From Comamonas sp. lk (GTDB lineage Bacteria > Pseudomonadota > Gammaproteobacteria > Burkholderiales > Burkholderiaceae_C), in assembly GCF_900564145.1 (NCBI RefSeq), contig NZ_UOOB01000001.1:2730754-2794753 (forward strand): a DNA stretch of 64,000 nucleotides, in the 5' to 3' direction. The position numbers were made by a program, and so were the translations under genes. Shown here piece after piece: positions 1 to 64,000 of the stretch. Positions within the stretch are counted from its first letter, which is position 1. Each line of letters begins with the position of its first letter. The notes below the pieces were generated by a model. The model made no database searches and had not been told where the DNA came from. It saw nothing but the letters and a program-made list of their open reading frames with translations.

Positions 1-72
1 GCATGACGTTGTCTTTTTAAGGCAGTAACTTCTGAGAGCATGCCGTTGCGGCTTGTCACTTTTGGGGCCGCC

Positions 73-1113
73 ATGCACACTAAAAGCAGTGTGTATGTGA
101 TGCGTCCCGGAGTCTCTGTGAATCCACCTACTGCCTGGCGACTGGCCTTAACAGGCATCGCCGCCCTGTCTGCAACTGCCGCTCAGGCCCAAACTGGATC
201 GTTGCAGATCTACGGCCGCATCAACGCTTCGATAGAGCGGGTCAAGATCGGCGATCAGTCAGCAGTCTTCGGTTTGCGCGACAACGACTCGCTGTTCGGC
301 TTACGCGGAGAAGAAGATCTGGGCGGAAATTTGCGCGCCGGCTTTGTGCTTGAAGGCGGCGTAGCCGTGGACACCGGCGCCATCAGCAGCAACGGTTTTT
401 TTGGGCGCAAGAGCGAAGTCAACCTCAGCGGGCGCTTTGGCATGCTTCGCCTGGGCACTGTGATTAGCGAGGCCTACTACGCCACCGCCGACAGAGTGAA
501 CCCGCACAATTACGACACGGGGGCATCGGCCGATGCCCTGTACGCCTATGTGTCCAATGGCAAGAACCATGTCTCCTGGCGCCTACCTCGCTGGCGGCAG
601 TTGAGCGTCGAGATCGGTGCCAGCCTGCCCGAAAAAACCGCCACCCCACCCAAGAACGCCTGGGACTTGGCCGCTCAATACGATGTAGGAGACTGGTCGC
701 TTGGCCTGGGCTATGACCAGTGGGGGCCTGCGCGCCAGGCCACGCTACGCGCCAACTACACCATCGGCGCCTGGACCTTTGGGGGCTACCATCAACACAG
801 CCGCAACTGGGATACCGTGCTCTATGCTGTGGACCCCACACGCGGCAGCCACCGCACCACCCGTGTCGCGGCCATGTACACCACCGGGGCCAACGAGCTG
901 CATGTCAATGTCGGCCACGCGAGCGCAGCCAACCGCCTCCGTGAGAGCCAGGCCCTGCAGTGGACCCTGGCCTATAACTACAACTTCAGCCAGCGCACCA
1001 AGGTCTATGCGCTCTACACCCGCATACATAACGGCGCACAGGCCAGCTACCGCTCGGGTGAGCCCGGTGTCAGTTTTCATTCCTTCGCCGTAGGCATACG
1101 TCAGTTCTTCTGA
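73..1113 (+). CDS. Gram-negative outer-membrane porin
   Basis: General diffusion porin of the Gram-negative porin (Porin_4/OmpC-like) family, expected to form a trimeric beta-barrel in the outer membrane. An Ala-rich signal peptide ends at an A-Q-A/Q-type cleavage site (TAAQAQTG), followed by the usual opening strand (LQIYGRINASIE) and alternating polar/aromatic strands; the protein ends in an aromatic residue (IRQFF), the C-terminal signal for the barrel assembly machinery. Length about 345 aa matches betaproteobacterial porins. Possible ATGs are at 40, 73 and 100; 73 is preferred because GGGG lies just upstream, but all give the same mature protein. Solute specificity cannot be read from the sequence. 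Confidence 0.85.
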   Translation: MHTKSSVYVMRPGVSVNPPTAWRLALTGIAALSATAAQAQTGSLQIYGRINASIERVKIGDQSAVFGLRDNDSLFGLRGEEDLGGNLRAGFVLEGGVAVDTGAISSNGFFGRKSEVNLSGRFGMLRLGTVISEAYYATADRVNPHNYDTGASADALYAYVSNGKNHVSWRLPRWRQLSVEIGASLPEKTATPPKNAWDLAAQYDVGDWSLGLGYDQWGPARQATLRANYTIGAWTFGGYHQHSRNWDTVLYAVDPTRGSHRTTRVAAMYTTGANELHVNVGHASAANRLRESQALQWTLAYNYNFSQRTKVYALYTRIHNGAQASYRSGEPGVSFHSFAVGIRQFF

Positions 1114-1216
1114 GCGAGCTGACTCAGTGGCGGCCCCTGATGAGGCGTCTCAATGAATCAGATCGGAACTTCTACAGAGTGGCCGAATACACTTGACCAC
1201 CACTCTACGATAGTAG

Positions 1217-1243
1217 GCAAGAAAAAGCCGCCCTCTGGCGGCT
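1217..1243 (-). terminator. Intrinsic terminator of the potE-decarboxylase operon
   Basis: AGCCGCC (1226-1232) pairs with GGCGGCT (1237-1243) around a 4-nt loop. On the minus strand the stem is followed by a T-run, as expected for transcripts leaving the decarboxylase gene that ends at 1262. Confidence 0.75.
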
Positions 1244-1261
1244 TGGAATTGGGTGGCCTGC

Positions 1262-3550
1262 TCAGTTCTTGAGTACTTCCACGACATAACGGCGCTGGCC
1301 TGCGGCATCTACTTCTACTTCCCGGCCATGGATATCCGATTCAAAACCGGGTATCTGCGCATCTTGCTCCTTGGCAATGCGCAGGTAGTTGAAGATGGCA
1401 TCAGCCTTTTCGTTGTAGCGCTCCCCGGGCATGATCAGCGGAATACCGGGGGGGTAGGGCACGAGCATCGTGGCGGCAATACGACCTTTGAGTTTCTTGA
1501 CCTCGACTTTCTCGACCTCGCCCTGAACCAAGCGGTTATAGGCTTCTGCGGGGATCATGGCCATATCGGGCTGCTCCACATACATTTCGCGCATAACCTT
1601 TGGCACGTTGTGATGGCGATTGAACTCGTGCAGTCGGTCGCATAGCTCGCGCAGGCCGGTGCTTGCATAGACCTGCGGGTGGCTTGCCACCAGGTCGGGT
1701 AGCACCAAGCTCAGGGGCGAATTGGCCGCATAGTGCTGCTTGAAGCTCATGAGCTCGGCCAATAGCGTGCCCCATTTGCCTTTGGTAATGCCCATGGAGA
1801 ACAGCACCAGCAGCGAGTAGAGGTTGGTTTTTTCCACCACGATACCGCGTGACCAGAGGAACTTGCTGACCACGCTGGCTGGAATGCCTTGCTCGCCCAT
1901 TTGCCCATCCATCTCCAGGCCCGGCATCGTCAGCGTGACCTTGATGGGGTCGATCATCACAAAGTTATCGCTCAAATGGTCAAAGCCATGCCATTTGCCA
2001 TCGGGGCGCAACTGCCAGTCTTTGGGCTGAGCAGGCGGGATATGGGTAGAGGTCTTTTGCAGATTCTTGGCTACGATCTCCGGCTGCCAGACCTTGAACC
2101 ACCAGTCCTTTTTGTCCAGATCGGATTCGATCTGGAGCATGGCGCGGCGAAATGCCAGGGATTCATCGTGCATCTCTTGTATCAGCGATACGCCGGCCTG
2201 ACCTTCCATCATCTTCGAGGCGATATCACAGGCAGCAATCACTGGGTAGAGAGGGCTGGTCGAAGTGTGCATCATGAAGGCTTCATTGAAGCGCCCCATG
2301 TCCAGCTTGCGTTTGCGGCTGTTGCGCACATGAACCATGGATGCCTGGGAGAAGGCCGCCAGCAGCTTGTGGGTTGAGTGGGTGGTGAAGACGATGGCGT
2401 CCTGCTCGCGCGGCTTGCCCTTGGCCATGCCGTAGTAATGCTCGTAGAAAGGGTGGAAGGCCGCATAGGCATACCAAGCTTCGTCGAAATGCAGGAAATC
2501 CACGGCGCTGCCTATCTTCTTGGCAATGCTCTCGGCGTTGTAGCAAAGCCCGTCATAAGTGGAATTGGTGACCACGGCAATGCGCAGCTTGGCACCATTT
2601 TTCATGGCTTCGGCAGCCAGCGGACTTTGTGCAATCTTGGCCTGCATGGCCTTGGGCGAGAACTGCTCCTCGCTGATGGGGCCGATGATGCCGTGAGCAT
2701 TGCGGCTAGGCGAAAAATACACCGGTATGGCGCCGGTCATGATCAGCGAATGCAGCAGAGACTTGTGGCAGTTGCGGTCGACAAAAACCACATCTCCACG
2801 GGCCACGGTGCCATGCCACACGATTTTATTGGCCGTCGAAGTGCCGTTGGTGACAAAGAAAGTGTGGTCAGAGCCAAAGTTCTTGGCCGCGTCGGTTTCG
2901 GCCTGCCGGATGGGGCCGGTGTGGTCCAGCAGCGAACCCAACTCAGGTACAGAAATCGACAAATCGCTGCGCAGCGTGTTTTCACCAAAATACTGGTGAA
3001 AGGCGCGCCCCACCGAGGACTTGGTAAAAGCCACGCCACCAGCATGACCAGGGGTATACCAGGAGTAATTGGATTTGGCCGTGTGCTTGATCAACGCCTT
3101 GAAGAAAGGCGGCAGCAAATGCTCCATGTACTCTTCGGCGGTACGTATGACCTGGCGTGCGATGAAGGCCTTGGTGTCCTCGAATAGATAGAAATAGCCA
3201 CGGGCATACTTCACCAGATTGGTAGGCACTTTTTCTACAGACCCGCGCTCACCGTAGAAAAACACCGGCAACTGAGGATGGCGTGCCAGGTTCTGTTCCA
3301 GCAGTTGCTGAATGCGCTCAAACTGCTCAGCAGCATCTCGCTCTGCATCAATGGAGATCAGCACGGCAGAGGCCGCCAAATAGGTACGTGTTGCCACCAG
3401 CGCGTCGTCCAGCGTGAGGTTCGCCATTACGCGCTGGTTGGAATTTTCCAGCTCCCCCGCCAGGGCGCGAATGATGGTTCCGCGCAGGCGGGGAGATTCA
3501 TACTCGCTGTCGATGATGACGACCGGGTAGTCCAACGCTTTGAAATACAT
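1262..3550 (-). CDS. PLP-dependent Orn/Lys/Arg decarboxylase (AdiA-like)
   Basis: Inducible-type group III basic amino acid decarboxylase, converting ornithine, lysine or arginine to the cognate amine with consumption of a proton. The 762-aa length fits AdiA/CadA/SpeF. Visible order: N-terminal receiver-like wing domain (about 1-125), PLP domain with YTPGHAGG, the HFDEAWY cofactor aspartate motif and the PLP lysine in THSTHKLL, then the C-terminal domain with PYPPGIP. Sequence texture resembles AdiA more than SpeF, yet the partner antiporter resembles PotE, so the substrate is ambiguous. It lies 49 bp downstream of potE on the same strand and ends at a terminator, so the two probably form one acid-stress/polyamine operon. 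Confidence 0.85.
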   Translation of the reverse strand: MYFKALDYPVVIIDSEYESPRLRGTIIRALAGELENSNQRVMANLTLDDALVATRTYLAASAVLISIDAERDAAEQFERIQQLLEQNLARHPQLPVFFYGERGSVEKVPTNLVKYARGYFYLFEDTKAFIARQVIRTAEEYMEHLLPPFFKALIKHTAKSNYSWYTPGHAGGVAFTKSSVGRAFHQYFGENTLRSDLSISVPELGSLLDHTGPIRQAETDAAKNFGSDHTFFVTNGTSTANKIVWHGTVARGDVVFVDRNCHKSLLHSLIMTGAIPVYFSPSRNAHGIIGPISEEQFSPKAMQAKIAQSPLAAEAMKNGAKLRIAVVTNSTYDGLCYNAESIAKKIGSAVDFLHFDEAWYAYAAFHPFYEHYYGMAKGKPREQDAIVFTTHSTHKLLAAFSQASMVHVRNSRKRKLDMGRFNEAFMMHTSTSPLYPVIAACDIASKMMEGQAGVSLIQEMHDESLAFRRAMLQIESDLDKKDWWFKVWQPEIVAKNLQKTSTHIPPAQPKDWQLRPDGKWHGFDHLSDNFVMIDPIKVTLTMPGLEMDGQMGEQGIPASVVSKFLWSRGIVVEKTNLYSLLVLFSMGITKGKWGTLLAELMSFKQHYAANSPLSLVLPDLVASHPQVYASTGLRELCDRLHEFNRHHNVPKVMREMYVEQPDMAMIPAEAYNRLVQGEVEKVEVKKLKGRIAATMLVPYPPGIPLIMPGERYNEKADAIFNYLRIAKEQDAQIPGFESDIHGREVEVDAAGQRRYVVEVLKN

Positions 3551-3599
3551 AGCCAGGCTCCGTTACAGGGGATTAAAGGTGGAAAGAGCTGAAATCGAT

Positions 3600-4937
3600 T
3601 CAAGCGAGCTTGCCAGCTGCGGCTGCACGTTCTTTGTCTAAACGCAGCATGCGGGTGCTGACAAAGCCGTAGAGCGTGAAGCCGAAGATGGTTGCCACGC
3701 CGCCAAGCAGTAAGGCTTCGGAGCCTGAGCTGTAGAGGGCCAGATAGCTGTATGCCGCAGCGACCCACGAGACAACATTGACAAACAAGGCTTTGCGAGG
3801 TGCTACACCGGCCACCTTCTGTATGGTCATCAAGGCAGCCATGGACAACACGTAAGGCACGAGATTGGTAACCACAGCCAAGTTCGTCAGAGTGTCGAAT
3901 TGCTTGGTGAGGTCGGGGCTGATGGTCAGCAGGGCTAGGCCGGTCTGAGCGGCCAGCAAAATCAGCATGGCAACGATAGGGGTGCCGGCTTTGTTGACCT
4001 TGGCAAAAACGGGCAGAAAGTAGCCTGTATCGGCCGAGCTTTTGAACACTTGGGCGATGGTGAACTGCCAGCCCAATAGTGAACCAATGCAGGCCAGCAC
4101 CATCAGACCCATGATGATTTGTCCGACCAGTGGCGTAAACATGTGGGCAAATACCAGACCAAACGGCGCTGTGGAGGCCGCGAGCTCAGGGTTGGAAACA
4201 ATGCCGGCCATGACGTTGGTCGAGGCGATGTAGATCACGGCGGCGCCAATCGTGCCGCCAAGCACAGCGATTGGTACGTTTTTCTCTGGGTTTTCAACGG
4301 CATCAGAGTTGGCGCAGGCCGACTCCATGCCTAGAAAAGCCCATAGCGTGATGGCCACCGAGGAGCTGGCCGCCTGGAAGTACGACAAGCCATGAGGATT
4401 CCAGGCTTCAGCATAGGTGCTTGGACTGAACCAGAACCAACCAAAGGTGGAGACGCCCACTACCGGCAAGATCACGCCCCAGACGGTGACACTGCCGATC
4501 TTGCCGGTGATGCCAGCGCCGCCGAAGTTAGCGAATGTCGTGATCCACAGCAGAGCGATCGTCGTCAAGCCAACACCCATGGGGCTGAGTTTCATGCCGA
4601 AAAGCTCAGTCATGTAGCCAACGGCCGTGATGCCGATGGCGACATTCGCTATCAACAGTGACGCTCCGTAGGTGTAATTCACAAGGTAGTTGCCGGAGCG
4701 GCCAAACGCATATTCAGCGTAGCCGCCCATGCCACCAGATTTGCGGCTCAGCATGCCGCACTGGGCAAAACAATAGGCCAAAGCTAAGGAGCCGGTGGCA
4801 GTCACCAGCCAGGACAAAATGGAGATCGCCCCGACTTCTGCCAACTTGGTGGGTAGCAGCACAATGCCCGACCCCAGCATATTGACTACGGTGAGCATGG
4901 TGAGCTGCACCACCGTCATTTTTTTGCCTTGTGTCAT
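3600..4937 (-). CDS. potE: PotE-type putrescine/ornithine antiporter
   Basis: Inner-membrane APC-superfamily exchanger that exports putrescine (or another diamine) in return for the amino acid, working with the adjacent decarboxylase. It follows E. coli PotE closely from memory: VNMLGSGIVLLPTKLAEVG near the N-terminus, SRKSGGMGGYAEYAFG, WAFLGMESAC, GSLLGWQFTIAQVFKSS. About 12 hydrophobic segments and 445 aa fit the family. The start at 4937 (MTQGKKMTVVQ) is chosen because an AGAGGGG ribosome site sits just upstream; an in-frame extension to a TTG at 5051 adds a basic, non-membrane stretch absent from the family. Confidence 0.9.
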   Translation of the reverse strand: MTQGKKMTVVQLTMLTVVNMLGSGIVLLPTKLAEVGAISILSWLVTATGSLALAYCFAQCGMLSRKSGGMGGYAEYAFGRSGNYLVNYTYGASLLIANVAIGITAVGYMTELFGMKLSPMGVGLTTIALLWITTFANFGGAGITGKIGSVTVWGVILPVVGVSTFGWFWFSPSTYAEAWNPHGLSYFQAASSSVAITLWAFLGMESACANSDAVENPEKNVPIAVLGGTIGAAVIYIASTNVMAGIVSNPELAASTAPFGLVFAHMFTPLVGQIIMGLMVLACIGSLLGWQFTIAQVFKSSADTGYFLPVFAKVNKAGTPIVAMLILLAAQTGLALLTISPDLTKQFDTLTNLAVVTNLVPYVLSMAALMTIQKVAGVAPRKALFVNVVSWVAAAYSYLALYSSGSEALLLGGVATIFGFTLYGFVSTRMLRLDKERAAAAGKLA

Positions 4938-5282
4938 TTTTCCCCTCTTGGATCTCAGTTGAAAAACCGGGTGGGTTTCAGATAAAGCGAAGCTGGGTGG
5001 CGATCTGTGGATCGTGCCTAAGTATCTGCGTCTTTTCAGGCGTGACGGCAAAGACGCTCAAAGATAAGAAGCCTTATTGATGCCTGTTTTGCTTGAAATC
5101 AAAAGGTTTTCACAAAAATTTTGATTTCAATAGTGTTGAATGCACTGAAATCAATCTATCAATATATATATTTTTTTCAAGAGTTGACATTTTCTGAACG
5201 GCGTTTTTTGACTCATGCGACGTCGCCCCGAATTGAGTAGCACTCAAGCTTGGAGTCCAAGTCCCACAGCAGGAGATTGGAC
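4938..5282. promoter_or_regulatory. AT-rich upstream region of potE operon
   Basis: This 345-bp gap holds the promoter side of the leftward potE-decarboxylase operon. The part from about 5080 to 5215 is strikingly AT-rich, with runs of A/T and alternating TA, unlike the GC-rich neighbours. The half next to potE (4938-5051) is open in the potE frame and would be untranslated leader if 4937 is the start. I could not place a convincing -35/-10 pair or a leader peptide comparable to enterobacterial SpeFL. Confidence 0.4.
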
Positions 5283-5548
5283 ATGTTCACCGAAGAGCAG
5301 ATCAATGAATTCCTGAGAGAGGCCGAAGCCGGTTTGGCTGCGACCGAGCTGTGCCGAAGGGCAGCTGTGAGCTTCGAGGCAAGGTCGTGGCCCAGTCTCA
5401 TCGCCGCCGGTAAAGAATTCTGTGGCCTTGCCATGCTGGCCTAGGCTCATGCCCGGGTTGTCATTGAAGGTGGCGACGGGAATACAGCGATGAAAGGCTC
5501 ACGCGCTCATTGGGTGGCTTAACGCCTGAAGCCTACGCAAGGACCTAG
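5283..5548 (+). pseudogene. Decayed IS3-family transposase remnant
   Basis: The start (from 5283) encodes FTEEQINEFLREAEAG followed by ELCRR, the helix-turn-helix opening typical of IS3-family OrfA. The end (5471-5548, one open frame to a TAG) encodes WRREYSDER and SLGGLTPEAYA, the hallmark C-terminus of the IS3 OrfB integrase. Everything between, including the DDE core, is missing, and at least one frameshift lies near 5465. It is therefore an internally deleted, inactive relic. It sits between potE and speG, whose products act in the same pathway, so an insertion probably separated genes that were once closer. No clear terminal inverted repeats were found. Confidence 0.75.
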
Positions 5549-5662
5549 AAGCAGAAAGCAGTTAAATTTAAAGCGCAGTGCTACTGAAAACGGAGTGACC
5601 TCGGATCATTAGTAATACGTGCGCCCCAAGTAGCCTCTTCAAATATTTGAATGAAAGAATTT

Positions 5663-6172
5663 ATGACGACATCCATTCAACTAAGACCGTTGGAGCGCGA
5701 AGATTTGCGTTTTGTGCATCATTTGGATAACAACGCCAGCATCATGCGGTACTGGTTTGAAGAGCCTTACGCGACCTTCGATGAGCTGACCAGCCTGTAT
5801 GAATCTCACGTTCATGATCAAACTGAACGTCGCTTTGTGGTTGAGCACGAAGGGGCGCGAGGGGGGTTGGTAGAGTTGGTGGAAATCAACCTGATACATC
5901 GCCGTGCGGAATTCCAAATCATTGTTGCTCCTGATCAACAGGGCAAGGGGATTGCAACCCGTGCTACCCGCTTGGCACTTGACTATGGCTTTAAGGTTCT
6001 AAATCTGCACAAGATTTTTTTACATGTGGACCAGGAGAACGCAAAGGCTATCCATATTTATACAAAAATTGGATTTCAACCGGAAGGTGAACTGGTCGAT
6101 GAGTTTTTTTCCAACGGCCAATATCGCAGCGTGCTGCGTATGTACATGCTGCAAAAGAGTTACCTGAAATAA
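5663..6172 (+). CDS. speG: Spermidine N1-acetyltransferase
   Basis: Cytosolic GNAT enzyme that acetylates spermidine/spermine with acetyl-CoA to relieve polyamine toxicity. It follows E. coli SpeG closely: [47 protein letters not shown], the acetyl-CoA loop [21 protein letters not shown] and NGQYRS. About 169 aa, slightly shorter at the C-terminus than the E. coli protein. ATG 5663 is preferred over ATG 5651 because a GAAAGAA ribosome site precedes it and the homologous protein begins near there. It sits next to the potE-decarboxylase operon, which makes polyamine homeostasis the likely theme of the locus. Confidence 0.92.
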
Positions 6173-6278
6173 GGGCTTGATTCATGCGAGCACTTGGACT
6201 TCTGATTGGATCTAATAGGTTTGGCGACCTAACCATGACGGTGATCCGCTCGCGAGTCAGTGGGCCAGGCCCCGCACG

Positions 6279-7199
6279 TCAGGAGGCTGTACGTTGCAGG
6301 TGGGGGTGTTGCACGAACAACTCGGCCGCCCAGTCAACAAAGGCCCGCACCTTGGCGCTGAGGTGACGGTTGGGCGGGTAGACCACGTAGACAGGCAGCA
6401 GGGGTTGGCCCCATTCGGGCAGCAGCTGTACCAGTTCGCCACGCTCCAGGTGCTCACGGGCCTGAAAAGTGGTGATCTGGCCCACGCCTTGGCCTGCGAC
6501 CAAGGCCGCCACATAGGCATTGGCTTCGTTCACGGCCAACTGTGCCGGGCTGCCGATCTCCAGCACCTCGCCGCTGCGGTGAAATTCCAGCGGATAGCGG
6601 CGCATGGACACGGGCGAAAAATAAATGATGTTACGGTGGCCTCGCTCCAGCTCCAGTGGATGCAGTGGCGTGCCGTGGTGCGCCAGGTAGCTTGGTGAGG
6701 CCACGGTGACGAATTCCAGATTGCCGATGCGCCGCGCCACCAAGGATTGGTCTGCCAGCTCGCCGCCGCGGATTACGCAATCCACGTTGTCGCCAATCAG
6801 GTCCACGGTGCGGTCGCTCACGCCCAGGTCCAGCTGGATGTCCGGGTAGCGCGCCTGAAACTCGGCCAGGTGCGGAATGATGAGCAGACGGGCCATGGAG
6901 GTGCCCACGTCCACGCGCAAGCGTCCGCGCGGTGTGGCACGCGCCTGGCTTAGGCTGGCTTCCATATCGTCGAAATCGGCCAGCAGGCGCACGACGCGGT
7001 CGTAGTAGGCCGCGCCGTCGGCCGTGACCGTGACCCGGCGGGTGGTGCGGTTGAGCAGCTTCACGCGCAGACGGGCCTCCAGGGCCTGGATGTGTTTGGT
7101 TACCGTGCCCTTGGGCAACTGCAGCGAATCGGCCGCGCGCGTGAACGTGCCGGCTTCGACCACCCGCGCAAACAGGCGCATGGCCTGGATTTGGTCCAT
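6279..7199 (-). CDS. LysR-family transcriptional regulator
   Basis: 306-aa LysR-type regulator: N-terminal winged helix-turn-helix (residues about 1-60, AMRLFARVVEAGTFTRAAD ... LPKGTVTKHIQALE) and a C-terminal periplasmic-binding-like effector domain (about 90-300). It is transcribed divergently from the hydrolase-like gene and RND efflux operon, with 177 bp between the starts. By analogy with MexT and other efflux-linked LysR proteins it probably binds this gap and controls the efflux operon in response to a small molecule; that is inference from position. It converges on speG. Confidence 0.9.
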   Translation of the reverse strand: MDQIQAMRLFARVVEAGTFTRAADSLQLPKGTVTKHIQALEARLRVKLLNRTTRRVTVTADGAAYYDRVVRLLADFDDMEASLSQARATPRGRLRVDVGTSMARLLIIPHLAEFQARYPDIQLDLGVSDRTVDLIGDNVDCVIRGGELADQSLVARRIGNLEFVTVASPSYLAHHGTPLHPLELERGHRNIIYFSPVSMRRYPLEFHRSGEVLEIGSPAQLAVNEANAYVAALVAGQGVGQITTFQAREHLERGELVQLLPEWGQPLLPVYVVYPPNRHLSAKVRAFVDWAAELFVQHPHLQRTAS

Positions 7200-7376
7200 G
7201 GACTCTCCCTTTTTCCTTCTCTGCCCCAGTCAGGGGCAGAAGAATTCTCACACGTAGTCCCTGCGCGATTGTTCGGTAATTGGAAACACAGCGGTGGCGA
7301 TTGCCCGGTTTATCGTTGCCAACTGTCCCGCTACATTTGCCATCATCCGGTTCTGTCCTGTCCGGTTCCCAACACC

Positions 7377-8207
7377 ATGTCCACTACACCTGCTGCCTCG
7401 TCGCTACCATCCATCCGCACCGACTCCACTATCCAAGTGGCCGGGCAGGAGGTGGCTGTACGTGTCTACGGCAAGAAACCGGCAGGCCAGGTACACCCCC
7501 TGGTCGTGCATTTCCACGGCGGCGCCTTTGTCTCGGGCGACCTGGACAACGGCTGCACCGTGGCCAGCTTGCTCGAGGCGGCTGGCGCCCGCGTGGTCTC
7601 CGTGGCCTATCCGCTGTCACCTTTTCCCCAGCCATTGGAAACCGGCTATGCCGTGCTGCAGTGGGCCTACAAGCAGCGCACGCGGCTGGCCGGTCACGGC
7701 GCTCTGGTCTACCTGGCGGGAGAGGAGGCCGGCGGTAACCTGGCCGCCGGCGTAGCCCTGATGGCACGCGACCAATCGCACCCGCCACTGGCCGGGCAGA
7801 TTTTGCTCTCGCCCATGCTCGACCCCTGCGTGGGCACGGCCTCGCTGCGAGCGGCAACGGGCACGGCCACGGCCTGCAAGTGGGCCGATGGCTGGTTCAA
7901 ATTCTTGGGCTGCACCCGCGACGCCGAACACCCTTATGCCGTGCCCGGTGCCGCCCAGCGCCTGGCGGGCCTGCCGCCCAGCCTGGTCATGGTGGGCAGC
8001 GAGGACCCCATGCACGACGAGGCCCTGGCCTATGCGGACCGGCTTGAAGCCGCTGGCCTGTCGGTAACCCGCCATGTATTCAACCAGGCGGAGCAATGGC
8101 CCGACGCGCTGCTGCAGCCCGGCGCGCCAGTCTGCCCTTGTGCGGACGAAGTGCAAACGCAGATTCGACACTTCTTCGAGGCCACACGATGTCGCCCACC
8201 CCCTTGA
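7377..8207 (+). CDS. Alpha/beta-hydrolase-fold protein, catalytic residues lost
   Basis: 276-aa protein of the hormone-sensitive-lipase/acetyl-esterase (alpha/beta hydrolase 3) type. The oxyanion motif HFHGGAF (residues about 45-51) and the fold's Asp (GSED, about 210) are visible. The nucleophile elbow, normally GDSAGG, reads GEEAGG (115-120), so the catalytic Ser is Glu. The strand that usually ends in the catalytic His reads FNQAEQWPDA with no His. It is therefore likely a non-hydrolytic relative, perhaps a ligand-binding protein. ATG 7377 starts a family-like N-terminus; an upstream extension has no protein character. It precedes the RND efflux genes by 211 bp in the same direction and is divergent from the LysR gene. 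Confidence 0.8.
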   Translation: MSTTPAASSLPSIRTDSTIQVAGQEVAVRVYGKKPAGQVHPLVVHFHGGAFVSGDLDNGCTVASLLEAAGARVVSVAYPLSPFPQPLETGYAVLQWAYKQRTRLAGHGALVYLAGEEAGGNLAAGVALMARDQSHPPLAGQILLSPMLDPCVGTASLRAATGTATACKWADGWFKFLGCTRDAEHPYAVPGAAQRLAGLPPSLVMVGSEDPMHDEALAYADRLEAAGLSVTRHVFNQAEQWPDALLQPGAPVCPCADEVQTQIRHFFEATRCRPPP

Positions 8208-8418
8208 AGGGCCGCAGGCCCTGAATCCCCTGTCTGCTGCAGGCGCTTGACCTCAAGCTTGCTTTAGGTTGAACACTGCCTACCTCTGACCGGCGCCTGC
8301 CGGCGCAGGCTCCTTTGCTGTTTGGTTTTTTCCGGTGTGATCGGCCGGAGGGCACCGCTTTGCCTGAATTTTCTGCATCCTGCCTCAAGGCAGGGCGTAC
8401 CACCTTTTAAGAATCGCC

Positions 8419-9696
8419 ATGAACGCACCTCTTTCTACTGTTTCCTCTTCCTCGCGCCGTTGGTGGACGGCCGTTGGCGCAGCCACCGTGGTGGTTGCCG
8501 CCGGGGGCGCAGCCCTGGGCTTGCAAACCTCGCACGCCGAAGCGCCCGCCCATGCTGCATCGCCGGCCATTCCCGTGTCCGTAGCCGCCGTGGTGCAGCA
8601 GGATGTAGCCCTGTGGGACGAGTTCTCGGGTCGACTCGAAGCCGTGCAGCGTGTGGACATCCGCCCGCGCGTGGCCGGTGCCGTGCAGGCCGTGCACTTT
8701 CGCGAAGGCGCACTGGTGAAGCAGGGCGATCTGCTGTTCACCGTGGACCCTGCGCCTTACGCCGCTGAGGTGGACCGTGCCGATGCCCAGGTCGTCGCCG
8801 CCCAGGCCCGCGTGTCGTACACGCGCAGCGATATGGAGCGTGCCACTCGCCTATGGGACGAGCGCGCCATTGCCCAGCGCGAGCGGGACGAGCGCGTAAA
8901 CGCCCAGCGCGAAGCCGACGCCAATCTGCGTGCCGCCCAGGCAGCGCTGCAGACGGCACGCCTGAATCTCTCCTACACCCAGGTTCGCGCTCCCGTGGCC
9001 GGTCGTGTGGGTCGCATCGAAGTGACCATGGGCAATCTGGTCGATGCCGGCGCCAGCGCCCCTGTGCTGACCACCTTGGTCTCGGTGAGTCCCATCTACG
9101 CGAGCTTTGACACCGACGAGCAGGTGGTGGCGCGCGCCTTCGACGGCCTGGATAGCGGCAAGAGTGCCCAGGGCGGCCGGGCGCTCATAGAACGCATCCC
9201 TGTACAGATGGGCACGGGCACGGCTGGGAGCACACCGTACACCGGTCACCTGCAGCTTATCGACAACCAGGTGGACGCCAAGAGCGGCACGGTGCGGGTA
9301 CGCGCCGTGTTTGACAACACGGACGGCGCCCTCATGCCCGGCCAGTTTGCGCGCATCCGCATGGGCCAGGCACAGAGCACCTCGGCCGTACTGATCAATG
9401 AACGTGCCGTGGGCACGGACCAAAACAAGAAATTCGTCATGGTCGTGGGCGAAGGCGACAAGGCCGAGTACCGCGAAGTGCAGCTGGGCGCGCCGGTCAA
9501 TGGCCTGCGCGTCGTCACCTCGGGCCTCAAGGCTGGGGAGCGCATCGTCGTCAACGGCCTGCAGCGCGTGCGCCCCGGTGCCGTGATCACCCCACAGAAC
9601 GTACCCATGAGCGCCAAGGCCGAACTACTGACAGGTGAAGCTGCGCAGGCCCAGGCAGGCGACAAGCCGTCTGCTGCCACGCAGCCCGCGGCCTGA
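8419..9696 (+). CDS. RND efflux membrane fusion protein (MexE/AcrA-like)
   Basis: Periplasmic adaptor of a tripartite RND pump, 425 aa. An N-terminal membrane anchor (WWTAVGAATVVVAAGG) is followed by the lipoyl half-motifs (IRPRVAGAVQAVHFREGALVKQGD and LNLSYTQVRAPVAGRVG) flanking an Ala/Arg-rich alpha-hairpin (about 115-165), a beta-barrel domain and a membrane-proximal domain ending in the usual Pro/Ala-rich tail. It bridges the permease and the outer-membrane channel encoded next. The permease gene begins 26 bp downstream. The anchor lacks an obvious lipobox Cys, so it is probably held by the hydrophobic N-terminus. Confidence 0.93.
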   Translation: MNAPLSTVSSSSRRWWTAVGAATVVVAAGGAALGLQTSHAEAPAHAASPAIPVSVAAVVQQDVALWDEFSGRLEAVQRVDIRPRVAGAVQAVHFREGALVKQGDLLFTVDPAPYAAEVDRADAQVVAAQARVSYTRSDMERATRLWDERAIAQRERDERVNAQREADANLRAAQAALQTARLNLSYTQVRAPVAGRVGRIEVTMGNLVDAGASAPVLTTLVSVSPIYASFDTDEQVVARAFDGLDSGKSAQGGRALIERIPVQMGTGTAGSTPYTGHLQLIDNQVDAKSGTVRVRAVFDNTDGALMPGQFARIRMGQAQSTSAVLINERAVGTDQNKKFVMVVGEGDKAEYREVQLGAPVNGLRVVTSGLKAGERIVVNGLQRVRPGAVITPQNVPMSAKAELLTGEAAQAQAGDKPSAATQPAA

Positions 9697-9722
9697 GCAC
9701 CGACCGCCAGAAAGACAAGAAC

Positions 9723-12700
9723 ATGAACCTTTCCCGCTTTTTCATCGACCGCCCCATTTTTGCCGGGGTGTTGTCGGTGCTCATCTTCCTGAGTGGTCTG
9801 ATCGCCCTGCGCGCGCTGCCGATCTCGGAATACCCTGAAGTCGCGCCGCCGTCCGTGGTGGTACGCGCCACCTACCCAGGCGCCAACCCCAAGGTGATCG
9901 CCGAAACCGTGGCTACGCCGCTGGAGGAATCCATCAACGGTGTGGAAGGCATGCTCTACATGGGCAGCCAGGCCACCACCGACGGCGTGATGACATTGAC
10001 CGTCACCTTTGCCCTGGGAACCGACCCCGACAAGGCACAGCAGCTGGTGCAAAACCGCGTCTCCCAGGCCGAGCCACGCCTGCCAGAAGAAGTTCGCCGC
10101 CTGGGCATCACCACGGTGAAAAGTGCGCCCGACCTGACCATGGTCGTGCACATGGTCTCGCCCAACGGCCGCTACGACATCGACTACCTGCGCAACTACG
10201 CCGTTCTGAACGTCAAGGATCGTCTGGCGCGTATTCAGGGCGTGGGTCAGGTGCAAATCTTCGGTGGTGGCGACTACTCCATGCGTGCCTGGCTGGATCC
10301 CCAGAAGGTGGCACAGCGCGGCCTCTCGGCCGCCGATGTGGTCGCCGCCATTCGCGGTCAGAACGTGCAGGCCGCAGCCGGCGTGGTGGGCCAGTCGCCG
10401 GGCCTGAAGGGTGTGGACATGCAACTGTCCATCAACGCCCAAGGGCGTCTGCAGACCGAAGAAGAATTTGGCGACATCATCGTCAAGACCGGTGCCGATG
10501 GTGCCGTGACGCGTCTGCGCGACGTGGCCCGTCTGGAGCTGGGCGCGGCCGACTATTCACTGCGTTCGCTGCTCAACAACGACCCGGCCGTGGGCATGGG
10601 CGTGTTCCAGGCACCAGGTTCCAATGCCCTGGATATTTCGGCCAATGTGCGTTCCACCATGGCCGAGCTGCAGAAGAACATGCCCGAAGGCGTGGAGTTC
10701 CGCATAGCCTATGACCCCACGCAGTTCGTGCGTGCGTCGATCAAGTCCGTGATCCAGACGCTGCTGGAGGCTGTGGCCCTGGTGGTGATCGTGGTGATCT
10801 TGTTCCTGCAGACCTGGCGCGCCTCCATCATTCCGCTGCTGGCGGTGCCGGTGTCGGTGGTTGGCACCTTCGCAGTGCTGCACTTACTGGGCTTTTCCAT
10901 CAATGCGTTGAGCTTGTTCGGCCTGGTGCTGGCCATCGGCATCGTGGTGGACGACGCCATCGTGGTGGTGGAGAACGTCGAGCGCAACATCGAGGCAGGC
11001 CTGAGCCCGCGCGAGGCCACCTACCGCGCCATGCGCGAAGTGTCCGGCCCCATCATCGCCATCGCCCTGGTGCTGGTCGCCGTGTTCGTTCCGTTGGCTT
11101 TCATCAGCGGTCTCACGGGACAGTTCTACCGCCAGTTCGCGGTGACCATCGCCATCTCGACGGTGATTTCGGCCATCAACTCGCTGACCCTGTCGCCTGC
11201 GCTCTCGGCGCTCTTGCTCCGTGGTCACCATGAGCCCAAGGACGCGCTGACGCGCGGCATGGACAAGGTGCTGGGCGGGTTCTTCCGCCGCTTCAACAGC
11301 CTGTTCCACCGTGGCTCGGAGGCCTACAGCGGCGGCGTCAAGCGGGTCATCGGCCGCAAGGCCTTGATGCTGGTGATCTACGCTGCGCTGGTCGCAGCCA
11401 CCTGGGGTCTGTTCAAGATCGTTCCCGGCGGCTTTGTGCCCGCGCAGGACAAGCAGTACCTGGTGGGCTTTGCGCAGCTGCCTGACGGCGCCACGCTGGA
11501 CCGCACCGAAGACGTGATCCGCCGCATGGGCGAGATCGTCAAGACCAACCCCAATGTGGAAGACGCCATTGCCTTCCCGGGCCTGTCGATCAACGGCTTC
11601 ACCAACAGCTCCAACTCCGGCATCGTGTTTGTCACACTCAAGCCCTTTGCCGAACGCACGCGTGCCGACCAGAGCGGCGGCGCCGTTGCTGGCCAGCTGA
11701 ATCAGGCCTTTGGCAGCATTCAGGAAGCCTTCATCGCCATGTTCCCACCGCCCCCCGTGGCGGGCCTGGGCACGACCGGCGGCTTCAAGCTGCAGATCGA
11801 GGATCGCGCTTCGTTGGGCTATGACGCCATGGATGCGGCCGTGAAGGCCTTCATGGCCAAGGCCTACCAGACGCCCGAGCTGGCCGGTCTGTTCACCAGC
11901 TGGCAGGTCAACGTGCCCCAGCTCTATGCGGCCATCGACCGTACCAAGGCGCGCCAGCTCGGTGTGCCTGTGACCGACATCTTCGAGACGCTGCAGATCT
12001 ATCTGGGCAGCCTGTACGCCAACGACTTCAACCAGTTCGGCCGCACCTATAGCGTGAGGGTTCAGGCCGATGCCGCCTACCGGGCGCGCGCCGAAGACGT
12101 GGGCCTGCTCAAGGTGCGCTCCACCACGGGCGAGATGGTGCCGCTGTCGGCGCTGATGAAGATCGAGCCCAGCTTTGGGCCCGAACGTGCCATGCGCTAC
12201 AACGGCTTTCTGGCCGCCGATGTGAACGGAGGGCCCGCGCCCGGCTTCTCCTCGGGCCAGGCCCAGGCGGCCATTGAACGCATCGCCGCCGAAACCCTGC
12301 CGCAGGGCATTGGTTTCGAATGGACCGAGCTGACCTACCAGGAAATCCTGGCCGGCAATTCCGCCGTGCTGGTCTTCCCCATCGCCATCCTGCTGGTGTT
12401 CCTGGTGCTGGCTGCGCAGTACGAAAGCCTGACGCTGCCGATCGCCATCATCCTGATCGTGCCCATGGGCCTCTTGGCCGCCATGACGGGCGTGTGGCTC
12501 AGCGGGGGCGACAACAACGTGTTCACGCAGATCGGACTCATCGTGCTGGTGGGGCTATCGGCCAAGAACGCCATCCTGATCGTGGAGTTCGCGCGGGAGC
12601 TTGAATTTGCCGGCCGCACGCCCGTGCAGGCCGCCATCGAGGCCAGCCGCCTGCGCCTGCGCCCGATTCTCATGACCTCGCTGGCCTTCGTGATGGGTGT

Positions 12701-12965
12701 GCTGCCTCTGGTGCTTTCTACGGGAGCCGGCGCCGAGATGCGCAGCGCCATGGGCGTGGCGGTGTTCGCCGGAATGATTGGCGTGACGGCCTTCGGCCTG
12801 TTCCTGACCCCGGTGTTCTACGTGGTGCTGCGCCGCATGGCCGGCAACCGTCCACTGCAGCAGCACGGCAGCCATACAGCGCCGCTGGGCGATGAAGACC
12901 AGGGCGCGGGTCACGGTGCCTCAGCCTACCCTGTGATTGCCGCGCCGCGCGGGCAGCACGAATGA
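9723..12965 (+). CDS. RND multidrug efflux permease (HAE1 family)
   Basis: Inner-membrane proton/drug antiporter, 1080 aa, the length of MexF/AcrB-type pumps. It begins with the family opening (FFIDRPIFAGVLSVLI), has two large periplasmic loops and 12 predicted membrane helices, and carries the proton-relay motif GIVVDDAIVVVEN in TM4. PIAILLVFLVLAAQYES and LIVLVGLSAKNAILIVEFA occur in the second half. The C-terminal tail of about 50 residues past TM12 is His/Gly-rich and looks unstructured. The stop overlaps the start of the outer-membrane factor by 4 bp, indicating coupled translation. Substrates cannot be read from sequence. Confidence 0.95.
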   Translation: MNLSRFFIDRPIFAGVLSVLIFLSGLIALRALPISEYPEVAPPSVVVRATYPGANPKVIAETVATPLEESINGVEGMLYMGSQATTDGVMTLTVTFALGTDPDKAQQLVQNRVSQAEPRLPEEVRRLGITTVKSAPDLTMVVHMVSPNGRYDIDYLRNYAVLNVKDRLARIQGVGQVQIFGGGDYSMRAWLDPQKVAQRGLSAADVVAAIRGQNVQAAAGVVGQSPGLKGVDMQLSINAQGRLQTEEEFGDIIVKTGADGAVTRLRDVARLELGAADYSLRSLLNNDPAVGMGVFQAPGSNALDISANVRSTMAELQKNMPEGVEFRIAYDPTQFVRASIKSVIQTLLEAVALVVIVVILFLQTWRASIIPLLAVPVSVVGTFAVLHLLGFSINALSLFGLVLAIGIVVDDAIVVVENVERNIEAGLSPREATYRAMREVSGPIIAIALVLVAVFVPLAFISGLTGQFYRQFAVTIAISTVISAINSLTLSPALSALLLRGHHEPKDALTRGMDKVLGGFFRRFNSLFHRGSEAYSGGVKRVIGRKALMLVIYAALVAATWGLFKIVPGGFVPAQDKQYLVGFAQLPDGATLDRTEDVIRRMGEIVKTNPNVEDAIAFPGLSINGFTNSSNSGIVFVTLKPFAERTRADQSGGAVAGQLNQAFGSIQEAFIAMFPPPPVAGLGTTGGFKLQIEDRASLGYDAMDAAVKAFMAKAYQTPELAGLFTSWQVNVPQLYAAIDRTKARQLGVPVTDIFETLQIYLGSLYANDFNQFGRTYSVRVQADAAYRARAEDVGLLKVRSTTGEMVPLSALMKIEPSFGPERAMRYNGFLAADVNGGPAPGFSSGQAQAAIERIAAETLPQGIGFEWTELTYQEILAGNSAVLVFPIAILLVFLVLAAQYESLTLPIAIILIVPMGLLAAMTGVWLSGGDNNVFTQIGLIVLVGLSAKNAILIVEFARELEFAGRTPVQAAIEASRLRLRPILMTSLAFVMGVLPLVLSTGAGAEMRSAMGVAVFAGMIGVTAFGLFLTPVFYVVLRRMAGNRPLQQHGSHTAPLGDEDQGAGHGASAYPVIAAPRGQHE

Positions 12966-14449
12966 GACGGAGTTTTTCAATGACGCTATTTTTTCCTGCC
13001 TCTATCGCACGCCTGGTGCCGCTGGCTGCGGCCCTGGCCTTGGCTGGCTGCATGAGTATTCCGGCGGTTCCGGAGCATGCCGGTGTGCCTGTGCCTGCCG
13101 CTTTCAGTGAAGCCGCTGACACCGTGTCGTGGACTACGGCAGCTCCCGCCGAGGCTCAGCCGCGCGGCGCGTGGTGGTTGGGCTTTCGCGACCCGGTGCT
13201 GAGCGATCTGGTGCAGCGCGCCGGCGACGGCAACACCACCGTGCAAGAGGCTGCAGCACGGCTGGCAGAGGCTAGGGCACTGCTGCGATCGGCTGATGCC
13301 AACCGCGCTGCGCAAATAGGCGCGTCCACCGGTGTGGCGCGCCAGGCGGGTGCGAACACCGCCAACGGCACCACGCCCGCCACGCTGGCTACAGCCGGCT
13401 TGAATGTGTCGTACGAGCTCGACCTGTTCGGCCGCCTGTCGCAAGCCAGTGCCGCAGCCCAGCTCGATGCCCAGGCGCGCAAGGCCTTGTTGCAGAGCAC
13501 ACTGCTCATGACACAGGCCGACGTGGCGCAGACCTATTTGCAACTGCGCGCTGTGCAGACCGAACGCGCTTTGGTCGATGAAGGTCTTCAGGCCTATCAA
13601 AGCACGCTACGCCTGACCGAGCGCCGCTTTCAGGCGGGTGATGTGGCCGAGCTGGACGTGGCCCGCGTGCAGACCGAGGTGGCCTCCACCGAATCCGACG
13701 CCCTGGCGCTGCAGCGCCAGCAGGCCCTGCTGACCCACGCACTGGCCGTGCTGGTGGGCAAGGTGTCCACGGGCTTTACTTTGGCGCCTGCTGCGGGCGA
13801 AGCAACGCTGCCGGTGATTCCCGCTGGCGTGCCTGGTACCGTACTGGCGCGCCGGCCCGACGTATCAGCCGCGCAGGCAGCCGTACTGGCCGCGCAAGCA
13901 CGCGTGGGCGTGGCGCAGGCGGCGTGGTTCCCGGCCGTCACGCTGACAGGCAACGGTGGCTACGCATCGCCCGAGCTGGGCGACCTGCTCAAGTGGTCGG
14001 CACGGTCTTGGGGCATAGGCGCGCTGCTGTCGCTGCCGATCTTCGACGGTGGTCGACGCGCTGCGCAAGAGGAGGGCGCCCGCGCGCGAATGGATGCCGC
14101 CATGGCGGCCCATCGTGGCCAGGTGCTCACGGCGTTTCGCGAAGTGGAAGATCAGTTGAGCGCATTGCGCCTGCTGGACGGCCAAGCCCAAGCCCAGGGC
14201 CGCGCCGTGCAGTCTGCCGTACGTGCAACGCAACTGTCGGACTCGCGCTACCGCAACGGCATGGTCAGTCAGCTGGAGCTGCTGGATGCCCGCCGCAGCG
14301 AGCTGCGCAACCGCCGCCAGGCGCTGCAGGTGCGCACGGCGCAATACACAGCCACCGTAGCGCTGATCCGCGCGCTGGGCGGCGGCTGGGAAACGATGCC
14401 AGTGGCAGGGGTAACCCTGCCGCAGAAATTTGCCGCTGCACAGCACTGA
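12962..14449 (+). CDS. NodT-family RND outer-membrane factor lipoprotein
   Basis: Outer-membrane channel of the efflux system (OprM/NodT family), 495 aa. The signal peptide carries a lipobox (LALAGC), so the mature protein is acylated. The two repeated OEP domains are visible, with the typical YELDLFGRLS and SLPIFDGGRRAAQ motifs and long Ala/Gln-rich helices. The start overlaps the permease stop (ATGA); a second ATG at 12980 with a shorter n-region would also give a good signal peptide. With the two preceding genes it completes the pump. Confidence 0.93.
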   Translation: MRRSFSMTLFFPASIARLVPLAAALALAGCMSIPAVPEHAGVPVPAAFSEAADTVSWTTAAPAEAQPRGAWWLGFRDPVLSDLVQRAGDGNTTVQEAAARLAEARALLRSADANRAAQIGASTGVARQAGANTANGTTPATLATAGLNVSYELDLFGRLSQASAAAQLDAQARKALLQSTLLMTQADVAQTYLQLRAVQTERALVDEGLQAYQSTLRLTERRFQAGDVAELDVARVQTEVASTESDALALQRQQALLTHALAVLVGKVSTGFTLAPAAGEATLPVIPAGVPGTVLARRPDVSAAQAAVLAAQARVGVAQAAWFPAVTLTGNGGYASPELGDLLKWSARSWGIGALLSLPIFDGGRRAAQEEGARARMDAAMAAHRGQVLTAFREVEDQLSALRLLDGQAQAQGRAVQSAVRATQLSDSRYRNGMVSQLELLDARRSELRNRRQALQVRTAQYTATVALIRALGGGWETMPVAGVTLPQKFAAAQH

Positions 14450-14716
14450 CCCCACGGCGTTAGACCAAGGCCCGGCACGCACAGCAAGTTGAAAAATATC
14501 AGCAAGCCAGTGCATGCCGGGCAGGTAGAGCCGTTGCCCGACTCGTTCACTACGCAAACGAAAAGACAGCAAATGCAAGTTTTGATGATTTTTATTCTTC
14601 AAACCGCATCCAGCGGCTGATTGCCTGCGTATTCACTCATAAGCGATGGCAAGGCATGACTTGCCATCAATACAAAAGAGCTGGCTACAAAGCGAGCTTG
14701 TCTTTCACAATGGGGC

Positions 14717-15292
14717 ATGAGCGCACCCCAACTGGATCAAGAGCTGATGGAACTTCTGGACCGTATCGCCACGCATGAGGAGCTTGCGCTCAAGCGCCTG
14801 TACGATTTGACCTCGTCCCGGCTGTATGGGCTCGCGCTGCGCATTCTGGGACACAAGGACTGGGCCGAAGACGTGCTGCAGGAAAGCTATCTTCATGTCT
14901 GGCGGGGAGCCGGTGACTATCGGGCCTCGCTCAGCCCGCCTCTGGCGTGGTTGGGGCTGGTAGTGCGCAGCAGGTCGCTGGACTTTCTGCGCCGTCGCAG
15001 GGCTGAGCGCCTGCATCTGCATGAAGACTTTGATGAAATGCAGACATCGCTTGCAGATGTGGGAGAGCAGGGCCCGCAACAGCTTGCAGAAGCCAGCGAG
15101 CAAGCCCTGGTGCTGCAGCAGTGCTTGCAGAGGCTGGAGCAGCGCCAGCGCGAGCTGGTCAGTCTTTCCTATTTGCGCGACTTGAGCCACAGCGAGCTGG
15201 CTGCGCAGCTGCAGCTGCCACTAGGAACGGTGAAGACCTGGATCCGGCGCGGGCTGGAACAGCTGCGCCAATGCATGGCGCGCTATGTGTAA
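14717..15292 (+). CDS. ECF RNA polymerase sigma factor
   Basis: 191-aa sigma-70 family protein with only regions 2 and 4, hence an extracytoplasmic-function sigma. Region 2 contains LYGLALRILGHKDWAEDVLQES; region 4 contains a helix-turn-helix (SHSELAAQLQLPLGTVKTWIRRGLEQLR). The next gene, 18 bp downstream, is an RskA-like anti-sigma factor, so this belongs with the SigK-like ECF group. The pair probably autoregulates, but I did not identify a promoter motif in the 267-bp upstream gap. Confidence 0.9.
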   Translation: MSAPQLDQELMELLDRIATHEELALKRLYDLTSSRLYGLALRILGHKDWAEDVLQESYLHVWRGAGDYRASLSPPLAWLGLVVRSRSLDFLRRRRAERLHLHEDFDEMQTSLADVGEQGPQQLAEASEQALVLQQCLQRLEQRQRELVSLSYLRDLSHSELAAQLQLPLGTVKTWIRRGLEQLRQCMARYV

Positions 15293-15310
15293 ATTGCCGA
15301 AGCAAGCATC

Positions 15311-16123
15311 ATGAACCTCGGCCAACACCCTCAACTGCTGGATCGCCTTGCGGCCTCATACGCGCTTGGCACCTTGAGAGGCGGAGCACGACGCCGTTTT
15401 GAAACCCTGGCGCGTGAGAATTCCCGAGTGCGCGCGGCGGCCTTGCTGTGGCAAGGACGCTGGTCGGCGTTGCCTGAATTACAGACGCCGCATACACCCG
15501 ATGCTGCCGTCTGGATTCGTATCAACAATCTGCTTCAGGCGGAAAAGAGCAGGGCGGCTGCACAACCGGTGCCTGACAGCACCGCAAAAGTGGGGCTCGC
15601 TTCCATCCGCTCTGCTCTGGCATGGTGGCGCGGCGCTGCAATTGTGGGAGCTTGTGCCAGTGCGGCTGTGCTTGCGATTGGGCTATGGTCAAACCAGGCC
15701 ATCAAGCAAGAAGCCGGCGCTCAGTTGGCCCAGCTACGCACCGAGGTGCAGACGGCCCAGGCCGCGCTTGCTTCCGCGCCGCAAATTCAGTATGTGGCCG
15801 TGCTGGCGGACGCAAAAGCCGATGCGTCCATGCTGGTCACTTTTGACCCAGCACACAACAGCCTGGTACTGCAACGCGTGGGCAATTTCCAGGAAGGACA
15901 GGATAAATCGCTGCAGCTATGGGCCTTGCCGCCACAAGGCGGGCCGCGCTCTCTAGGTGTTCTAGGACAGGAAAAGTTGCTCAAGCTGACTGCAGGAGCA
16001 TCGCAGGTGGAGGCCGTGCCGACCTTAGCCGTCAGCCTGGAGCCCAAAGGAGGGGTTCCTAGCGAGACAGGGCCTACCGGACCGGTACTTTTCAAGGGCG
16101 CTTTGATCCGGCGTGATCTTTAG
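15311..16123 (+). CDS. RskA-type anti-sigma factor
   Basis: 270-aa single-pass membrane regulator. The cytoplasmic N-terminal part (about 1-75) has the anti-sigma domain pattern (LAASYALGTLRGGARRRFE); one transmembrane helix lies near 105-125 (AAIVGACASAAVLAIGLW); the periplasmic C-terminal domain has the RskA features YVAVLADAKADASMLVTFD and KSLQLWALPPQGGPRSLGV. It should sequester the ECF sigma encoded just upstream and release it on a membrane or periplasmic signal. The periplasmic stimulus is unknown. Confidence 0.88.
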   Translation: MNLGQHPQLLDRLAASYALGTLRGGARRRFETLARENSRVRAAALLWQGRWSALPELQTPHTPDAAVWIRINNLLQAEKSRAAAQPVPDSTAKVGLASIRSALAWWRGAAIVGACASAAVLAIGLWSNQAIKQEAGAQLAQLRTEVQTAQAALASAPQIQYVAVLADAKADASMLVTFDPAHNSLVLQRVGNFQEGQDKSLQLWALPPQGGPRSLGVLGQEKLLKLTAGASQVEAVPTLAVSLEPKGGVPSETGPTGPVLFKGALIRRDL

Positions 16124-16344
16124 CGTACGTACCCCGCACTCTGCGGGATACCACGGCCTTTAATACTCAGGAAAACTCCAACCCGCAAAGCACAAACCTC
16201 ACTGTTGGAGAACTGAGATCAGGCAAGCTTTGACACCGCTTGTAAAGACAACACCATACAATGCCTGTTTTTGTTGCAAACGCATATTGCATTGCAGCAA
16301 AACAATGCATTTCAACACTCTCGGAAACAACGGAGATTTCTTAC

Positions 16345-16878
16345 ATGTCTTTTAGCAGCTCTGATGACGACAGCCAAACACGCTTTGCCCTGGGTTTTCT
16401 GTTTGCCCTGATTGCCCTGGTCGTTTCCACCGTGGTGGGAACCGTGGTCTACAAGCGCGGCATCGCCCATGCGCCTGCAACTTCCGGCGCCAGCGCCCAG
16501 ATGCCAGCAGGCAATGCCACTAATGTTCCTGTCATCGTGCAGGCAGATGTTGCCAGCGTCATCGTTGAAAACGGTGTGGTGAAGTTTTACTTTGCATCTG
16601 GCAAGGCTGAAGTGGCCGAAGGCGGCAATGTGGCCCTGGCAGATATCGTCAAGGGCGTTCAAGCAGGCAAGCGTGCGATGGTCTCTGGCTTCCATGACGC
16701 CACGGGCGGCGCTGAAATCAACGCCGAACTGGCCAAACAACGCGCTCAAGCCGTGCAGATTGCACTGATTGCTCTGGGCGTGGCCGAAGACAAGGTAGAA
16801 CTGAAAAAGCCCGAAGAATTGCAAGCCAGCGGCAGCAATGCAGAAGCTCGCCGCGTCGAAGTGATTTTGATCGACTGA
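16345..16878 (+). CDS. OmpA/MotB C-terminal-domain membrane protein
   Basis: 177-aa protein with an N-terminal membrane helix (ALGFLFALIALVVSTVVGTVVY) and an OmpA-like peptidoglycan-binding domain (KFYFASGKAEVAEGG ... VSGFHDATGGAEINAELAKQRAQAV ... ARRVEV). Likely an inner-membrane-anchored, cell-wall-interacting protein. ATG 16345 is chosen because GGAGA lies 8 bp upstream; the longer in-frame extension from 16261 has no family character. It is followed by a strong bidirectional terminator and is the last chromosomal gene before the prophage. Confidence 0.8.
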   Translation: MSFSSSDDDSQTRFALGFLFALIALVVSTVVGTVVYKRGIAHAPATSGASAQMPAGNATNVPVIVQADVASVIVENGVVKFYFASGKAEVAEGGNVALADIVKGVQAGKRAMVSGFHDATGGAEINAELAKQRAQAVQIALIALGVAEDKVELKKPEELQASGSNAEARRVEVILID

Positions 16879-16897
16879 TCGACACGCTTTTCCTAAC

Positions 16898-16937
16898 AAA
16901 AAACCCGATGGCGCATTTGCTGCCATCGGGTTTTTTG
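16898..16937. terminator. Bidirectional intrinsic terminator
   Basis: AAAAACCCGATGGC and GCCATCGGGTTTTTT flank a short loop (gcatttgct), giving an uninterrupted stem with A-tract on the left and T-tract on the right. It serves the OmpA-domain gene from the left and the truncated leftward gene fragment from the right. Confidence 0.9.
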
Positions 16938-16959
16938 TTGTGTTGTTCAGCTGTGTGAA

Positions 16960-17028
16960 TCAGCGCAGGCCCGTGCCTTGACCGTGATCATCGCGGCGTT
17001 CAATCAGCTCAATCTTATAGCTGATGTA
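16960..17028 (-). pseudogene. C-terminal fragment of a host gene, probable attL
   Basis: On the minus strand this stretch reads as 22 codons ending IELIERRDDHGQGTGLR then TGA, facing the bidirectional terminator exactly as the end of a real gene would. Upstream the frame closes at a TAA (17029-17031) in AT-rich sequence of phage type. The simplest reading is that the prophage integrated into the 3' part of a leftward protein-coding gene, leaving its last codons here while the rest lies beyond the right end of the prophage. The parent gene is not recognised, and the right junction is outside the window, so the core sequence cannot be confirmed. Confidence 0.5.
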
Positions 17029-17203
17029 TTACCAGCCATTTTTTCTTAATTCCTTTATTAATCAATAGCTTACAAAGATGTAAATATTCTTGAATTGGCT
17101 CAAATACGTTGAAAACCTGCTCCAGCCGCCACAAAATGGCGGCCAAGACTCAATCTGACGCACGCAGATATTAGATTGATCGAACCAACAGGAGCAGCAC
17201 TTC
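17029..17203. promoter_or_regulatory. Integrase upstream region with repeats
   Basis: AT-rich left end of the prophage. It contains a 7-bp stem GCCGCCA/TGGCGGC (17125-17131 with 17137-17143). The octamer CTCAATCT occurs at 17008-17015 and 17149-17156, and its inverse core AGATTGA at 17173-17179; these could be arm-type integrase sites. The integrase ribosome site AGGAG is near 17190. No tRNA gene is present. Confidence 0.4.
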
Positions 17204-18415
17204 ATGGCTAAGCCAAGGCAAAAAGCATCGGGCAAATGGGAAGTAGCGTTGCGGCACCCCTCACTGCCAAATGGGCGCAAGTATTTCACCTTCGATTCGG
17301 AGGCCGATGCGATTGCTTATGCGCAACAGTGGAAGCTGATGAAAGACTCCGGCCTGCCACCACCGCGCGAGCTGCTGGATGTAGACAACGGCTATGGGAA
17401 TATCCGCCTGTGCCGAGTTCTGGGAGAGTGGGAGCAAAGCGGCTATGCCGCACCTACCCAGATTCTCACCATTTCGACCGTCAACCGCGAAGTGGGAACG
17501 GTAAAGCTTGCAGAGGCCAGCTACAAGTGGCTCCAGGGCTACATCCAGTGGCTCAAGGTGGAAAAGCAGCTCACACCACAATCCATTCGGCACCGGATCC
17601 AATGCTTGGGCCGTGCCATTGATGAGTATTTGCGCAACCACCCGGCCATGGTCATGCAAAACCCAACACGACTGCTACCCAAGGGCTACGCCGGCTACAG
17701 CGATATCGACACCAAGCTGGCTGTGGCCAATGGGGGAGAAGCCAAAGCCAATGTCCAACGTGATCGCCGCTTGCGTCCTGGTGATGAGGAAAAAATTCTG
17801 CAGGTACTTTCAGGCTATGAACGAGCTGATCGGCCTAGAGGCCTGCAACTGCAAGGCGGAAATGCACTGCTGACCCTGTTCAAACTGATCTTGGGCACAG
17901 GTCTGCGTTTGAAAGAGGCCGCCACGCTCAAGCGCTCCCAGGTGGACATGGACGTAAAGGTGATCCGCGCTCAAAGCTCAAAGCAGTGGCGGGGCAAGAT
18001 TGCATTTCGGGACGTTCCCATGTCACCAGCCGTGCACAAGGCGCTGGCTGATTATTTGGAAACCCGTGCCATGCTGCCTGGGGCATGGCTTTTTCCGTTC
18101 ATGGAAGAGGATGGGGTGCAAGGGTATCGGACTGTGAGCAGCAGGCTGTCTGCCAGATTCCGAGTGGCGTTCGAGTACATGGAGATCATGGACCTCCACG
18201 AACACGACTTGAGACACGAAGCCACCTGTCGATGGCTTGAGATGAGAGATGCAAACGGAAGCTTTTTGTTCCGCCTGGAGGAAGTGAACCGGATCATGGG
18301 CTGGGCGCCAGGCTCGGCCATGGCCCACCGGTATGCAAGTTTCAGAGCTGAAGACATGGCCGCTAAGCTGTGGCCGGTCTTGGCAGGGCCGGAGGCGGCT
18401 GCCGGCGGGGTTTGA
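17204..18415 (+). CDS. Prophage tyrosine integrase
   Basis: 403-aa site-specific recombinase that integrates and, with the excisionase, excises the prophage. The N-terminal part (about 1-60) is an arm-binding-like domain, about 95-190 a core-binding SAM-like domain, and the rest the catalytic domain. Catalytic residues: Arg in GTGLRLKEA (about 235), HxxR in HEHDLRHEA (about 334-337), and Tyr in AHRYASF (about 377). The usual His/Trp position is Trp in MGWAPG. It lies at the prophage edge next to the split host gene. Its 3' end overlaps the oppositely oriented excisionase-like gene by about 50 bp. Confidence 0.93.
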   Translation: MAKPRQKASGKWEVALRHPSLPNGRKYFTFDSEADAIAYAQQWKLMKDSGLPPPRELLDVDNGYGNIRLCRVLGEWEQSGYAAPTQILTISTVNREVGTVKLAEASYKWLQGYIQWLKVEKQLTPQSIRHRIQCLGRAIDEYLRNHPAMVMQNPTRLLPKGYAGYSDIDTKLAVANGGEAKANVQRDRRLRPGDEEKILQVLSGYERADRPRGLQLQGGNALLTLFKLILGTGLRLKEAATLKRSQVDMDVKVIRAQSSKQWRGKIAFRDVPMSPAVHKALADYLETRAMLPGAWLFPFMEEDGVQGYRTVSSRLSARFRVAFEYMEIMDLHEHDLRHEATCRWLEMRDANGSFLFRLEEVNRIMGWAPGSAMAHRYASFRAEDMAAKLWPVLAGPEAAAGGV

Positions 18416-18647
18416 TCTGGCGCACGTTTGGGGCGGATTGGGAGCTCTTTCCTCGGTCCATTCGCCGCTTTTCCGCCTCTACGCGTGCACGCTCTGAAAG
18501 GTAAGCCAAAAGATCAGCCTTGACGAATACCCAGCCACGTCCAATCTTGAGCCCCGGTAGCTCACCATTGCGCGCCAGCTCCTCGACCTTTGCAGGCGTG
18601 CAGTCAAGCAGCTGTGCGCACTGATCCGCGTTGATGGTGTCTGTCAT
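18363..18647 (-). CDS. Excisionase-like helix-turn-helix protein
   Basis: 94-aa protein with a MerR-like winged helix (INADQCAQLLDCTPAKVEELARNGELPGLKIGRGWVFVKADLLAYL), the pattern of phage excisionases and helix-turn-helix domain 17 proteins, and a basic Pro-rich tail. ATG 18647 follows GGAGAG by 6 bp. It is the last gene of the leftward early operon and converges on the integrase gene, overlapping its 3' end. Likely role: directing excision and perhaps repressing the integrase; inferred from fold and position. Confidence 0.75.
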   Translation of the reverse strand: MTDTINADQCAQLLDCTPAKVEELARNGELPGLKIGRGWVFVKADLLAYLSERARVEAEKRRMDRGKSSQSAPNVRQIKPRRQPPPALPRPATA

Positions 18648-18654
18648 TGTTCTC

Positions 18655-18688
18655 TCCAAAAAGAAGAACCCTGCGCAGTGGCAGGGCT
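18655..18688 (-). terminator. Early-operon hairpin 1
   Basis: CCCTGC (18669-18674) pairs with GCAGGG (18681-18686). On the minus strand it is followed by a T-rich run (TTCTTCTTTTT), lying between the 18711 gene and the excisionase-like gene. Confidence 0.6.
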
Positions 18689-18710
18689 TGGTGTTTGTGG
18701 GGAGGGGTTG

Positions 18711-19265
18711 CTATTCGCCCCAAGTTGTGCCCGGTGGCAGCTCCAGTGGTTTGATCCTGACCACCTCGTTTTCGATTTCCCCAATGACAGGAATTCGACG
18801 CAGGCCTGGACTATTGGCTGTGGCCTCGAGCTCTGCAATGCGCGCACGGGCAGCCTGAAGCTCTTGGGCTTGCTTTTCCAGCGAAGCGATAGCAGGCGAG
18901 AGCAGTCCATCGGCGGCGCTTCTAGCTTGCTCGGCTGTGGCCACGCCACCGCTGACCATGTTTTGGTACAAGTGGCGCAGTTGCGCTAGCGCTTCCGTGA
19001 AATTGGCTTGGTTCATCAGCCCATTTTGTCCTGGGTCTGAGCGCGATACGCACAGTTCGGCCTTCTGTAGCACTGGAACATACTCGCGGAGAAGTGTTCC
19101 ACCCAGGCCGTGGCGTTTGAGATAGTCCAGCGCCCGTTCGGCGAGATCGTTGCCCGGAGCCGATTTGCGAAGAGTGTGGACTAGCTGGCGCACCAGCATG
19201 GCCAGTTCGTCCACTTTGCCGCAGGCAGCAGTTTGCGAAATTTCGCAAGTTTTAGGGTGCGTCAT
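18711..19265 (-). CDS. Prophage early protein, unknown function
   Basis: 184-aa cytosolic protein with no recognised domain. The central and C-terminal part is helical and Ala/Gln-rich (ALAQLRHLYQNM ... EKQAQELQAARARIAELEA), suggesting a coiled coil near residues 130-155, followed by a short IPVIGEIENEVVRIKP tail. The start at 19265 overlaps the stop of the upstream 74-aa gene (ATGA), so the two are translationally coupled. Its place in the leftward operon suggests a non-essential early accessory role. Confidence 0.65.
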   Translation of the reverse strand: MTHPKTCEISQTAACGKVDELAMLVRQLVHTLRKSAPGNDLAERALDYLKRHGLGGTLLREYVPVLQKAELCVSRSDPGQNGLMNQANFTEALAQLRHLYQNMVSGGVATAEQARSAADGLLSPAIASLEKQAQELQAARARIAELEATANSPGLRRIPVIGEIENEVVRIKPLELPPGTTWGE

Positions 19266-19486
19266 TGCATGCTCCATGAAATGCAGGATCTAGTTGTGCA
19301 GCGGCCCGAGGTCATGCCGCTGGTCAGGACAGTGAAATTCAGCCGACTCTTGCAGCGCGGGCACTCGAGGTGCCCGGTCACGTTGTCGGCCGGTGCGAAT
19401 TTGGGTGGAGCGCAGTAGGTGCGCTTCACTTGGGCCAACGCCGAGCGAATGTGTGGCGCTAGGGTGTTGAAGGCGGCAGTTGTCAT
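19262..19486 (-). CDS. Small zinc-ribbon-like prophage protein
   Basis: 74-aa protein with CPRCKSRLNF and, 14 residues on, GRCTTRSC: two CxxC/CxxxxC pairs that could bind one zinc ion, reminiscent of Com-like or zinc-ribbon phage regulators. It begins just after an early-operon hairpin and ends in an ATGA overlap with the 184-aa gene. Function unknown; the zinc site is inferred from the Cys spacing only. Confidence 0.6.
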   Translation of the reverse strand: MTTAAFNTLAPHIRSALAQVKRTYCAPPKFAPADNVTGHLECPRCKSRLNFTVLTSGMTSGRCTTRSCISWSMQ

Positions 19487-19500
19487 GGCTCAAGAATGAG

Positions 19501-19522
19501 AAAAGCCCGCGGCGGCGGGCTG
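19501..19522 (-). terminator. Early-operon hairpin 2
   Basis: AAAAGCCCGC (19501-19510) and GCGGGC (19515-19520) form a short, very GC-rich stem whose minus-strand product ends in TTTT. It lies immediately upstream of the 19486 start. Confidence 0.6.
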
Positions 19523-19534
19523 AGATGTTGGTGA

Positions 19535-19627
19535 TTAGGTCAGTGCTTGGCTCTGTCCAACTTTGAAATCGAGGAAGACAGGCGTGCTGCCACTGCCACA
19601 GTGCTTTTGTGGTCGTGTGTCGTTCAT
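19535..19627 (-). CDS. Possible 30-aa prophage peptide
   Basis: ATG 19627 to TAA 19535 encodes 30 residues (MNDTRPQKHCGSGSTP...). It fills exactly the space between two terminator-like hairpins, as the other early genes do. The ribosome site is weak. Small size means this rests mainly on position, not on homology. Confidence 0.35.
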   Translation of the reverse strand: MNDTRPQKHCGSGSTPVFLDFKVGQSQALT

Positions 19628-19642
19628 AAGGTTCCACAAAGC

Positions 19643-19670
19643 AAAAAGCCCGCATTTGCGGGCCTAAAAA
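19643..19670. terminator. Early-operon hairpin 3, bidirectional
   Basis: AAAAAGCCCGC (to 19653) and GCGGGC (19658-19663) followed by CTAAAAA. The minus-strand product ends in a T-run. Confidence 0.65.
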
Positions 19671-19695
19671 TGTATTGAATCAATTACTTAGTGAG

Positions 19696-19848
19696 TCAGA
19701 ATGGCCATGCTTCAGGCGCGCTTACCATGAAGATCCCTGCACCGACTAGGCAGAAGATGGCGAATACCACCAGCAGCCATTGCACAACAACCAAAAGCTC
19801 TATGGCGGCAGTTGGACGGCGAGGAGTAGGTCGGAGATGAGCTGCCAT
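19696..19848 (-). CDS. Small prophage membrane protein
   Basis: 50-aa protein with a basic N-terminus (MAAHLRPTPRRPTA) and one long hydrophobic helix (IELLVVVQWLLVVFAIFCLVGAGIF), ending in a short polar tail. ATG 19848 follows AAAGG; an upstream in-frame ATG (19896) would add a basic stretch. Typical of tiny membrane proteins in temperate-phage early operons. No family recognised. Confidence 0.55.
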   Translation of the reverse strand: MAAHLRPTPRRPTAAIELLVVVQWLLVVFAIFCLVGAGIFMVSAPEAWPF

Positions 19849-20100
19849 TTCACCAACCTTTCTTCTCTCGTACGCTCTGCACGAGGTCGTCATCAATTGG
19901 GTGTCGATCGGCGCTTTGAAGCATGGAATCTCCTGAAAGAAAATCTGGAAAGCGATTGCAGTGCGCTTGAATAAGGTGATTTTTCAGTTAGATCCACCGA
20001 GAGACTTACGACTCATTTGCGATGCGATCATGGTTAATATCTTTAAAGTATGAACAGGGATATATTAACGGAATGTATTTGTTTGTAACGCGAGGTTGCA

Positions 20101-20778
20101 ATGAAATCATTGCTTTTTTCGGCTGCAGCAACTTCATTTCTTATTTTTTCTGGGCAACTCCCTGCAGCAGCTGCAGGAAAATCTGCAGTGCCTAGGGCTC
20201 CCACTATTGTTAAAAAGGAAACAGGTCCAATCGGGATTGGTCCTTTAACGCTCGGGATGAGCAAAGCTGAAGTTGAGGCCCTGAACTCCGGAGATGTCTA
20301 TGTGGCATCTCGATTGCACCGATCGTTCAACAAAAATTCGGAGCAAATTCCGGGTGTAGAACGATACGTTAGCAAGCTGGTAACGCCGATCTCAACTACG
20401 CCCATAAGTCTCAGCTTACTCTTCAAAGATAGTTCGCTCGTCTCCATTTCAGCTTTTGCCAGGCAAGAGGACTCGGTGATCACAACCTTAGCCGCTCAGG
20501 TGCTTGCAAAGTATGGCGAAGGAACACTGTCCGATTCGTCTCATGCAAAGCCATGTGAGAGCATCAACGGAGAAACCATTGCTGCGAAAAATGGTGAGAT
20601 CTCTCGGGTCTGGGAAAGGGAGAGCGTAGGCACTTCAACGATCCAAACCACCTTCAAAAGAGCCCATATGGACACATGCCCTGCCAATCAGCATGTGCAC
20701 GAAGCAGTCGCCATAACTTTGGAGTTCTTAACGATTGAAGCGATACAGAATGCAAAAACTGCCTTTGGAAAGAATTAA
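20101..20778 (+). CDS. Secreted protein of unknown function (cargo)
   Basis: 225-aa protein with a clear Sec signal peptide (MKSLLFSAAATSFLIFSGQLPAAAA/GKS). The mature part begins with IGIGPLTLGMSKAEVEAL, a motif often seen at the start of small periplasmic domains, and contains two Cys (about 152 and 195) that could pair. It is encoded opposite to the surrounding early operon and its codon use is less GC-biased than the neighbours, indicating an added cargo gene. It probably acts in the periplasm; function unknown. Confidence 0.75.
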   Translation: MKSLLFSAAATSFLIFSGQLPAAAAGKSAVPRAPTIVKKETGPIGIGPLTLGMSKAEVEALNSGDVYVASRLHRSFNKNSEQIPGVERYVSKLVTPISTTPISLSLLFKDSSLVSISAFARQEDSVITTLAAQVLAKYGEGTLSDSSHAKPCESINGETIAAKNGEISRVWERESVGTSTIQTTFKRAHMDTCPANQHVHEAVAITLEFLTIEAIQNAKTAFGKN

Positions 20779-20978
20779 CTTTAAAAGTGAGCGTCTGGCA
20801 TGCTCGCATCAAAGAGCGGCAGATATCTGCTAGAAGTGGCTTGTCACTGTGACGGCTCCAGACTGCTCGAAGTGGAGCAGCGCCTGTCTGAGTTCGCTCG
20901 CTTCGGTTTTCTAATTTGGACTTGACGGCGACTACAGATGCCGGTGATGCTGTGAGCACTTCATAGGCACTAGCGAGC

Positions 20979-21662
20979 ATGCCACATAACGATCTGAACA
21001 TAGCTCCCGACAAACTCACAAAATACTATGAGTTGAGGTTGGGTGCGATCGTCAAAGATTACGAGTTCATTCGGGCTGAACAGCTAATCTGTATCGGTCG
21101 AGTTCGCTATATCGCCATGTTTTCAGTTGCTCTGGCAGGAGCAGCGCTACCAGCAATTGCCACTGTACTAGCCGCTGGAGCTACGCCAGATACCGATATT
21201 CTTAAGGTGGTAATTAACAGAGCATTGGTTCTTCAGATAATTACCATCGGCATAAGCCTATGTGCGGCCTCTTTATTGCAAATATATGTTGGGGTATTCA
21301 AGCAGATATTTTCTTTTGCGGCATATTTTCGAATCATGCTTGTCCCTGAGGTAAATAAGTGTTTGGCTGCACTGGGGCCTGGCATACCGAATGCACCAGT
21401 GTTGAGTTGGGAGCTATGGCTTCAGAATCAGCGTAGAGATTCCAAGTGGTATACCGCCGACCTCGACCTAAAGGCGGAGCCTATATTGATAGCTGCTGTT
21501 TCTATAGGTTATATGGCACTGGCGCTCGTAGTGAGCTTTCATAGCAACACGCTGGTGTTGCCGTGTTCTGCAGCAAGCATCGCTTTGTTAATTTTTATGG
21601 GTTTGAAGGCAAGAAGCCTTCTGCTTGTCCTTTCCGAGGCATCAGCCAAAAACAACGAATAG
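20979..21662 (+). CDS. Four-helix membrane protein of unknown function (cargo)
   Basis: 227-aa protein. A charged N-terminal helix (LTKYYELRLGAIVKDYEFIRAEQ) is followed by two transmembrane helices (about 48-68 and 82-106), a cytosolic-looking middle with RRDSKWYTADLDLKAEP, and two more helices (about 168-205). Start ATG 20979. The following methyltransferase gene begins within a few bases of its stop, so the two likely form a two-gene unit. Lower GC content than the flanking phage genes. Not assigned to a known family. Confidence 0.7.
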   Translation: MPHNDLNIAPDKLTKYYELRLGAIVKDYEFIRAEQLICIGRVRYIAMFSVALAGAALPAIATVLAAGATPDTDILKVVINRALVLQIITIGISLCAASLLQIYVGVFKQIFSFAAYFRIMLVPEVNKCLAALGPGIPNAPVLSWELWLQNQRRDSKWYTADLDLKAEPILIAAVSIGYMALALVVSFHSNTLVLPCSAASIALLIFMGLKARSLLLVLSEASAKNNE

Positions 21663-21663
21663 A

Positions 21664-22491
21664 GTGAAAAATAAATATAGCTATCCCGCCGCCGAGGTGA
21701 TTACTGATCAACTTGAGTTGGCGATGGATCCGTACAAATTAGCAAGGGAGCGATTGAGCATCGCCTGCGCTATACAGTTTGAGTGGGAAACAGCTCTTGA
21801 CCTAGGTTGCGGCATAGGCCGGTACTTTGATACCGTTTTTCAGACAGCTTGTGCTGGGGGCGGCGCAAGCGGTAGAAAACTTTTTGGTGTGGAGCCAGAT
21901 GCCTTACGTCGGATGCAAGCGCAAAGTGCAGCTGAGGCAACAACATTGGCCGGTCTGGAAACAAAGATTGTTGCTTCAACAGATGAACTGCCAGCTGGGG
22001 TCAAATTCGATTTGATTCTATGCACTCAGGTTCTTGGCCATCTAACAAAAATCCAGTGCGATCAACTGCTCAATACCGGAAGGGGCTTACTTCGAGATGG
22101 AGGGGTAATGCTTTGCTCGGTACCGGTCGTTACGCGAGCAGGAGTAGCCGCGCTAGCGCTTCATGGACACGATCCGAGTGATGACTACTATTTTTCAGCC
22201 AAGCTCGATGTAAGCCCGTTCCACCCAGACTATGCCCGGCCGCTATCGCTGATGCAGTATGAGTCGCTGGTTGTTGATGGTGCTGCAGGATATCTTCCAG
22301 TGCGTTGCTTTAACGTCGGCGATGTTCTTATTCGCTCAGAAGCATGCTGCCCCGTCAACGTGCCGACTTGGCCGATGTCGCTCGCTAGGTACTTGGTCGC
22401 TAAGCCTGCATACGCTCAAATTTACTCGTTTCATCGCCTGGCTGATGATCAAGAAACTGTGCTGCTCGGAGATGCAATTTTTCGACTTTGA
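21664..22491 (+). CDS. Class I SAM-dependent methyltransferase (cargo)
   Basis: About 275 aa. The Rossmann-fold motif I is clear (TALDLGCGIGRYFD), followed by the acidic ribose-binding strand (LFGVEPDALRRM) and motif IV region (KFDLILCTQVLGHLTK) and the post-motif strand LLRDGGVMLCSVPVV, the layout of type 11/23-like small-molecule or protein methyltransferases. No DNA-methyltransferase motif ([DNS]PP[YFW]) is visible. The start is uncertain: GTG 21664, TTG 21625 and ATG 21724 are all possible. It is coupled to the preceding membrane-protein gene. Substrate unknown. Confidence 0.75.
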   Translation: MKNKYSYPAAEVITDQLELAMDPYKLARERLSIACAIQFEWETALDLGCGIGRYFDTVFQTACAGGGASGRKLFGVEPDALRRMQAQSAAEATTLAGLETKIVASTDELPAGVKFDLILCTQVLGHLTKIQCDQLLNTGRGLLRDGGVMLCSVPVVTRAGVAALALHGHDPSDDYYFSAKLDVSPFHPDYARPLSLMQYESLVVDGAAGYLPVRCFNVGDVLIRSEACCPVNVPTWPMSLARYLVAKPAYAQIYSFHRLADDQETVLLGDAIFRL

Positions 22492-22517
22492 CATGCAAAT
22501 GAACCAGGTATCGCAGA

Positions 22518-22545
22518 TGCACACCTACTAGATGGTAGGTGTGCA
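22518..22545. terminator. 11-bp perfect inverted repeat after cargo block
   Basis: TGCACACCTAC (22518-22528) pairs with GTAGGTGTGCA (22535-22545). It separates the rightward cargo genes from the convergent leftward phage gene ending at 22579. No long T-run follows, so termination strength is uncertain. Confidence 0.5.
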
Positions 22546-22578
22546 CCGGCTAGCCAGTTCTGAGCGAAAGGGCAGTCT

Positions 22579-23262
22579 TCAACCGGGAGCTAGTACCGTT
22601 TCAGAGAATGCCTGTTCTGGTGTTCGCTCAGATTCATCTTCCTCGCCTTCCTGTTGCTCCTCATTGAGGCCCAACTGATCCGCGTTCTGGCCGGACGCGA
22701 CCGGAGTATCCGGCTTGCCAGCGCGGTAACCCTTCTTGGCCTGCTGCAGCTCAGCCGGAGCCAATAGCTTGATGGAGATTTCTCCCTCGGCGGCCAGGCC
22801 CGAGAGCTCCCCGAACAGGTCGTTGTCCTGCAGCTCGTCGCCGTTGTATGAAATGGTTCCCTTGATGGTGACGCTGCCGCCCTCGGAAAGCTCGTATTGC
22901 AGGCTCGAAAGCACTGCGTCGGTGAAGTCGACGTGGTGCTCGTTGATGCCCCAGTCCCACACAAATCGGTAGCCGCGCCATTTCTGGCCCTTGCCATAGT
23001 GGTACAGCAGGGGCAGTTGAGGGTGACGTAGATTCGGCAACGGTATGACCACGCCGGGAAGTACTTCTTGGCCATCCTTGAGAGCGGTGTTGCAGTAGTG
23101 GTGCTCACGCAGTCCCTTTTCGATCAAATCGAGCAGGGTGTTTTCGCCGGTCAGGACGAACGAAAGGTCGATCGCGCGGACCTTGTCCTCTCCGTGAAGT
23201 TCGCGGCGCGGGTTCGCATTGGTGACTGTGACGTTGGTGGGTTGTGCGAGTTCAAAGGCCAT
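22579..23262 (-). CDS. Prophage recombination-operon protein, unknown function
   Basis: 227-aa protein starting MAFELAQPTNVTVTNANPRRELHGEDK, rich in beta-strand-like segments, with a strongly acidic Gln/Glu-rich C-terminal tail (EEQQEGEEDESE). ATG 23262 follows a near-perfect AGGAGG. Proteins of this look sit next to RecT/nuclease genes in betaproteobacterial phages, so a role in recombination or single-strand DNA handling is plausible but not shown. It is separated from the upstream KTSC gene by a hairpin. Confidence 0.65.
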   Translation of the reverse strand: MAFELAQPTNVTVTNANPRRELHGEDKVRAIDLSFVLTGENTLLDLIEKGLREHHYCNTALKDGQEVLPGVVIPLPNLRHPQLPLLYHYGKGQKWRGYRFVWDWGINEHHVDFTDAVLSSLQYELSEGGSVTIKGTISYNGDELQDNDLFGELSGLAAEGEISIKLLAPAELQQAKKGYRAGKPDTPVASGQNADQLGLNEEQQEGEEDESERTPEQAFSETVLAPG

Positions 23263-23282
23263 GGGCCCTCCTGTCAGGAAGC

Positions 23283-23307
23283 AAAAAGGCCCGCGCAATG
23301 CGGGCCT
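23283..23307 (-). terminator. Early-operon hairpin 4
   Basis: AGGCCCGC (23287-23294) and GCGGGCCT (23300-23307) form an 8-bp stem; the minus-strand product ends in TTTTT. It lies between the KTSC gene and the 23262 start. Confidence 0.7.
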
Positions 23308-23325
23308 CGTGGGGGCGGGAAGTGA

Positions 23326-23619
23326 TCAGGCTTGGTCAGCTGTTGCCGTGACCGGGAACTTGTCGAACGGCAGTTCCTTGATGTTCTTGCCGAAGAACGT
23401 GCCTTTGGATTCAGCCTGCATGAAGTTGACGTGTAGTTCCGGCTCCACGTTGGGATAGTGGTAGATGCTGCCTGGGCCGCGGGTGAATGTGACGGCCAGC
23501 GTCTTCGTAGCCGGGTCATAGCCGATGGCCTTGACCTGGTTGGATTCAACCGGCTCCATCGGGATGGCCATATAGGACTTGTCAGAGAAGGGGGCCGGGG
23601 CTTTGAATGCGCGGTTCAT
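23326..23619 (-). CDS. KTSC-domain protein
   Basis: 97-aa protein with a KTSC domain over residues about 25-85: VESNQVKAIGYDPATKTLAV.F.RGPGSIYHYPNVEPELHVNFMQAESKGTFFGKNIKE. KTSC domains are common in phage and RNA-associated proteins and are proposed nucleic-acid-interaction modules; their biochemical role is not firmly known. ATG 23619 follows AGAAAG. It is flanked by hairpins on both sides within the leftward operon. Confidence 0.8.
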   Translation of the reverse strand: MNRAFKAPAPFSDKSYMAIPMEPVESNQVKAIGYDPATKTLAVTFTRGPGSIYHYPNVEPELHVNFMQAESKGTFFGKNIKELPFDKFPVTATADQA

Positions 23620-23644
23620 GGTGTGCTTTCTTGAGATTGAATAG

Positions 23645-23670
23645 AAAAAGCCTGCTGGTGTAGAGCAGGC
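23645..23670 (-). terminator. Early-operon hairpin 5
   Basis: GCCTGCT (23650-23656) pairs with AGCAGGC (23664-23670) behind an AAAAA run, giving a T-run on the minus strand. It lies between the YqaJ-type nuclease stop and the KTSC start. Confidence 0.65.
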
Positions 23671-23695
23671 TTGCGGTGGTTGCTACGGTTTTTGT

Positions 23696-25513
23696 TTAGA
23701 CTGAGATCGTCATCACATCGTCGGCCAGCTTGCGCATGCCCATGGATAGCAAGATCAGCAGGCGTTTCACCTGGGAGGCCTGGATCTGGACTGCGGCGCG
23801 CTCCTTGGTGAACGGAATGCCGTGGTGTTCCAGCGTGGCGGCGGTGATCTTTCCAAGGCCTGCGTCTTCCAGAAGCGTATTGACCTGGCCCATCGTCATG
23901 ACAGGGCTGGTGTCCACGGCCGCAGAGCTGGTCCTGGCTGTGGTGATTGCCTGCTGGGCATCAATGCCGGCCACGGCCTCGGCGGCTTTGTCTGCAACCA
24001 AGCCGGCCAGGTCGGAGGCTAGTGGCGTGGCCAGCTGGCCTGTCTGCTGGGCCTGGGCAATTGCTGCTTGCTCCTGCTGAGCCTGCTGCTGGATGCGCTT
24101 GCGCTCCTGCTCAGCCTCCGCTTTTGCCTTAGCTTCAGCTTCACGCTCCAATCGTGCTGCTTCTTCCTTGCGGATCTGCTCGCGCTGGGCTTCTAGGCGG
24201 GCGGTCTCCTGTTGCTTGTGCTGGCCAATGCGCAGGGCGGCCAGGGCCTGGAAGTCCTCGGCAGCCTTCGTGCCCGCGCTGGAGAAGTCGGCAAACAAGG
24301 CAATCCAGTCACCATCCTCTTGCACCAGGTGCTTGCGGTTGGCTTCCAGGCGGCCGGCCAAGCCGTTTGCCTCCGCCTTGGCATTGGTCAGGGCCACGGC
24401 CACGGCGTCTTCCATGTTGCTGAGCGACTTCTTGCCTTTGATCACCTCTGCGAAGCCGCCGGGCATGCGTGTCAACCAGTTGGCACCCAGGCGCTGATTC
24501 AAGGCGGAGACGTGGGCATCGAGATCCTGCTGTGCACCACTCACCAGCAGTGTGCGGAGGCGGTCCTTTTCGGCTGCCACCAGCTTCTCGCGGGCCAGCC
24601 GCGTGGTGCGGGCTAGATTGCGAAGGTCGGCCACGGTACGGCGTAGCAGCTCCACGTCGCTGATCTGGGCCAGGGCGCCGGACTCGGCCGCCTCCAGCAT
24701 TTCCTCAGCCTTCTTCAGCGCCTTGCATTCGGCCTCGGCATCAGCAAACTCTTGATCTGTGCTGGGCTTGGCCACCATGCGCTCAATGAACGAGCGCAGA
24801 GCGTCACCGAAGGCGGGCAAGTTGGACACCACGGCCAGGCTGCCTTGCAACTGAACGGCCACGGCCGGCAGGCTCTCCACCGGCTCGGCCACCACGGGCA
24901 CAGTCTGGGGAGCGCTGACATCGAAGGCGGCTACATCCTTCTCCAGCTGCTCCCAGCCGGCGATGATCTTGGCGCGCAGCTCAGCATCTGGCTCATACCA
25001 GCAGTGAAAGGCTTCCACTGGCAAGCCGTCATCTGTCCATTTGCTGGCCATGAAAAGAATGCGCTCGCAGCCCGAGACCATGGCCTGCTGCTCCATCTGC
25101 ACCTGATATTGCAGTGGCAGATCAGCGCCGGTGCAACCTGGGGCCAGAAGCTCGCGCAAGGTGCTGTTGAGCGACTTGTGCTCAAAGGCCACGTCATTCA
25201 TGAAGGTCAGGCCGTCGAAGCTGGCCGAGTACTTGCCTCGGGTGCCAACGCAAGGCGAGAGGTCTTCGCCAATGATCTCTTCGGCCAGCGGGCGGGCCAG
25301 GGCTTCGAACTGGTGGCCAGCATCAAAGCGGCGCTGCGTGGCGGCATCGACCTCAGGAGTGATGCCCGTGGCCAGCTCTTTGATCAGCTCAGAGCGCTTC
25401 TTGTAAGAGCTGCAGCCCATCATGGCCGGCGCGTCGCTGGCATTGAAGTGCTGGGCACGGTGGGCGTGCCATTCGGCGCTGCCCTGCACGAGGTTCACGA
25501 TCTGCATGGTCAT
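23696..25513 (-). CDS. YqaJ/lambda-exonuclease-like recombinase with long helical extension
   Basis: 605-aa protein. The first ~200 residues match the YqaJ viral recombinase (PD-(D/E)XK) fold: QGSAEWHAHRAQHFNASDAPAMMG, then FDGL...AFEHKSL and QYQVQMEQQAM as the nuclease core. Residues about 220-480 are helical with a charged coiled coil (about 430-480, Glu/Ala/Arg/Lys-rich), and the C-terminus has a small helical domain. The nuclease would resect double-stranded ends for the RecT protein encoded just upstream; the start overlaps the recT stop (ATGA). The extension, resembling DUF1351-type phage proteins, makes it about three times the size of lambda Exo. Confidence 0.82.
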   Translation of the reverse strand: MTMQIVNLVQGSAEWHAHRAQHFNASDAPAMMGCSSYKKRSELIKELATGITPEVDAATQRRFDAGHQFEALARPLAEEIIGEDLSPCVGTRGKYSASFDGLTFMNDVAFEHKSLNSTLRELLAPGCTGADLPLQYQVQMEQQAMVSGCERILFMASKWTDDGLPVEAFHCWYEPDAELRAKIIAGWEQLEKDVAAFDVSAPQTVPVVAEPVESLPAVAVQLQGSLAVVSNLPAFGDALRSFIERMVAKPSTDQEFADAEAECKALKKAEEMLEAAESGALAQISDVELLRRTVADLRNLARTTRLAREKLVAAEKDRLRTLLVSGAQQDLDAHVSALNQRLGANWLTRMPGGFAEVIKGKKSLSNMEDAVAVALTNAKAEANGLAGRLEANRKHLVQEDGDWIALFADFSSAGTKAAEDFQALAALRIGQHKQQETARLEAQREQIRKEEAARLEREAEAKAKAEAEQERKRIQQQAQQEQAAIAQAQQTGQLATPLASDLAGLVADKAAEAVAGIDAQQAITTARTSSAAVDTSPVMTMGQVNTLLEDAGLGKITAATLEHHGIPFTKERAAVQIQASQVKRLLILLSMGMRKLADDVMTISV

Positions 25514-26478
25514 GGTTTTTCCAGTTCTGCCACTCGGACATCAAATTGATCGGTGAGGTTTGCTTGCAGTGAGGGATCGGCCACAGCATCAATCAGGCCG
25601 CCAAGCTCGTAAAGGTGATCGAGGTTGGTGGCCGCCTGCATGTCAGCAATGAGCTTTTCGGGGTCCACTTCCGGCAGATCCTGGCTCTCTGCTTGCTCTG
25701 GCTTGGAGAGCTGTTCGACTGCATCGCTCAGCTGCTTTTTTTGAGCCGGGGTGACTGTGGCTTTTGCACGCAGCCAAGTAAAAACTTCGGCCAGCGTCTT
25801 CTGGCCGTCGGCTACCGACTGGGCCCACTTTTGGCAGTTGTGGTCAAACTTGGCTTGGTCGTAGGTGGGGAGAGCCTGACTAACGACTTCAGCGCTGCCC
25901 AGGTGGCGCTCACCTTGGGCAGTTGTGGGAGCTGTGGCGGCCATGTCTTGCAGCTCCTCGGCCACCGGCATGCCGCGCAGCACGTCGGGGAACACGTCGC
26001 GCAGGGCAAAAGCCCGAGCACGCATCTGGCGCATGCGCTTGGGGTACTGCGCCCATGTGTTTTTTCCTGCCAGCCCTGCAGTCGTAGCATCTTGAATGCT
26101 GAAAGTTCTGACCTGTTCGTCTTCACCCTTCCGCTTCACACGGCAGACCGCGGTGGTTCCATCGTCGGACTCTGTGATGTATTCGCATGCTGGGCTGCCA
26201 CGCACCAAAGCGATTACCGCATCCCCCCAAAGAGCAGGGCGGCCATTGATGATTGCAATGTTTTGGATGGCTTGTAGCGGCTTCAAGCCCAGCTCTGCAC
26301 CCCATTGCATGGCAATCAAGCAGTTGGCGGGCTTGCCCTTGAAGTCCTTGGGTACCAGGTCGCTGTCGGCCAAGTACTTCGAAAATGTCAGAGCCTGGTC
26401 GAAGGTCTGGGGGCTCAGGTCAAACTGGCTGGCGGGGCGCAAAGCTGCGGATTGCTGGGTGGCGAGAGCACTGCTCAT
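25510..26478 (-). CDS. recT: RecT-family single-strand annealing protein
   Basis: 322-aa RecT/Beta-type annealing protein. Family features: KPANCLIAMQWGAELGLKPLQAIQNIAIINGRPALWGDA and the later KNTWAQYPKRMRQMRARAFALRDVFPDVL. It coats single-stranded DNA and pairs complementary strands, acting with the YqaJ-type nuclease encoded downstream with ATGA overlap. ATG 26478 is chosen over upstream extension because of AGTGAGG and the start MSSALATQQ. Its own start overlaps the stop of a 35-residue upstream reading frame. Confidence 0.88.
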   Translation of the reverse strand: MSSALATQQSAALRPASQFDLSPQTFDQALTFSKYLADSDLVPKDFKGKPANCLIAMQWGAELGLKPLQAIQNIAIINGRPALWGDAVIALVRGSPACEYITESDDGTTAVCRVKRKGEDEQVRTFSIQDATTAGLAGKNTWAQYPKRMRQMRARAFALRDVFPDVLRGMPVAEELQDMAATAPTTAQGERHLGSAEVVSQALPTYDQAKFDHNCQKWAQSVADGQKTLAEVFTWLRAKATVTPAQKKQLSDAVEQLSKPEQAESQDLPEVDPEKLIADMQAATNLDHLYELGGLIDAVADPSLQANLTDQFDVRVAELEKP

Positions 26479-26582
26479 GAAAACCTCACTTGGGTGATAA
26501 AGGCAGAAAGAGCGGCGACAGATGCGCCAGCCCACAAAAGAAAAGCCCGGGCGGTGCCGGGCTTGGGATTGGTAGGAGTCAT
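26475..26582 (-). CDS. Possible 35-aa membrane peptide containing a hairpin
   Basis: ATG 26582 to TGA 26475 encodes 35 residues: a basic MTPTNPKPGTARA start and one hydrophobic segment (FLLWAGASVAALSAFI). It is joined by ATGA overlaps both to the 27-residue frame upstream and to recT downstream, an arrangement unlikely for random sequence. A terminator-like hairpin lies inside its first codons. Too small for homology judgement. Confidence 0.4.
   Translation of the reverse strand: MTPTNPKPGTARAFLLWAGASVAALSAFITQVRFS
26537..26564 (-). terminator. Early-operon hairpin 6, inside a small reading frame
   Basis: AAGCCCGG (26543-26550) and CCGGGCTT (26557-26564) form an 8-bp stem with a T-rich minus-strand 3' flank (TTTTCTTTT). 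It overlaps the codons for PKPGTARAF of the 35-residue frame. Confidence 0.65.
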
Positions 26583-26662
26583 GGTTTCCATGCGAGAGCG
26601 GCGAAGGCCAGGACGATGGGGATGAGGGCTAGGGTTTCGGTCAAGGCTTCTCCCTCAAGCAT
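26579..26662 (-). CDS. Possible 27-aa membrane peptide
   Basis: ATG 26662 to TGA 26579 encodes MLEGEALTETLALIPIVLAF plus seven residues ending AWKP, one hydrophobic helix with an acidic start. It overlaps the end of the upstream lipoprotein-like gene in another frame and meets the next small frame by ATGA. Supported by the overlap chain and the membrane-helix character only. Confidence 0.4.
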   Translation of the reverse strand: MLEGEALTETLALIPIVLAFAALAWKP

Positions 26663-26895
26663 TGAACGGTTTGCGAATCCAGCCACTCTGCGTGCATGCC
26701 CGGGCAGAGCCATGCACCTGCGGCGGCACGTTTGAGGTCTACGGCGGTCGTGGCCGGCGTATCTGCTGCCTGGGCGCTGCAGCCAGCCAGCCAGGTGCAC
26801 ACCAGCACGATGAGCAAGGCCAGAAACAACAAAGCCCGCTTGGGGGCGGGCTTCTTGCGGCGCGGAAAGCGCTGGAGTTGGATCGGAGAAGGCAT
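26641..26895 (-). CDS. Small prophage lipoprotein-like protein
   Basis: 84-aa protein: very basic N-terminus (RFPRRKKPAPKRA), a hydrophobic helix (LLFLALLIVLVCTWLAGC) with a lipobox-like LAGC, then a short domain with two Cys (AWLCPGMHAEWLDSQTVQCL) that resembles small phage proteins often found near RecT operons. Start ATG 26895 overlaps the stop of the DUF551-type gene (TGATG). A GC-rich hairpin followed by a T-rich run is embedded in the codons for KKPAPKRALLF. Probably membrane-anchored; role unknown. Confidence 0.65.
   Translation of the reverse strand: MPSPIQLQRFPRRKKPAPKRALLFLALLIVLVCTWLAGCSAQAADTPATTAVDLKRAAAGAWLCPGMHAEWLDSQTVQCLREKP
26828..26853 (-). terminator. Early-operon hairpin 7, inside the lipoprotein-like gene
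   Basis: AAGCCCGC (26832-26839) pairs with GCGGGCTT (26846-26853); the minus-strand 3' flank is TTTGTTGTTT. It sits within the first third of a coding sequence, unlike hairpins 1-5. Confidence 0.6.
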
Positions 26896-27239
26896 CAGGT
26901 GGCTCCATCAGTTGGGGGCGGCATAGGCAGGGGAATCCAGTGGGTGGGAGCTTCTCTGCCGTCAAGGCGTACAGCGTGTGGCCATTGCGTGAACCAGTCC
27001 TCTGCGAATAGGCATGCTTCATCTGCCGCATCTATTTCCGCTTGCGACAAGGGAAGTGCGCTTGGGCTCGTGAAGCTGGCTATGAACATGCCGCAGTCCT
27101 CACGCCAAGCTAGTATTTCGGTGCGATCCCTCGGAGCTGTCTCGATTGGCTGCCAGCGTTGCTGCACCTGAGCTTCCAGTTCCAAAATTCTGAACTCGGC
27201 ACAAGCTGGGTGAGCGGCGAAGACTGCGGCGAAGTTCAT
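26895..27239 (-). CDS. DUF551-domain prophage protein
   Basis: 114-aa protein with the DUF551 signature: RWQPIETAPRDRTEILAW near residues 28-45 and the closing THWIPLPMPP. DUF551 proteins are widespread in phages and have no established activity. The start overlaps the stop of the upstream 125-aa gene by 4 bp and its stop overlaps the next start, so all three are translationally coupled. Confidence 0.75.
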   Translation of the reverse strand: MNFAAVFAAHPACAEFRILELEAQVQQRWQPIETAPRDRTEILAWREDCGMFIASFTSPSALPLSQAEIDAADEACLFAEDWFTQWPHAVRLDGREAPTHWIPLPMPPPTDGAT

Positions 27240-27613
27240 AGCTGGCTTCTCAGGTGGTCAAGGTAAATGTCGACAGACTGCTTCTTGGCGTACCAATTGG
27301 CCACGAGCCGCCGCAGCTCCTGAGCATGAGGGCTAGTTACCAGCTCGAAAAAGGCACTTAAGGCATCGTCATCCTCTGCGATGGCATCGCAAAGCGCACT
27401 GTGGGGCTCATAGTTTCCTATGCCAGGCAGTGTTTTGTTGAACCAGTCGGCGCCCTTGGCAATGGTTTGCAATTTGGCCAACACGATGAGGGGCGCTTGA
27501 CGTTGGGCTTCTTGTACAAACTCATCTGTTATCTCCTGCGAGTCGCTCCAGGCTTCGGCGTCAGCGTGCGGGTTGGCCGTGGGCCCTGTGAACATCGGGA
27601 CTCGTGCGTTCAT
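27236..27613 (-). CDS. Prophage early protein, unknown function
   Basis: 125-aa acidic, mostly helical protein (EITDEFVQEAQRQAPLIVLAKLQTI ... ALSAFFELVTSPHAQELRRLVANWYAKKQ). ATG 27613 is preceded by a strong GGAGG. No family recognised. It starts a tightly overlapping gene chain (27613 to 25513) leading to recT and the nuclease, so it is probably a recombination-operon accessory protein. Confidence 0.65.
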   Translation of the reverse strand: MNARVPMFTGPTANPHADAEAWSDSQEITDEFVQEAQRQAPLIVLAKLQTIAKGADWFNKTLPGIGNYEPHSALCDAIAEDDDALSAFFELVTSPHAQELRRLVANWYAKKQSVDIYLDHLRSQL

Positions 27614-27626
27614 GGCGAACCTCCAA

Positions 27627-27650
27627 AAGAAGCGCCCCTTCTGACGGGGC
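27627..27650 (-). terminator. Early-operon hairpin 8
   Basis: GCCCC (27633-27637) and GGGGC (27646-27650); the minus-strand flank is TTCTTTT, directly upstream of the GGAGG of the 27613 gene. Confidence 0.5.
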
Positions 27651-27722
27651 GGGGAATATTTATTTACAGGGCGGCTTGTTTACGGCGCATAGACTGAGTG
27701 CAACCACTAACAAGGGGTTGCT

Positions 27723-27950
27723 ATGAAAAAGCTGTTTTCTCTCGCTGCGGTTGCAGTCATTGCTGCATCACTGGGCGGTTGCGTGGTTCCTCCGTACGGG
27801 TATCGAGGCCACGACCATGGTGGCCGTTATGACAACGATCGCGGCGACCGATACGACAACGATCGGGGCCGCTGGGATAACGACCGTGGCTCGAGACCGA
27901 ATCGACCTGATGGACGCCCAGATGGCCGTTGGGATTCGCCGCGGTACTGA
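27723..27950 (+). CDS. Small repeat-containing lipoprotein (cargo)
   Basis: 75-aa secreted lipoprotein: signal peptide MKKLFSLAAVAVIAASLGGC with a lipobox (LGGC), then Gly/Tyr/His residues and a threefold near-repeat of YDNDRGD/WDNDRG (about residues 36-56), and a Pro/Asp/Gly/Arg-rich tail. AAGGGG precedes the ATG. It is oriented against the leftward operon, so it needs its own promoter and is best seen as a moron that might alter the lysogen's envelope. No function known. Confidence 0.75.
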   Translation: MKKLFSLAAVAVIAASLGGCVVPPYGYRGHDHGGRYDNDRGDRYDNDRGRWDNDRGSRPNRPDGRPDGRWDSPRY

Positions 27951-27972
27951 CCACTGGGCCAGTGCTGCTGAA

Positions 27973-27996
27973 TAAAAAGGCCCCGACTTGCGGGGC
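27973..27996 (-). terminator. Early-operon hairpin 9
   Basis: GCCCCG (27980-27985) and CGGGGC (27991-27996) behind AATAAAAAG; the minus strand ends in CTTTTTATT. It would stop leftward transcripts from the 28425 gene before they run antisense through the lipoprotein gene. Confidence 0.65.
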
Positions 27997-28206
27997 AAAC
28001 TCACTGCGAAGTGAGGGAGGAGTAAAGGTAGATGGCGCAGCGGCTTGAGGGCCAAGCTATGCGCACTTGGGTTTAAGAAAAGGTGCCACGCCATCTGGTG
28101 TGGCCACGCTGGGTAGCATGGCCATGCCGGATGGCCCCGCTTAGCCTTGCGGGGAAGGCACATGCAGGCCGCATGCTGGCTACTTGCTCACATTTTTGAA
28201 TCTCCG

Positions 28207-28425
28207 TCAGTCTTTGGATGGCAGGAGCAGCCCGTGCTTACGGCAGTAGGCCATCTCCTTGTCATAGTCCGAATCCTTGAGCACCAGGGTGCCGTCAGGG
28301 CCATAGATATTGCGCATCGGTGAGCCCATCGGGCGCTCCATACGCTCAACGCGATAGCCGTGCCGAGCCCAGCATCCATTTGGGCTGTTGGCATGGGGCG
28401 GCTTCTTTTGAATTGCTTCTTGCAT
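28207..28425 (-). CDS. First gene of the leftward early operon, unknown function
   Basis: 72-aa protein, basic in its first half (QKKPPHANSPNGCWARHGYRVERMERPMGSPMR) and charged in the second (GPDGTLVLKDSDYDKEMAYCRKHG). ATG 28425 follows AAGGAG by 6 bp. It is the first frame downstream of the PL-like promoter at 28660-28688, the position of the antiterminator gene N in lambda, which makes an antitermination role worth testing given the hairpins downstream. There is no sequence similarity to N that I can see. Confidence 0.6.
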   Translation of the reverse strand: MQEAIQKKPPHANSPNGCWARHGYRVERMERPMGSPMRNIYGPDGTLVLKDSDYDKEMAYCRKHGLLLPSKD

Positions 28426-28659
28426 CAGATGCTCCTTTTGAGTTGCAAACCGCAGCACCCTGAATCAAGGCACTCTGGTTTGGCCGTATCGCGTGACGGC
28501 TGGCACTGCAGGTTTTCCCAGCCGCTGCAGGCTTCCACCATGGGCCTCGGAAGGGCGCAGACCTCGGCGGCTGCTCAGCTCGGGGATTCCTTCGCTGCCT
28601 TCTTCATCGACTTGCTCGCAGCTGTTGGGCTTGTTGGCTCAAGGACTGCGATGAAATCA

Positions 28660-28688
28660 ATCTTACCCACGGGTAATTATTATTGCAA
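28660..28688 (-). promoter_or_regulatory. PL-like early leftward promoter
   Basis: On the minus strand TTGCAA (28688-28683) and TAAGAT (28665-28660) are separated by exactly 17 bp. The spacer and -10 overlap operator OL1. The same -10, spacing and operator placement occur at the rightward promoter. Confidence 0.65.
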
Positions 28689-28701
28689 TACCAACGGGTA
28701 A
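28663..28701. promoter_or_regulatory. OL-like operator pair
   Basis: OL1 TTACCCACGGGTAA at 28663-28676 and OL2 ATACCAACGGGTAA at 28688-28701, centres 25 bp apart. OL1 is the exact reverse complement of the OR operator at 30940-30953, and the identity extends to 22 bp (28656-28677 against 30939-30960). These are probable binding sites of the CI-like repressor. Confidence 0.75.
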
Positions 28702-28753
28702 TTTAATTTGCTTGTCAGGTAAGCTTCCGTCATGGGCACACACCACACAGACG

Positions 28754-28779
28754 CAAAAAAGCCCGCGCCAGGCGAGCTG
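28754..28779 (-). terminator. Weak early hairpin 10
   Basis: AAAAAAGCCCGC (to 28766) with GCGAGCT (28772-28778) gives a 7-bp stem with one mismatch, T-run on the minus strand. It resembles the other hairpins but is decayed. Confidence 0.35.
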
Positions 28780-28846
28780 TTCTGGTTGCTGGCGGAGCTT
28801 CACAGGAGAAAAATTGAATCATCAACGCACTTCCAGGAGAGCGGCG

Positions 28847-28933
28847 ATGTCTAATTTCATGATGCAGCTGGTTGGCCTTTGGCTATTGATGCTGCTTGTG
28901 GCCTGGTTGATTTACGAAGTCAAAGATCACTGA
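28847..28933 (+). CDS. 28-aa membrane peptide
   Basis: ATG 28847 to TGA 28933 encodes 28 residues: MSNFMMQLVGLWLLMLLVAW then LIYEVKDH, a single hydrophobic helix with a charged C-terminal end. A good AGGAGA ribosome site lies 6 bp upstream. It is oriented rightward next to the OL region, against the operon. Too small for family assignment; the ribosome site and clean helix are the evidence. Confidence 0.5.
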   Translation: MSNFMMQLVGLWLLMLLVAWLIYEVKDH

Positions 28934-28990
28934 CAGTGAGGTGATCTTTACAAGACTGCTGACTTGAATCCAAGAAAGGAGGCAGCTGGA

Positions 28991-29113
28991 ATGACTCACC
29001 CACCGAAAGATCCAAACAAAGACCAGGACCCCCAGCCTGAGCCTATTGATCCGCCGAGCGATGTGCCACCGGTTGAACTACCGGGAGATCCGGTGCAACA
29101 GCCGAACGTGTAG
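28991..29113 (+). CDS. 40-aa proline-rich acidic peptide
   Basis: ATG 28991 to TAG 29113 encodes 40 residues, MTHPPKDPNKDQDPQPEP onwards, with about a third Pro and many Asp/Glu, ending in PDPVQQPNV-like sequence. It follows a perfect AAGGAGG. Similar short Pro/Asp-rich peptides occur in proteobacterial genomes without known role. It lies directly downstream of the 28-aa membrane peptide and may be co-transcribed with it. Confidence 0.6.
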   Translation: MTHPPKDPNKDQDPQPEPIDPPSDVPPVELPGDPVQQPNV

Positions 29114-29114
29114 G

Positions 29115-29141
29115 CGTAAAAAAGCCCGCTGGGGGCGGGCT
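29115..29141 (-). terminator. Terminator of the repressor operon
   Basis: AGCCCGC (29123-29129) pairs with GCGGGCT (29135-29141) behind AAAAAA, giving a T-run on the minus strand. It follows the gene ending at 29162, the last of the cI-led operon. Confidence 0.7.
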
Positions 29142-29161
29142 GGATGTGAGAGCTGTGAGAG

Positions 29162-29617
29162 CTACTTTTGCATCGTGGGTGCAGATTCTGGCGTGCGCAA
29201 TGGGGCAGCGCTCGGCACGTTGATGATGATGGGCGGCTGCGTGGTGGTTTGTGCAGTCGTAGGAGCAGGTGCCGGTGATGACTGCTTGAGCGCATTGCTC
29301 ATTGCAAGGAAAAGACCACCAAACCCAAGGAAAAGGCCAATGACCGTTCCGATCATCCACTTGTGGATTTCTATGCTGCTCTTGTGCATTTCTGCTCGAA
29401 GATCGGAGATCCCTGTCTTGACGTCAGCACGCAGCTCTGCAAAGTCCGCTTTGGTGGGCAGATTCTTTACAGCTTCCTCAAGAGATTTGACACGGGCTTC
29501 CATGACTGAATCATACCCTCCCCCGGATCCGCCGTCATTGGCCAGTTTATTTCGATCCGATAAAGATGAAAATTCTGACATTATTTCAGCCGTATTCTGC
29601 TGAGTAACTACTTTCAT
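29162..29617 (-). CDS. Coiled-coil single-pass membrane protein (rexB position)
   Basis: 151-aa protein. Residues about 37-85 form a charged heptad-like coiled coil (MEARVKSLEEAVKNLPTKADFAELRADVKTG), then one transmembrane helix at about 87-107 (WMIGTVIGLFLGFGGLFLAM), then a Pro/Thr-rich tail. The layout resembles phage coiled-coil/TM proteins of the DUF1640/XhlA-like kind but no family is certain. The upstream RNxxxH gene ends within 2 bp of this ATG (a GTG at 29626 would overlap it), so the two are coupled. Placed last in the cI-led operon before a terminator, it is in the position of lambda rexB and would be made in the lysogen. Confidence 0.7.
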   Translation of the reverse strand: MKVVTQQNTAEIMSEFSSLSDRNKLANDGGSGGGYDSVMEARVKSLEEAVKNLPTKADFAELRADVKTGISDLRAEMHKSSIEIHKWMIGTVIGLFLGFGGLFLAMSNALKQSSPAPAPTTAQTTTQPPIIINVPSAAPLRTPESAPTMQK

Positions 29618-29618
29618 A

Positions 29619-30005
29619 TTACTCACTTTTCTGGCCTTTTAGGTATATTACCAAGTCCAATCCAAGTTGAAGAAAAGCTTTTTTGGATTCTATGCGTAGA
29701 TCATCATAGTTGGAGAAGCTTGATTGGATGTTATCAATTAAATCTTGTACTAGGATTTGCTCTGTATCTGATGTGTGCCCCGAGTTCATTCGGGCGTCAA
29801 TATTATGTGAAACTAAATTCCTTGTTGACTTAAGGTAATCAAATATAGCAGTAGCTTCTTTCACGCTTGCCAGATGACAGTCAAAAAATGAGTTAATTAT
29901 TTTATTGTTTCTTTCATTTGCGAGACCGCCAAGGCTGTCGAACATTGCGATTAATTCTTTATCTATACGATCAAGAATTATCTTGTTATCATCTGATTTA
30001 CTCAT
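29619..30005 (-). CDS. Small helical protein with RNxxxH (HEPN-like) motif (rexA position)
   Basis: 128-aa predominantly helical protein, clearly more AT-rich than its neighbours. Residues about 62-67 read RNLVSH, matching the R-N-x-x-x-H signature of HEPN ribonucleases, preceded by a helix with AIFDYLKSTR and followed by a polar loop and helix. HEPN domains are all-helical and of this size, and many serve in toxin-antitoxin or abortive-infection systems. One short motif does not prove the fold. It lies downstream of the CI-like repressor on the same strand and is coupled to a membrane protein. It may instead be an unrelated helical protein. Confidence 0.65.
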   Translation of the reverse strand: MSKSDDNKIILDRIDKELIAMFDSLGGLANERNNKIINSFFDCHLASVKEATAIFDYLKSTRNLVSHNIDARMNSGHTSDTEQILVQDLIDNIQSSFSNYDDLRIESKKAFLQLGLDLVIYLKGQKSE

Positions 30006-30088
30006 GCCGAACCTTTAAACAAATGAATGCGATGCTTGCGTCTGCTCTTTGGTGGCGAACCCCGTTCCTTTGGAATACCAGAATCCAT
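30002..30088 (-). CDS. Possible 28-aa basic peptide
   Basis: ATG 30088 to TGA 30002 encodes MDSGIPKERGSPPKSRRKHR plus eight residues. AAGGG precedes it and its stop overlaps the start of the RNxxxH gene (ATGA), suggesting a coupled leader. An alternative 31-codon frame (30110-30015) occupies the same gap. Low confidence because of size. Confidence 0.3.
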   Translation of the reverse strand: MDSGIPKERGSPPKSRRKHRIHLFKGSA

Positions 30089-30123
30089 GCCGCCCTTGCT
30101 CAACAGTCATGCAGCCTCTAATT

Positions 30124-30873
30124 TCAGTATTGCTCGCTACGCCACACGGTCAGAATCTTCCCAATCACATGGAAGTCCGGATGCTTCGGTGAAATGTCGT
30201 AGGGGGGGAAGTCTTCTTTGTTCTTCGAGATGATGCGCAGCACGAACCCAGGTTTGTCGAAATTGGGCACGCGCTGGATGATCTTGATGAAGCCTTCATC
30301 ACCCAAGCGGAAAAAGTAGATGCCCTCATGGTCGACGTGATTCACACCACGGTCCATAAGCAACGGGTCACCAGGGTTGAAGATCGGCTTCATGGATGGC
30401 CCGAAACCAGTGACGATGCATAGATTGCTGATGCTGGTGTAGACCGGCACATTGAGGCGCAGCCACTCCTTGTCAACGCGCCAGCTCTTGATAACGCCAG
30501 GTGGTTCAGCCTCCAGGATCAGCTTGCCGCCATTGCCCATGGCGCCACCCACGTCGTACTGCGTGATGACTAGGTCATGCTCACTGCCACTCGCGGACGG
30601 CGACTCGTAAGGTGATGAGGCCACTTCATGAGCGGAAGGCGCGGCAAGACCGCTGAATAAGGCGTGCTCTCCAGTGAAAAAAGAAGGATAAGCACCCAGT
30701 AATAGCAGGGCGGTGTCTTCGCCGATTCGCTTGGCTCCACTCTTTTCTGCTGGGTAAAGCATCCGAGAGACGTAGCTGGCGTCTTTGCCAATTTGCTGCG
30801 CAATGCTAGCGATGCCGCCCCGACCCAAAGAATCGACAAGGTTCTGAAGCGCTGAGCGGCGTTGTTCGTACAT
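30124..30873 (-). CDS. CI/LexA-like phage repressor (S24 peptidase)
   Basis: 249-aa repressor maintaining lysogeny. N-terminal helix-turn-helix (IASIAQQIGKDASYVSRMLYP, about residues 21-41); C-terminal LexA-type autoprotease with the catalytic Ser in GFGPSMKPIFNPGDPLLMDRG and Lys in EGFIKIIQRV, so SOS-induced self-cleavage is expected. ATG 30873 is chosen because AAGG lies 6 bp upstream; starts at 30879 or further out would run into operator OR3. It is divergent from the Cro/YdaS-like gene with three operator-like sites between, and heads an operon including the RNxxxH and coiled-coil genes. Confidence 0.9.
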   Translation of the reverse strand: MYEQRRSALQNLVDSLGRGGIASIAQQIGKDASYVSRMLYPAEKSGAKRIGEDTALLLLGAYPSFFTGEHALFSGLAAPSAHEVASSPYESPSASGSEHDLVITQYDVGGAMGNGGKLILEAEPPGVIKSWRVDKEWLRLNVPVYTSISNLCIVTGFGPSMKPIFNPGDPLLMDRGVNHVDHEGIYFFRLGDEGFIKIIQRVPNFDKPGFVLRIISKNKEDFPPYDISPKHPDFHVIGKILTVWRSEQY

Positions 30874-30899
30874 ATCCATCCTTCGATTCCAGCAAATCA

Positions 30900-30953
30900 T
30901 TACCTGCAAGTAAATAACCCTCAGGTATTGCTTGATTGATTACCCGTGGGTAA
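30900..30953. promoter_or_regulatory. OR-like operator cluster
   Basis: Three related 14-mers: TTACCTGCAAGTAA (30900-30913), TAACCCTCAGGTAT (30915-30928) and the perfect palindrome TTACCCGTGGGTAA (30940-30953). The outer spacing of 25 bp equals that at OL. They lie between the divergent repressor and Cro-like genes. Confidence 0.75.
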
Positions 30954-30956
30954 GAT
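30928..30956 (+). promoter_or_regulatory. PR-like early rightward promoter
   Basis: TTGCTT (30928-30933) and TAAGAT (30951-30956), 17 bp apart, with the palindromic operator in the spacer. The first ATG downstream (30964) starts the Cro/YdaS-like gene, so the leader is very short or absent. Confidence 0.6.
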
Positions 30957-30963
30957 TGATGGC

Positions 30964-31251
30964 ATGGACAAACTACTTGCCTACCTCAACAGCCTGCCGA
31001 AGGCTGAGCGTCTCGACCTAGTGACGCGCTGCAAAACCTCCGAAGGCTATCTGCGCAAGGCCATCAGCAAGGGGCAGCGCCTGGGTGAGAGCCTGTGCAT
31101 CAGCCTGGATCGTGAATCCAGCGGTGCGATTCGCTGCGAGGACTTGCGCCCTGATGTTGACTGGGCATACCTGCGCACCACCCGACCCATCCCCGCCGCC
31201 GCTGAGCTAGCGGCCTGCAAGCCGGCGGCAGGGGAGGCGGCCCATGGGTAA
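30964..31251 (+). CDS. Cro/YdaS-like DNA-binding regulator
   Basis: 95-aa regulator with the YdaS/Cro-like pattern: MDKLLAYLNSLPKAERLDLVTRCKTSEGYLRKAISKGQRLGE (helix-turn-helix about 25-45) followed by LCISLDRESSGAIRCEDLRPDVDWAYLR. It should compete with the CI-like protein for the shared operators and commit to lytic growth. ATG 30964 is preferred; a GTG at 30946 lies inside the operator. The last codons overlap the start of the next gene. Confidence 0.82.
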   Translation: MDKLLAYLNSLPKAERLDLVTRCKTSEGYLRKAISKGQRLGESLCISLDRESSGAIRCEDLRPDVDWAYLRTTRPIPAAAELAACKPAAGEAAHG

Positions 31252-31732
31252 GCCCCGTAAAGCCCGAAAAGGCGGCCCGTTGCTGTGGCAGCTCAAGTTG
31301 CGCCTTAAGCGGATGGAGCGCCGCTTGGAGGCTGGGTTGGCGCAGTTGGCAGCAGCCCAGGACAAGACGGTAGCAATCGGCCAACTTAACGGCGCCGCCC
31401 AAGCTGCTGAATGCAGCCAGCACGATTCACGGCCACTGCCCTTGGAATTTCCTGTTCGATTCGCTGATTCGGTCAGCGTTGAACTGGGGGCCATTGAAGA
31501 AGTGCTTGGCAAGTATCCGAGCCAGGCCGTACGGGACGGCGCTCTCCGCCACCTGGGCCCCTTAAGTGTGGTGATGGTCCCTCGTTTTGTGCCTGAAGGA
31601 GAGGCCATCAATGGCGAGTGCAAAGGCCGAGTGGTGTTTGAACTCAGTCTGCACTCACTCAAGAGCCACCGCGAAGAGCTGCTGAAATTTCCGCTGGAGT
31701 TTCCTTCGCACTTCCCGGATTGGAAGTCATGA
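31244..31732 (+). CDS. Prophage early protein, unknown function
   Basis: 162-aa protein. Basic N-terminal third (GKPRKARKGGPLLWQLKLRLKRMERRLEAG) with a helical, possibly nucleic-acid-binding character, then a beta-rich part (VSVELGAIEEVLGKYPSQ, RFVPEGEAINGECKGRVVFELSLHSLK). It overlaps the end of the Cro-like gene by 8 bp and is transcribed from PR. No family recognised. Confidence 0.6.
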   Translation: MGKPRKARKGGPLLWQLKLRLKRMERRLEAGLAQLAAAQDKTVAIGQLNGAAQAAECSQHDSRPLPLEFPVRFADSVSVELGAIEEVLGKYPSQAVRDGALRHLGPLSVVMVPRFVPEGEAINGECKGRVVFELSLHSLKSHREELLKFPLEFPSHFPDWKS

Positions 31733-31745
31733 GAACGATTCGTCG

Positions 31746-31973
31746 TCACATGTTGAACGGGCTGTCCATGTGTGGTCGGTGCGGAAACCACTTCGCCCCC
31801 CACGCCGCAGCCGCATCGGCAACGGCTGAATCTGTACTTTTTGCCAGCTCCAAAGCCGCCATACATGCCTGCCGCTCTATGCGCGTCCCCGTGCTGGATG
31901 CATTTACTAGCTGTACCAAAACTTGGCTTATGAGATCCAGCTGCGTCTGCAGCACTTTCAGTTCTTCGTTCAT
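31746..31973 (-). CDS. Small leftward protein in the right early region
   Basis: 75-aa protein beginning MNEELKVLQTQLDLISQVLVQL, helical with hydrophobic heptads, then an Ala-rich stretch. ATG 31973 follows GAGAGGG. It is antisense to the PR transcript. A rightward frame over the same DNA (31729-32142) is linked by ATGA at both ends, to the gene before and the CII-like gene after, but encodes a Ser/Cys-rich, shadow-like sequence; which strand is coding is not settled. Confidence 0.45.
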   Translation of the reverse strand: MNEELKVLQTQLDLISQVLVQLVNASSTGTRIERQACMAALELAKSTDSAVADAAAAWGAKWFPHRPHMDSPFNM

Positions 31974-32138
31974 GTCCGCCCTCTCTGGTGATGGTTGTGT
32001 AGGAGCTTCCATCGTAGCCCGGGGCAGGGCGGGCACCCTTTTTCGACTCTCCCCTCGTATTCGCGTCTGCTTTTTCCATGTTCTCAGTATCTGGAAGCGG
32101 GAGCGTGCAAACAACATCCAACACGAGAGCAACCGGAT

Positions 32139-32606
32139 ATGACGCCCCAAGACGCACTGCGCCAAATGGCCAAGGCTTACCCAGGCGGGTATGAGAGCCT
32201 GGCACCGAGAGTTGGCAAGACCGCTGAGGTTCTGCGCAAGGAGCTTTCAGGCGATCCCAAGTTCAAGCTGGGCCTGTCGACTTCTTTGCTGATTTCAGAG
32301 CTGTGCATCGAAGCCAAGGCCCATCACTGCTTTGATTTCGTGAATGCCGTTGCTGCTGATGGCGGTGGCTTCGTTCGCTTGCCCGTGGTCGAAATGAGCG
32401 AGCCGGCTTGCGTGAATCGTTCCATCTCTGCAGTGACCACCGAGCTTTCACACGTCGTGACGGCAACGCTCGAGGGGAATGCCGACGGCCATATCTCGGA
32501 CAACGACATGGTGCGCATCCAGAAGGAAGTTGCTGATGCCCGCGCGGCACTTCAGCAGCTCGAACAGTCCATTGAGGCGAAGCATGCAGCGGGCAAGCGT
32601 GCTTAA
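32139..32606 (+). CDS. CII-like phage regulatory protein (CP76 family)
   Basis: 155-aa protein matching the phage regulatory CII/CP76 pattern: DALRQMAKAYPGGYESLAPRVGKTAEVLRKELSGDPKFKLGLSTSLLISELC near the N-terminus, FDFVNAVAADGGGFVRLPV in the middle, and a helical C-terminus. It probably activates lysogeny genes early in infection. ATG 32139; the longer in-frame extension has no protein character. Its 3' end overlaps the next small gene. Confidence 0.78.
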   Translation: MTPQDALRQMAKAYPGGYESLAPRVGKTAEVLRKELSGDPKFKLGLSTSLLISELCIEAKAHHCFDFVNAVAADGGGFVRLPVVEMSEPACVNRSISAVTTELSHVVTATLEGNADGHISDNDMVRIQKEVADARAALQQLEQSIEAKHAAGKRA

Positions 32607-32778
32607 CCCGGGCAAAGAAAAACGCCTGCAGTCGTTGGCGCGACGTGCAGGCGATCTGGAGATTAAGGCGATGGACGCCGGACAGCGCGACCGCGCCTAT
32701 CACTTCATGCGTCGAATGTATCGGCTCCTCGAGGTGCAAGCAGTCCTGCTTAAAGAGAAGGAGGCCAGCCGTGGCTAA
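32584..32778 (+). CDS. Small basic helical protein, unknown function
   Basis: 64-aa protein, strongly basic and helical (KEKRLQSLARRAGDLEIKAMDAGQRDRAYHFMRRMYRLLEVQAVLL). It starts 23 bp before the end of the CII-like gene and ends 8 bp inside the replication gene, consistent with a coupled operon. It could bind nucleic acid or a replication protein. No family recognised. Confidence 0.55.
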   Translation: MQRASVLNPGKEKRLQSLARRAGDLEIKAMDAGQRDRAYHFMRRMYRLLEVQAVLLKEKEASRG

Positions 32779-33658
32779 CCACTGGTTCCGCTTGTATGCG
32801 GAGTTCGCACACGACCCCAAGGTCCAGATGATGAGCGAGGCCATGCAGCGCCGTTACATCATGCTGATGTGCATGCGTTGCAGTAACGACCTAGTAACGT
32901 TACAGGACGACGAAGTAACGTTTCACCTTCGAATTACTGCTGAAGATTGGACCGAGACAAAAGCGCTGTTCATCAAGAAGGGATTCATTGATTCAGAGCT
33001 GAATTTGCTGAACTGGGAAAAGCGTCAGTTCAAAGTTGATAGCAGCTCAAGCAGTGCTGAGCGCGTTGCCAAGCATAGAGCGAAGAAAAAAGCAGAGGGC
33101 GGTAACGCTGTAACGGGCGATGTAACGTTACCAGTAACGCCTGATAACGCCCTAGAACAGATACAGAACAGAACAGATACAGAAAAGAATAAAGAACCTA
33201 ACGGTTCTGTCGGCGGGGCCGACGATGCAGACCTGAAAAACGAAACTTTGGACGGGAAGCCGTCTGCTGCTGGTGACAACGCCGAAGGAGAAGGGGAGGG
33301 CAAAGGCCCCAAGCTGCCACCGTGCCCCGTGGATGCCATCGTGGGTCTGTACCACGAGCAACTGCCCGGCTTGCCGAGCGTCAAGCTGCTCAGCGACAAA
33401 CGCAAACGGGCGTTGAGCAAGGTCTGGCGCTGGGTCCTGACCAGCAAAAAATCGGACGGAGCGCCGCGGGCATCCACCGCCGAAGAGGCCTGTACCTGGC
33501 TGCGCGGCTACTTCGGACGAGCCAGCAAGAACGATTTCCTGATGGGCCGGGGACCACGCTCAGCTGAGCATGCGGGCTGGCAGTGCGACCTCGATTTTCT
33601 GCTGACCGACCGTGGCATGCAGCACGTCATCGAGCGCACGAAAGGCGGTGCTGCATGA
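32771..33658 (+). CDS. Phage replication initiator (lambda O-like role)
   Basis: 295-aa protein starting at GTG 32771 behind AAGGAGG. N-terminal part (MANHWFRLYAEFAHDPKVQMMSEAMQRRYIML) looks like the winged-helix domain of phage replication/DnaD-like proteins; a low-complexity linker follows (about 95-185); the C-terminal part has VDAIVGLYHEQLPGLPSVKLLSDKRKRAL...W and GWQCDLDFLL, typical of helicase-loader-type phage proteins. The linker DNA carries GTAACG iterons and an A-rich stretch, as the lambda origin lies in gene O. The next gene is a DnaB-type helicase, overlapping by 4 bp. Confidence 0.78.
   Translation: MANHWFRLYAEFAHDPKVQMMSEAMQRRYIMLMCMRCSNDLVTLQDDEVTFHLRITAEDWTETKALFIKKGFIDSELNLLNWEKRQFKVDSSSSSAERVAKHRAKKKAEGGNAVTGDVTLPVTPDNALEQIQNRTDTEKNKEPNGSVGGADDADLKNETLDGKPSAAGDNAEGEGEGKGPKLPPCPVDAIVGLYHEQLPGLPSVKLLSDKRKRALSKVWRWVLTSKKSDGAPRASTAEEACTWLRGYFGRASKNDFLMGRGPRSAEHAGWQCDLDFLLTDRGMQHVIERTKGGAA
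32883..33205. repeat. GTAACG iterons and A-rich stretch, probable origin
   Basis: GTAACG occurs at 32883, 32894, 32915, 33102, 33110, 33122 and 33134, with a GATAACG variant at 33143. Two copies expand to the palindrome GTAACGTTAC (32894-32903 and 33122-33131). The second cluster is followed by an A-rich stretch of CAGA-type repeats (about 33155-33205) that would unwind easily. All lie inside the initiator gene. Confidence 0.6.
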
Positions 33659-35055
33659 ACGCCCGCAGCATGCCGCCATTGGATGAGGAATTCGAAGCGC
33701 CCGCTAACAAGCCAATGCTTGTCAGCTATGAATCTGAGAGCGCATTGATCGGCTCTTTGCTGTACGACGCCCGCCAATTCGACGTGGTCTCGGACATCGT
33801 CCAGGCCAAGGATTTTGCCGACGAACTGCACGCCACAGCCTTCGGCGCCATCAGCGCCATGGCCCACGCCGGCAAAGCTATCGATGTCATCACGGTGCAC
33901 GAGCACCTGCAGGGCCGGGTCGAGCTGATGGCCTTGAACGACCTGCACAACTGCGGCACATCGTCTGAGTCCGCAGTGCGCCGCTACGCCGAGATCGTTC
34001 ATGAGCGGGCGCTGAGCCGGCAGCTGGTGGCTGTGGTGACTCAGGCCCGTGAGCTGGCCGCCGATCACACGCTGCCCATCAGTGAGCGTGTTGACAAGGT
34101 TTCGGCCCAGCTGGCCAGCCTGGCAGCCGATGGCCCAGGCGACGAGTGGGTGAGCGTCGATACCGGCATGGACGAGTTCATGGCCGATCTGGACGCCCGC
34201 TGCTCTGGCAACGGAGATCCATTTCTGCCCACCGGCCTGCATGCGTTGGACCTGCAGCTGGACGGCGGCATGCGCCCCGGCGAGCTGATCATCATCGGCG
34301 CCCGGCCGGCCATGGGCAAGACGGCTCTGGCCATGACCATCGGCATGCACGGCGCAAAGCTGGGGCAGACCGTGGCCATGTTCTCGCTGGAAATGCAGCG
34401 TGCTGACCTGTGGCAGCGCCAGGTGGCCATGGAGGCCGAGGTGCCACTGAGCAAAATTCGCCAGCCGCACAAGCGCATGAGCAATGCCGATTACGACGCG
34501 GTGACAGCGGCCAATCTTCGCCTCAAGCGCCTGCCGTTTTACGTCACGGACCGCACCGGCTTGAACATCAACACGCTGCGCACCAAAACCCGCTCCCTCA
34601 AACGCCGCCATGGCCTGCGCCTGCTGATCGTGGATTACCTGGGCCTGATGCACGGCACCAACCCCAAGGACAACCGCACCACGCAACTGGGTGAAGTGAC
34701 CCGAAGCCTCAAGGAACTGGCCAAGGAGTTGGGCATCACGGTCCTGCTGCTGGCCCAGCTCAACCGAGAAGTGGAAAAGCGCGTCGACCAGCTGCCCATG
34801 CTGTCCGACCTGCGCGACTGCGGCGAGATCGAGCAGGACGCAGACATCGTGCTGTTCCCCCACCGGCCGATCCACCTCAAACCCAGCCTGGGCCCGGAGT
34901 GGCAGAGCTACGCCACCTTGCGCGTGGCCAAGCAGCGCGCCGGCGCCACCGGTGATCTGCACCTTCGCTACACCGGGCCATTCGTTCGCTTTGGCAACTG
35001 GCATGGCGAGAAGCCGGGCACGGGCGCCACGCGTCAAGACGATGACTTTGAATAA
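33655..35055 (+). CDS. dnaB: DnaB-family replicative helicase
   Basis: 466-aa replicative helicase. N-terminal DnaB domain (ESALIGSLLYDARQFDVVSDIVQAKDFADELH), then the RecA-like motor with Walker A GARPAMGKTALA, Walker B LLIVDYLGLM, and the DnaB motifs FSLEMQ and SDLRDCGEIEQDAD. It unwinds DNA at the phage fork and is presumably loaded by the initiator encoded just upstream, which ends in an ATGA overlap with this start. Confidence 0.93.
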   Translation: MNARSMPPLDEEFEAPANKPMLVSYESESALIGSLLYDARQFDVVSDIVQAKDFADELHATAFGAISAMAHAGKAIDVITVHEHLQGRVELMALNDLHNCGTSSESAVRRYAEIVHERALSRQLVAVVTQARELAADHTLPISERVDKVSAQLASLAADGPGDEWVSVDTGMDEFMADLDARCSGNGDPFLPTGLHALDLQLDGGMRPGELIIIGARPAMGKTALAMTIGMHGAKLGQTVAMFSLEMQRADLWQRQVAMEAEVPLSKIRQPHKRMSNADYDAVTAANLRLKRLPFYVTDRTGLNINTLRTKTRSLKRRHGLRLLIVDYLGLMHGTNPKDNRTTQLGEVTRSLKELAKELGITVLLLAQLNREVEKRVDQLPMLSDLRDCGEIEQDADIVLFPHRPIHLKPSLGPEWQSYATLRVAKQRAGATGDLHLRYTGPFVRFGNWHGEKPGTGATRQDDDFE

Positions 35056-35073
35056 AAACAGGAGCACGAAACC

Positions 35074-35544
35074 ATGATCACACTTACGCTTCCGTACCCA
35101 ATCAGTGCCAATCGTTACTGGCAGACCCGCGTTATCAAAATGGCTGGCCAGTCCCGGGCCATGACCTACGTCAGCGCCGAGGCCAAGGCTTTCAAGGATC
35201 AGGTGGGCTGGCTGGCCAAGGCTGCCGGGGTGCTCAAGCCCATCCTGGGCCGGGTAGCCATCTCGTACACGCTGCACCCTCACTGCCCGCAGGATGCCCA
35301 ACGCCGCATGAAGCGTGATCCCTATACCTGGGACGACACCGTGCAGTGCATCGATCTGGACAACGCCCAAAAGGTGCTACTGGATGCCCTGAAGGGCGTG
35401 GCCATCGAGGACGACAAGTGGGTGCGCCGCATCACGGCCGAACGTGGTATGCCCGTGGATGGCGGCAAGCTGGTGGTGACGATCACGCCCATTGCGGCAG
35501 CGCCGGTGCAAGAGCAGGGCGATTTGCTGGGGGCGTTGCCATGA
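35074..35544 (+). CDS. rusA: RusA-family Holliday junction resolvase
   Basis: 156-aa endonuclease. RusA features: LPYPISANRYWQTR near the N-terminus and the catalytic acidic cluster DLDNAQKVLLDALKGVAIEDDKWV (Asp pair around residues 92-94 and the DD at about 110). It cuts branched DNA before packaging. The reading frame ends overlapping the next start by 4 bp. Located between the helicase and DUF1367 genes, as in many lambdoid phages. Confidence 0.9.
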   Translation: MITLTLPYPISANRYWQTRVIKMAGQSRAMTYVSAEAKAFKDQVGWLAKAAGVLKPILGRVAISYTLHPHCPQDAQRRMKRDPYTWDDTVQCIDLDNAQKVLLDALKGVAIEDDKWVRRITAERGMPVDGGKLVVTITPIAAAPVQEQGDLLGALP

Positions 35545-36014
35545 GCCGGCTCGTCATCACCAAGGGGATGGACGGCAAGCTCTGCGGCTTGGACGAGAAG
35601 GGCCAGCGTGCCTACAACAAGTTCAAGGCCGTGGTGGCTGGCCTGCTCCCGGGCCAGACCCTGGGCTTTACCTTCCGCGTGCCCCGCAGCCCCCAGCACC
35701 ACGCATTTTTCTTCCTCAAGCTGCAGAAGCTGCTCGAGCGCACCGAGGAGTTCGCAGATCTGGACAAGCTGCGCGCCTGGGTGATCTTGGGCGCCGGATA
35801 CGCGGATTTTGTGCCCGGCCTGGATGGCAAGCCGAACGCCATCCCCAAATCCATGGACTTCGACAACATGGACGAGGCCGAATTCTCGGAGCTGCATCGC
35901 GCCGTCGATGCCTTCCTTTGGACCTTGCGCGCCCAGGCCATCTTGTGGCCCGCGCTCAACGCAGATCAGCGCTGGGCCTGCATGGAGTCGTTCATGGAGG
36001 GCTCCCAGCGTTGA
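35541..36014 (+). CDS. DUF1367 phage protein
   Basis: 157-aa protein with the DUF1367 layout: a short basic start (ITKGMDGKLCGLDEKGQRAYNKFKA), PGQTLGFTFRVPRSPQHHAFFFLKLQKLLE, then PKSMDFDNMDEAEFSELHRAVDAFLW. DUF1367 genes travel with RusA in temperate phages; their activity is not established, though a link to recombination or replication is often suggested. Start ATG 35541 overlaps the rusA stop. Confidence 0.8.
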   Translation: MSRLVITKGMDGKLCGLDEKGQRAYNKFKAVVAGLLPGQTLGFTFRVPRSPQHHAFFFLKLQKLLERTEEFADLDKLRAWVILGAGYADFVPGLDGKPNAIPKSMDFDNMDEAEFSELHRAVDAFLWTLRAQAILWPALNADQRWACMESFMEGSQR

Positions 36015-36059
36015 CCCAGCCCAGCACGCATTGCATTCATCGCAGCAGAGGAGGCGCCC

Positions 36060-36464
36060 ATGGGACGAAATGACATGCAGTTTGACCTCTTCGACAGCCT
36101 GACGGTGCTCGAGGAACTGCGTACCGGCTTGGAGGAGGCGGAAATCGATCCGCCTGTCGTCCATAGCATGGTGCGTGCAGTGGATTGCAGTGCACCGCTC
36201 CTGGCCGGGCCGACTTCGGTTTTCGATTTGGCAACCACGGGCCTTCAATTGCGCGCCCCGCCCAGCTCTCCGGAGAAGAACAGCAATGTGATGCTGGTCA
36301 CAAGGGGCAACGGGGTTGTGCGGTGTCAGGTGGTTCGCTTTTCTGAGACCGACGAAGGCATGGAGAAGGAGCGCCAGCGTCGCGCCCGCCAAATTGTGCC
36401 CAGAGCACGCAAACAGACTTTCAAGATGAGGAACAGCAGGATATGGGACGACCCTCAAAGCTGA
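36060..36464 (+). CDS. Protein in late-regulator position, unknown function
   Basis: 134-aa protein. The first half is acidic and helical (FDLFDSLTVLEELRTGLEEAEIDPP), the second half basic (MEKERQRRARQIVPRARKQTFKMR). It lies between the replication genes and the terminase, where lambdoid phages often encode a late activator, so a regulatory or RNA/DNA-binding role is possible; I see no recognised domain. It overlaps the small terminase gene by 22 bp. Confidence 0.6.
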   Translation: MGRNDMQFDLFDSLTVLEELRTGLEEAEIDPPVVHSMVRAVDCSAPLLAGPTSVFDLATTGLQLRAPPSSPEKNSNVMLVTRGNGVVRCQVVRFSETDEGMEKERQRRARQIVPRARKQTFKMRNSRIWDDPQS

Positions 36465-37009
36465 CGGAGAAACAGTGGGGAGAGATCACCGCAAGGCTGG
36501 TATCAGGGGAGAGGGCTGCAGATCTGGCAAGAGAGTACGGCGTCTCCAAAGCTGCCGTAAGTTCACGAGTTTCGAAACGCGCAGAAACTATCCATAGCGT
36601 TGCAAATCAAGTGGTTACGGCGGAGCGCTCGCTCGCAAGACTGCCGGTTTCTGAACAGCTGATTGCAGTTAACTTAGCCTCCAAGCTTCGGGCGATCAGC
36701 GACAACCTGGCAAGCGCTGCCCAGTACGGTGCCCAGACGGCCCACCGTCTCAGCGCCTTGGCAAATTCCGAAGTGGCAAAGGTGGACGATGCCGCACCCT
36801 TGGCGCCCGAGAGCGTGAATGCCATGAAGGGAGTGGCTGTACTCACCAAGCTGGCCAACGACAGCGCAAGCATTGCGCTCAATCTGCTGGCCGCGAACAA
36901 GGAAACGATCAAAGAGATCAATAGCGAAGAGCCCCAGAGCCAAGGTGTGGGGAACGTTTCCCCGCAACAGCTGAAGGAAGCCGTTCAGAGTGTCCAGGCC
37001 AAGTTTTAG
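36443..37009 (+). CDS. Terminase small subunit
   Basis: 188-aa protein with an N-terminal helix-turn-helix (LTEKQWGEITARLVSGERAADLAREYGVSKAAVSSRVSK), a helical middle probably used for ring oligomerisation, and a C-terminal segment that would contact the large subunit. It recognises the packaging site in phage DNA. Position directly before the large subunit, with a 20-bp overlap, supports the call. The packaging site type (cos or pac) cannot be told from the sequence. Confidence 0.8.
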   Translation: MGRPSKLTEKQWGEITARLVSGERAADLAREYGVSKAAVSSRVSKRAETIHSVANQVVTAERSLARLPVSEQLIAVNLASKLRAISDNLASAAQYGAQTAHRLSALANSEVAKVDDAAPLAPESVNAMKGVAVLTKLANDSASIALNLLAANKETIKEINSEEPQSQGVGNVSPQQLKEAVQSVQAKF

Positions 37010-38411
37010 TGCGGCAGAGCGGCTTGCTGCTATCGGCTGGGCGCGTGAAGACCTGTATTCGTTCTCCCGTTGGATGTTCCTGCAGCGCAAGGGCTACCTC
37101 TGGCTGCGGGCCCAGCACCACGAGATGATCTGTAATGCCCTGATGCGGGTGTTCAGGGGGGAGTGCAAGCGCCTCATCATCAACATTCCGCCGCGGTACT
37201 CCAAGACCGAGCTGGCGGTGGTCAACTTCATCGCCTGGGCCATGGGCAAGGTGCCAGATGCTGAATTCATCCACAGCAGCTACAGCACGCCTTTGGCCGT
37301 CAACAACAGCACCAATGTGCGCGGGCTGGTCCAGCACGAAGCTTATGCCGAGATCTTCCCCAGCCTGCGGCTGGCTTCTGATGCTGGCTCGCACTGGAAG
37401 AGCACCGCTGGCGGTGTGATGTACGCCACGGGCACGGGCGGTACGATCACCGGCTTTGGCGCGGGCAAGCACCGAGAGGGCTTTGGCGGGGCCATCATCA
37501 TCGATGACCCACACAAAGCCGACGAGGCCAAGTCAGACACCATCCGCAAAGGCGTGATCGACTGGTTCCAGAACACGCTGGAGAGCCGCAAGAACAGTCC
37601 AGACACGCCCATCATCGTGATCATGCAGCGTCTGCACGAGGACGACCTGGCCGGCTGGTTACTGGGCGACCGTGGAAAGGACGGCCATGGGCCGCCGGTG
37701 GCTGGCGGCAATGGTGAGGTCTGGGATGTGTTGCGTCTATCGGCCTGGGTGGGCCAGGACGAGGCACCGCTCTGGCCCGGTAAACACAGCGTTGAAGAGC
37801 TGCAGCGCATGGAGAAGGCCAATCCGTATGTTTTCGCGGGCCAGTATCGGCAACGGCCAGCACCACCTGCCGGCGGCGTCATCAAACCAGACCTGATGAC
37901 CGTGGTGGACGCCATCCCGGCCAACGTGGTGGAGTGGTGCCGCGGCTGGGACTTGGGTGCATCTGCCTCTGGAGACTTCACCGCCGGCGGCAAGGTCGGT
38001 CGGCTGGCCGATGGCCGCTACATCATTGCTGACATGAAGCGGGAGCAGTTCGAGACCAATATGCGCGACCAGCTCATCAAGAGCACTGCCGTTTCAGATG
38101 GCCGTTTGCTCAAGCAAAGCCTGCCGCAGGACCCTGGTCAGGCCGGCAAGTCCCAGGTACTGGCCTTTGCCAAGCTGCTGGCTGGCCACAACGTGCACTT
38201 CAGTCCTGAGTCAGGCGACAAGGTGACTCGGGCTACGCCGCTGGCCAGCCAGATCAACGCTGGCAACGTGCTGCTGCTCAGGGGTGCTTGGAACACACCA
38301 TTCATTGATGAGTGCCGATTGTTCCCTTTTGGCAAATATGATGACCAAGTCGACGGGGCTGCAAGAGGGTTTAATGGGTTGTTGCAGCCGACTGTTGGAA
38401 TATTTACCTGA
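36990..38411 (+). CDS. Terminase large subunit
   Basis: 473-aa packaging ATPase/nuclease. The ATPase P-loop is the variant form INIPPRYSKTELAVVNF; Walker B with catalytic acid is FGGAIIIDDPHKADEAKS; the RNase H-like nuclease shows Asp in RGWDLGAS, ADGRYIIADMKR and the terminal YDDQVDGAARGF. Start is a GTG at 36990 inside the small-subunit gene. The late operon is interrupted immediately afterwards by two AT-rich moron genes. Confidence 0.93.
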   Translation: MSRPSFSAAERLAAIGWAREDLYSFSRWMFLQRKGYLWLRAQHHEMICNALMRVFRGECKRLIINIPPRYSKTELAVVNFIAWAMGKVPDAEFIHSSYSTPLAVNNSTNVRGLVQHEAYAEIFPSLRLASDAGSHWKSTAGGVMYATGTGGTITGFGAGKHREGFGGAIIIDDPHKADEAKSDTIRKGVIDWFQNTLESRKNSPDTPIIVIMQRLHEDDLAGWLLGDRGKDGHGPPVAGGNGEVWDVLRLSAWVGQDEAPLWPGKHSVEELQRMEKANPYVFAGQYRQRPAPPAGGVIKPDLMTVVDAIPANVVEWCRGWDLGASASGDFTAGGKVGRLADGRYIIADMKREQFETNMRDQLIKSTAVSDGRLLKQSLPQDPGQAGKSQVLAFAKLLAGHNVHFSPESGDKVTRATPLASQINAGNVLLLRGAWNTPFIDECRLFPFGKYDDQVDGAARGFNGLLQPTVGIFT

Positions 38412-38423
38412 GAGGATCTTATC

Positions 38424-39029
38424 GTGAGTGGTCAAGGGAAGGTTGATAATTATTTAGAAAAAAGCATTACAAGATGGCAGTGGGGTATTGGGATATACGT
38501 TGTCTTGAATATCTTAATATACTTCGGTTGGTTTAAAATAATAAATAATTTCAATCTGGCTTTAAGCGCTGATGTTTGGGGGCAAGCCGGAGATTTTTTT
38601 GGTGGAATACTAAATCCAGTCGTCGCATTAGCAGCATTTTTTTGGTTAACCAAAGGTGTTCGGTTACAAAAGGAGGAATTGGCGGCCACAAGGCTTGCTT
38701 TAGATGAATCTGCTAAATCTCAAAAGCTTCAGGAAAAGCATGCGGCAATTTCTGTTCGCATCGATGCTCTAACTGGCCTCATTAATTCAATTCTTACAGA
38801 AGTCACCATGCATCGGACTTTCATTTGGCAAATGAATGAAGCAATCGATAAAGGAAGGGCTGGTGTGCGAGATGCTACTGGTACGTGGGTTAGCATAGAT
38901 TCAGCTCAAGCAAGCATCGCATCTGTAAATTCAAGAATTGGTGAGCTCATGCTTCTAAGGCATAAGTATGAAAATGAATTAAAAAGAATACTGGAGTCAA
39001 CAGAAGATGCATCGAAATTGGATGCTTAG
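38424..39029 (+). CDS. Two-helix membrane protein with GDFFGGILNP motif (moron A)
   Basis: 201-aa protein from GTG 38424 behind GAGAGGA. Two transmembrane helices (about 18-42 and 58-80) bracket the conserved GDFFGGILNP motif (56-65), followed by RLQKEELAATR and a long coiled-coil cytosolic tail. This N-terminal layout is characteristic of putative phage abortive-infection (AbiC-like) membrane proteins, though the usual large C-terminal domain is absent. It is a paralogue of the next gene, and the codons are far more AT-rich than those of terminase and portal. Likely role: superinfection exclusion or defence; inference. Confidence 0.7.
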   Translation: MSGQGKVDNYLEKSITRWQWGIGIYVVLNILIYFGWFKIINNFNLALSADVWGQAGDFFGGILNPVVALAAFFWLTKGVRLQKEELAATRLALDESAKSQKLQEKHAAISVRIDALTGLINSILTEVTMHRTFIWQMNEAIDKGRAGVRDATGTWVSIDSAQASIASVNSRIGELMLLRHKYENELKRILESTEDASKLDA

Positions 39030-39149
39030 TATTTCTCTGAAGCCTGTGGCAGGCAAGAGATCATCGCCCTCGAAGGTGTGATTTAGGCTGTAATAATGAT
39101 TTTTGACCCGTTGCAGCCTAAATTGAGAATGTTTGTTTGAAGGAGTGTT

Positions 39150-39713
39150 GTGATTTTAGTAGAAAATAATAATAAGTCTTTCGTGATACTTTACGTCGCG
39201 ATTGGATTTGTAATAGGCGGAATATTGTCTATTCCCATCGCAACTTGGTTTTACTTTTCTCCAGCGCCTACTTTCGAAATTAACGGACAAATTGGTGATT
39301 TCTTTGGTGGAATTTTGAATCCGATAGTCGCTCTTATGGCATTGGTATGGTTAGTCAAGGGGGTGAAGCTGCAACAGAAGGAGTTGGAGGAAACAAAATT
39401 CGCGTTGCAAGCATCGGAGAAACATCAGGCTGCGCAAGTTCGAATATCAGCCATTACTGCTCTAATTTCATCATTGAATGATGAACAACATAAACTACGT
39501 GATTACAGAAAAACAGTTCAAATAGCAGTAGACGATATTGTTAAGCAACACGATGAACAGGCGCGGCAATTGCCTCCAGGTTCAACACTATGTATGGACG
39601 TGTGGGAGGTGAGCCGCATGGAAGAACTGCAAGCCTTAAATTCGGCGATCGAAAAGTACGAAGAACAAAAAACAGCTTACCTAGCAGAGTTACGCACGAT
39701 TCTCGAAGGGTAG
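39150..39713 (+). CDS. Two-helix membrane protein with GDFFGGILNP motif (moron B)
   Basis: 187-aa paralogue of the preceding protein. GTG 39150 follows AAGGAG. Helix 1 (about 10-36), motif GDFFGGILNP (49-58), helix 2 (about 55-72), LQQKELEETKFALQASEKHQ, then a coiled-coil tail. The two proteins agree closely around the motif and helix 2 but differ elsewhere. About 120 bp of AT-rich DNA separate the genes, so each may carry its own promoter. The gene ends just before the portal gene, with the late motif between. Confidence 0.7.
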   Translation: MILVENNNKSFVILYVAIGFVIGGILSIPIATWFYFSPAPTFEINGQIGDFFGGILNPIVALMALVWLVKGVKLQQKELEETKFALQASEKHQAAQVRISAITALISSLNDEQHKLRDYRKTVQIAVDDIVKQHDEQARQLPPGSTLCMDVWEVSRMEELQALNSAIEKYEEQKTAYLAELRTILEG

Positions 39714-39727
39714 TCCTCCATAGCATG
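39714..39727 (+). repeat. Late intergenic motif copy 1
   Basis: TCCTCCATAGCATG, between the moron pair and the portal start at 39735. Confidence 0.5.
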
Positions 39728-39734
39728 AAGATCC

Positions 39735-41114
39735 ATGCCTGAGATCACCACCAACTCCCTTGAACTCTCTCGTGCCCGCCATGAGTTCCTCGGCTCACTG
39801 GGCCTTGACGCAAAGCGGGCGACTGCCTGGATTCAGTACGGTTACAGCGAGCAGGTCAGCTTTGAAATGCTCTATGCCGCTTACGAGCGTGGCGGCGCAG
39901 GCCATGGAGCTGTGCACCGGCTGCTGGATGTCTGCTGGCTCAAGCTGCCGCGCATCAAGAAGCCGGACAGCGATGAGAAGAGCCCGTGGGAGGTCAAAGC
40001 GGGCAAGGTGCTGCGCTCGATTCGCGCTTGGAGCAAGTTCAAGGACCTGGACCGGCGCAATCTGGTGGGCAGGTATGCGGCAGTGATCTACCGCGTGGCC
40101 GACAGCAAGACGCTGGATCAGCCTCTGGAGCGTGCAACCAAGCTGGTCGACCTGATCCCTCTCTACGAAAACCAGATCAAGGTCACGAAGTGGCACACAG
40201 AGCAGGGCGCAGAAAACTATGGCACGCCGGCTATGTTTCAGTACCGGAAGATCAGCCCACCCGGCACGGAGACAGAGGGAAGGCCTGAGGAGTGGGCCGA
40301 TGTTCACCCAAGTCGCGTGCAGATCCTGGCCGAGGGCGCGGTCGGCGACTTCTACGATGGCGTGCCCCTGCTGCGCGCCGGCTTCAACCGGTTGGTGGAT
40401 CTGGACAAAATCGCTGGCGGTTCGGGCGAGTCGTTCCTGAAGAACAGCGCCCGCACCATAGTTTTCAAGTATGAAGCGGGAGCGACACCTCAGGCCATTC
40501 CTGGACCAGATGGCGCCGAGACAAAGTCGGTGCGCGCAGCCCACGAAGAGCAGGCCAGGGCCCTGAACCGCAGCACGGACGCTGCTGTCGTCATGCAGGG
40601 TGGTGATGCAACGACGCTGCAAACCTCGATCAGCGACCCCACCGGTCCCTGGACCACGGCGGCCAATGAATTTGCAGCCTCCGTGAGAATCCCTTTCACC
40701 GTGCTATTTGGCCAGCAGACAGGCCGCTTGGCCAGCGATGAGGACAAGTCCGACTTTGCTAACCGCTGTTCCAGCCGGCAGGAGTTCGAGCTCACGCCAA
40801 TGCTCGAGGAGTTCATCACCCGCATGCAGGCGGCCGGCATCATCGATGCTGGAGAGTTTGAGATTGAGTGGCCACCGGTCAATGCGCCGACCGAGAAGGA
40901 CAAGGCCGAACTGCTGGGCAAGATGACCGCTGCCATGCAGCAGGCCTTTCAGGCGGGGCTGACAGAGCCTCTTTTTGATGCGAACGAGCTGCGCGCCGTA
41001 ATGGACTTTGAGCAACGCAAGGACGACGGGATGCCGACCGAAGATGATCCGGCTCGGGCCGACCAGGTAGATCCCGCTGATGAGCGACTCGACAATGCGC
41101 CAGCGAACTCCTAA
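39735..41114 (+). CDS. Portal protein (DUF1073 type)
   Basis: 459-aa protein forming the dodecameric portal at the capsid vertex. It resembles DUF1073 portals: an N-terminal helical region (LLDVCWLKLPRIKK), LIPLYENQIKVTKWH, the HPSRVQILAEG stretch, and the C-terminal crown region ending in an acidic tail. Its position after terminase and before the Mu F-like head protein supports this. Some database entries of this family carry an anti-CBASS Acb1-like label at the N-terminus; I see no evidence for phosphodiesterase HxT motifs here. Confidence 0.8.
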   Translation: MPEITTNSLELSRARHEFLGSLGLDAKRATAWIQYGYSEQVSFEMLYAAYERGGAGHGAVHRLLDVCWLKLPRIKKPDSDEKSPWEVKAGKVLRSIRAWSKFKDLDRRNLVGRYAAVIYRVADSKTLDQPLERATKLVDLIPLYENQIKVTKWHTEQGAENYGTPAMFQYRKISPPGTETEGRPEEWADVHPSRVQILAEGAVGDFYDGVPLLRAGFNRLVDLDKIAGGSGESFLKNSARTIVFKYEAGATPQAIPGPDGAETKSVRAAHEEQARALNRSTDAAVVMQGGDATTLQTSISDPTGPWTTAANEFAASVRIPFTVLFGQQTGRLASDEDKSDFANRCSSRQEFELTPMLEEFITRMQAAGIIDAGEFEIEWPPVNAPTEKDKAELLGKMTAAMQQAFQAGLTEPLFDANELRAVMDFEQRKDDGMPTEDDPARADQVDPADERLDNAPANS

Positions 41115-42012
41115 CCCGGCCATTCCTGGCACGCGCAGGGACCGCACAGGCTCCACGCTGCTGCTGCGCAAGGCGCTGGTCGCCATCAATGAGCGCTGGA
41201 AGAGGCTCACCACGGATGTGCTGGCCGCATTCGATCGCATCCCGGTCTACGCCCTGAACGACACGGGCCCACAGGTGGCCTATGGCATCACCCCAGCCAT
41301 CCTCGACATCGTCCTGCTGGAGATTGCAGCTGCGCTGGATCGCTGGGTGCAGAACGGCAAGGAGCCAAAGGAGCTGTTCTGGTGGAATCCGTTCGTTGAG
41401 CAGGCATCACAGCTCGGCGCGTTGCAAAGCGTGACCAATCTCACGAATCTCTCTGAGGCTTATGCTGCTTCACGCTCGTTCGATCAGGTGGTCCGCAGTG
41501 AGCCGTATCTCACCCGGGTGGCGCTGGCCCGCATGAAGAGCTACGAGCACTGGACAGGCTTGCGCGCCGAGGGGCAGAGCCGTCTGGCCGGCATCATCGG
41601 CCGTGCTGTGGCGGATGGCCTAAATCCGAAGGCCGCCCGGACACTGATCGTTGAAGGCCTGGGCGTGACTAGGTCAAAGGCTGCTCAGTATGCGCAGACT
41701 GACATCACCGACACCTTGCGGCAGGCTCGCTGGGCTGAATCCGAAGCGGCGCAGGTGCAGTTCGGGCTGAAGATTGGGATGCTGTGGACCTCGGCGCTGT
41801 TGCCGACCACCCGGGCCACGCATGCGACACGCAATGGCCGGGTGTATTCCACAGATGAGGTTCGGGCTTTCTATGGACGAGACGGGAACCGATACAACTG
41901 CCACTGCGGGCAGACCGAGTGTCTGCTGGATGCCAGTGGCAGCCCCATACTGACGAGCAAGTTGCAGCAGGCTATGGACAAGGAGCGTGAAAACTGGGTA
42001 TTCAAGCTCTAA
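41080..42012 (+). CDS. Head morphogenesis protein (Mu F-like)
   Basis: 310-aa minor head protein. The C-terminal half carries the Mu gpF/SPP1 gp7 signature: AARTLIVEGLGVTRSKAAQYAQTDITDTLRQARWAE, then LLPTTRATHATRNGRVYSTDEVR and the Cys/His cluster NCHCGQTECLLD. It is injected or bound at the portal vertex and aids capsid assembly. The start lies 35 bp inside the portal gene. Immediately after its stop an oppositely oriented moron begins. Confidence 0.85.
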   Translation: MSDSTMRQRTPNPAIPGTRRDRTGSTLLLRKALVAINERWKRLTTDVLAAFDRIPVYALNDTGPQVAYGITPAILDIVLLEIAAALDRWVQNGKEPKELFWWNPFVEQASQLGALQSVTNLTNLSEAYAASRSFDQVVRSEPYLTRVALARMKSYEHWTGLRAEGQSRLAGIIGRAVADGLNPKAARTLIVEGLGVTRSKAAQYAQTDITDTLRQARWAESEAAQVQFGLKIGMLWTSALLPTTRATHATRNGRVYSTDEVRAFYGRDGNRYNCHCGQTECLLDASGSPILTSKLQQAMDKERENWVFKL

Positions 42013-42014
42013 GG

Positions 42015-42611
42015 TCAATCTCTGCTCGAGGAGATGGTCGATTCGCTTGATACCTCGATCTCTCCCACCTCGATCTTCACAGTAATCGCTCTTACCCTGT
42101 TTCGCTTTACTGCAGAGTCGACAGCGGAATTGCTCTGATTAAGCGTTGGCTCAACTCTGCGGCGAGTTTGAGTTGGTTCAATCCGACTGGAACCAGCTTT
42201 TAGCCGATCTGCAGCGCGCTTGACATGCTTTGCGAGAACTTTCACACCACCCTTTGCACCATCATATGCAAGTGCTGCTGCAATACTTGCCATGATTGCG
42301 TCTGAATTTGTTGATAAAAAAATTCCCGTCTGCGCAACCCCTTGAAGTATGAGCGAGCCTTTTCGAATCGAGGTTACTTCAACTTGAACAAGTGCCGGTT
42401 CGTCTGACTGCGGTGCATATACATAGCGCCCCGAAGTACTTTGCTCCAGTTGCGTTGCAGCGATTTCATTTATTGCACGATTTGCCGCCGTAGATAAGGC
42501 ACCTATTTCTGCCAGCGTCAAATTGCTTTTCTCATTGTCTTCTCTGACGTCAAGAGTGATCTTAATCACGGGTTTATTTTGATCAGCTCTCCGCTTTTTA
42601 GATTCCTGCAT
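42015..42611 (-). CDS. Antisense moron, unknown function
   Basis: 198-aa soluble protein on the strand opposite the late operon, 3 bp after the head protein's stop. Begins MQESKKRRADQNKPVIKITLDV, has a middle segment with TNSDAIMASIAAALAYDGAKGGVKVLAKHVKRAA that looks like a membrane-active or helical-bundle region, and a Ser-rich C-terminus. GGAGGGG precedes the ATG at short spacing. Lower GC content than the neighbours. It requires its own promoter in the AT-rich gap 42612-42745, as expected for a lysogen-expressed gene. Function unknown. Confidence 0.65.
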   Translation of the reverse strand: MQESKKRRADQNKPVIKITLDVREDNEKSNLTLAEIGALSTAANRAINEIAATQLEQSTSGRYVYAPQSDEPALVQVEVTSIRKGSLILQGVAQTGIFLSTNSDAIMASIAAALAYDGAKGGVKVLAKHVKRAADRLKAGSSRIEPTQTRRRVEPTLNQSNSAVDSAVKRNRVRAITVKIEVGEIEVSSESTISSSRD

Positions 42612-42705
42612 CTACCCCTCCGTTTGAATCAACAAAATATTCTAAGAATTTAGGCAATCTAGGATAGCTGAAGGCATGCGCATTTCCGTTGAAACAAGAA
42701 TTCTT

Positions 42706-42719
42706 GCCTACCTAGCATG
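42706..42719 (+). repeat. Late intergenic motif copy 2
   Basis: GCCTACCTAGCATG, between the antisense moron and the protease/scaffold start at 42745. Confidence 0.5.
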
Positions 42720-42744
42720 GCCAGCATCTACATGAGGCAGGACC

Positions 42745-44025
42745 ATGGCTAAAAAGCGCATCCACATCATCAGTGCCGTCAATGCGGCCAACGTCAGCAA
42801 ATCTGGCACCACCTACACCATCCGCGACGTCTGCGGGGCAGTCGATGACATCGTGATGAATCGCCGGCTGTACCCAGCCGACCAACTGGCCGCCGGCGTC
42901 AAGAGCCTGAATGGCAAGCCCGCCCCCGCAGGGCACCCCAAGAACAGCAAGGGCCAGCACATCAGCGCGGCCAACGGCGAAGCCCTGGCCTCAGCGTGGA
43001 TCGGTGCCTACTGCACCAATGCACGGCACGAGGGCGGCCGCACCCTGACCGATATCGTCGTCAATGGCGATATGGCCCAGGCCACGGAGCAGGGCAAGAA
43101 GCTGGTTGCTAGGCTGGATGCCGCTATTGCCAGCACCAATGCCGATCCCATCCACGTCAGCACCGGCCTGAACCTGATCGAGGTCGTGGCCAACGGCGAG
43201 AGCCATGGCAAGAAATACAGCTCAATCGCCACCAACCTGCATTACGACCATCTTGCGATCCTGCTGGACGAGCCGGGCGCCGGCACGCCGGAGGAGGGTG
43301 TGGGCATGTTCCTCAACAGCGATGGCGGCGAGGATGAGATCGAGACCATCAAAGTCAACCAGGATCCCGAAGACCGGCGCTATGAGGGCGCCATTGGCTG
43401 GCTGCGCAGTTTCTTCACTAACAAGGACATCAGCTTCGACCAGATCTATGACGGCCTGCGCGTTGGGTTGCCTGAAAACTCATGGATCCGTGAGGTATTC
43501 GCCTCCTATGCAGTCTGGTCTGACGAGGCCGGAAAGCTGTGGCGCCAGGACTATCACGTCGCAGAAAGTGGCTCCGTAGCATGGGTCGGACAGCCTGTTG
43601 AAGTCGTTCGGCAGGTGTCTTATGAACCCGTCACGAACCAACAGGAGATTGACACAGTGAAAGAACAGATCATCGCCGCGCTCAATGCTGCGGGCATCAA
43701 GACTGAAGGTCTGACCGATACGCAGGCCCTGGCTGCTTACAACTCAGTCGTCAAAAAGCCTGTCGAGGACGAGCTGGCGGCAGAAAAGGGTAAATCCAAA
43801 AAGCTCGAAGACGACAAAAAGGCCGTCGAGAACGCCGAACGTGATGCGCTGGCTACTGAACTGGCCACTAACAGCCAGCTCACCGTGGATGACCTGAAGC
43901 TGTTCTCACTCGAACGCCTGAAAGCCTTTAAGGCCAATGCTTCTGCTGCGCCCGTGGTGGTGGGTAACAGCGGCCAGAAGACGCCGGCCGACGAGTTCGC
44001 CGGCTACGACCTCAACAAACTCTAA
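42745..44025 (+). CDS. Capsid protease/scaffold fusion (DUF2213 type)
   Basis: 426-aa protein. The first ~190 residues resemble DUF2213 prohead proteases (YTIRDVCGAVDDIVMNRRLYPADQL, KPAPAGHPKNS, IHVSTGLNLIEV); the C-terminal ~100 residues form a charged coiled coil (DELAAEKGKSKKLEDDKKAVENAERDALATEL) typical of scaffolding domains, with a final acidic tail. Such fusions process and shape the procapsid. It precedes the decoration and major capsid genes. Confidence 0.78.
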   Translation: MAKKRIHIISAVNAANVSKSGTTYTIRDVCGAVDDIVMNRRLYPADQLAAGVKSLNGKPAPAGHPKNSKGQHISAANGEALASAWIGAYCTNARHEGGRTLTDIVVNGDMAQATEQGKKLVARLDAAIASTNADPIHVSTGLNLIEVVANGESHGKKYSSIATNLHYDHLAILLDEPGAGTPEEGVGMFLNSDGGEDEIETIKVNQDPEDRRYEGAIGWLRSFFTNKDISFDQIYDGLRVGLPENSWIREVFASYAVWSDEAGKLWRQDYHVAESGSVAWVGQPVEVVRQVSYEPVTNQQEIDTVKEQIIAALNAAGIKTEGLTDTQALAAYNSVVKKPVEDELAAEKGKSKKLEDDKKAVENAERDALATELATNSQLTVDDLKLFSLERLKAFKANASAAPVVVGNSGQKTPADEFAGYDLNKL

Positions 44026-44034
44026 GGAGCCGAC

Positions 44035-44496
44035 ATGGCCAATCGCATTTCCCGTACTGGCAGCGGTGTTCCGCGCCCCCGCACGATCACCGACAAGACA
44101 GTCGCCGCAGCGCTGTTGCCCGGCACCTTTGTGCTGGTTGGGGCCGAACAACTGACCCAGGCCACTGCCATAGGCGGCGGCCGGCTGGCCATTTTGGGTG
44201 ACCGCGACTTCTACAGCTCTTTTGGCATTGGGCAGTCGCCCGACCCGTTGATGACGCCCTACAAGCTGGGCGAGTCCGGCGTAGCCTACATCCCCAAACC
44301 CGACGATGAGTTTCTGTGCGCCATGGCTGCAGGCTCCTACACCTATGGCCAGGAGTTGACGGTGGGCGCCGCTGGCCGACTGACGGCTGCAGCGGCCGGT
44401 GCTGTGGTGGTTGCCTATTTCGATCAGCCCGGCAAGACCGTGCTGGCCGGCGAGCTGGCCGATGTGGTCATCGCCAATTCCTACACCAAGCCCTAA
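44035..44496 (+). CDS. Capsid decoration/cement-like protein
   Basis: 153-aa beta-rich protein (VAAALLPGTFVLVGAEQLTQAT ... GQELTVGAAGRLTAAAAGAVVVAYFDQPGKTVLAGELADVVIANSY). The pattern resembles phage capsid stabilising proteins of the DUF2190/Gp53-like kind, and it lies exactly between the protease/scaffold and major capsid genes, the usual place for cement proteins. Assignment is by position and general fold. Confidence 0.65.
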   Translation: MANRISRTGSGVPRPRTITDKTVAAALLPGTFVLVGAEQLTQATAIGGGRLAILGDRDFYSSFGIGQSPDPLMTPYKLGESGVAYIPKPDDEFLCAMAAGSYTYGQELTVGAAGRLTAAAAGAVVVAYFDQPGKTVLAGELADVVIANSYTKP

Positions 44497-44505
44497 GAGG
44501 TCCAA

Positions 44506-45504
44506 ATGCTGATCTTCACCAACGAACAACAGACCGCCATCAAGGCTGCCCGTACAGGCTTCAATACGCGCGCCACGGCCATGGCGGCCGGCATTGTTGC
44601 AGGCCTCGAGGGCAACTCTCTTGCCATTCCGCTGGATGCATGGCGCCGCATCGATACCCGCGTGCAGCAGATCTCACGCACGCGCCTGCAGATGTTCAAC
44701 CGACTGGCCGCTGCCAGCAGCATCCCCGTGTCCATCGCCGATCTGGTGAACTTTTACCCGCAAGTCAGCGATAGCGGTGAAGTGCAGGTGACGATGGATG
44801 GCCGCAACGCAGGCAAGGCCGATCAGGCCGTCGTGAAGTACGCCGGCACCCCGGTTCCGATCTTCAACTCAACCGCACGCTTCGGTTGGCGCCAAATGGA
44901 AGTTATCCGCAAGGGCGGCGGCATGATCGACACGGCCACGATCGGCAACCATCAGCGCAAGGTAGCAGAGAAGCTGGAAGACATGGTGCTCAATGGCCTG
45001 TCGGGCATTGATGTCGACGGCAACGTGATTTACGGCCTGCGCAACCTGCCCGCGCGCAACACCTTCGTGCATGGCTTCACCTTGGCCACAGCCACGGGCG
45101 CGCAATGGCTGAGCGCGTTCAAGCAAGCGATTGCCGCTGCCATGGGCGACAACCAGTATGGCCAGATCACGCTGTTCATCAACCAGGCTGACTACACGGC
45201 AGCTGACACAACTGACTATGCCGCCAACTACAGCGGCACCATCGTGCAACGCTTGCAGGCAGTCAACCAGGTCAAGGAAATCGTGCCGGTGGCCTCGGTT
45301 CCTCCAAACGAAATCCTTGGCATTGTGGATATCGACGGTGGCGAGTGGGGTGGCATCCTGTCGGCCATGCCGCTGGTAACGCGCCCCAAGAACCGCATTG
45401 AGCCGGAAGATGACTACCTCTTCGGTGTGATGGCAGCGGCTTCCCCGCAGTTCCGCAGCGATTTCACCGGCCAGTCGGCTTTCCTGCACGGTACCCAGGC
45501 ATAA
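44506..45504 (+). CDS. Major capsid protein
   Basis: 332-aa HK97-fold-type major capsid candidate. Features: an N-terminal helical arm (AGIVAGLEGNSLAIPLDAWRRIDTRVQQISR), a beta-hinge/E-loop region with FGWRQMEVIRKGGGMIDT, VAEKLEDMVLNGLSG, and a C-terminal part RIEPEDDYLFGVMAAASPQFRSDF. Resembles the DUF2184/DUF6260-type coat proteins. Position after scaffold and cement genes and expected length agree. Confidence 0.82.
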   Translation: MLIFTNEQQTAIKAARTGFNTRATAMAAGIVAGLEGNSLAIPLDAWRRIDTRVQQISRTRLQMFNRLAAASSIPVSIADLVNFYPQVSDSGEVQVTMDGRNAGKADQAVVKYAGTPVPIFNSTARFGWRQMEVIRKGGGMIDTATIGNHQRKVAEKLEDMVLNGLSGIDVDGNVIYGLRNLPARNTFVHGFTLATATGAQWLSAFKQAIAAAMGDNQYGQITLFINQADYTAADTTDYAANYSGTIVQRLQAVNQVKEIVPVASVPPNEILGIVDIDGGEWGGILSAMPLVTRPKNRIEPEDDYLFGVMAAASPQFRSDFTGQSAFLHGTQA

Positions 45505-45516
45505 GGAGCGGCGCGT

Positions 45517-46032
45517 ATGAAAGTCATCATTCAGACTCTCAAAGCGCCCTGGCCCGAAGGGGCCAAGGTTGGCGATGTCGTCAGCTTCGAAGCTGAGACT
45601 GCGCCTGCCTGGGCGGTTGGCAAATTTACCCTGGCGCCTGAAAACGCCGAGGCGCTTTTTCGCTACCAACCCAAGCTGGTTGAGAACCAGGCCGTCAATG
45701 AATTGCAGGTGCGCCAAGAGCGTGATTTCCTCAATCAAAGTCAGTTGGCCGATCAAGAAGAGACCATTCGGCAGCTCACTGCCGAGCTAAAGGAAGGGGT
45801 CGCGGAGAGTTCGCTGCTGGCACAGCAGTTGGACGCGGCCAAATCTGATTTGGAAGCCTCTCTGGCACGTGAAGCAAACTTGCAAGGCATCGTCACTGAC
45901 GCACAGAAGATGGACGAAGCCTTGGCCCAAGAGCTGGAAAAGGTTCGCGCCCAGGTAGCAGAACTGCAAGCGCAGGCCACAACGAAGACTGAAGCTGAGC
46001 CCAAGCCCGAAACGAAGACAGCCAAGAAATGA
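45517..46032 (+). CDS. Coiled-coil virion or assembly protein
   Basis: 171-aa protein: a short N-terminal globular part (MKVIIQTLKAPWPEGAKVGDVVSFE, about 1-55), then a continuous coiled coil (about 65-150, Glu/Gln/Leu-rich) and a Lys/Pro/Thr tail. It lies between the major capsid and a head-tail connector gene; such proteins may act in head completion. No family recognised. Its stop overlaps the next start by 4 bp. Confidence 0.6.
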   Translation: MKVIIQTLKAPWPEGAKVGDVVSFEAETAPAWAVGKFTLAPENAEALFRYQPKLVENQAVNELQVRQERDFLNQSQLADQEETIRQLTAELKEGVAESSLLAQQLDAAKSDLEASLAREANLQGIVTDAQKMDEALAQELEKVRAQVAELQAQATTKTEAEPKPETKTAKK

Positions 46033-46437
46033 TCACGAGCACGCAATCGCAGCAGTACCTGGAATCAGCCCTGGGCGTGAGCGTGCCCGCGTTCCTCTTG
46101 GAGGCTGCAGTAGCCCGTGTTGCCACAGCCGAGCAGGCCATGGTGGATGCGGGCTACGACAGCCACACTCAAATACTGATCCAGTGCATGGCCGTGGCAC
46201 TGGTGGCTTCAACTGGCGATCCCCGCCGGCTATCTAGCCAAGGCGCGCCGTCGGGTGCATCTCGTGGCTTCAAATACAAGGATGGCGACCTCACAGCCTT
46301 GCGTCGCTCACTTGTGGCCCTGGACAAGGCCGGCACCGTGGCGGATCTCGTCGGACCAGATCAAGGCCGGCACCGTGGCGGATCTCGTCGGACCAGATCC
46401 TGCTGGCTCGGCATTCATGTTCGTGGTGAACGGCTGA
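46029..46437 (+). pseudogene. Head-tail connector gene frameshifted by a duplication
   Basis: The gene begins MITSTQSQQYLESALGVSVP and runs as a typical small head-tail adaptor (about 125 aa expected), ending LVGPDPAGSAFMFVVNG in its normal frame at the TGA of 46437. A perfect 37-bp tandem duplication (46326-46399) adds one base more than 12 codons, so the reading frame entering from the start passes into a non-homologous tail that runs to 46529 and overlaps the antisense moron. Without the second copy the frame would be intact. The product may be inactive unless slippage restores the frame. It could also be a sequencing or assembly artefact. Confidence 0.7.
46326..46399. repeat. Perfect 37-bp tandem duplication
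   Basis: Copy 1 is 46326-46362 and copy 2 is 46363-46399, identical over all 37 bp (each begins AAGGCCGGCACCGTGG and ends GGACCAGATC). It lies inside the head-tail connector gene and breaks its frame. Confidence 0.95.
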
Positions 46438-46439
46438 GG

Positions 46440-47174
46440 TTAGTGAGGTTGCACGAGAGCCTTGGCGAAGTCGTCGCCGTTCATCTTCAATACATCCTTT
46501 GCAGGTCCGTTATAGAAGCCTCGCTGTAGCCTTCCACCTGTGATGGACGCAGTAAAGCCAAATTGCATATTTGGCCCCACAGATGCGTCAGCTGCGGCTG
46601 CTAAGAGGATGATTCTTGCCATAGCCGAGGCAACAGAGTGAGGTTGCGCGTAACCTCTCAGTGCGTCGATTTCGGCCCTTAACTCATCGCCACCAGCCGG
46701 AGTAGTCTGGCCGCCCCAATTGACGATGGTTAGCAATCGATCTCTAGTTCGTGGGTCGTTGTGTTGTAGGCCGAGTCTCCAGTTACCGAGCTCGCTTATG
46801 GAAAACGGTGCGCCGAAAATCTCTGTAGTCTCAAGCTGTTCAATTGTGCGCTTATGAGCTTTCATTACTTCAGCCTGCCACCCCTTTTGATTGGATAAAG
46901 CCAAGAGTGCCTTTTCATATGTGTCCGCTGAGGCAGCATTTAGCGCGTCCAGAATGAATTCAGCACTTGCCAACTCGCCCAAGCCGGTCACCCAGCCATT
47001 TCCGGCGGGGCGCAGTTTGACATATGGCTCCGGAAATGGTTCGTAAACTGGTAGCTTGAATGCATCCGATGCAGTGTCTACTGTGTAAGTCTGACCGTAG
47101 ACCGTTTTAGTGATTCTGGTGTCGGTTCCGACGGCTGAAAAGCCGGGTGCAGAAAACGCAATGTTGGCTGACAT
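46440..47174 (-). CDS. Antisense moron, possible Ntn-hydrolase-like protein
   Basis: 244-aa protein on the strand opposite the late genes, from ATG 47174 behind AAGGAG. The N-terminus (SANIAFSAPGFSAVGTDTRITKTVYGQ) recalls the first two strands of proteasome/HslV-type Ntn hydrolases, in which the matching position reads roughly vvlAaDtR; later AAAADASVGPNMQFGFTASITGGRLQRG could be another strand pair. No Thr or Ser lies at residue 1 or 2 after Met except Ser2, so catalysis is uncertain. Lower GC than neighbours. It ends 2 bp after the frameshifted connector. Function unknown; fold assignment tentative. Confidence 0.6.
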   Translation of the reverse strand: MSANIAFSAPGFSAVGTDTRITKTVYGQTYTVDTASDAFKLPVYEPFPEPYVKLRPAGNGWVTGLGELASAEFILDALNAASADTYEKALLALSNQKGWQAEVMKAHKRTIEQLETTEIFGAPFSISELGNWRLGLQHNDPRTRDRLLTIVNWGGQTTPAGGDELRAEIDALRGYAQPHSVASAMARIILLAAAADASVGPNMQFGFTASITGGRLQRGFYNGPAKDVLKMNGDDFAKALVQPH

Positions 47175-47201
47175 ATAAGCTCCTTCGAACCAAAGCATAT
47201 C

Positions 47202-47215
47202 GCCTCCCTAGCATG
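47202..47215 (+). repeat. Late intergenic motif copy 3
   Basis: GCCTCCCTAGCATG, between the antisense moron start and the next rightward virion gene. Confidence 0.5.
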
Positions 47216-47221
47216 GGGCAC

Positions 47222-47581
47222 ATGTCTGCATCAGCTGCCTGGTCCTATACCGCAAAAGCAACTCATTGGTCGCTCCTTGGTCGTGACGACTGGAGCGGTC
47301 AGCTTTCTTTTGCGCCTCCCGTGCTCTTCGACTGCGACTACAAGTCTGAGGCGGTGCGCTCATCCGACGCTGGAGGAACGTCTCCGGATACAGGCGTCGA
47401 GCTGACCCTGCGCCAGGTCATCTACACCGAACACAGCACAGTCAAGCAAGGCGATTACGTCCTGATCGGCGAGAGCACACAGGCTGATCCCGTGGCTGCC
47501 GGTGCGGCTGAGGTGCGCACAGTGGTGCGTGATGCCGACACCTTCGACCGAATCGCCGACGATTTCAGGATCCTGACCTAA
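47222..47581 (+). CDS. Head-tail joining protein, unknown family
   Basis: 119-aa protein from ATG 47222 (MSASAAWSYTAKATHWSLL). Beta-rich with FDCDYKSEAVRSSDAGG and GVELTLRQVIYTEHSTVKQGDYVLIGES, resembling small phage head-closure or stopper proteins that bind oligonucleotide-like loops. ATG 47213 overlaps the late motif and is less likely. Its stop overlaps the next start (TAATG). Function inferred from its place between connector and HK97 gp10-like genes. Confidence 0.6.
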   Translation: MSASAAWSYTAKATHWSLLGRDDWSGQLSFAPPVLFDCDYKSEAVRSSDAGGTSPDTGVELTLRQVIYTEHSTVKQGDYVLIGESTQADPVAAGAAEVRTVVRDADTFDRIADDFRILT

Positions 47582-47931
47582 TGGCCAAGCCACGCATTAC
47601 CAGTCGGCTGCCGCAATTTGTGGCCCAGGTCCAAGCAAAGGGCACCCGCGGCATGACGCAGGCGTTGATTTTGGGTGCATCCGAAGCCTCAGTCCTCACT
47701 CCCATAGACACCTCAACCCTGCTCAACAGCCAATACCGTAAGGTGGACACTGAGGCGACCAAGGTCGTCGGCCGTGTTGGCTACACAGCGGTTTATTCCG
47801 AGCCTGTCCACGATCCGGACAACAAACAGCGTTTTCGCCGGCAATCGGCTGAAAAGGAGTTCCTGGCCAAGGGCTTCGAACGCGCAGAGCCCAATATCCG
47901 CGCCGTGATTTCAGGAGCGATCAAGACATGA
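47581..47931 (+). CDS. HK97 gp10-like tail completion protein
   Basis: 116-aa protein with the HK97 gp10-like pattern: a basic N-terminus, TQALILGASEASVLTPIDTSTLLNSQYRK, then VGRVGYTAVYSEPVHDPDN and EFLAKGFERAEPNIRAVI. This family acts at the head-tail interface. Coupled to both neighbours by overlaps (TAATG upstream, ATGA downstream). Confidence 0.75.
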   Translation: MAKPRITSRLPQFVAQVQAKGTRGMTQALILGASEASVLTPIDTSTLLNSQYRKVDTEATKVVGRVGYTAVYSEPVHDPDNKQRFRRQSAEKEFLAKGFERAEPNIRAVISGAIKT

Positions 47932-48278
47932 CCGCCAGCGAGGCCCTGAGGCAACTCCTTCAGCCGGTGCTCTCGGACTGGCGCTTTCAGTTTGGGCGCT
48001 GGATCGACAGCGGCAAGACCTTTCGGTATGCAGTGCTCAAGCCCATGGGCGGCCCTATGGCAGGCCTGGTGCGCCAGCCCGCATTCAGCCTGGTGCTGAT
48101 TGGTGCTGGCACTGACCCACTCACAGCGCCGGAGCGCAAAGCCCAGGACGTGATCGAGAAGCTGCTTGCTGAATCCGGCTCCCTAGTATTTGCACAACCG
48201 GGTGAGCCTATCTACTGGGCTACCGACGATGGACGGCCAGTGGCCGAAATCACCATCAACACCATCATCAACCGCTAG
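47928..48278 (+). CDS. Tail terminator protein
   Basis: 116-aa protein beginning MTASEALRQLLQPVLSDW. The mixed alpha/beta pattern with AFSLVLIGAGTDPLTAPERKAQDVIEKLLA and a closing beta strand (VAEITINTIINR) fits phage tail-termination (lambda gpU/Z-like) proteins, which cap the tail tube and join the head. Its position directly before the tail tube gene supports this. Confidence 0.7.
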   Translation: MTASEALRQLLQPVLSDWRFQFGRWIDSGKTFRYAVLKPMGGPMAGLVRQPAFSLVLIGAGTDPLTAPERKAQDVIEKLLAESGSLVFAQPGEPIYWATDDGRPVAEITINTIINR

Positions 48279-48290
48279 AAGGAGCACGCC

Positions 48291-48758
48291 ATGGGCGCTC
48301 ACGTAGGACGCGACGTAAAGGTCGAATTTGCTTTGAAGCCGGAAACGCTACCCAAGCCGGTGGCCGGTGATTACAAGGTGCTTGGCATGATGCGCGCCAA
48401 GAGCTTGAACACCACCTGGGACACGGTGGACACCACCGCAGACAAGTCGCCAGACTTCACGAAAACCAGCTTGGTGACGTTCAAGAACGTGGAATTCTCG
48501 GGTGACGGCGTGAGCTACGACGATGACGTGCACAACCAGGAACTGCTTGAAAAGCACGTGGTCTCGCCACCCGCTGAAACTGGCAATCAGCCTAAGGTGT
48601 GGTTCAAGATCACATACCCAGGCGGCAAAGTCTATGAAGGCCCGTTCCTTGTCACATCCTGGTCGAACGACAGCCCCTACGCCAACGAAGCTACGTGGAG
48701 CATGGGCGCGACCAGTAATGGCTCCGTCACACTGACGCCAGCACCATTAGGCCCCTGA
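48291..48758 (+). CDS. Tail tube protein
   Basis: 155-aa protein of the major tail tube class: MGAHVGRDVKVEFALKP, LGMMRAKSLNTTWDTVDTTADKSPDF, VEFSGDGVSYDDDVHNQELLEKHV and a C-terminal beta-rich part KITYPGGKVYEGPFLVTSW ending GSVTLTPAP. A hexameric tube of this protein forms the siphovirus tail. RBS AAGGAG precedes the ATG. Its stop overlaps the tail-assembly gene. Confidence 0.8.
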   Translation: MGAHVGRDVKVEFALKPETLPKPVAGDYKVLGMMRAKSLNTTWDTVDTTADKSPDFTKTSLVTFKNVEFSGDGVSYDDDVHNQELLEKHVVSPPAETGNQPKVWFKITYPGGKVYEGPFLVTSWSNDSPYANEATWSMGATSNGSVTLTPAPLGP

Positions 48759-49294
48759 TGCTGATTGAGCATGGTTTCTCCAGAGTCGTGACTGCCAGCG
48801 GCTTGGAGTTCACTTTCACACCGTCATTCGCCCGGATCGCCCAACTCGGACGACCGGGCGAAATTGTTGATGCTTTCCGCGGACTGTTCGGCAGGCAGGC
48901 CGCCTTGAATGCCCGCTACGTGTTGGCGGTGCTGTGTGATCAGGACGATGCCACAGCACTATTGGGCTGGTGTGATGAAGATGGCGAGCATCTTGGCAGT
49001 ATGCCGGTGCTTGAGCAGATCAGCCTGGCCGCACACCTGATGCGCCATGGACTGGTGGGCACAGGTGGCAGCAAAGAACAGGGCGCAAGGCCTGTGACGG
49101 AATTCAACGTCGCTGAGTACGTGGCAGCTGCCCGAGTTCACCTTGGCATGAGCGCGGCCGACGCCGAGGCGCTGAGCATGAGTGACTTCCAGACACTGTT
49201 TGAGATGAAGTATCCGGACGCCAAGAAGAAAAAGCGGGATGTGCCGACACGGGAGGAATATCGGGCGGCTATGACTGCGATGGGGTCGCAGTAA
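48758..49294 (+). CDS. Tail assembly chaperone-like protein (DUF6246 type)
   Basis: 178-aa protein between tail tube and tape measure genes, where tail assembly chaperones are encoded. It begins MLIEHGFSRVVTASGLEFTFTPSFARIAQLG, is helical in the middle (MPVLEQISLAAHLMRHGL) and ends with EFNVAEYVAAARVHLGMSAADAEALSMSDFQTLFEMKYPDAKKKK. No second, frameshift-made product is obvious because a moron is inserted after it. Confidence 0.7.
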   Translation: MLIEHGFSRVVTASGLEFTFTPSFARIAQLGRPGEIVDAFRGLFGRQAALNARYVLAVLCDQDDATALLGWCDEDGEHLGSMPVLEQISLAAHLMRHGLVGTGGSKEQGARPVTEFNVAEYVAAARVHLGMSAADAEALSMSDFQTLFEMKYPDAKKKKRDVPTREEYRAAMTAMGSQ

Positions 49295-49386
49295 ATGATG
49301 CCTCCTTAATTTGATGATCTAAAAGCTCTTGATTTAAATGTAATAAATTGATACATTTCAAAGGTTAAAAATAAGGAGATATTTGA

Positions 49387-49746
49387 GTGCATCCCGTGCT
49401 ACAGAAGACGTTTGGTGGCCTAACCCCTCAGTATTATTTTCGGCAACTGGCCTTTGGCGTCATATTGGCGGCAATTGCAATCATGATGGACCGGGCGGGG
49501 CAAAATCAGCTCGGAATAGGTATGTACGTTGGGCTCGCGATTTCCGCACTTCTGTACCCATACTCTCGTTTTGTCTACGAAAGCATTGTGGGGTTCGTGC
49601 TCGGCAATAATGTCTTTTGGGTAAACACGTTTGTGATGCTGTTTACAAAATTTGCGACCATGATGATTTGCTTTGGATTCGCCATTTTCATAGCCCCAAT
49701 TGGCTTGGCATACCTCTACATTCACCACAGCAAGGCCACCGCCTGA
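49387..49746 (+). CDS. Small multi-helix membrane protein (moron)
   Basis: 119-aa protein from GTG 49387 behind AAGGAG. Hydrophobic helices at about 18-36, 42-58 and 80-110 (FVMLFTKFATMMICFGFAIFIAPIGLAYLYI). It sits between tail-assembly and tape-measure genes, preceded by an AT-rich gap and followed by its own terminator, so it is an independent transcription unit inside the late operon. Small membrane morons often alter entry of other phages; that role is inference. Confidence 0.65.
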   Translation: MHPVLQKTFGGLTPQYYFRQLAFGVILAAIAIMMDRAGQNQLGIGMYVGLAISALLYPYSRFVYESIVGFVLGNNVFWVNTFVMLFTKFATMMICFGFAIFIAPIGLAYLYIHHSKATA

Positions 49747-49769
49747 TCTGAGCTACACACCTATCAAGC

Positions 49770-49791
49770 ACACCCCGCCCCGGCGGGGTGT
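49770..49791 (+). terminator. Terminator of the membrane moron
   Basis: ACACCCCGCC (49770-49779) pairs perfectly with GGCGGGGTGT (49782-49791), a 10-bp GC-rich stem with a 2-nt loop, 23 bp after the moron's stop. The T-run is weak (GTCATAT). Confidence 0.6.
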
Positions 49792-49870
49792 GTCATATCT
49801 GGACTGGTAGGACGCATCTCAAATAAAGCGGAGATGGACATCATGAGCAAGTGGATCATCGCAGTCTTCA

Positions 49871-49903
49871 TACTTGGCTAGTACTTGGCTAGTACTTGGC
49901 TTC
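49871..49903. repeat. Three tandem 11-bp repeats before the tape measure gene
   Basis: TACTTGGCTAG occurs twice in tandem and a third time with its last two bases changed (TACTTGGCTTC). It runs directly into late motif copy 4. Confidence 0.8.
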
Positions 49904-49912
49904 CCTAGCATG
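49899..49912 (+). repeat. Late intergenic motif copy 4
   Basis: GCTTCCCTAGCATG, between the membrane moron and the tape measure start at 49939. Confidence 0.5.
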
Positions 49913-49938
49913 CCTCTGGAACAACCGGAGAGCATGCA

Positions 49939-52818
49939 GTGGCAGAGAAAGTTGGCGAAATTTACTATGACGTGACTCTTGAACTTGATCAGATGATCAA
50001 GGATCAACGTCGCGCCCAGCAGAGCCTAGATAAGACGGCTGACAGCTTGCAGCGTCTCTCCCCGATCGCTGCCGCAGCGAAAGCGGCCCTCTCAGGCTTG
50101 GCGGTGATGAAGGTCATCGAGATGGCCGACGAGTGGGGGCAGTACTCCAGCCGTATAAAGATGGCCACCAAAAGCACAGAGGAGTACACCTATGTGCAGG
50201 AGCGCATGCTGGCGTCAGCAAACGCGACGTTCCGCAGCATCCAGGAGACACGCGAGAGCTTCATCCAGCTCTCACCTGTGCTGCGTGAAATGGGGCTTAC
50301 TCTCGGGCAGTCAGTCGATGTGATCGACAGCTTCAGTGGCCTGCTGGTGGTCAATGCCGCCAGCGCTGAGAAGGCCAAGGGCGCCCAAGATGCCCTGGCC
50401 AAGTCTCTGCAGAAGGGTTCTATTGATGCCGACGCCTGGATGAGCATTTATTCCACCGTGGACAGCGTGGTGGATCTCATCGCAGAAAGCAGCGGCAAGA
50501 GCGCTGCAGAGATTCGCCGGCTGGGTGCAGAAGGCAAGCTGGGCATTGATGTGCTGGTACAGGCACTGTCAGATGGATCCGGCAAGGTTGCTCAGCAGGT
50601 CAAAGAGATGCCCACCACGGTCAAGGATGCCATCCAGTCCGTGACGAACGCACTGAATGAGTACGTCGGGCGAACCAATGAAGCCAGCGGCATCACGGCA
50701 ACCATTTCGTCTGTGATCCAGTCACTGGGCGCGAACTTCAATGTTCTGGCCGACACTGCTTTGGTTGCTGTGGCTGCCGGTCTTGCTCGTTATGTCGGTG
50801 GCATGGTCGCTGCCAGCATTGCCACCGCTGCAAAGGCCGCTGTTGCCGTCCGTGCAACCACCGCTGAGGTTGCATTGGCCCAGGCGCAAGTTGCACAAAC
50901 TGCTGCTTCACTGGCTCAGGCCAGGGCATTTCAGGCCGCTGGCATCACGCAGGCTCAGGTCACAGCCGCCACGCTTGCGCATGAAGCGGCAACGAAGCGA
51001 CTCACTGCGGCCCAGGCTGCGCAGGCTGCAACGAGTGCTGCCATGGGCGGCGCTCTACGAGGCTTGATCACTTTCTTGACCGGGCCCGCTGGCATTGCCA
51101 TTGCAGTCGGTATTGCCGCTGCGAGCATTTTTACCTTCGGCGCCAAGGCATCCGAGACTATCCCGAAAGTGGACGAGCTCACGGCCTCGGTAGAAAAGCT
51201 CACCGCCGCTCAGCTGGCGAATCAGCGGAATAAGGCAGGGGACGCCATTGGTCAACTGACAACCAAGGCACGAGACGCAAATGCAGCCGTTAAGGCCCTG
51301 GAGCGCGATCAAGCGGCTCTGAACAAGCAACTCCAGGAAGGGAGGGGAGGGATCGATGCCAAAGGTCTCGAGAACGTCAATCGTGCACTTGTGGATGCGC
51401 GCAGCAATGCCGATGGCGCCACCAAAGAATTGCAGGAGATGATCAATGCCGACTACAAATTGGCGGAGGCTCAAAAGCTTCGGGCCAGTACGCCAACCAC
51501 GAAGGCCAAGGTAACGCGCAGCGACCCTGAGGTGCAAAAGCGCCTGGCAGGCATGCGTGACGAGGTGGAACTGGCAAAGCTCACGGGGGCCGCGCGGGCG
51601 CGTCTCCAGGCGATTCAGAAACTTGGCGCAAATGCCACAGCAGCGGAGCGAGCTGAAGCCGAGAAATTGGCCACAACTATCTACGACCTTGGCGAGGCGC
51701 AGAAGAAGCTGAAAGAAGGCGCCAAGGGTGACAAATTTGATAGCAAAGGCTACTTATTGGGCTTGAGCGCAAATGCATCCGCTAGCGAACTTGCGAAGAT
51801 TGATGCCGAGGAACGCAAGGCTTTGAGCGATCACGAAAAGCTACTCCAAGAGCGCAAGCTAAAGATCGAGGAGTACGAACAAGGGGTGACTCTCATCAAG
51901 GAGCGCTATTCCATTCAACGAGCCAAACTCCAAGACGATGAGCTTGGCATTTTCATCAGCAGGGCTGAGGAGGCGCAAAAGGTCCGTGAAGACTTCACCC
52001 GTCAGACTGCCGAAATGGGCCGTACCCTGACTGATTCCGTGCAGACTCCTCTTGAAAAGCTCAATGCAGAGCTGCAAAAGTTCAAAAGCCTGCTGGCGTC
52101 CGAAGACATCAGTGGCGAAACTTTCACACGATTGACCAAGAAGGCAACGAAGGAGTACGAAGAAAGCCTGAACCAGATGGATCAGTTCACAGTGCGTTTC
52201 GCGCAGAACGTCCAAGACCAGTTGGGTGGCACGCTTTACAGCAGCTTGACTGGAAATTTCAAGGACATCGGCGCTGCCTGGGGCCAGATGCTGCTGAAAA
52301 TGGCCAGCCAGGCGGTTGCAGCAGACATTTCTCGATCGCTCTTCGGTGGCTTGGTGTCGGGCGGCTCCGGGTCAGGGCTGCTTGGTTCAGCAATGAGCGC
52401 TGTCGGCAGCTTCTTTGGCATGAGCGGCAAGCGCGAAAACGGCGGTGATGTGGGTGCCGGCAAGATGTACGAAGTCAACGAAAGGGGCGTACCTGAGTTG
52501 CTGACTGTGGGCAACAAGCAGTTGCTGATGATGGCCGGCCAATCTGGCAGCGTCACCCCGTTGGGCGGCATGGACGTGGCAAAGGTACCCTCACCTGAAG
52601 GTCGAAGCGGTGGATGGTCTGCCCCGATCATCAACATGAAGTTCATCGGCGCGCCGTCACAGCCAGAGGTGAAGCAGAGTAGTGCTGGCGCTGGGCAATT
52701 TGATATTGAAGTGATTTTCAAGCAAATTGAAAACAGGATCGGAGACGGTATTTCCAATGGGTCTGGCGCCCCATTTAGAGCTCTGACGGGTCGCTTCCCC
52801 CAGCTGAAAAGCTATTGA
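49939..52818 (+). CDS. Tape measure protein
   Basis: 959-aa protein setting tail length. It opens with a coiled coil (VTLELDQMIKDQRRAQQSLDKTADSLQRLSP), then the tape-measure N-terminal domain typical of siphoviruses (SKIKMATKSTEE ... ESFIQLSPVLREMGLTLGQSVDVIDSFSGLLVVNAASAEKAKGAQDALAKSLQKG), hydrophobic Ala-rich segments at about 275-305 and 370-395, and long helical stretches. The C-terminus contains a Gly/Ser-rich region with GGDVGAGKMYEVNERGVPELLTVG, common at the end of tape measures. GTG start behind GGAGA. Confidence 0.88.
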   Translation: MAEKVGEIYYDVTLELDQMIKDQRRAQQSLDKTADSLQRLSPIAAAAKAALSGLAVMKVIEMADEWGQYSSRIKMATKSTEEYTYVQERMLASANATFRSIQETRESFIQLSPVLREMGLTLGQSVDVIDSFSGLLVVNAASAEKAKGAQDALAKSLQKGSIDADAWMSIYSTVDSVVDLIAESSGKSAAEIRRLGAEGKLGIDVLVQALSDGSGKVAQQVKEMPTTVKDAIQSVTNALNEYVGRTNEASGITATISSVIQSLGANFNVLADTALVAVAAGLARYVGGMVAASIATAAKAAVAVRATTAEVALAQAQVAQTAASLAQARAFQAAGITQAQVTAATLAHEAATKRLTAAQAAQAATSAAMGGALRGLITFLTGPAGIAIAVGIAAASIFTFGAKASETIPKVDELTASVEKLTAAQLANQRNKAGDAIGQLTTKARDANAAVKALERDQAALNKQLQEGRGGIDAKGLENVNRALVDARSNADGATKELQEMINADYKLAEAQKLRASTPTTKAKVTRSDPEVQKRLAGMRDEVELAKLTGAARARLQAIQKLGANATAAERAEAEKLATTIYDLGEAQKKLKEGAKGDKFDSKGYLLGLSANASASELAKIDAEERKALSDHEKLLQERKLKIEEYEQGVTLIKERYSIQRAKLQDDELGIFISRAEEAQKVREDFTRQTAEMGRTLTDSVQTPLEKLNAELQKFKSLLASEDISGETFTRLTKKATKEYEESLNQMDQFTVRFAQNVQDQLGGTLYSSLTGNFKDIGAAWGQMLLKMASQAVAADISRSLFGGLVSGGSGSGLLGSAMSAVGSFFGMSGKRENGGDVGAGKMYEVNERGVPELLTVGNKQLLMMAGQSGSVTPLGGMDVAKVPSPEGRSGGWSAPIINMKFIGAPSQPEVKQSSAGAGQFDIEVIFKQIENRIGDGISNGSGAPFRALTGRFPQLKSY

Positions 52819-52821
52819 GCT

Positions 52822-52835
52822 GGCTCCCTAGCATG
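52822..52835 (+). repeat. Late intergenic motif copy 5
   Basis: GGCTCCCTAGCATG, directly after the tape measure stop and before the 52843 gene, without a moron. Confidence 0.5.
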
Positions 52836-52842
52836 CCTATGC

Positions 52843-53196
52843 ATGGCATCGCTTCCTTCCTACGTCATTGTTCACTACTCGCGCCCGGAGTCGTTCGACC
52901 CAGCAATCGTCCAGTCTGAGGTTGAGCGCGGACTGGCCAAACTTCGCGTGGGCGCGAGCAGGGTCGTGAAGCAGGTAGCGGTCACCCTGCTATTTAGCTC
53001 GGCAGAGGACACAGAAGCCTTTGAAGACTGGTATTTCACTGCCATCAAACGCATTGGCTTCTTTGACTGGCACGACTCTCGCACGAACGTCGTGCGTCGC
53101 GTTCGCTTTCAAGGCGGCGCCTTGGGTGAGCTCACTCCAATGGCTCAGGGCTTTGCTGTTGCACAGCGCACCGCCACATTGGAGTACCTGCGATGA
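52843..53196 (+). CDS. Minor tail protein (lambda M-like position)
   Basis: 117-aa protein (MASLPSYVIVHYSRPESFDPAIVQSEVERGLAKLRVG ... FEDWYFTAIKRIGFFDWHD ... LGELTPMAQGFAVAQRTATLEYLR), matching the small phage tail proteins encoded between the tape measure and DUF1833 genes. It probably forms part of the distal tail. ATG 52843 follows another ATG in the late motif region. Overlaps the next gene by 4 bp. Confidence 0.7.
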   Translation: MASLPSYVIVHYSRPESFDPAIVQSEVERGLAKLRVGASRVVKQVAVTLLFSSAEDTEAFEDWYFTAIKRIGFFDWHDSRTNVVRRVRFQGGALGELTPMAQGFAVAQRTATLEYLR

Positions 53197-53654
53197 CCGA
53201 CTTTCGCACGCGAAACCAACGCGTTACCGACGATGTGGGCCACGTAGCGCTGCTGGAGGTGACCAACCCCAGCTTTTCCGAAACCATGTACATCGCCAAC
53301 GATGTGCAGGATTTCATCAGCCAGGGCATCAGCTACATTGGTTTGCCTTTTGGCTTCACGTTGCCAGATGACGTGACAGACCAGGCCCCGCGAATGCGCC
53401 TGACCATGGACAACGTGGGCCGCGGCGTCAGTGATGAACTGGAGCGCCGCCAGCCTGGCACCACCACCATGGCCAAGCTGATCATCGTGCCGCGTGATAA
53501 GCCAGACATGCACCAGCATGTGTATTGGCTGCCCATGTCCAGCGTCAGCATCGGCGGCGCCTCGGCCCAGGCTTCCTGCAGCGTGGATGAGCTGATGCGC
53601 CGCTCCGCTTGCCTGCAGATCGTCAATCCGCACACTCAGCCGGGGGTCTTCTGA
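53193..53654 (+). CDS. DUF1833 minor tail protein
   Basis: 153-aa protein of the DUF1833 type: VALLEVTNPSFSETMYIANDVQDFISQGISYIGLPFGFTLPDD, then VSDELERRQPGTTTMAKLIIVPRDKPD and a C-terminal ASCSVDELMRRSACLQIVN. Beta-rich; part of the tail tip complex. It overlaps the NlpC/P60 gene (TGATG). Confidence 0.78.
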   Translation: MTDFRTRNQRVTDDVGHVALLEVTNPSFSETMYIANDVQDFISQGISYIGLPFGFTLPDDVTDQAPRMRLTMDNVGRGVSDELERRQPGTTTMAKLIIVPRDKPDMHQHVYWLPMSSVSIGGASAQASCSVDELMRRSACLQIVNPHTQPGVF

Positions 53655-54058
53655 TGCTGGAAGCCCTGCAACTTGACCGCTTCGTCGGAATTCCTTACTG
53701 CCCGCGCCGCATGGACTGTGCTGACCTGACCTTGCTGGTGCAGCACGATCTTTTCGGGCGCCATGTGGTGCTGGCCGGCAAGCGGGCCCGTCCGCTGGAT
53801 CTGGATGCCCAGGCGGCGGCCATCGCCGGGTATTGCTCCGAGCTAGGCAGGCCCGTGGAGCAGCCCCAGGACGGAGATGCAGTGCTGATGCGCGATATCG
53901 GCGCTGACCAGGCCGGCCATATCGGCACCTATGTGTTTACCAATTACGCCCCCCATGTGCTGCACACCTCCCACAAGCTGGGGGCGTCGGTGTTGCACAG
54001 GGTGCAGGACCTGCCGGGCTATGGCCTGGCTGTTGAGGGATATTTCCGATGGAAGTGA
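53654..54058 (+). CDS. NlpC/P60-type tail peptidase (lambda K-like)
   Basis: 134-aa cysteine peptidase-like protein. The nucleophile Cys lies in RMDCADLTLLVQHDLFG (about residue 20), and the His in GHIGTYVFTNYAPHVLHTS (about 95). It probably cuts peptidoglycan during DNA entry or assembles the tail tip. ATG 53654 overlaps the DUF1833 stop; its last codons overlap the start of the J-type fibre gene. No mobile JAB domain is present, unlike the two-domain lambda K. Confidence 0.82.
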   Translation: MLEALQLDRFVGIPYCPRRMDCADLTLLVQHDLFGRHVVLAGKRARPLDLDAQAAAIAGYCSELGRPVEQPQDGDAVLMRDIGADQAGHIGTYVFTNYAPHVLHTSHKLGASVLHRVQDLPGYGLAVEGYFRWK

Positions 54059-57000
54059 ATCGCGCCGAGACAGTTGCTGTGGCCTCCGTGGGCGGGCAAG
54101 CTGCCGATGTGCTGGACGTGGCAGGCCGCCTGGTCGTCACGCCCAATGCGCTGACGCTGGACGGCCAGCGCAATGTGCCAGCGGATCTGCAGCCCGGCGA
54201 AAGCCTTGCGGCCTTCCTGGGGCGTCATGTTCCTGACATCGAGTCCGGCGCGTGGACGGTGATGATTGGTGGCGCGGCTGTTCCGCAGGCCATGTGGGTG
54301 CATACCTTTCCCAAGCACGGCCAGCTGATCGCCTGCCGCGCCGTTCTGCGCAAGGCGGCGCTGCAACTGGTGGCCATTGCTGCCCTGAGCTATTTCACGC
54401 TGGGTGCAGGTGCCACGCTGGGCGGTTCTATCCTGGGCATCAACGGCCTGGCGGCCGTGGGATCTCTGGGTTTGAGTGCGCTCAACCTGGGCCTGTTCAT
54501 GGCAGGGTCCATGCTCATCAACAAGGTGCTGGCTCCCAAGATCCAGACCCCGCAGTCCCTTGCGCAAAAGCAGATCTACAGCCTGAGCAGTCAGCGAAAC
54601 TCGGCCCGGGCCTACGAGCCTATTCCCACGCTATGGGGCGAGATGCGTGTCACGCCCGATCTGGCCAGTCAGCCATATGCCTGGTACGAGGGTGATGACC
54701 AGTACATGAGCACCATTTTGCTGGGCGGCATCAATGTCTATAGCGCCGCAGATCTGTCCGTGGGCGACACGCCGATCACCAGCTATAGCGACGTGAGCCT
54801 GTATTTCAACGGCTTTCCCGGCATGCCCAGCCAGGATGTGCCGCTGTATAGCAATGTGGATGCCATTGCCGGTGCCGAGTTCGTCAACGGCGGCGACTGG
54901 ATTACGCGCACGGGCTCGGCCGGTGCTGGTGCCTTGCAGCTGGATATTGAGGGACAGCTGTATGACGCCGATAGCAAGGGCAACATTGGCGCCAACAATG
55001 TGGATCTGAGCATCGAATGCCGTCTGGTCGGTGCTTCCGCGTGGCAATCGCTAATGGTCACGACCTTGGTCAATGCATCGCCCGATGTGCTGCGCCGCAC
55101 TTTCTCATTCGATGTGGCGCCCGGCCAGTACGAGGTGCGTGCCAAGCTGGGTATCCCGCGCTGGAACGATGGCGGCTCGGGTGATGCCTGCAAATTGGCC
55201 TTGCTGTCTCTCAAGAGTGTGCAGGCCGATGCCACCGACTACAGCCAGTGGGGCCGCATCGGCATCAAGATCCGAGCCTCTGGCCAGCTCAATGGCAGCC
55301 TGGACCAAGTGCGTGCCACCTATCGTGCAAAGCCTATGCCTGTGTGGACGGGTTCGGAGTGGGCCACGGCCACCACGCGTGCCAACGGCCTCTCCAATCC
55401 CGGCGCCATCCTGTTGCAGACGCTGCGTGGGGTGTGGGTGACGGACAGCCAGGGACAGCGCGTCTTGCAGTTTGGCTTCGGCCTGTCCGATGAGCAGATC
55501 GACATCGAGGGCCTGAAGGCCTTCATGCTGCATTGCACGGCGCGCGGCTACACCTATGACAAGTGGGTGACAGCCAGCATTTCGCTGGGTGCCTTCTGCG
55601 AAGAAGTGGCGCTGGCCGGCATGGGGGAGTTTGCCTGGACCGACGGCAGCCGCCCCACCGCTGTGTTTGTCACCAACGGCCAGCCCAACAGCGCCGTGGT
55701 CAACATGGCCAATATGCTCAAGGGTGGTTTCAGCGTCGATTACGCGCTGAGCAATACCGCCGACGGCATCGAGTACCAATGGCTCAACCGTGATACCTGG
55801 GAAATGACCACCTTGCGCGTGACGGCGCCTGGCGTGGCCACCATGCTCAGCCCGGCGCGGGTGACAGGTGAGGGCATCACCAGCGAGGCCCATGCGGCTG
55901 CCATGGCCCGCTATCACTTGGCCCAGAGCCTGTACCAGTACAAGACGGTGAACTTTACGGCGGATATCGAGCATCTCGATTACCGCCGTCTGTCGGTGCT
56001 GTCGGTCTCGCACGACCTGACGCAGTGGGGCTTTGGTGGTCGGGTGATGGCCGCCCGACGCATCGGTGCCCTGATACAGCTGACCCTGGATGAACCGGTA
56101 CCACCGCTGGCCACGCCCTACATCGGTCTGCGCGTGACCGGCGCCCGCGACTATCGTGTGTGGTCTGTGCAGCCCCTGTCGGCTGAATCCGACACGGTCA
56201 CCCTGGTAGGCGAATGGCCCGAGGATTTGGCCTTCCCCGGCGAGGGTTTGGACAATCCGGCCCATGACACGCTCTGGTGTTACGACTTCAAGCCCACGCC
56301 GGGCTATCGGGTGCGCGTGACGGGCATAGATCCCGAGTCCGACCTCAAGGGTGCCCGCGTGACGGCGGTGCCCGAAGGCCCGGAGTTCTGGGACTATGTG
56401 CTCAACGGCACCTACGTGCCTGCACCCAACCAGAGCAGCATTCCCCAGCTGGGCCGCCCGGCCATCCGCAATCTGCGCGTAGCCGAAAAAGTCAACCTGC
56501 AGGGCGATACCGAGTGGTACGAGCTGTCTTGCGTCTGGGATGTGGAAGGCGACTACGACCATGCCCAGGTCTGGGCCGGCCGTGACGGTTCCGAGCTGCG
56601 CCTGGTCGATGGCAATGCCGTGGGCAGCCGCAGCACGTTCCGCATTGACGGTGCGGGCGAATGGCTGATTGAAGTCAAACCCTTCAATCCCAGCGGTCAG
56701 TCCGGTCAGTCGGCGGTCCTGATCTACATCACCACGCAGACCCAGTTGCCCCCGCGCAACCCGAGCAGCTTTGTGGTTCAGCAGCTGGCCGGCGGTCTGC
56801 GCCGTTTTGCCTGGGCCTATGCGAGCGACAAGCCTGCGGCCCTGGCCGGCGTGCAAATCCGCTATCTGCCCGGCGATGTGCCGTTGAGCGTGGCTGGCTG
56901 GGATGCCATGCAGCCCCTGGGTGATGGCGATGACATCTACACCGCCCAGTTCGAGACCAGCCGCCCTGGCGCCGGCCTCTGGACCTTTGGCCTGCGCGCC

Positions 57001-60000
57001 ATCGACACGGCCGGTCAGCTGGCCAATGGGATTGCGCGCTTTGCCATTGAGCTGGGCCAGAGCTTTGACCAGATTCAAAACCCCGACCTGACGCCGCCGC
57101 CCGTGGTGACCGGCCTGACGGCCGCTGGCATGCTCACTTCGGTGCAGGTGGCCTGGGATACGCCCATCTACACCGTGGGCCATGGCCATGCCCGCACGGA
57201 ACTCTGGGCCGGCCAGGGCGCCGATCTACAGCAAGCCACCCAGGTGGGCGAGGGCTATGCCGGTCCCATCAGCTTCAGCGCCCAGCCTGGGCAAAGCTGG
57301 AACATCTGGGCCCGCAATGTCAGCGCCGATGGCGTGGCCGGTGACTGGGCCGGCCCGGTGGCTGCCGTCACGGGCGAGGATGTGGCCGGCCTGCTGGAGG
57401 TGCTGGCCGGGAAGGTCGGGCCTGAACAGTTCGACCCCATCGTGGTGGAAAAGATCGACCAGATTGATCTGATCGACTTTGACCGCATTGGTGCGCTCAA
57501 CGACTTCAGCCTGGAGCAGCTGGAGTCTGTGGCCCTGGTGAATCTCAAGCGCCTGGACCTGATTGATATTGAGGGCGGCCCTCTGAGCAAAAGCCTGGTG
57601 ACCGCTGCGGCGCAGCAGGATGCGCTGAACCAGCAGGTGCGCGGCAACATGCAGGACATGGCCAAGGGCTTGCTGGAGGCGGCTCTGGCGGCAGATGCCG
57701 CGCTCGAGCGCATCACCGATGCGGGTATGTATGTCGATCCGGCCACCGGCCAGGTCAAGATCTACGGGCTCGAGACCACCAAAGGCCAGGTCACCAGTTT
57801 GGAATTGCTGCTGGATGCGCTGGCCGGCCAGCTGCAACTCAAGGCCACCACGACTTACGTGGACGGCAAGATTGCCGAGGCAGTGCTGTCGCCCGCAGAT
57901 CTGCTGCTTTATGAAGGTCTGGATGCGCGCCTCATCAACGTGGTGCAGCAGCTTGACAGCATCAACGGCACGCTCAGCAGTAAGGCGGAAGCGCTGGAGC
58001 TGCAAAATGCCGTGGCCCGACTGAGCACGGCAGAAAGCACCTTGGATGCTCTGGGGGCGCAGATTGCCTTGCGCGTGACGCGGGCCGAGTACGAGGCCGC
58101 GCAAGACGCTCTGCAAACCCGCCTTGGCACGGCCGAGCTGACCTTGTCGGCGCTGGATGTGCCGGCCATCACGGCTACGGTGACGGCGGTGAGCAAGCTG
58201 CAGCGCGAGTCGGAGAAGACCGCGCAAGCCCTGCTGCAGGACATCCTGAACGGCGAATACAACCGGGTACAGGGCCAAGAGGCTCTGGCGTTTGCGCGCA
58301 ACCAGTTGAGTGCGTCGATCCAGGAAGGACTGGCGGCAGAGGCTGTAGAGCGCACCCAGCTGGCCGCTACCGTGGGCCAGCAAGCGGCGGCGCTGGAGCA
58401 GGAATCGCTGACGCGCGCCACGGCTGACGCCGCCGAGGCCAGCCAGCGTCAAGCCCTGGCGGCCACGGTACAGGGCAACCAGCAGCAAACCGCTGCCGCA
58501 ATCGAGCTCGAACAAACGGCCCGCGTCGATGGCGATGCAGCCGAAGCGGCACAGCGCGAAGCATTGCGCGCGCAAATGCAAGGTGAGACCGACACGCTGG
58601 CGGCGCTGCTGGAGGAGGAGGCAACGGCACGCGCTACGGCAGATAGCGCCGAAGCCACAGCCAGGCAGCAGCTGGCTGCCCAGGTGCAGACTGAGCAGGA
58701 GGCCATTCGTGCCCAGGTCATGGACGAGTCCCAAGCCCGTGCCGATGCTGACAGTGCTGAGGCCAGCGCGCGCCAGCAGCTGGCTGCAGCAGTGGAGCAA
58801 GTCCAATCCTTGCTGCAGGCCCAGATCACGGATGAAGCCACTGCCCGTGTGGAGGGTGACCGTGCGGAGACCTCCTCGCGCGAAAGCCAGATCTCGGCAT
58901 CGAGGGCGCTGAGCCAAAAAGAGAGCGAGCGCACGGCTCAGGCATTGCTGCAAGACATCCTGACTGGTGAGCGCAACAAGGCGGAGGCCCAGGCAACCAT
59001 TGCCATGGCCAAGACCGAGCTGGCCACGCAGATCCAGGAGGGCTTGAGTGCGGAGGCTCTGCAACGCACGCAGCTGTCCGCCGTGGTGGATGGACAAAAG
59101 GCGGCTCTGGAGGAAGAGTCACGCGTGCGTGTCGAAAACGATGCGGCCGAGGCGGCCACCCGGACCGCTTTGGCGGCGCAGGTGCAGCGCGGGCAGGAGC
59201 AGACGCAAGCTGCGATACAGGATGAGCGGCAGGCGCGCGCAGACGCTGTCTCGGCCGAAGCACAGCAGCGACAGCAGCTGGCCGCCAAGGTACAGGCAGA
59301 TAAGGAGGAGATCCAGTCTCAGATCACGGAGGAGTCTCAAACGCGGGCCACGGCCATGGAGGCAGAGGCCACCCAGCGTGAGCAGCTGGCGGCCACCGTG
59401 GGTGAAAACCATGCGGCGGTCCAGCAGCAGTTCACAGCCCAGGCCGGCATCAATGGCTATCTGGCAGCCAAGTATTCGCTGGTCGTGCAGGTGGGCAGTG
59501 GGGACCAGCTGGTGGTGGGCGGCATGCAGATCACCGGTACCGCAGAGGGCGAAGAGGGAGCCAAGATTGCGATTGCATTTGCCACCGATGCATTCAGCAT
59601 TGCTTCACCGGATGGTGTCCGCAAGGCCACGCCGTTTTACGTGCAGACCTCGGACCAGACGCTAAACGGCGTGTTGTTGCCCGCCGGCGTTTACATGGAC
59701 TCGGCTCGGATCGGCAACGTCGAAGCAATTCTGGGGAGGTTCGGTACGTTGTTTGCGGACAAGGTGCAGGCCACGGCCATCAGTGCCAGCCAGCTCACAG
59801 CCGGCAATGGCGTGATCGGCGGTACGCTGAAATCCAGTAACTATGTGGCGGGCTCCAGTGGCTGGACTTTGCGTCCAGACGGCATGGCCGAGTTCTCGGG
59901 CGTCATCGTTCGAGGCACCCTGTATTCGACGGCCGGCAACATTGGCGGCATCACCATCAATGCCAACGGCTTGAACGCCGGGGCATTTACCGGCTACGGA

Positions 60001-60591
60001 TGGCCGTCGGGTAATGGCACCGGCTTTCACCTGGGGCCGAATGGTTTGCTGCTGGGTAATGCGAATACTGGCAGGTATATCGAGATTCAAGCCAGTGGAA
60101 ATATTTTCATGCCTGGATTCACTATCCAGAATGGAAATGCAACTTTCAGTGGATACCTATCCGGTGCATCTGGCTACTTTAGCGGCACGCTGACCGCGCA
60201 GCGCGTGGTGACCACCGGAAATCTGGATCTGAATGCTGCAACGATCCCGCTATACGCGCAGTCGGCAGCCGCGTACACCTTTGGCAACTCCGCTCTCGAC
60301 CTGTGGACGCCGGCCTTCGATGGAACCATGACCTGCGTGGTTGATTTCGGTTGCACCTGGGATACCAGCGCTGCTGGAGCAGGAGTCATCCACCTCTATG
60401 TGGATGGCGGCCCAGCCATCAGTCTGACCCCCAACAGGGGTACGCCAGATCCGGCATCCCCAGAAGCCGGCACCTTCAACTTCTCCTATGCCTTCAGCGG
60501 CAACGGCAATGGCCGGCTGCTGCAGCTGGTCCCCAGCGTCGGCATACGCGCCCGCAATCGCTACATCAAGGCAACGATTTTCAAGAGGTAA
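54049..60591 (+). CDS. J-type central tail fibre/host specificity protein
   Basis: Very large 2180-aa protein. The N-terminal ~900 residues resemble lambda J: VPQAMWVHTFPKHGQLIACRAVLRK, a Gly/Ala hydrophobic pair of segments (about 105-160), ARAYEPIPTLWGEMRVTPDL, and fibronectin-type III-like parts (about 815-1090). Residues about 1375-1800 are an Ala/Glu/Gln-rich coiled coil with two long near-repeats, each beginning SE(K/R)TAQALLQDIL. DUF1983-like YSLVVQVGSGDQLVVGGMQITG and ARIGNVEAILGRFGTLFADKVQ follow, then a Gly-rich C-terminal domain likely to bind the receptor. The start overlaps the preceding gene by 10 bp. Confidence 0.87.
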   Translation: MEVNRAETVAVASVGGQAADVLDVAGRLVVTPNALTLDGQRNVPADLQPGESLAAFLGRHVPDIESGAWTVMIGGAAVPQAMWVHTFPKHGQLIACRAVLRKAALQLVAIAALSYFTLGAGATLGGSILGINGLAAVGSLGLSALNLGLFMAGSMLINKVLAPKIQTPQSLAQKQIYSLSSQRNSARAYEPIPTLWGEMRVTPDLASQPYAWYEGDDQYMSTILLGGINVYSAADLSVGDTPITSYSDVSLYFNGFPGMPSQDVPLYSNVDAIAGAEFVNGGDWITRTGSAGAGALQLDIEGQLYDADSKGNIGANNVDLSIECRLVGASAWQSLMVTTLVNASPDVLRRTFSFDVAPGQYEVRAKLGIPRWNDGGSGDACKLALLSLKSVQADATDYSQWGRIGIKIRASGQLNGSLDQVRATYRAKPMPVWTGSEWATATTRANGLSNPGAILLQTLRGVWVTDSQGQRVLQFGFGLSDEQIDIEGLKAFMLHCTARGYTYDKWVTASISLGAFCEEVALAGMGEFAWTDGSRPTAVFVTNGQPNSAVVNMANMLKGGFSVDYALSNTADGIEYQWLNRDTWEMTTLRVTAPGVATMLSPARVTGEGITSEAHAAAMARYHLAQSLYQYKTVNFTADIEHLDYRRLSVLSVSHDLTQWGFGGRVMAARRIGALIQLTLDEPVPPLATPYIGLRVTGARDYRVWSVQPLSAESDTVTLVGEWPEDLAFPGEGLDNPAHDTLWCYDFKPTPGYRVRVTGIDPESDLKGARVTAVPEGPEFWDYVLNGTYVPAPNQSSIPQLGRPAIRNLRVAEKVNLQGDTEWYELSCVWDVEGDYDHAQVWAGRDGSELRLVDGNAVGSRSTFRIDGAGEWLIEVKPFNPSGQSGQSAVLIYITTQTQLPPRNPSSFVVQQLAGGLRRFAWAYASDKPAALAGVQIRYLPGDVPLSVAGWDAMQPLGDGDDIYTAQFETSRPGAGLWTFGLRAIDTAGQLANGIARFAIELGQSFDQIQNPDLTPPPVVTGLTAAGMLTSVQVAWDTPIYTVGHGHARTELWAGQGADLQQATQVGEGYAGPISFSAQPGQSWNIWARNVSADGVAGDWAGPVAAVTGEDVAGLLEVLAGKVGPEQFDPIVVEKIDQIDLIDFDRIGALNDFSLEQLESVALVNLKRLDLIDIEGGPLSKSLVTAAAQQDALNQQVRGNMQDMAKGLLEAALAADAALERITDAGMYVDPATGQVKIYGLETTKGQVTSLELLLDALAGQLQLKATTTYVDGKIAEAVLSPADLLLYEGLDARLINVVQQLDSINGTLSSKAEALELQNAVARLSTAESTLDALGAQIALRVTRAEYEAAQDALQTRLGTAELTLSALDVPAITATVTAVSKLQRESEKTAQALLQDILNGEYNRVQGQEALAFARNQLSASIQEGLAAEAVERTQLAATVGQQAAALEQESLTRATADAAEASQRQALAATVQGNQQQTAAAIELEQTARVDGDAAEAAQREALRAQMQGETDTLAALLEEEATARATADSAEATARQQLAAQVQTEQEAIRAQVMDESQARADADSAEASARQQLAAAVEQVQSLLQAQITDEATARVEGDRAETSSRESQISASRALSQKESERTAQALLQDILTGERNKAEAQATIAMAKTELATQIQEGLSAEALQRTQLSAVVDGQKAALEEESRVRVENDAAEAATRTALAAQVQRGQEQTQAAIQDERQARADAVSAEAQQRQQLAAKVQADKEEIQSQITEESQTRATAMEAEATQREQLAATVGENHAAVQQQFTAQAGINGYLAAKYSLVVQVGSGDQLVVGGMQITGTAEGEEGAKIAIAFATDAFSIASPDGVRKATPFYVQTSDQTLNGVLLPAGVYMDSARIGNVEAILGRFGTLFADKVQATAISASQLTAGNGVIGGTLKSSNYVAGSSGWTLRPDGMAEFSGVIVRGTLYSTAGNIGGITINANGLNAGAFTGYGWPSGNGTGFHLGPNGLLLGNANTGRYIEIQASGNIFMPGFTIQNGNATFSGYLSGASGYFSGTLTAQRVVTTGNLDLNAATIPLYAQSAAAYTFGNSALDLWTPAFDGTMTCVVDFGCTWDTSAAGAGVIHLYVDGGPAISLTPNRGTPDPASPEAGTFNFSYAFSGNGNGRLLQLVPSVGIRARNRYIKATIFKR

Positions 60592-60594
60592 ACC

Positions 60595-60783
60595 ATGCGT
60601 TTTGCAATGCACAAAGTAGGCGAAACAGCCATCACCCAGATCCTCGAGGCGCCCGAACACCTCATCGCGGAGATCACGCCTGAGGGCGTTATCAGCGTGC
60701 CGGTCGGCCCCGAGGTCTCTGCGGGCACACACGCCATCGTTGACGGCAAGCCCGTCCTCATCCAGTCCAGCATCAACCAATAA
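60595..60783 (+). CDS. Small tail-associated protein, unknown
   Basis: 62-aa beta-rich protein (MRFAMHKVGETAITQILEAPEHL, then AEITPEGVISVPVGPEV and HAIVDGKPVLIQS). It lies 3 bp after the J-type gene and 10 bp before an accessory fibre gene. Short late proteins here may be fibre assembly or tip components. No family recognised. Confidence 0.55.
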   Translation: MRFAMHKVGETAITQILEAPEHLIAEITPEGVISVPVGPEVSAGTHAIVDGKPVLIQSSINQ

Positions 60784-60793
60784 GGAGGAAACC

Positions 60794-61570
60794 ATGCCTT
60801 GGTATCGAACTGGCACCGTAGCGGTGACCAACAACAGCAACGTCATTGCCGGCACAGGCACCTCATGGGTGGATTCGGTCGCCTTGGGTGAAACATTTCT
60901 GGGGCCGGATGCACAGGTGTATGAGATCACCTCCATCGTCAGCGCCACCAGCCTGCGCATAAGCCCGAACTACAAGGGTGGCACGGCCACGGCGCAGAGC
61001 TACGCGATCATGCCCACCCAGGGCTATCTGCGTGACTTGGCCGCTCAAGCTGCCGCACTGGTCAGCAGCTACCAGGCTGTGCGTGATGGCGCTGGGGCAG
61101 GCAAGTTTGCTGCGGGTACTACCACAGGGTCGGGCCAGACGCTGCAACTGATCCCCAGTGTGCGCGGCGCAGCCGACGAAAACACCGGCGTCAACTTGCC
61201 CGGGGCAGACATCCTGCAGCTGATCACCAACGGGGCGGTGCGCCTTCAGATTGCCGCCGATGGCACGCCGACGGGGGTATTTGTGGACAAGCTGCCAGTC
61301 AGCACGGCAACCCAGGCGGCGCTCAACAGTCTGGCGGCCGTATGCCTTGCACTGACGACCGTGGGCCCGGCGCCCAACCAAGTGCCCAGCAATCTGCACC
61401 TGGGTGCCATGGCGTTTCAGGACGTGGCCAGCGCCCTGCAGGTGCACCAGCATGTGCGCGACAGCCGCCCAGGTGATTCCTGGCATGAGCGCGTGAGCGA
61501 TACCCAACTGATCAAGAAATACCACGGCCTCGATGGCGTGGTGCGCAGCATTACGGAGACCTACGCATGA
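60794..61570 (+). CDS. Accessory tail fibre protein
   Basis: 258-aa protein from ATG 60794 behind AAGGAGG. The N-terminal MPWYRTGTVAVTNNSNVIAGTGTSWVD and VYEITSIVSATSLRISPNYKGGT pattern is the conserved virion-attachment start of many phage side-fibre proteins; the rest is Gly/Ala-rich and would trimerise, ending in HQHVRDSRPGDSWHERVSD. It overlaps the next fibre gene by 4 bp, suggesting one multi-protein fibre. Confidence 0.72.
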   Translation: MPWYRTGTVAVTNNSNVIAGTGTSWVDSVALGETFLGPDAQVYEITSIVSATSLRISPNYKGGTATAQSYAIMPTQGYLRDLAAQAAALVSSYQAVRDGAGAGKFAAGTTTGSGQTLQLIPSVRGAADENTGVNLPGADILQLITNGAVRLQIAADGTPTGVFVDKLPVSTATQAALNSLAAVCLALTTVGPAPNQVPSNLHLGAMAFQDVASALQVHQHVRDSRPGDSWHERVSDTQLIKKYHGLDGVVRSITETYA

Positions 61571-62838
61571 CAGTGATTGCCGACCTGCCGGATATTCGGC
61601 CCAGCCTGTTGCTGGATTTTGCAAACTCAGGTCGCGTAGACCCGCGTATTCAGTGCGTGCGGGCAAGCACCGCTACCTGTATTGGGCGCGATGGAAAGCT
61701 ACGGACGGTAGCGGCCAATGTGCCGCGCATTGAGTACAACCCAATCAGCGGCAAATGCCTGGGCTTGCTGCGGGAGGATGCTCGCACCAATGTCATCCGC
61801 AATAACACCATGGTAGGCGCGATCACGGGAGTTCCCGGGACATTGCCGACCAACTGGAGCGTGTCTACGCCGATCAATGGCCTGTCCCGGGAGATCGTCG
61901 GACTCGGCATCGAAGATGGCATTGAATACATTGACATCCGGTGGAGTGGTACGGCGACTGCTGGCTCTACAGGCATGGCTGTCGCACAGTTTGAGCCCAA
62001 TACAGGCATCGCGGCCACATCTGCTAAAACTTGGACCTTGGGTGCGAATATTCGTCTTGTAGGTGGATCTCTGACCGGCATCAACTCCGTGTTGTTACGG
62101 TGCACGATGAGAGATGTTGGTAACACGCAGCTGGGTGCGATCAGTTCCAGCAATTTGGCTGTTACCAATGTGCCATTGGCCTTACAGCGTTACTCTGCAG
62201 CCCTGACCCCTACGGATGCAGCCACGGCATTTCTAGTTCCTTTCGTGGTTATCGGCTATTCAGTCGGGGCTGTGATTGATATCACGCTGCGCATCGGCCT
62301 GCCTCAAATGGAGCTTGGGGCCTCGGCGTCTTCCGTCATTCGAACAAGCACCGCTGCAGTGACACGCGCTGCGGATGTGATCTATGTAGCCTATGAAAAC
62401 TCTAAACCAGAGGGAACGCTGCTGATTGAAGCCGTTGCAAATAGTGCGGCGACAGCAGGCTTTGTTGCTCGATTGCAGGGCTCCGCAGAGTCGTATATTG
62501 GCGCGGCATATGTGAATGCTATCGGCCCGCAATTGAGTTCATACGTGCGAGCTGCAGGTGATGCCAGCTATGCTGGAGCCGTATCTTCTGGCCCTAATTT
62601 AAGTTTTGGAGCTCGCATTAAGTCAGGGGTCAGCTGGGGCGCTGGCGTTTTCCGTTGCTCAGTCAATGGAGGGATATCTGTCGATACGCCACCGGTATCC
62701 GTATTCCCACAAACGTCCATGCTGCAGCTCTGCGCAACCCTTGGCGGCAACCCTGCTATTTCCGCAACGATTGCACGGGCGGTTATTTTTCCTGCAGCCC
62801 TGACTCCTGCTCAATTGCAAAGGCTCACTACCCTATGA
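61567..62838 (+). CDS. Tail fibre or receptor-binding protein
   Basis: 423-aa protein. The N-terminal LLLDFANSGRVDPRIQCVRASTATCIGRDGKLRTVAANVPRIEYNPISGKCLGLLREDARTN is a common opening of phage tail fibre/tailspike-like proteins; the middle and C-terminal parts are beta-rich and likely carry the carbohydrate-binding lectin fold (LMLEL-type LPQMELGASASSVIRTST). It ends overlapping the next gene's start by 4 bp. Receptor unknown. Confidence 0.72.
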   Translation: MTVIADLPDIRPSLLLDFANSGRVDPRIQCVRASTATCIGRDGKLRTVAANVPRIEYNPISGKCLGLLREDARTNVIRNNTMVGAITGVPGTLPTNWSVSTPINGLSREIVGLGIEDGIEYIDIRWSGTATAGSTGMAVAQFEPNTGIAATSAKTWTLGANIRLVGGSLTGINSVLLRCTMRDVGNTQLGAISSSNLAVTNVPLALQRYSAALTPTDAATAFLVPFVVIGYSVGAVIDITLRIGLPQMELGASASSVIRTSTAAVTRAADVIYVAYENSKPEGTLLIEAVANSAATAGFVARLQGSAESYIGAAYVNAIGPQLSSYVRAAGDASYAGAVSSGPNLSFGARIKSGVSWGAGVFRCSVNGGISVDTPPVSVFPQTSMLQLCATLGGNPAISATIARAVIFPAALTPAQLQRLTTL

Positions 62839-63404
62839 CAACCTATCTGCAATTCACAAACGAAGCCACCGGGCGTGCCGCACTGGCACCTTGGGCAGCA
62901 GCAGGGCAGTTGCCTACTTACATCAATCGGGTTGCCGTCGATGTGGTCGGCATCGTTTACCGCCCCACCGGTGAGATGCAGAGCACCCCCGAGGGTGACG
63001 TCCCCGTCCTGGCGCCGGCGCCAGGCTGGCACATCAATCTGTCCGAGCGGGTGCCCGAGCTGCAGCCTTATGAAATCGAGCCGCCGGCCACGCCGGATCG
63101 CGTGTTTGCAGGCAGCGATGCCGTCCAGCCGCCGCGCATTCCGGCCGAGGTAGCCCGCTGGCAGGCCAAGCTGGCCCTGATGCAGAAGGTGAACGGGGAG
63201 GGCATCTCTCTCTGGGATCGCCTGCTGCAGCTGCGCGAATCCATCGCAGATGCCGAGCAGCAAGTGCTGCTGGATGCCGCCATGCTCGAAGTCTTGAACT
63301 GGAAGCGCGCCAGCCCCACGGTGCTCTGGGCCGCCGAGCAGCTCGAGCTGACCTCGGCCCAGGTGGATGAGCTCTTTATCTATGCGCACGCCCTGGAGCT
63401 ATAG
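62835..63404 (+). CDS. Tail fibre assembly/accessory protein, unknown
   Basis: 189-aa protein from ATG 62835 overlapping the fibre stop (ATGA). The first half is beta-rich (YLQFTNEATGRAALAPWAAAGQLPTYINRVAVDVVG), the second half helical (VARWQAKLALMQKVNG ... LWDRLLQLRESIADAEQQVLLDAAMLEVLNW). Position after the fibre gene is typical of fibre chaperones or caps. It is the last gene before a terminator and the lysis cassette. Confidence 0.62.
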   Translation: MTTYLQFTNEATGRAALAPWAAAGQLPTYINRVAVDVVGIVYRPTGEMQSTPEGDVPVLAPAPGWHINLSERVPELQPYEIEPPATPDRVFAGSDAVQPPRIPAEVARWQAKLALMQKVNGEGISLWDRLLQLRESIADAEQQVLLDAAMLEVLNWKRASPTVLWAAEQLELTSAQVDELFIYAHALEL

Positions 63405-63429
63405 CCTAGGCATGCAGCTCCGCATTCCA

Positions 63430-63455
63430 CAGCACCCGCTTCGGCGGGTTTTTTT
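63430..63455 (+). terminator. Terminator after the tail fibre genes
   Basis: ACCCGC (63434-63439) pairs with GCGGGT (63444-63449) around a stable TTCG loop and is followed by a T-run (TTTTTTTA). Confidence 0.85.
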
Positions 63456-63462
63456 ACGCCCG

Positions 63463-63477
63463 GGCCTCCATAGCATT
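63463..63477 (+). repeat. Late intergenic motif copy 6
   Basis: GGCCTCCATAGCATT (final base differs), just after the fibre-operon terminator and before the holin gene. Confidence 0.45.
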
Positions 63478-63514
63478 TGTCTCAACGTCGATCTACAGAC
63501 CCAAGGAGGGGTGA

Positions 63515-63841
63515 ATGGACAACAACTGGATGGATCAAGTTTTACCCAAGATGCCGGGGATTCTCGGCAGCGCAGGAGCGCTTATGTGGATTCAAGGTAC
63601 TTGGCCGCGGAAGCTGGCCATGCTAGTTCTCGGTGTGGCCGCCAGCAACTACGGGACGCTGGACTTTGCAGCTGCCACCGGCTTGGCCGAAGGGCTGTCG
63701 GGTTTTCTGGTCGGCCTTTTCTCCATGACTGCGGCTGATTGGGCATTCCGCGCCTGGGACCAGTTCGCCCTAGGCCCACTGCTCAATGAGTGGGTGCGAA
63801 AGCGCCTGGGCCTGCCGCCGAAGGATGGGGGTGCTGTATGA
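63515..63841 (+). CDS. Phage holin-like protein
   Basis: 108-aa membrane protein beginning MDNNWMDQVLPKMPGILGSAG, with hydrophobic segments at about 13-30, 33-50 and 58-75, and a charged C-terminus (NEWVRKRLGLPPKDGG). AAGGAGG precedes the ATG. Its position immediately before a lambda R-like endolysin, with an ATGA overlap, makes a holin the likely role; it would form the membrane lesions that release the endolysin. Confidence 0.75.
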   Translation: MDNNWMDQVLPKMPGILGSAGALMWIQGTWPRKLAMLVLGVAASNYGTLDFAAATGLAEGLSGFLVGLFSMTAADWAFRAWDQFALGPLLNEWVRKRLGLPPKDGGAV

Positions 63842-64000
63842 CGGCGATCACAGCAGGTCAAGCCGGCGGCAAAAATGTGCTGGCTTTCCTCGACATGCTG
63901 GCCTGGGGCGAGGGGACTGATAACGGACGTCAGCCGACCCGTGACCGAGGCTATGACGTGCTGGTGGGTGGAGGGCAATTCTCCGGCTACACGGATCATC
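63838..64000 (+). CDS. Lambda R-like endolysin, partial
   Basis: Only the first 54 codons lie in the window. NVLAFLDMLAWGEGTDNGRQPTRDRGYDVLVGG matches the N-terminus of lambda R-type lytic transglycosylases, with the catalytic Glu in WGEGTDNG. It degrades peptidoglycan once the holin opens the membrane. No signal peptide. The stop and C-terminal half lie beyond the right edge. Confidence 0.88.
   Translation, partial: MTAITAGQAGGKNVLAFLDMLAWGEGTDNGRQPTRDRGYDVLVGGGQFSGYTDH

Follow-up and report, generated by a model that had tools for sequence, protein, structure and literature searches.

A temperate phage of Comamonas sp. lk carries accessory genes in the position that the rex genes occupy in lambda. 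Computation shows the position itself, the operator-like sites, the overlap of the genes and the exchange of partner genes among relatives. It had been suggested that the two genes of this cargo may form a two-gene exclusion system. As it was put, this is not supported, since they are not a conserved pair: one of them, encoding a membrane protein, recurs with many unrelated partners, and the other, encoding a 128-aa protein, was found only here.

The window is the whole stretch of DNA that was analysed, 64,000 nucleotides long. Its prophage has RecE and RecT in the left arm and DnaB, terminase and portal in the right. Between them lies the noted order of CI-like repressor, 128-aa gene, coiled-coil/transmembrane gene and terminator on one strand, and every element was found:

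28663..28676, no strand: OL-like operator TTACCCACGGGTAA
28688..28701, no strand: OL-like operator ATACCAACGGGTAA, 25 bp from the OL-like site at 28663..28676
28847..28933, plus strand: convergent 28-aa ORF between the OL-like sites and the cargo, with a single transmembrane segment judged by eye
28991..29113, plus strand: convergent 40-aa gene (PEPIDPPSD)
29123..29141, minus strand: intrinsic-terminator-like hairpin and T run, the closing element of the operon
29162..29626, minus strand: membrane protein, of 154 aa if GTG is the start and 151 aa if it is ATG 29617
29619..30005, minus strand: 128-aa orphan protein, AT-rich, predicted to be helical, with R62NLVSH67 and E31RNNK35; a HEPN-like candidate
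30002..30088, minus strand: possible 28-aa basic ORF (28 codons), doubtful, its stop overlapping the start of the 128-aa gene (ATGA)
30124..30873, minus strand: CI-like repressor with an S24 domain (MYEQRR...), presumed first gene of the lysogenic operon
30900..30913, no strand: OR-like operator TTACCTGCAAGTAA
30915..30928, no strand: possible third OR-like site, weaker, with three mismatches to TTACCYGYRGGTAA, a level not above chance
30940..30953, no strand: OR-like operator TTACCCGTGGGTAA
30946..31251, plus strand: divergent Cro-like protein, with a YdaS match below the curated cut-off

The repressor matches the Pfam profile Peptidase_S24 (E 1.4e-9) and the PHROG repressor profile phrog_4 (E 1.9e-18). 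The membrane gene had been read as 151 aa. Its ORF is present, with the stop at 29162 on the minus strand, but the start is probably GTG 29626, giving 154 aa, because AAAGG lies 8 nt upstream of that codon and because an overlap of 8 bp, which it would then have with the 128-aa gene (GTGAGTAA), is seen in 13 of the 27 coupled loci, one of which is the window. The Cro-like protein probably starts downstream of the operator that its annotated ORF overlaps. Relatives of the 28-aa ORF at 30002-30088 were sought in the fetched loci and none was found. In two relatives, L061 and L062, the cargo has the PEPIDPPSD gene as its far boundary.

The rexAB-like position is borne out: the repressor operon is flanked by OL- and OR-like operator clusters, as in lambda. 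The 64 kb contain four sites within one mismatch of TTACCNNNNGGTAA, where 0.44 would be expected, and the operon has two of them on either side; this pattern was drawn up after the window's sites were seen, and the relatives had no part in shaping it. A stricter operator pattern with three mismatches gave 17 matches against 12.6 expected, which is not above chance, so the one-mismatch pattern alone was used. An OR pair 39-40 bp apart together with an OL pair 25 bp apart occurs in 8 of 15 non-redundant loci. The CI-to-OL intervals of these eight measure 1423, 1267, 1710, 914, 985, 1837, 172 and 2196 bp, and their contents differ. Three of the eight prophage types hold the membrane protein inside the repressor operon, each with a different partner, and one slot is empty (L107, a contig region also seen as L076) with operators as in the window. 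CI and cro are still related across loci whose partner genes change. By eye, the sister slots L058/L090 and L059/L091 contain lipoprotein-like and small membrane genes. The slot of L062 holds a two-gene unit that is weakly HEPN-like.

How might the cargo be expressed? CI and the 128-aa gene lie 118 bp apart; no terminator- or promoter-like site was found in this gap, and its RNA fold is unremarkable (z 0.75). The promoter scan gave 3 sites against 3.2 expected, with none upstream of CI either, and at this chance level we place little weight on it for expression. The predicted joint expression with the repressor is nevertheless likely from the shared strand, the clean gap and the hairpin behind the genes. 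The cargo would then be made in lysogens on the repressor transcript.

The membrane protein has a variable, helix-like N-terminal peptide, a Gly-rich linker, a coiled-coil stalk with the motif LPTKAD, one transmembrane segment and a Pro-rich tail with PIIINVP. A hydropathy scan finds a single clearly hydrophobic segment, at about residues 88-106 of the 151-aa form, and the layout of one cytosolic and one membrane protein is supported. Charge balance suggests that the Pro-rich tail probably faces the periplasm. We infer that the stalk is trimeric, that the inner membrane anchors it and that its N-terminus is cytoplasmic.

Residues P54-D58 are at least 90% conserved in 20 sequences. They fall within L53-P-T-K-A-D58, which fits four of six positions of the DUF1640 beta-layer consensus, with P in place of A and A in place of a polar residue; in relatives, LATKAD fits five of six. 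In DUF1640 this consensus, [aliphatic]-A-T-K-[polar]-[DE], stands before the C-terminal stalk (PMC4786415). Pfam scores remain under the curated cut-offs, at 13.2 bits against 33.5 for CCDC90-like and 20.8 against 24.9 for DUF2730, and the sole PADLOC match is weak (E 0.036). By sequence the protein appears to resemble DUF1640-type stalks; we liken it to the family and do not count it as a member. DUF1640/CCDC90-like stalks, DUF2730 and XhlA likewise place a transmembrane anchor after a coiled coil whose TK-x-[DE] motif is similar, whereas the window's stalk, compared with the DUF1640/CCDC90-like ones, adds the PIIINVP tail behind the membrane segment and a swappable N-terminal peptide.

Matches to the membrane protein number 222, itself included. 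The protein recurs in betaproteobacterial loci, many of them prophages. At E 1e-5 it had no match among phages and plasmids, and its relatives P0058 and P0049 had none among phages. Relative P0030 was not found in viral contigs; P0012 gave four matches, all on contigs already seen. An order-level search found one locus besides the window at E 1e-8, and a second family draw of genomes yielded no new match.

Among 41 distinct matches (E<=1e-6), 27 have a small coupled gene and 14 have none by the coupling rule applied. The coupled partners are unrelated: zinc-ribbon-like, or short and mostly helical-looking. Twelve are of CxxC type and 15 are not, the latter (class H) being a remainder class and not one family. 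A repressor ORF lies within 2.5 kb upstream in 18 of 49 matches, and in three Collimonas loci the membrane gene stands outside such an operon. Co-occurrence of both genes beside other repressors was not found in the searches made.

The 128-aa gene differs in composition from its surroundings (35.1% GC against 58.7% for the window). Its frame is open in just 1 of 20,000 mononucleotide shuffles, and on this ground we regard it as coding. The protein has no significant match in Pfam, NCBIfam, PHROG or PADLOC 2.0.0, a defence library in which it matches no system; these library searches, run with a singleton, gave no link to the RexA-like family (DUF4747). It has no match among PDB sequences, phages and plasmids, and a large protein search requiring shared 5-residue words found no homologue. 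In 399 family genomes it retrieves itself alone, and among 18 candidate stretches in viral contigs it occurs in one, which is the same prophage. Within reach of these searches the protein is an orphan, found only in this prophage. As had been noted, neither protein showed a resemblance to RexA or RexB in the library searches, where no family is significantly matched by either.

One candidate homologue, the 80-aa partner at L159, was tried and rejected. The first hints were a phmmer E of 1.1 among 10,776 ORFs and a 25-residue match. A profile search seeded with both proteins collected only six 80-aa proteins besides the query. Against the six-protein model the 128-aa protein reaches E 5.6 and ranks 13th among 10,911 sequences, and 4 of 2,000 shuffles score above it.

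An RNase effector role of HEPN type is plausible for the orphan. The published definition is Rx4-6H with an acidic Ex3[KR] upstream in helix 2 (PMC3710099); in a HEPN bundle the R and H belong at the end of helix 3. R62NLVSH67 fits the first part, including the criterion of N, D or H after R, and E31RNNK35 has the ExxxK form, although a low-confidence model places it together with R62 in one long helix (31-74) instead of a helix of its own. When the protein is shuffled, Rx4H turns up in 10.9% of cases and RNxxxH in 0.9%; for 2,109 mechanical ORFs of 100-160 aa the figures are 30.2% and 0.95%. Given these frequencies, RNLVSH alone is weak evidence. The structure model is all-helical and poor (pLDDT 63, pTM 0.40). 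A fold search with it returned spectrin-like, I-BAR and other generic coiled coils, with HEPN not among the matches listed, but at this pLDDT we treat the search as meaningless and as excluding nothing. Of the suggested HEPN likeness, the R/H motif stands and the ExxxK is a possible fit; the fold model is too poor to decide.

RexAB-type pairs are precedents for such cargo (excerpts of PMC12894663, PMC6426596 and PMC7542560): lambda RexAB, RexABpp of Pseudomonas putida, Sbash gp30/gp31, CarolAnn and Butters gp30/gp31. As these excerpts describe them, they share two adjacent genes, one for a cytosolic and one for a membrane protein, and are expressed in lysogens, as we expect here. The lambda and P. 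putida pairs lie within the repressor operon, like the window's. Their membrane partners have four transmembrane segments, whereas ours has one and a long coiled coil; moreover, here the partner gene is exchanged and the membrane protein kept, with no library match to RexAB families. BstA, also encoded downstream of cI (PMC8585504, in part), is studied there as a single protein and is set beside our pair by description, not sequence. Tha, a prophage-encoded RNase-type defence, is a HEPN protein of Staphylococcus aureus prophages (PMC11087260, in part). The motif of Tha-1, RNSIMH, shares the form RNxxxH with RNLVSH, and the comparison is one of motif: Tha has 301 aa with a C-terminal HEPN domain and, in the excerpt, no membrane partner described, unlike our 128-aa protein and stalk. 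The HEPN-TM system of PICIs, from its partial description, combines a HEPN protein and a transmembrane component in a mobile element, a likeness by name only.

If partners are exchanged on a constant stalk, how is each recognized? In an exploratory test, whose hypothesis and data share loci, L192 alone having come later, the partner classes differ in how helix-prone the N-terminus is (12 v 15, p 5e-5; 12 v 14, p 5e-5 to 1.4e-4). Where the first G/P falls, a simpler measure, shows no significant difference by class (p 0.18); the ranges of the classes overlap, and L053 runs against the trend. The stalk tree shows 11 switches of partner class, of which starred branches force at least five. In five independent pairs the N-terminus follows class in 4.3 on average and never goes the opposite way, in a test that is underpowered (p 0.125) and uses a quick tree with four long branches. 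This exploratory evidence suggests that the N-terminus covaries with partner class. In L019/L020, DNA identity is 80% from the linker on and 65% before it (shuffled background 61%); in L064/L066 it is 84% and 63% (background 59%). Because similarity starts in the linker, peptide and partner may travel together as one docking cassette.

We therefore tentatively favor, with slightly less than even confidence, a lysogeny-expressed exclusion module. Its constant platform would be the membrane protein, a probably trimeric coiled-coil stalk that sits in the inner membrane and has a cytoplasmic N-terminus. The extreme N-terminal peptide would dock a single cytosolic partner, whose gene lies directly upstream in translational coupling, and phages would trade partner and peptide together. 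In this prophage a helix-like peptide would dock the 128-aa orphan as partner. The module's most likely role would be to protect the lysogen from other phages. Its tethered partner, held inactive or placed at the membrane, would act once infection is sensed, here possibly by HEPN-type RNA cleavage. A more specific version is possible but doubtful, in which the protein is the fixed, trimeric stalk of a plug-in immunity platform carried by temperate phages of betaproteobacteria, peptide and cognate effector or sensor are swapped as a single recombination cassette within the OL-CI interval, and the orphan is a recent acquisition, possibly a membrane-held HEPN RNase.

It is rather unlikely that the pair keeps the roles of lambda Rex, with the 128-aa protein a non-enzymatic helical sensor and the membrane protein an effector that damages the membrane once bound. 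Layout and position match RexAB, whose effector is the membrane protein (PMC12894663, in part), of the two proteins here it is the membrane protein that is conserved, and RNxxxH can arise by chance. Against this, the RexAB-type membrane partners described in the excerpts have four segments; with a single one, the protein would have to oligomerize to form a pore. That many unrelated sensors serve one effector is possible, though unproven. A lysogenic-conversion pair that serves host fitness through an envelope or stress trait, with no anti-phage role, is distinctly unlikely. The probably periplasmic tail would suit it, as would the lipoprotein-like and small membrane genes of the sister slots, but PMC8585504 (in part) describes the DNA that follows cI as a mosaic hot spot in which an exclusion gene lies, and the unit in L062 is weakly HEPN-like. 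Tuning of the lysogeny switch or of repressor activity at the membrane, instead of exclusion, is very unlikely: lambda RexA also biases the lambda switch (PMC11077077, in part), and in part of the loci the membrane gene lies in a repressor operon or has a repressor ORF nearby (the 3 of 8 and 18 of 49 above), but the empty slot of L107 and the other genes elsewhere argue that the switch does not need the cassette, and partners vary while CI and cro remain related.

If the exclusion module is real, the rex slot of a whole phage group would be readable mechanically, with operators marking both ends. A constant stalk with a variable head would flag the partner gene, even for orphans that family searches miss, and natural matched and mismatched pairs would allow direct tests of docking, for example L019 and L020, with stalk genes much alike from the linker on. 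It would also explain how one membrane platform is common to unrelated small proteins.

Every element of the operon that the original prediction described (repressor, 128-aa gene, coiled-coil/TM gene and terminator-like hairpin, all on one strand) was found between 30873 and 29123:

30124-30873, minus strand: CI-like repressor (Peptidase_S24 1.4e-9; phrog_4 1.9e-18)
29619-30005, minus strand: 128-aa gene, 118 bp behind CI
29162-29626 from GTG, or to 29617 from ATG, minus strand: coiled-coil/TM membrane gene
29141-29123, minus strand: terminator-like hairpin behind the membrane gene

The observation is upheld; its interpretation is supported in part. The 128-aa frame is a genuine coding frame, since it stays open in only 1 of 20,000 shuffles. 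At 35.1% GC the gene looks acquired: the membrane gene has 50.5%, CI 55.2% and the window as a whole 58.7%. An AAAGG 8 nt before GTG 29626 favours that codon as the start of the membrane gene, which would then overlap the 128-aa gene by 8 bp. A promoter scan, at chance level overall (3 sites against 3.2 expected), found no site ahead of CI and none in the 118-bp gap; the operon is presumably expressed.

Does the operon lie where lambda keeps rexAB? The lambda order is recombination genes, OL, rex, cI, OR, cro. Here, RecE- and RecT-like genes are found beyond the left operator-like cluster, on its outer side, and to the right of cro come DnaB, terminase and portal genes. Two sites of the TTACCNNNNGGTAA type stand on each side of the repressor operon, one pair at 28663 and 28688, the other at 30900 and 30940. 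At one mismatch or fewer there are four in 64 kb against 0.44 expected, and none of 100 shuffles reaches four, for a pattern drawn up only after the sites had been noticed; with 3 mismatches allowed, a longer operator pattern shows no excess over chance (17 matches where 12.6 are expected). The recurrence of the operator spacing in relatives is better evidence for the sites than this count. Judged by gene order and flanking operator-like clusters, the proposed rexAB position is a true one. The prophage corresponds to IMG/VR record IMGVR_UViG_2844196250_000003. Its host is probably a Comamonas, since a protein in L048, from genome G417 of the same genus, is identical to P0030, which is attributed to Comamonas sp. 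Y6. Small convergent plus-strand ORFs (28712-29113) begin just inside the OL-like operators and head towards the repressor operon; at the same place the related locus L058 has a longer ORF (MTTHHADEKKPAD...), similar to them by eye.

A scripted survey covered 94 loci that carry a relative of cro, among them overlapping copies of the same contig. By rule, 40 had no CI ORF; 39 others were duplicates or had no OR-like and OL-like site within 6 kb of CI, leaving 15 non-redundant loci. Eight of these share the window's spacing (OR pair 39-40 bp, OL pair 25 bp).

Rex-slot content in the eight loci, with the CI-to-OL interval (contents described by eye, except the membrane protein and CI)
L089 (the window's own prophage), 1423 bp: 128-aa orphan and membrane protein
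L090, 1267 bp: 81-aa TM-like protein, lipoprotein-like protein, 113-aa protein
L091, 1710 bp: nearly the same 81-aa protein, 252-aa AT-rich lipoprotein-like protein, 118-aa relative of the 113-aa protein of L090
L093, 914 bp: 85-aa AT-rich protein and membrane protein
L099, 985 bp: CxxC/CxxC 87-aa protein and membrane protein
L101, 1837 bp: 278-aa protein and 170-aa HEPN-like protein
L107, 172 bp: only a 62-codon ORF overlapping CI
L131, 2196 bp: after a short CI match of 173 aa, a 116-aa CI-like fragment and a 298-aa ORF

The flanks are confirmed as homologous by identities to the window in L061 and L062 (L099 and L101 of the list above): 67 and 66% for cro, 36 and 37% for CI, and 65% for the convergent PEPIDPPSD gene. 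The membrane protein occurs in 3 of the 8 loci, each time with an unrelated partner. These comparisons indicate that the rex slot is bounded and that its content is exchanged between prophages. In L107/L076 the slot is naturally empty, with 172 bp from repressor stop to OL-like operator and the usual operator spacing. The repressor itself appears to be a product of domain exchange, since in L058, L060 and L070-L072 related C-terminal domains bear two N-terminal DNA-binding parts (MDMYEQRR... as against MTDIDEIRR.../MRDIDQIRR.../MKDIDEIRR...).

The wider search bears on whether the two genes form one system, as was originally proposed. For the 128-aa protein, the only one of 13 candidates to pass among 5.8 billion proteins was itself, as it was in 399 family genomes; it had no match in Pfam, PADLOC, NCBIfam or the PDB, and only weak ones in PHROG (E 0.094, 0.14). 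The membrane protein gave 222 matches at E<=1e-3, itself included. The fetched loci contain 41 matches at E<=1e-6 that differ from one another within their last 80 residues; 27 of them have a small upstream gene coupled by our rule and 14 have none, a CxxC gene in one of these (L050) falling just outside the rule. In 13 of the 27 the genes overlap by 8 bp, under a rule giving equal preference to 8, 4, 1 and 11 bp. Partners are CxxC proteins in 12 loci and short, mostly helical-looking proteins in the other 15. In an earlier pass, in which many whole-genome loci had only 1.5-kb flanks, an S24-type repressor ORF lay within 2.5 kb upstream in 18 of 49 distinct matches. On this evidence the 128-aa and membrane genes are not a conserved pair: the latter takes varied partners and the former has no detected relative. 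In six loci (L004, L010, L018, L019, L049, L061) the partner is a small zinc-ribbon-like CRYGHG...CxxCGYxE protein, with no Pfam family at cut-off in L049, the one scanned. In three Collimonas genomes (L005, L007, L009) the membrane-protein relative lies outside any repressor operon seen, and each time it has the same two neighbours, of 413 and 196 aa, which suggests a settled chromosomal role.

The membrane protein begins with 20-35 variable residues, which are followed by a Gly-rich linker, a conserved stalk from MEARV, the LPTKAD motif, one TM segment (88-106) and a Pro-rich tail with PIIINVP. Twenty aligned relatives carry 2-3 Lys/Arg before the TM segment and 1 after, suggesting that the N-terminus is inside. 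According to PMC4786415, the beta-layer that opens the DUF1640 stalk has the consensus [aliphatic]-A-T-K-[polar]-[DE]; LPTKAD fits 4 of 6 positions and the LATKAD of relatives 5 of 6. As beta-layers are described there in trimeric coiled coils, the stalk may be a trimer.

The N-terminus varies with the partner. With CxxC partners it starts short and strand-like (MVKVLDI, MGAVHNF, MPVVDF); with others the start is helix-like, the window's being QNTAEIMSEFSSL. Helix propensity differs by partner class (12 against 15 loci, p 5e-5; 12 against 14, without near-duplicates L027 and L150 and with L192, p 5e-5 to 1.4e-4 depending on which of three window sizes is used), p values that are exploratory because the pattern was noticed in the loci tested. 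The class ranges overlap and L053 runs against the trend; L192 (near-copy L193), the sole locus seen after the pattern was noticed, fits. The first Gly/Pro position shows no significant class difference (p 0.18; 12 against 14). A quick tree of the stalks from 25 of the rows has four long branches; on it, partner class must change 11 times (shuffled mean 8.7), and starred branches force at least five of these changes. Across five independent pairs, N-terminus and class shift in the same direction in an average of 4.3 and in opposite directions in none (p 0.125). DNA identity between L020 and L019 is 80% from the linker on and 65% before it (30 shuffles average 61 and reach at most 64); between L064 and L066 it is 84% from linker to TM and 63% before (shuffles average 59, at most 66). 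Since similarity in both pairs starts at the linker, we read partner and docking peptide as a putative cassette on a constant stalk.

That the 128-aa protein is a HEPN ribonuclease is possible, with the balance somewhat against it. PMC3710099 gives the superfamily motifs as Rx4-6H with N, D or H after R, and Ex3[KR]; R62NLVSH67 and E31RNNK35 match these forms, and the protein is predicted all-helical, all of which counts for HEPN. The prophage-encoded HEPN defence protein Tha-1 carries RNSIMH (PMC11087260). Against it, Rx4H arises in 10.9% of shuffles and 30.2% of 2,109 ORFs, and RNxxxH in 0.9% and 0.95%. A single-sequence model (pLDDT 63, pTM 0.40) has E31 and R62 in one helix, and its structure matches are generic coiled coils; in HEPN proteins Ex3[KR] and R lie in helices 2 and 3 (PMC3710099). 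The protein is a singleton, so R/H conservation has no homologue for comparison. Also counted in favour is the 170-aa protein in the L062 slot, related (E 4e-16) to a protein that L006 encodes two genes ahead of its membrane gene. The HEPN matches of the two are weak (PADLOC HEPN_IX, 0.016 and 0.029; HepT-like_2, 0.092, in L006 alone). Matches to this protein family turned up in 9 of 284 genomes of the taxonomic family, one of them that of L006, and in none of 53 genomes of the genus; a gene of 247-279 aa precedes 5 of the 9 ORFs found (L195-L198, L200). The two genes (L062:3891-5239, and those five) form an independent unit, a 247-279-aa protein and then a HEPN-like protein (SRAYYAxxH ... ADY), found in the rex slot of one prophage (L062) and elsewhere in the family.

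The operon is best read as an exclusion module expressed in lysogens. The stalk would tether the partner to the inner membrane through its N-terminal helix; infection would free or activate the partner, perhaps as an RNase, and would then abort. Alternatively, the membrane protein may itself be a Rex-like effector, or the operon may serve regulation in lysogeny or, as a further rival, host fitness. For BstA, the region behind cI is described as an exclusion hot spot (PMC8585504). The nearest known systems to the proposed exclusion module are RexAB-type pairs, of which PMC12894663 counts five; their membrane partners, in the portions available, have four TM segments, whereas this one has a single segment. 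Among the titles and abstract openings listed, which cover few subscription papers, none describes a membrane protein of this family within a repressor operon. It is the exchangeable-partner platform that would be new relative to the known RexAB-type systems.
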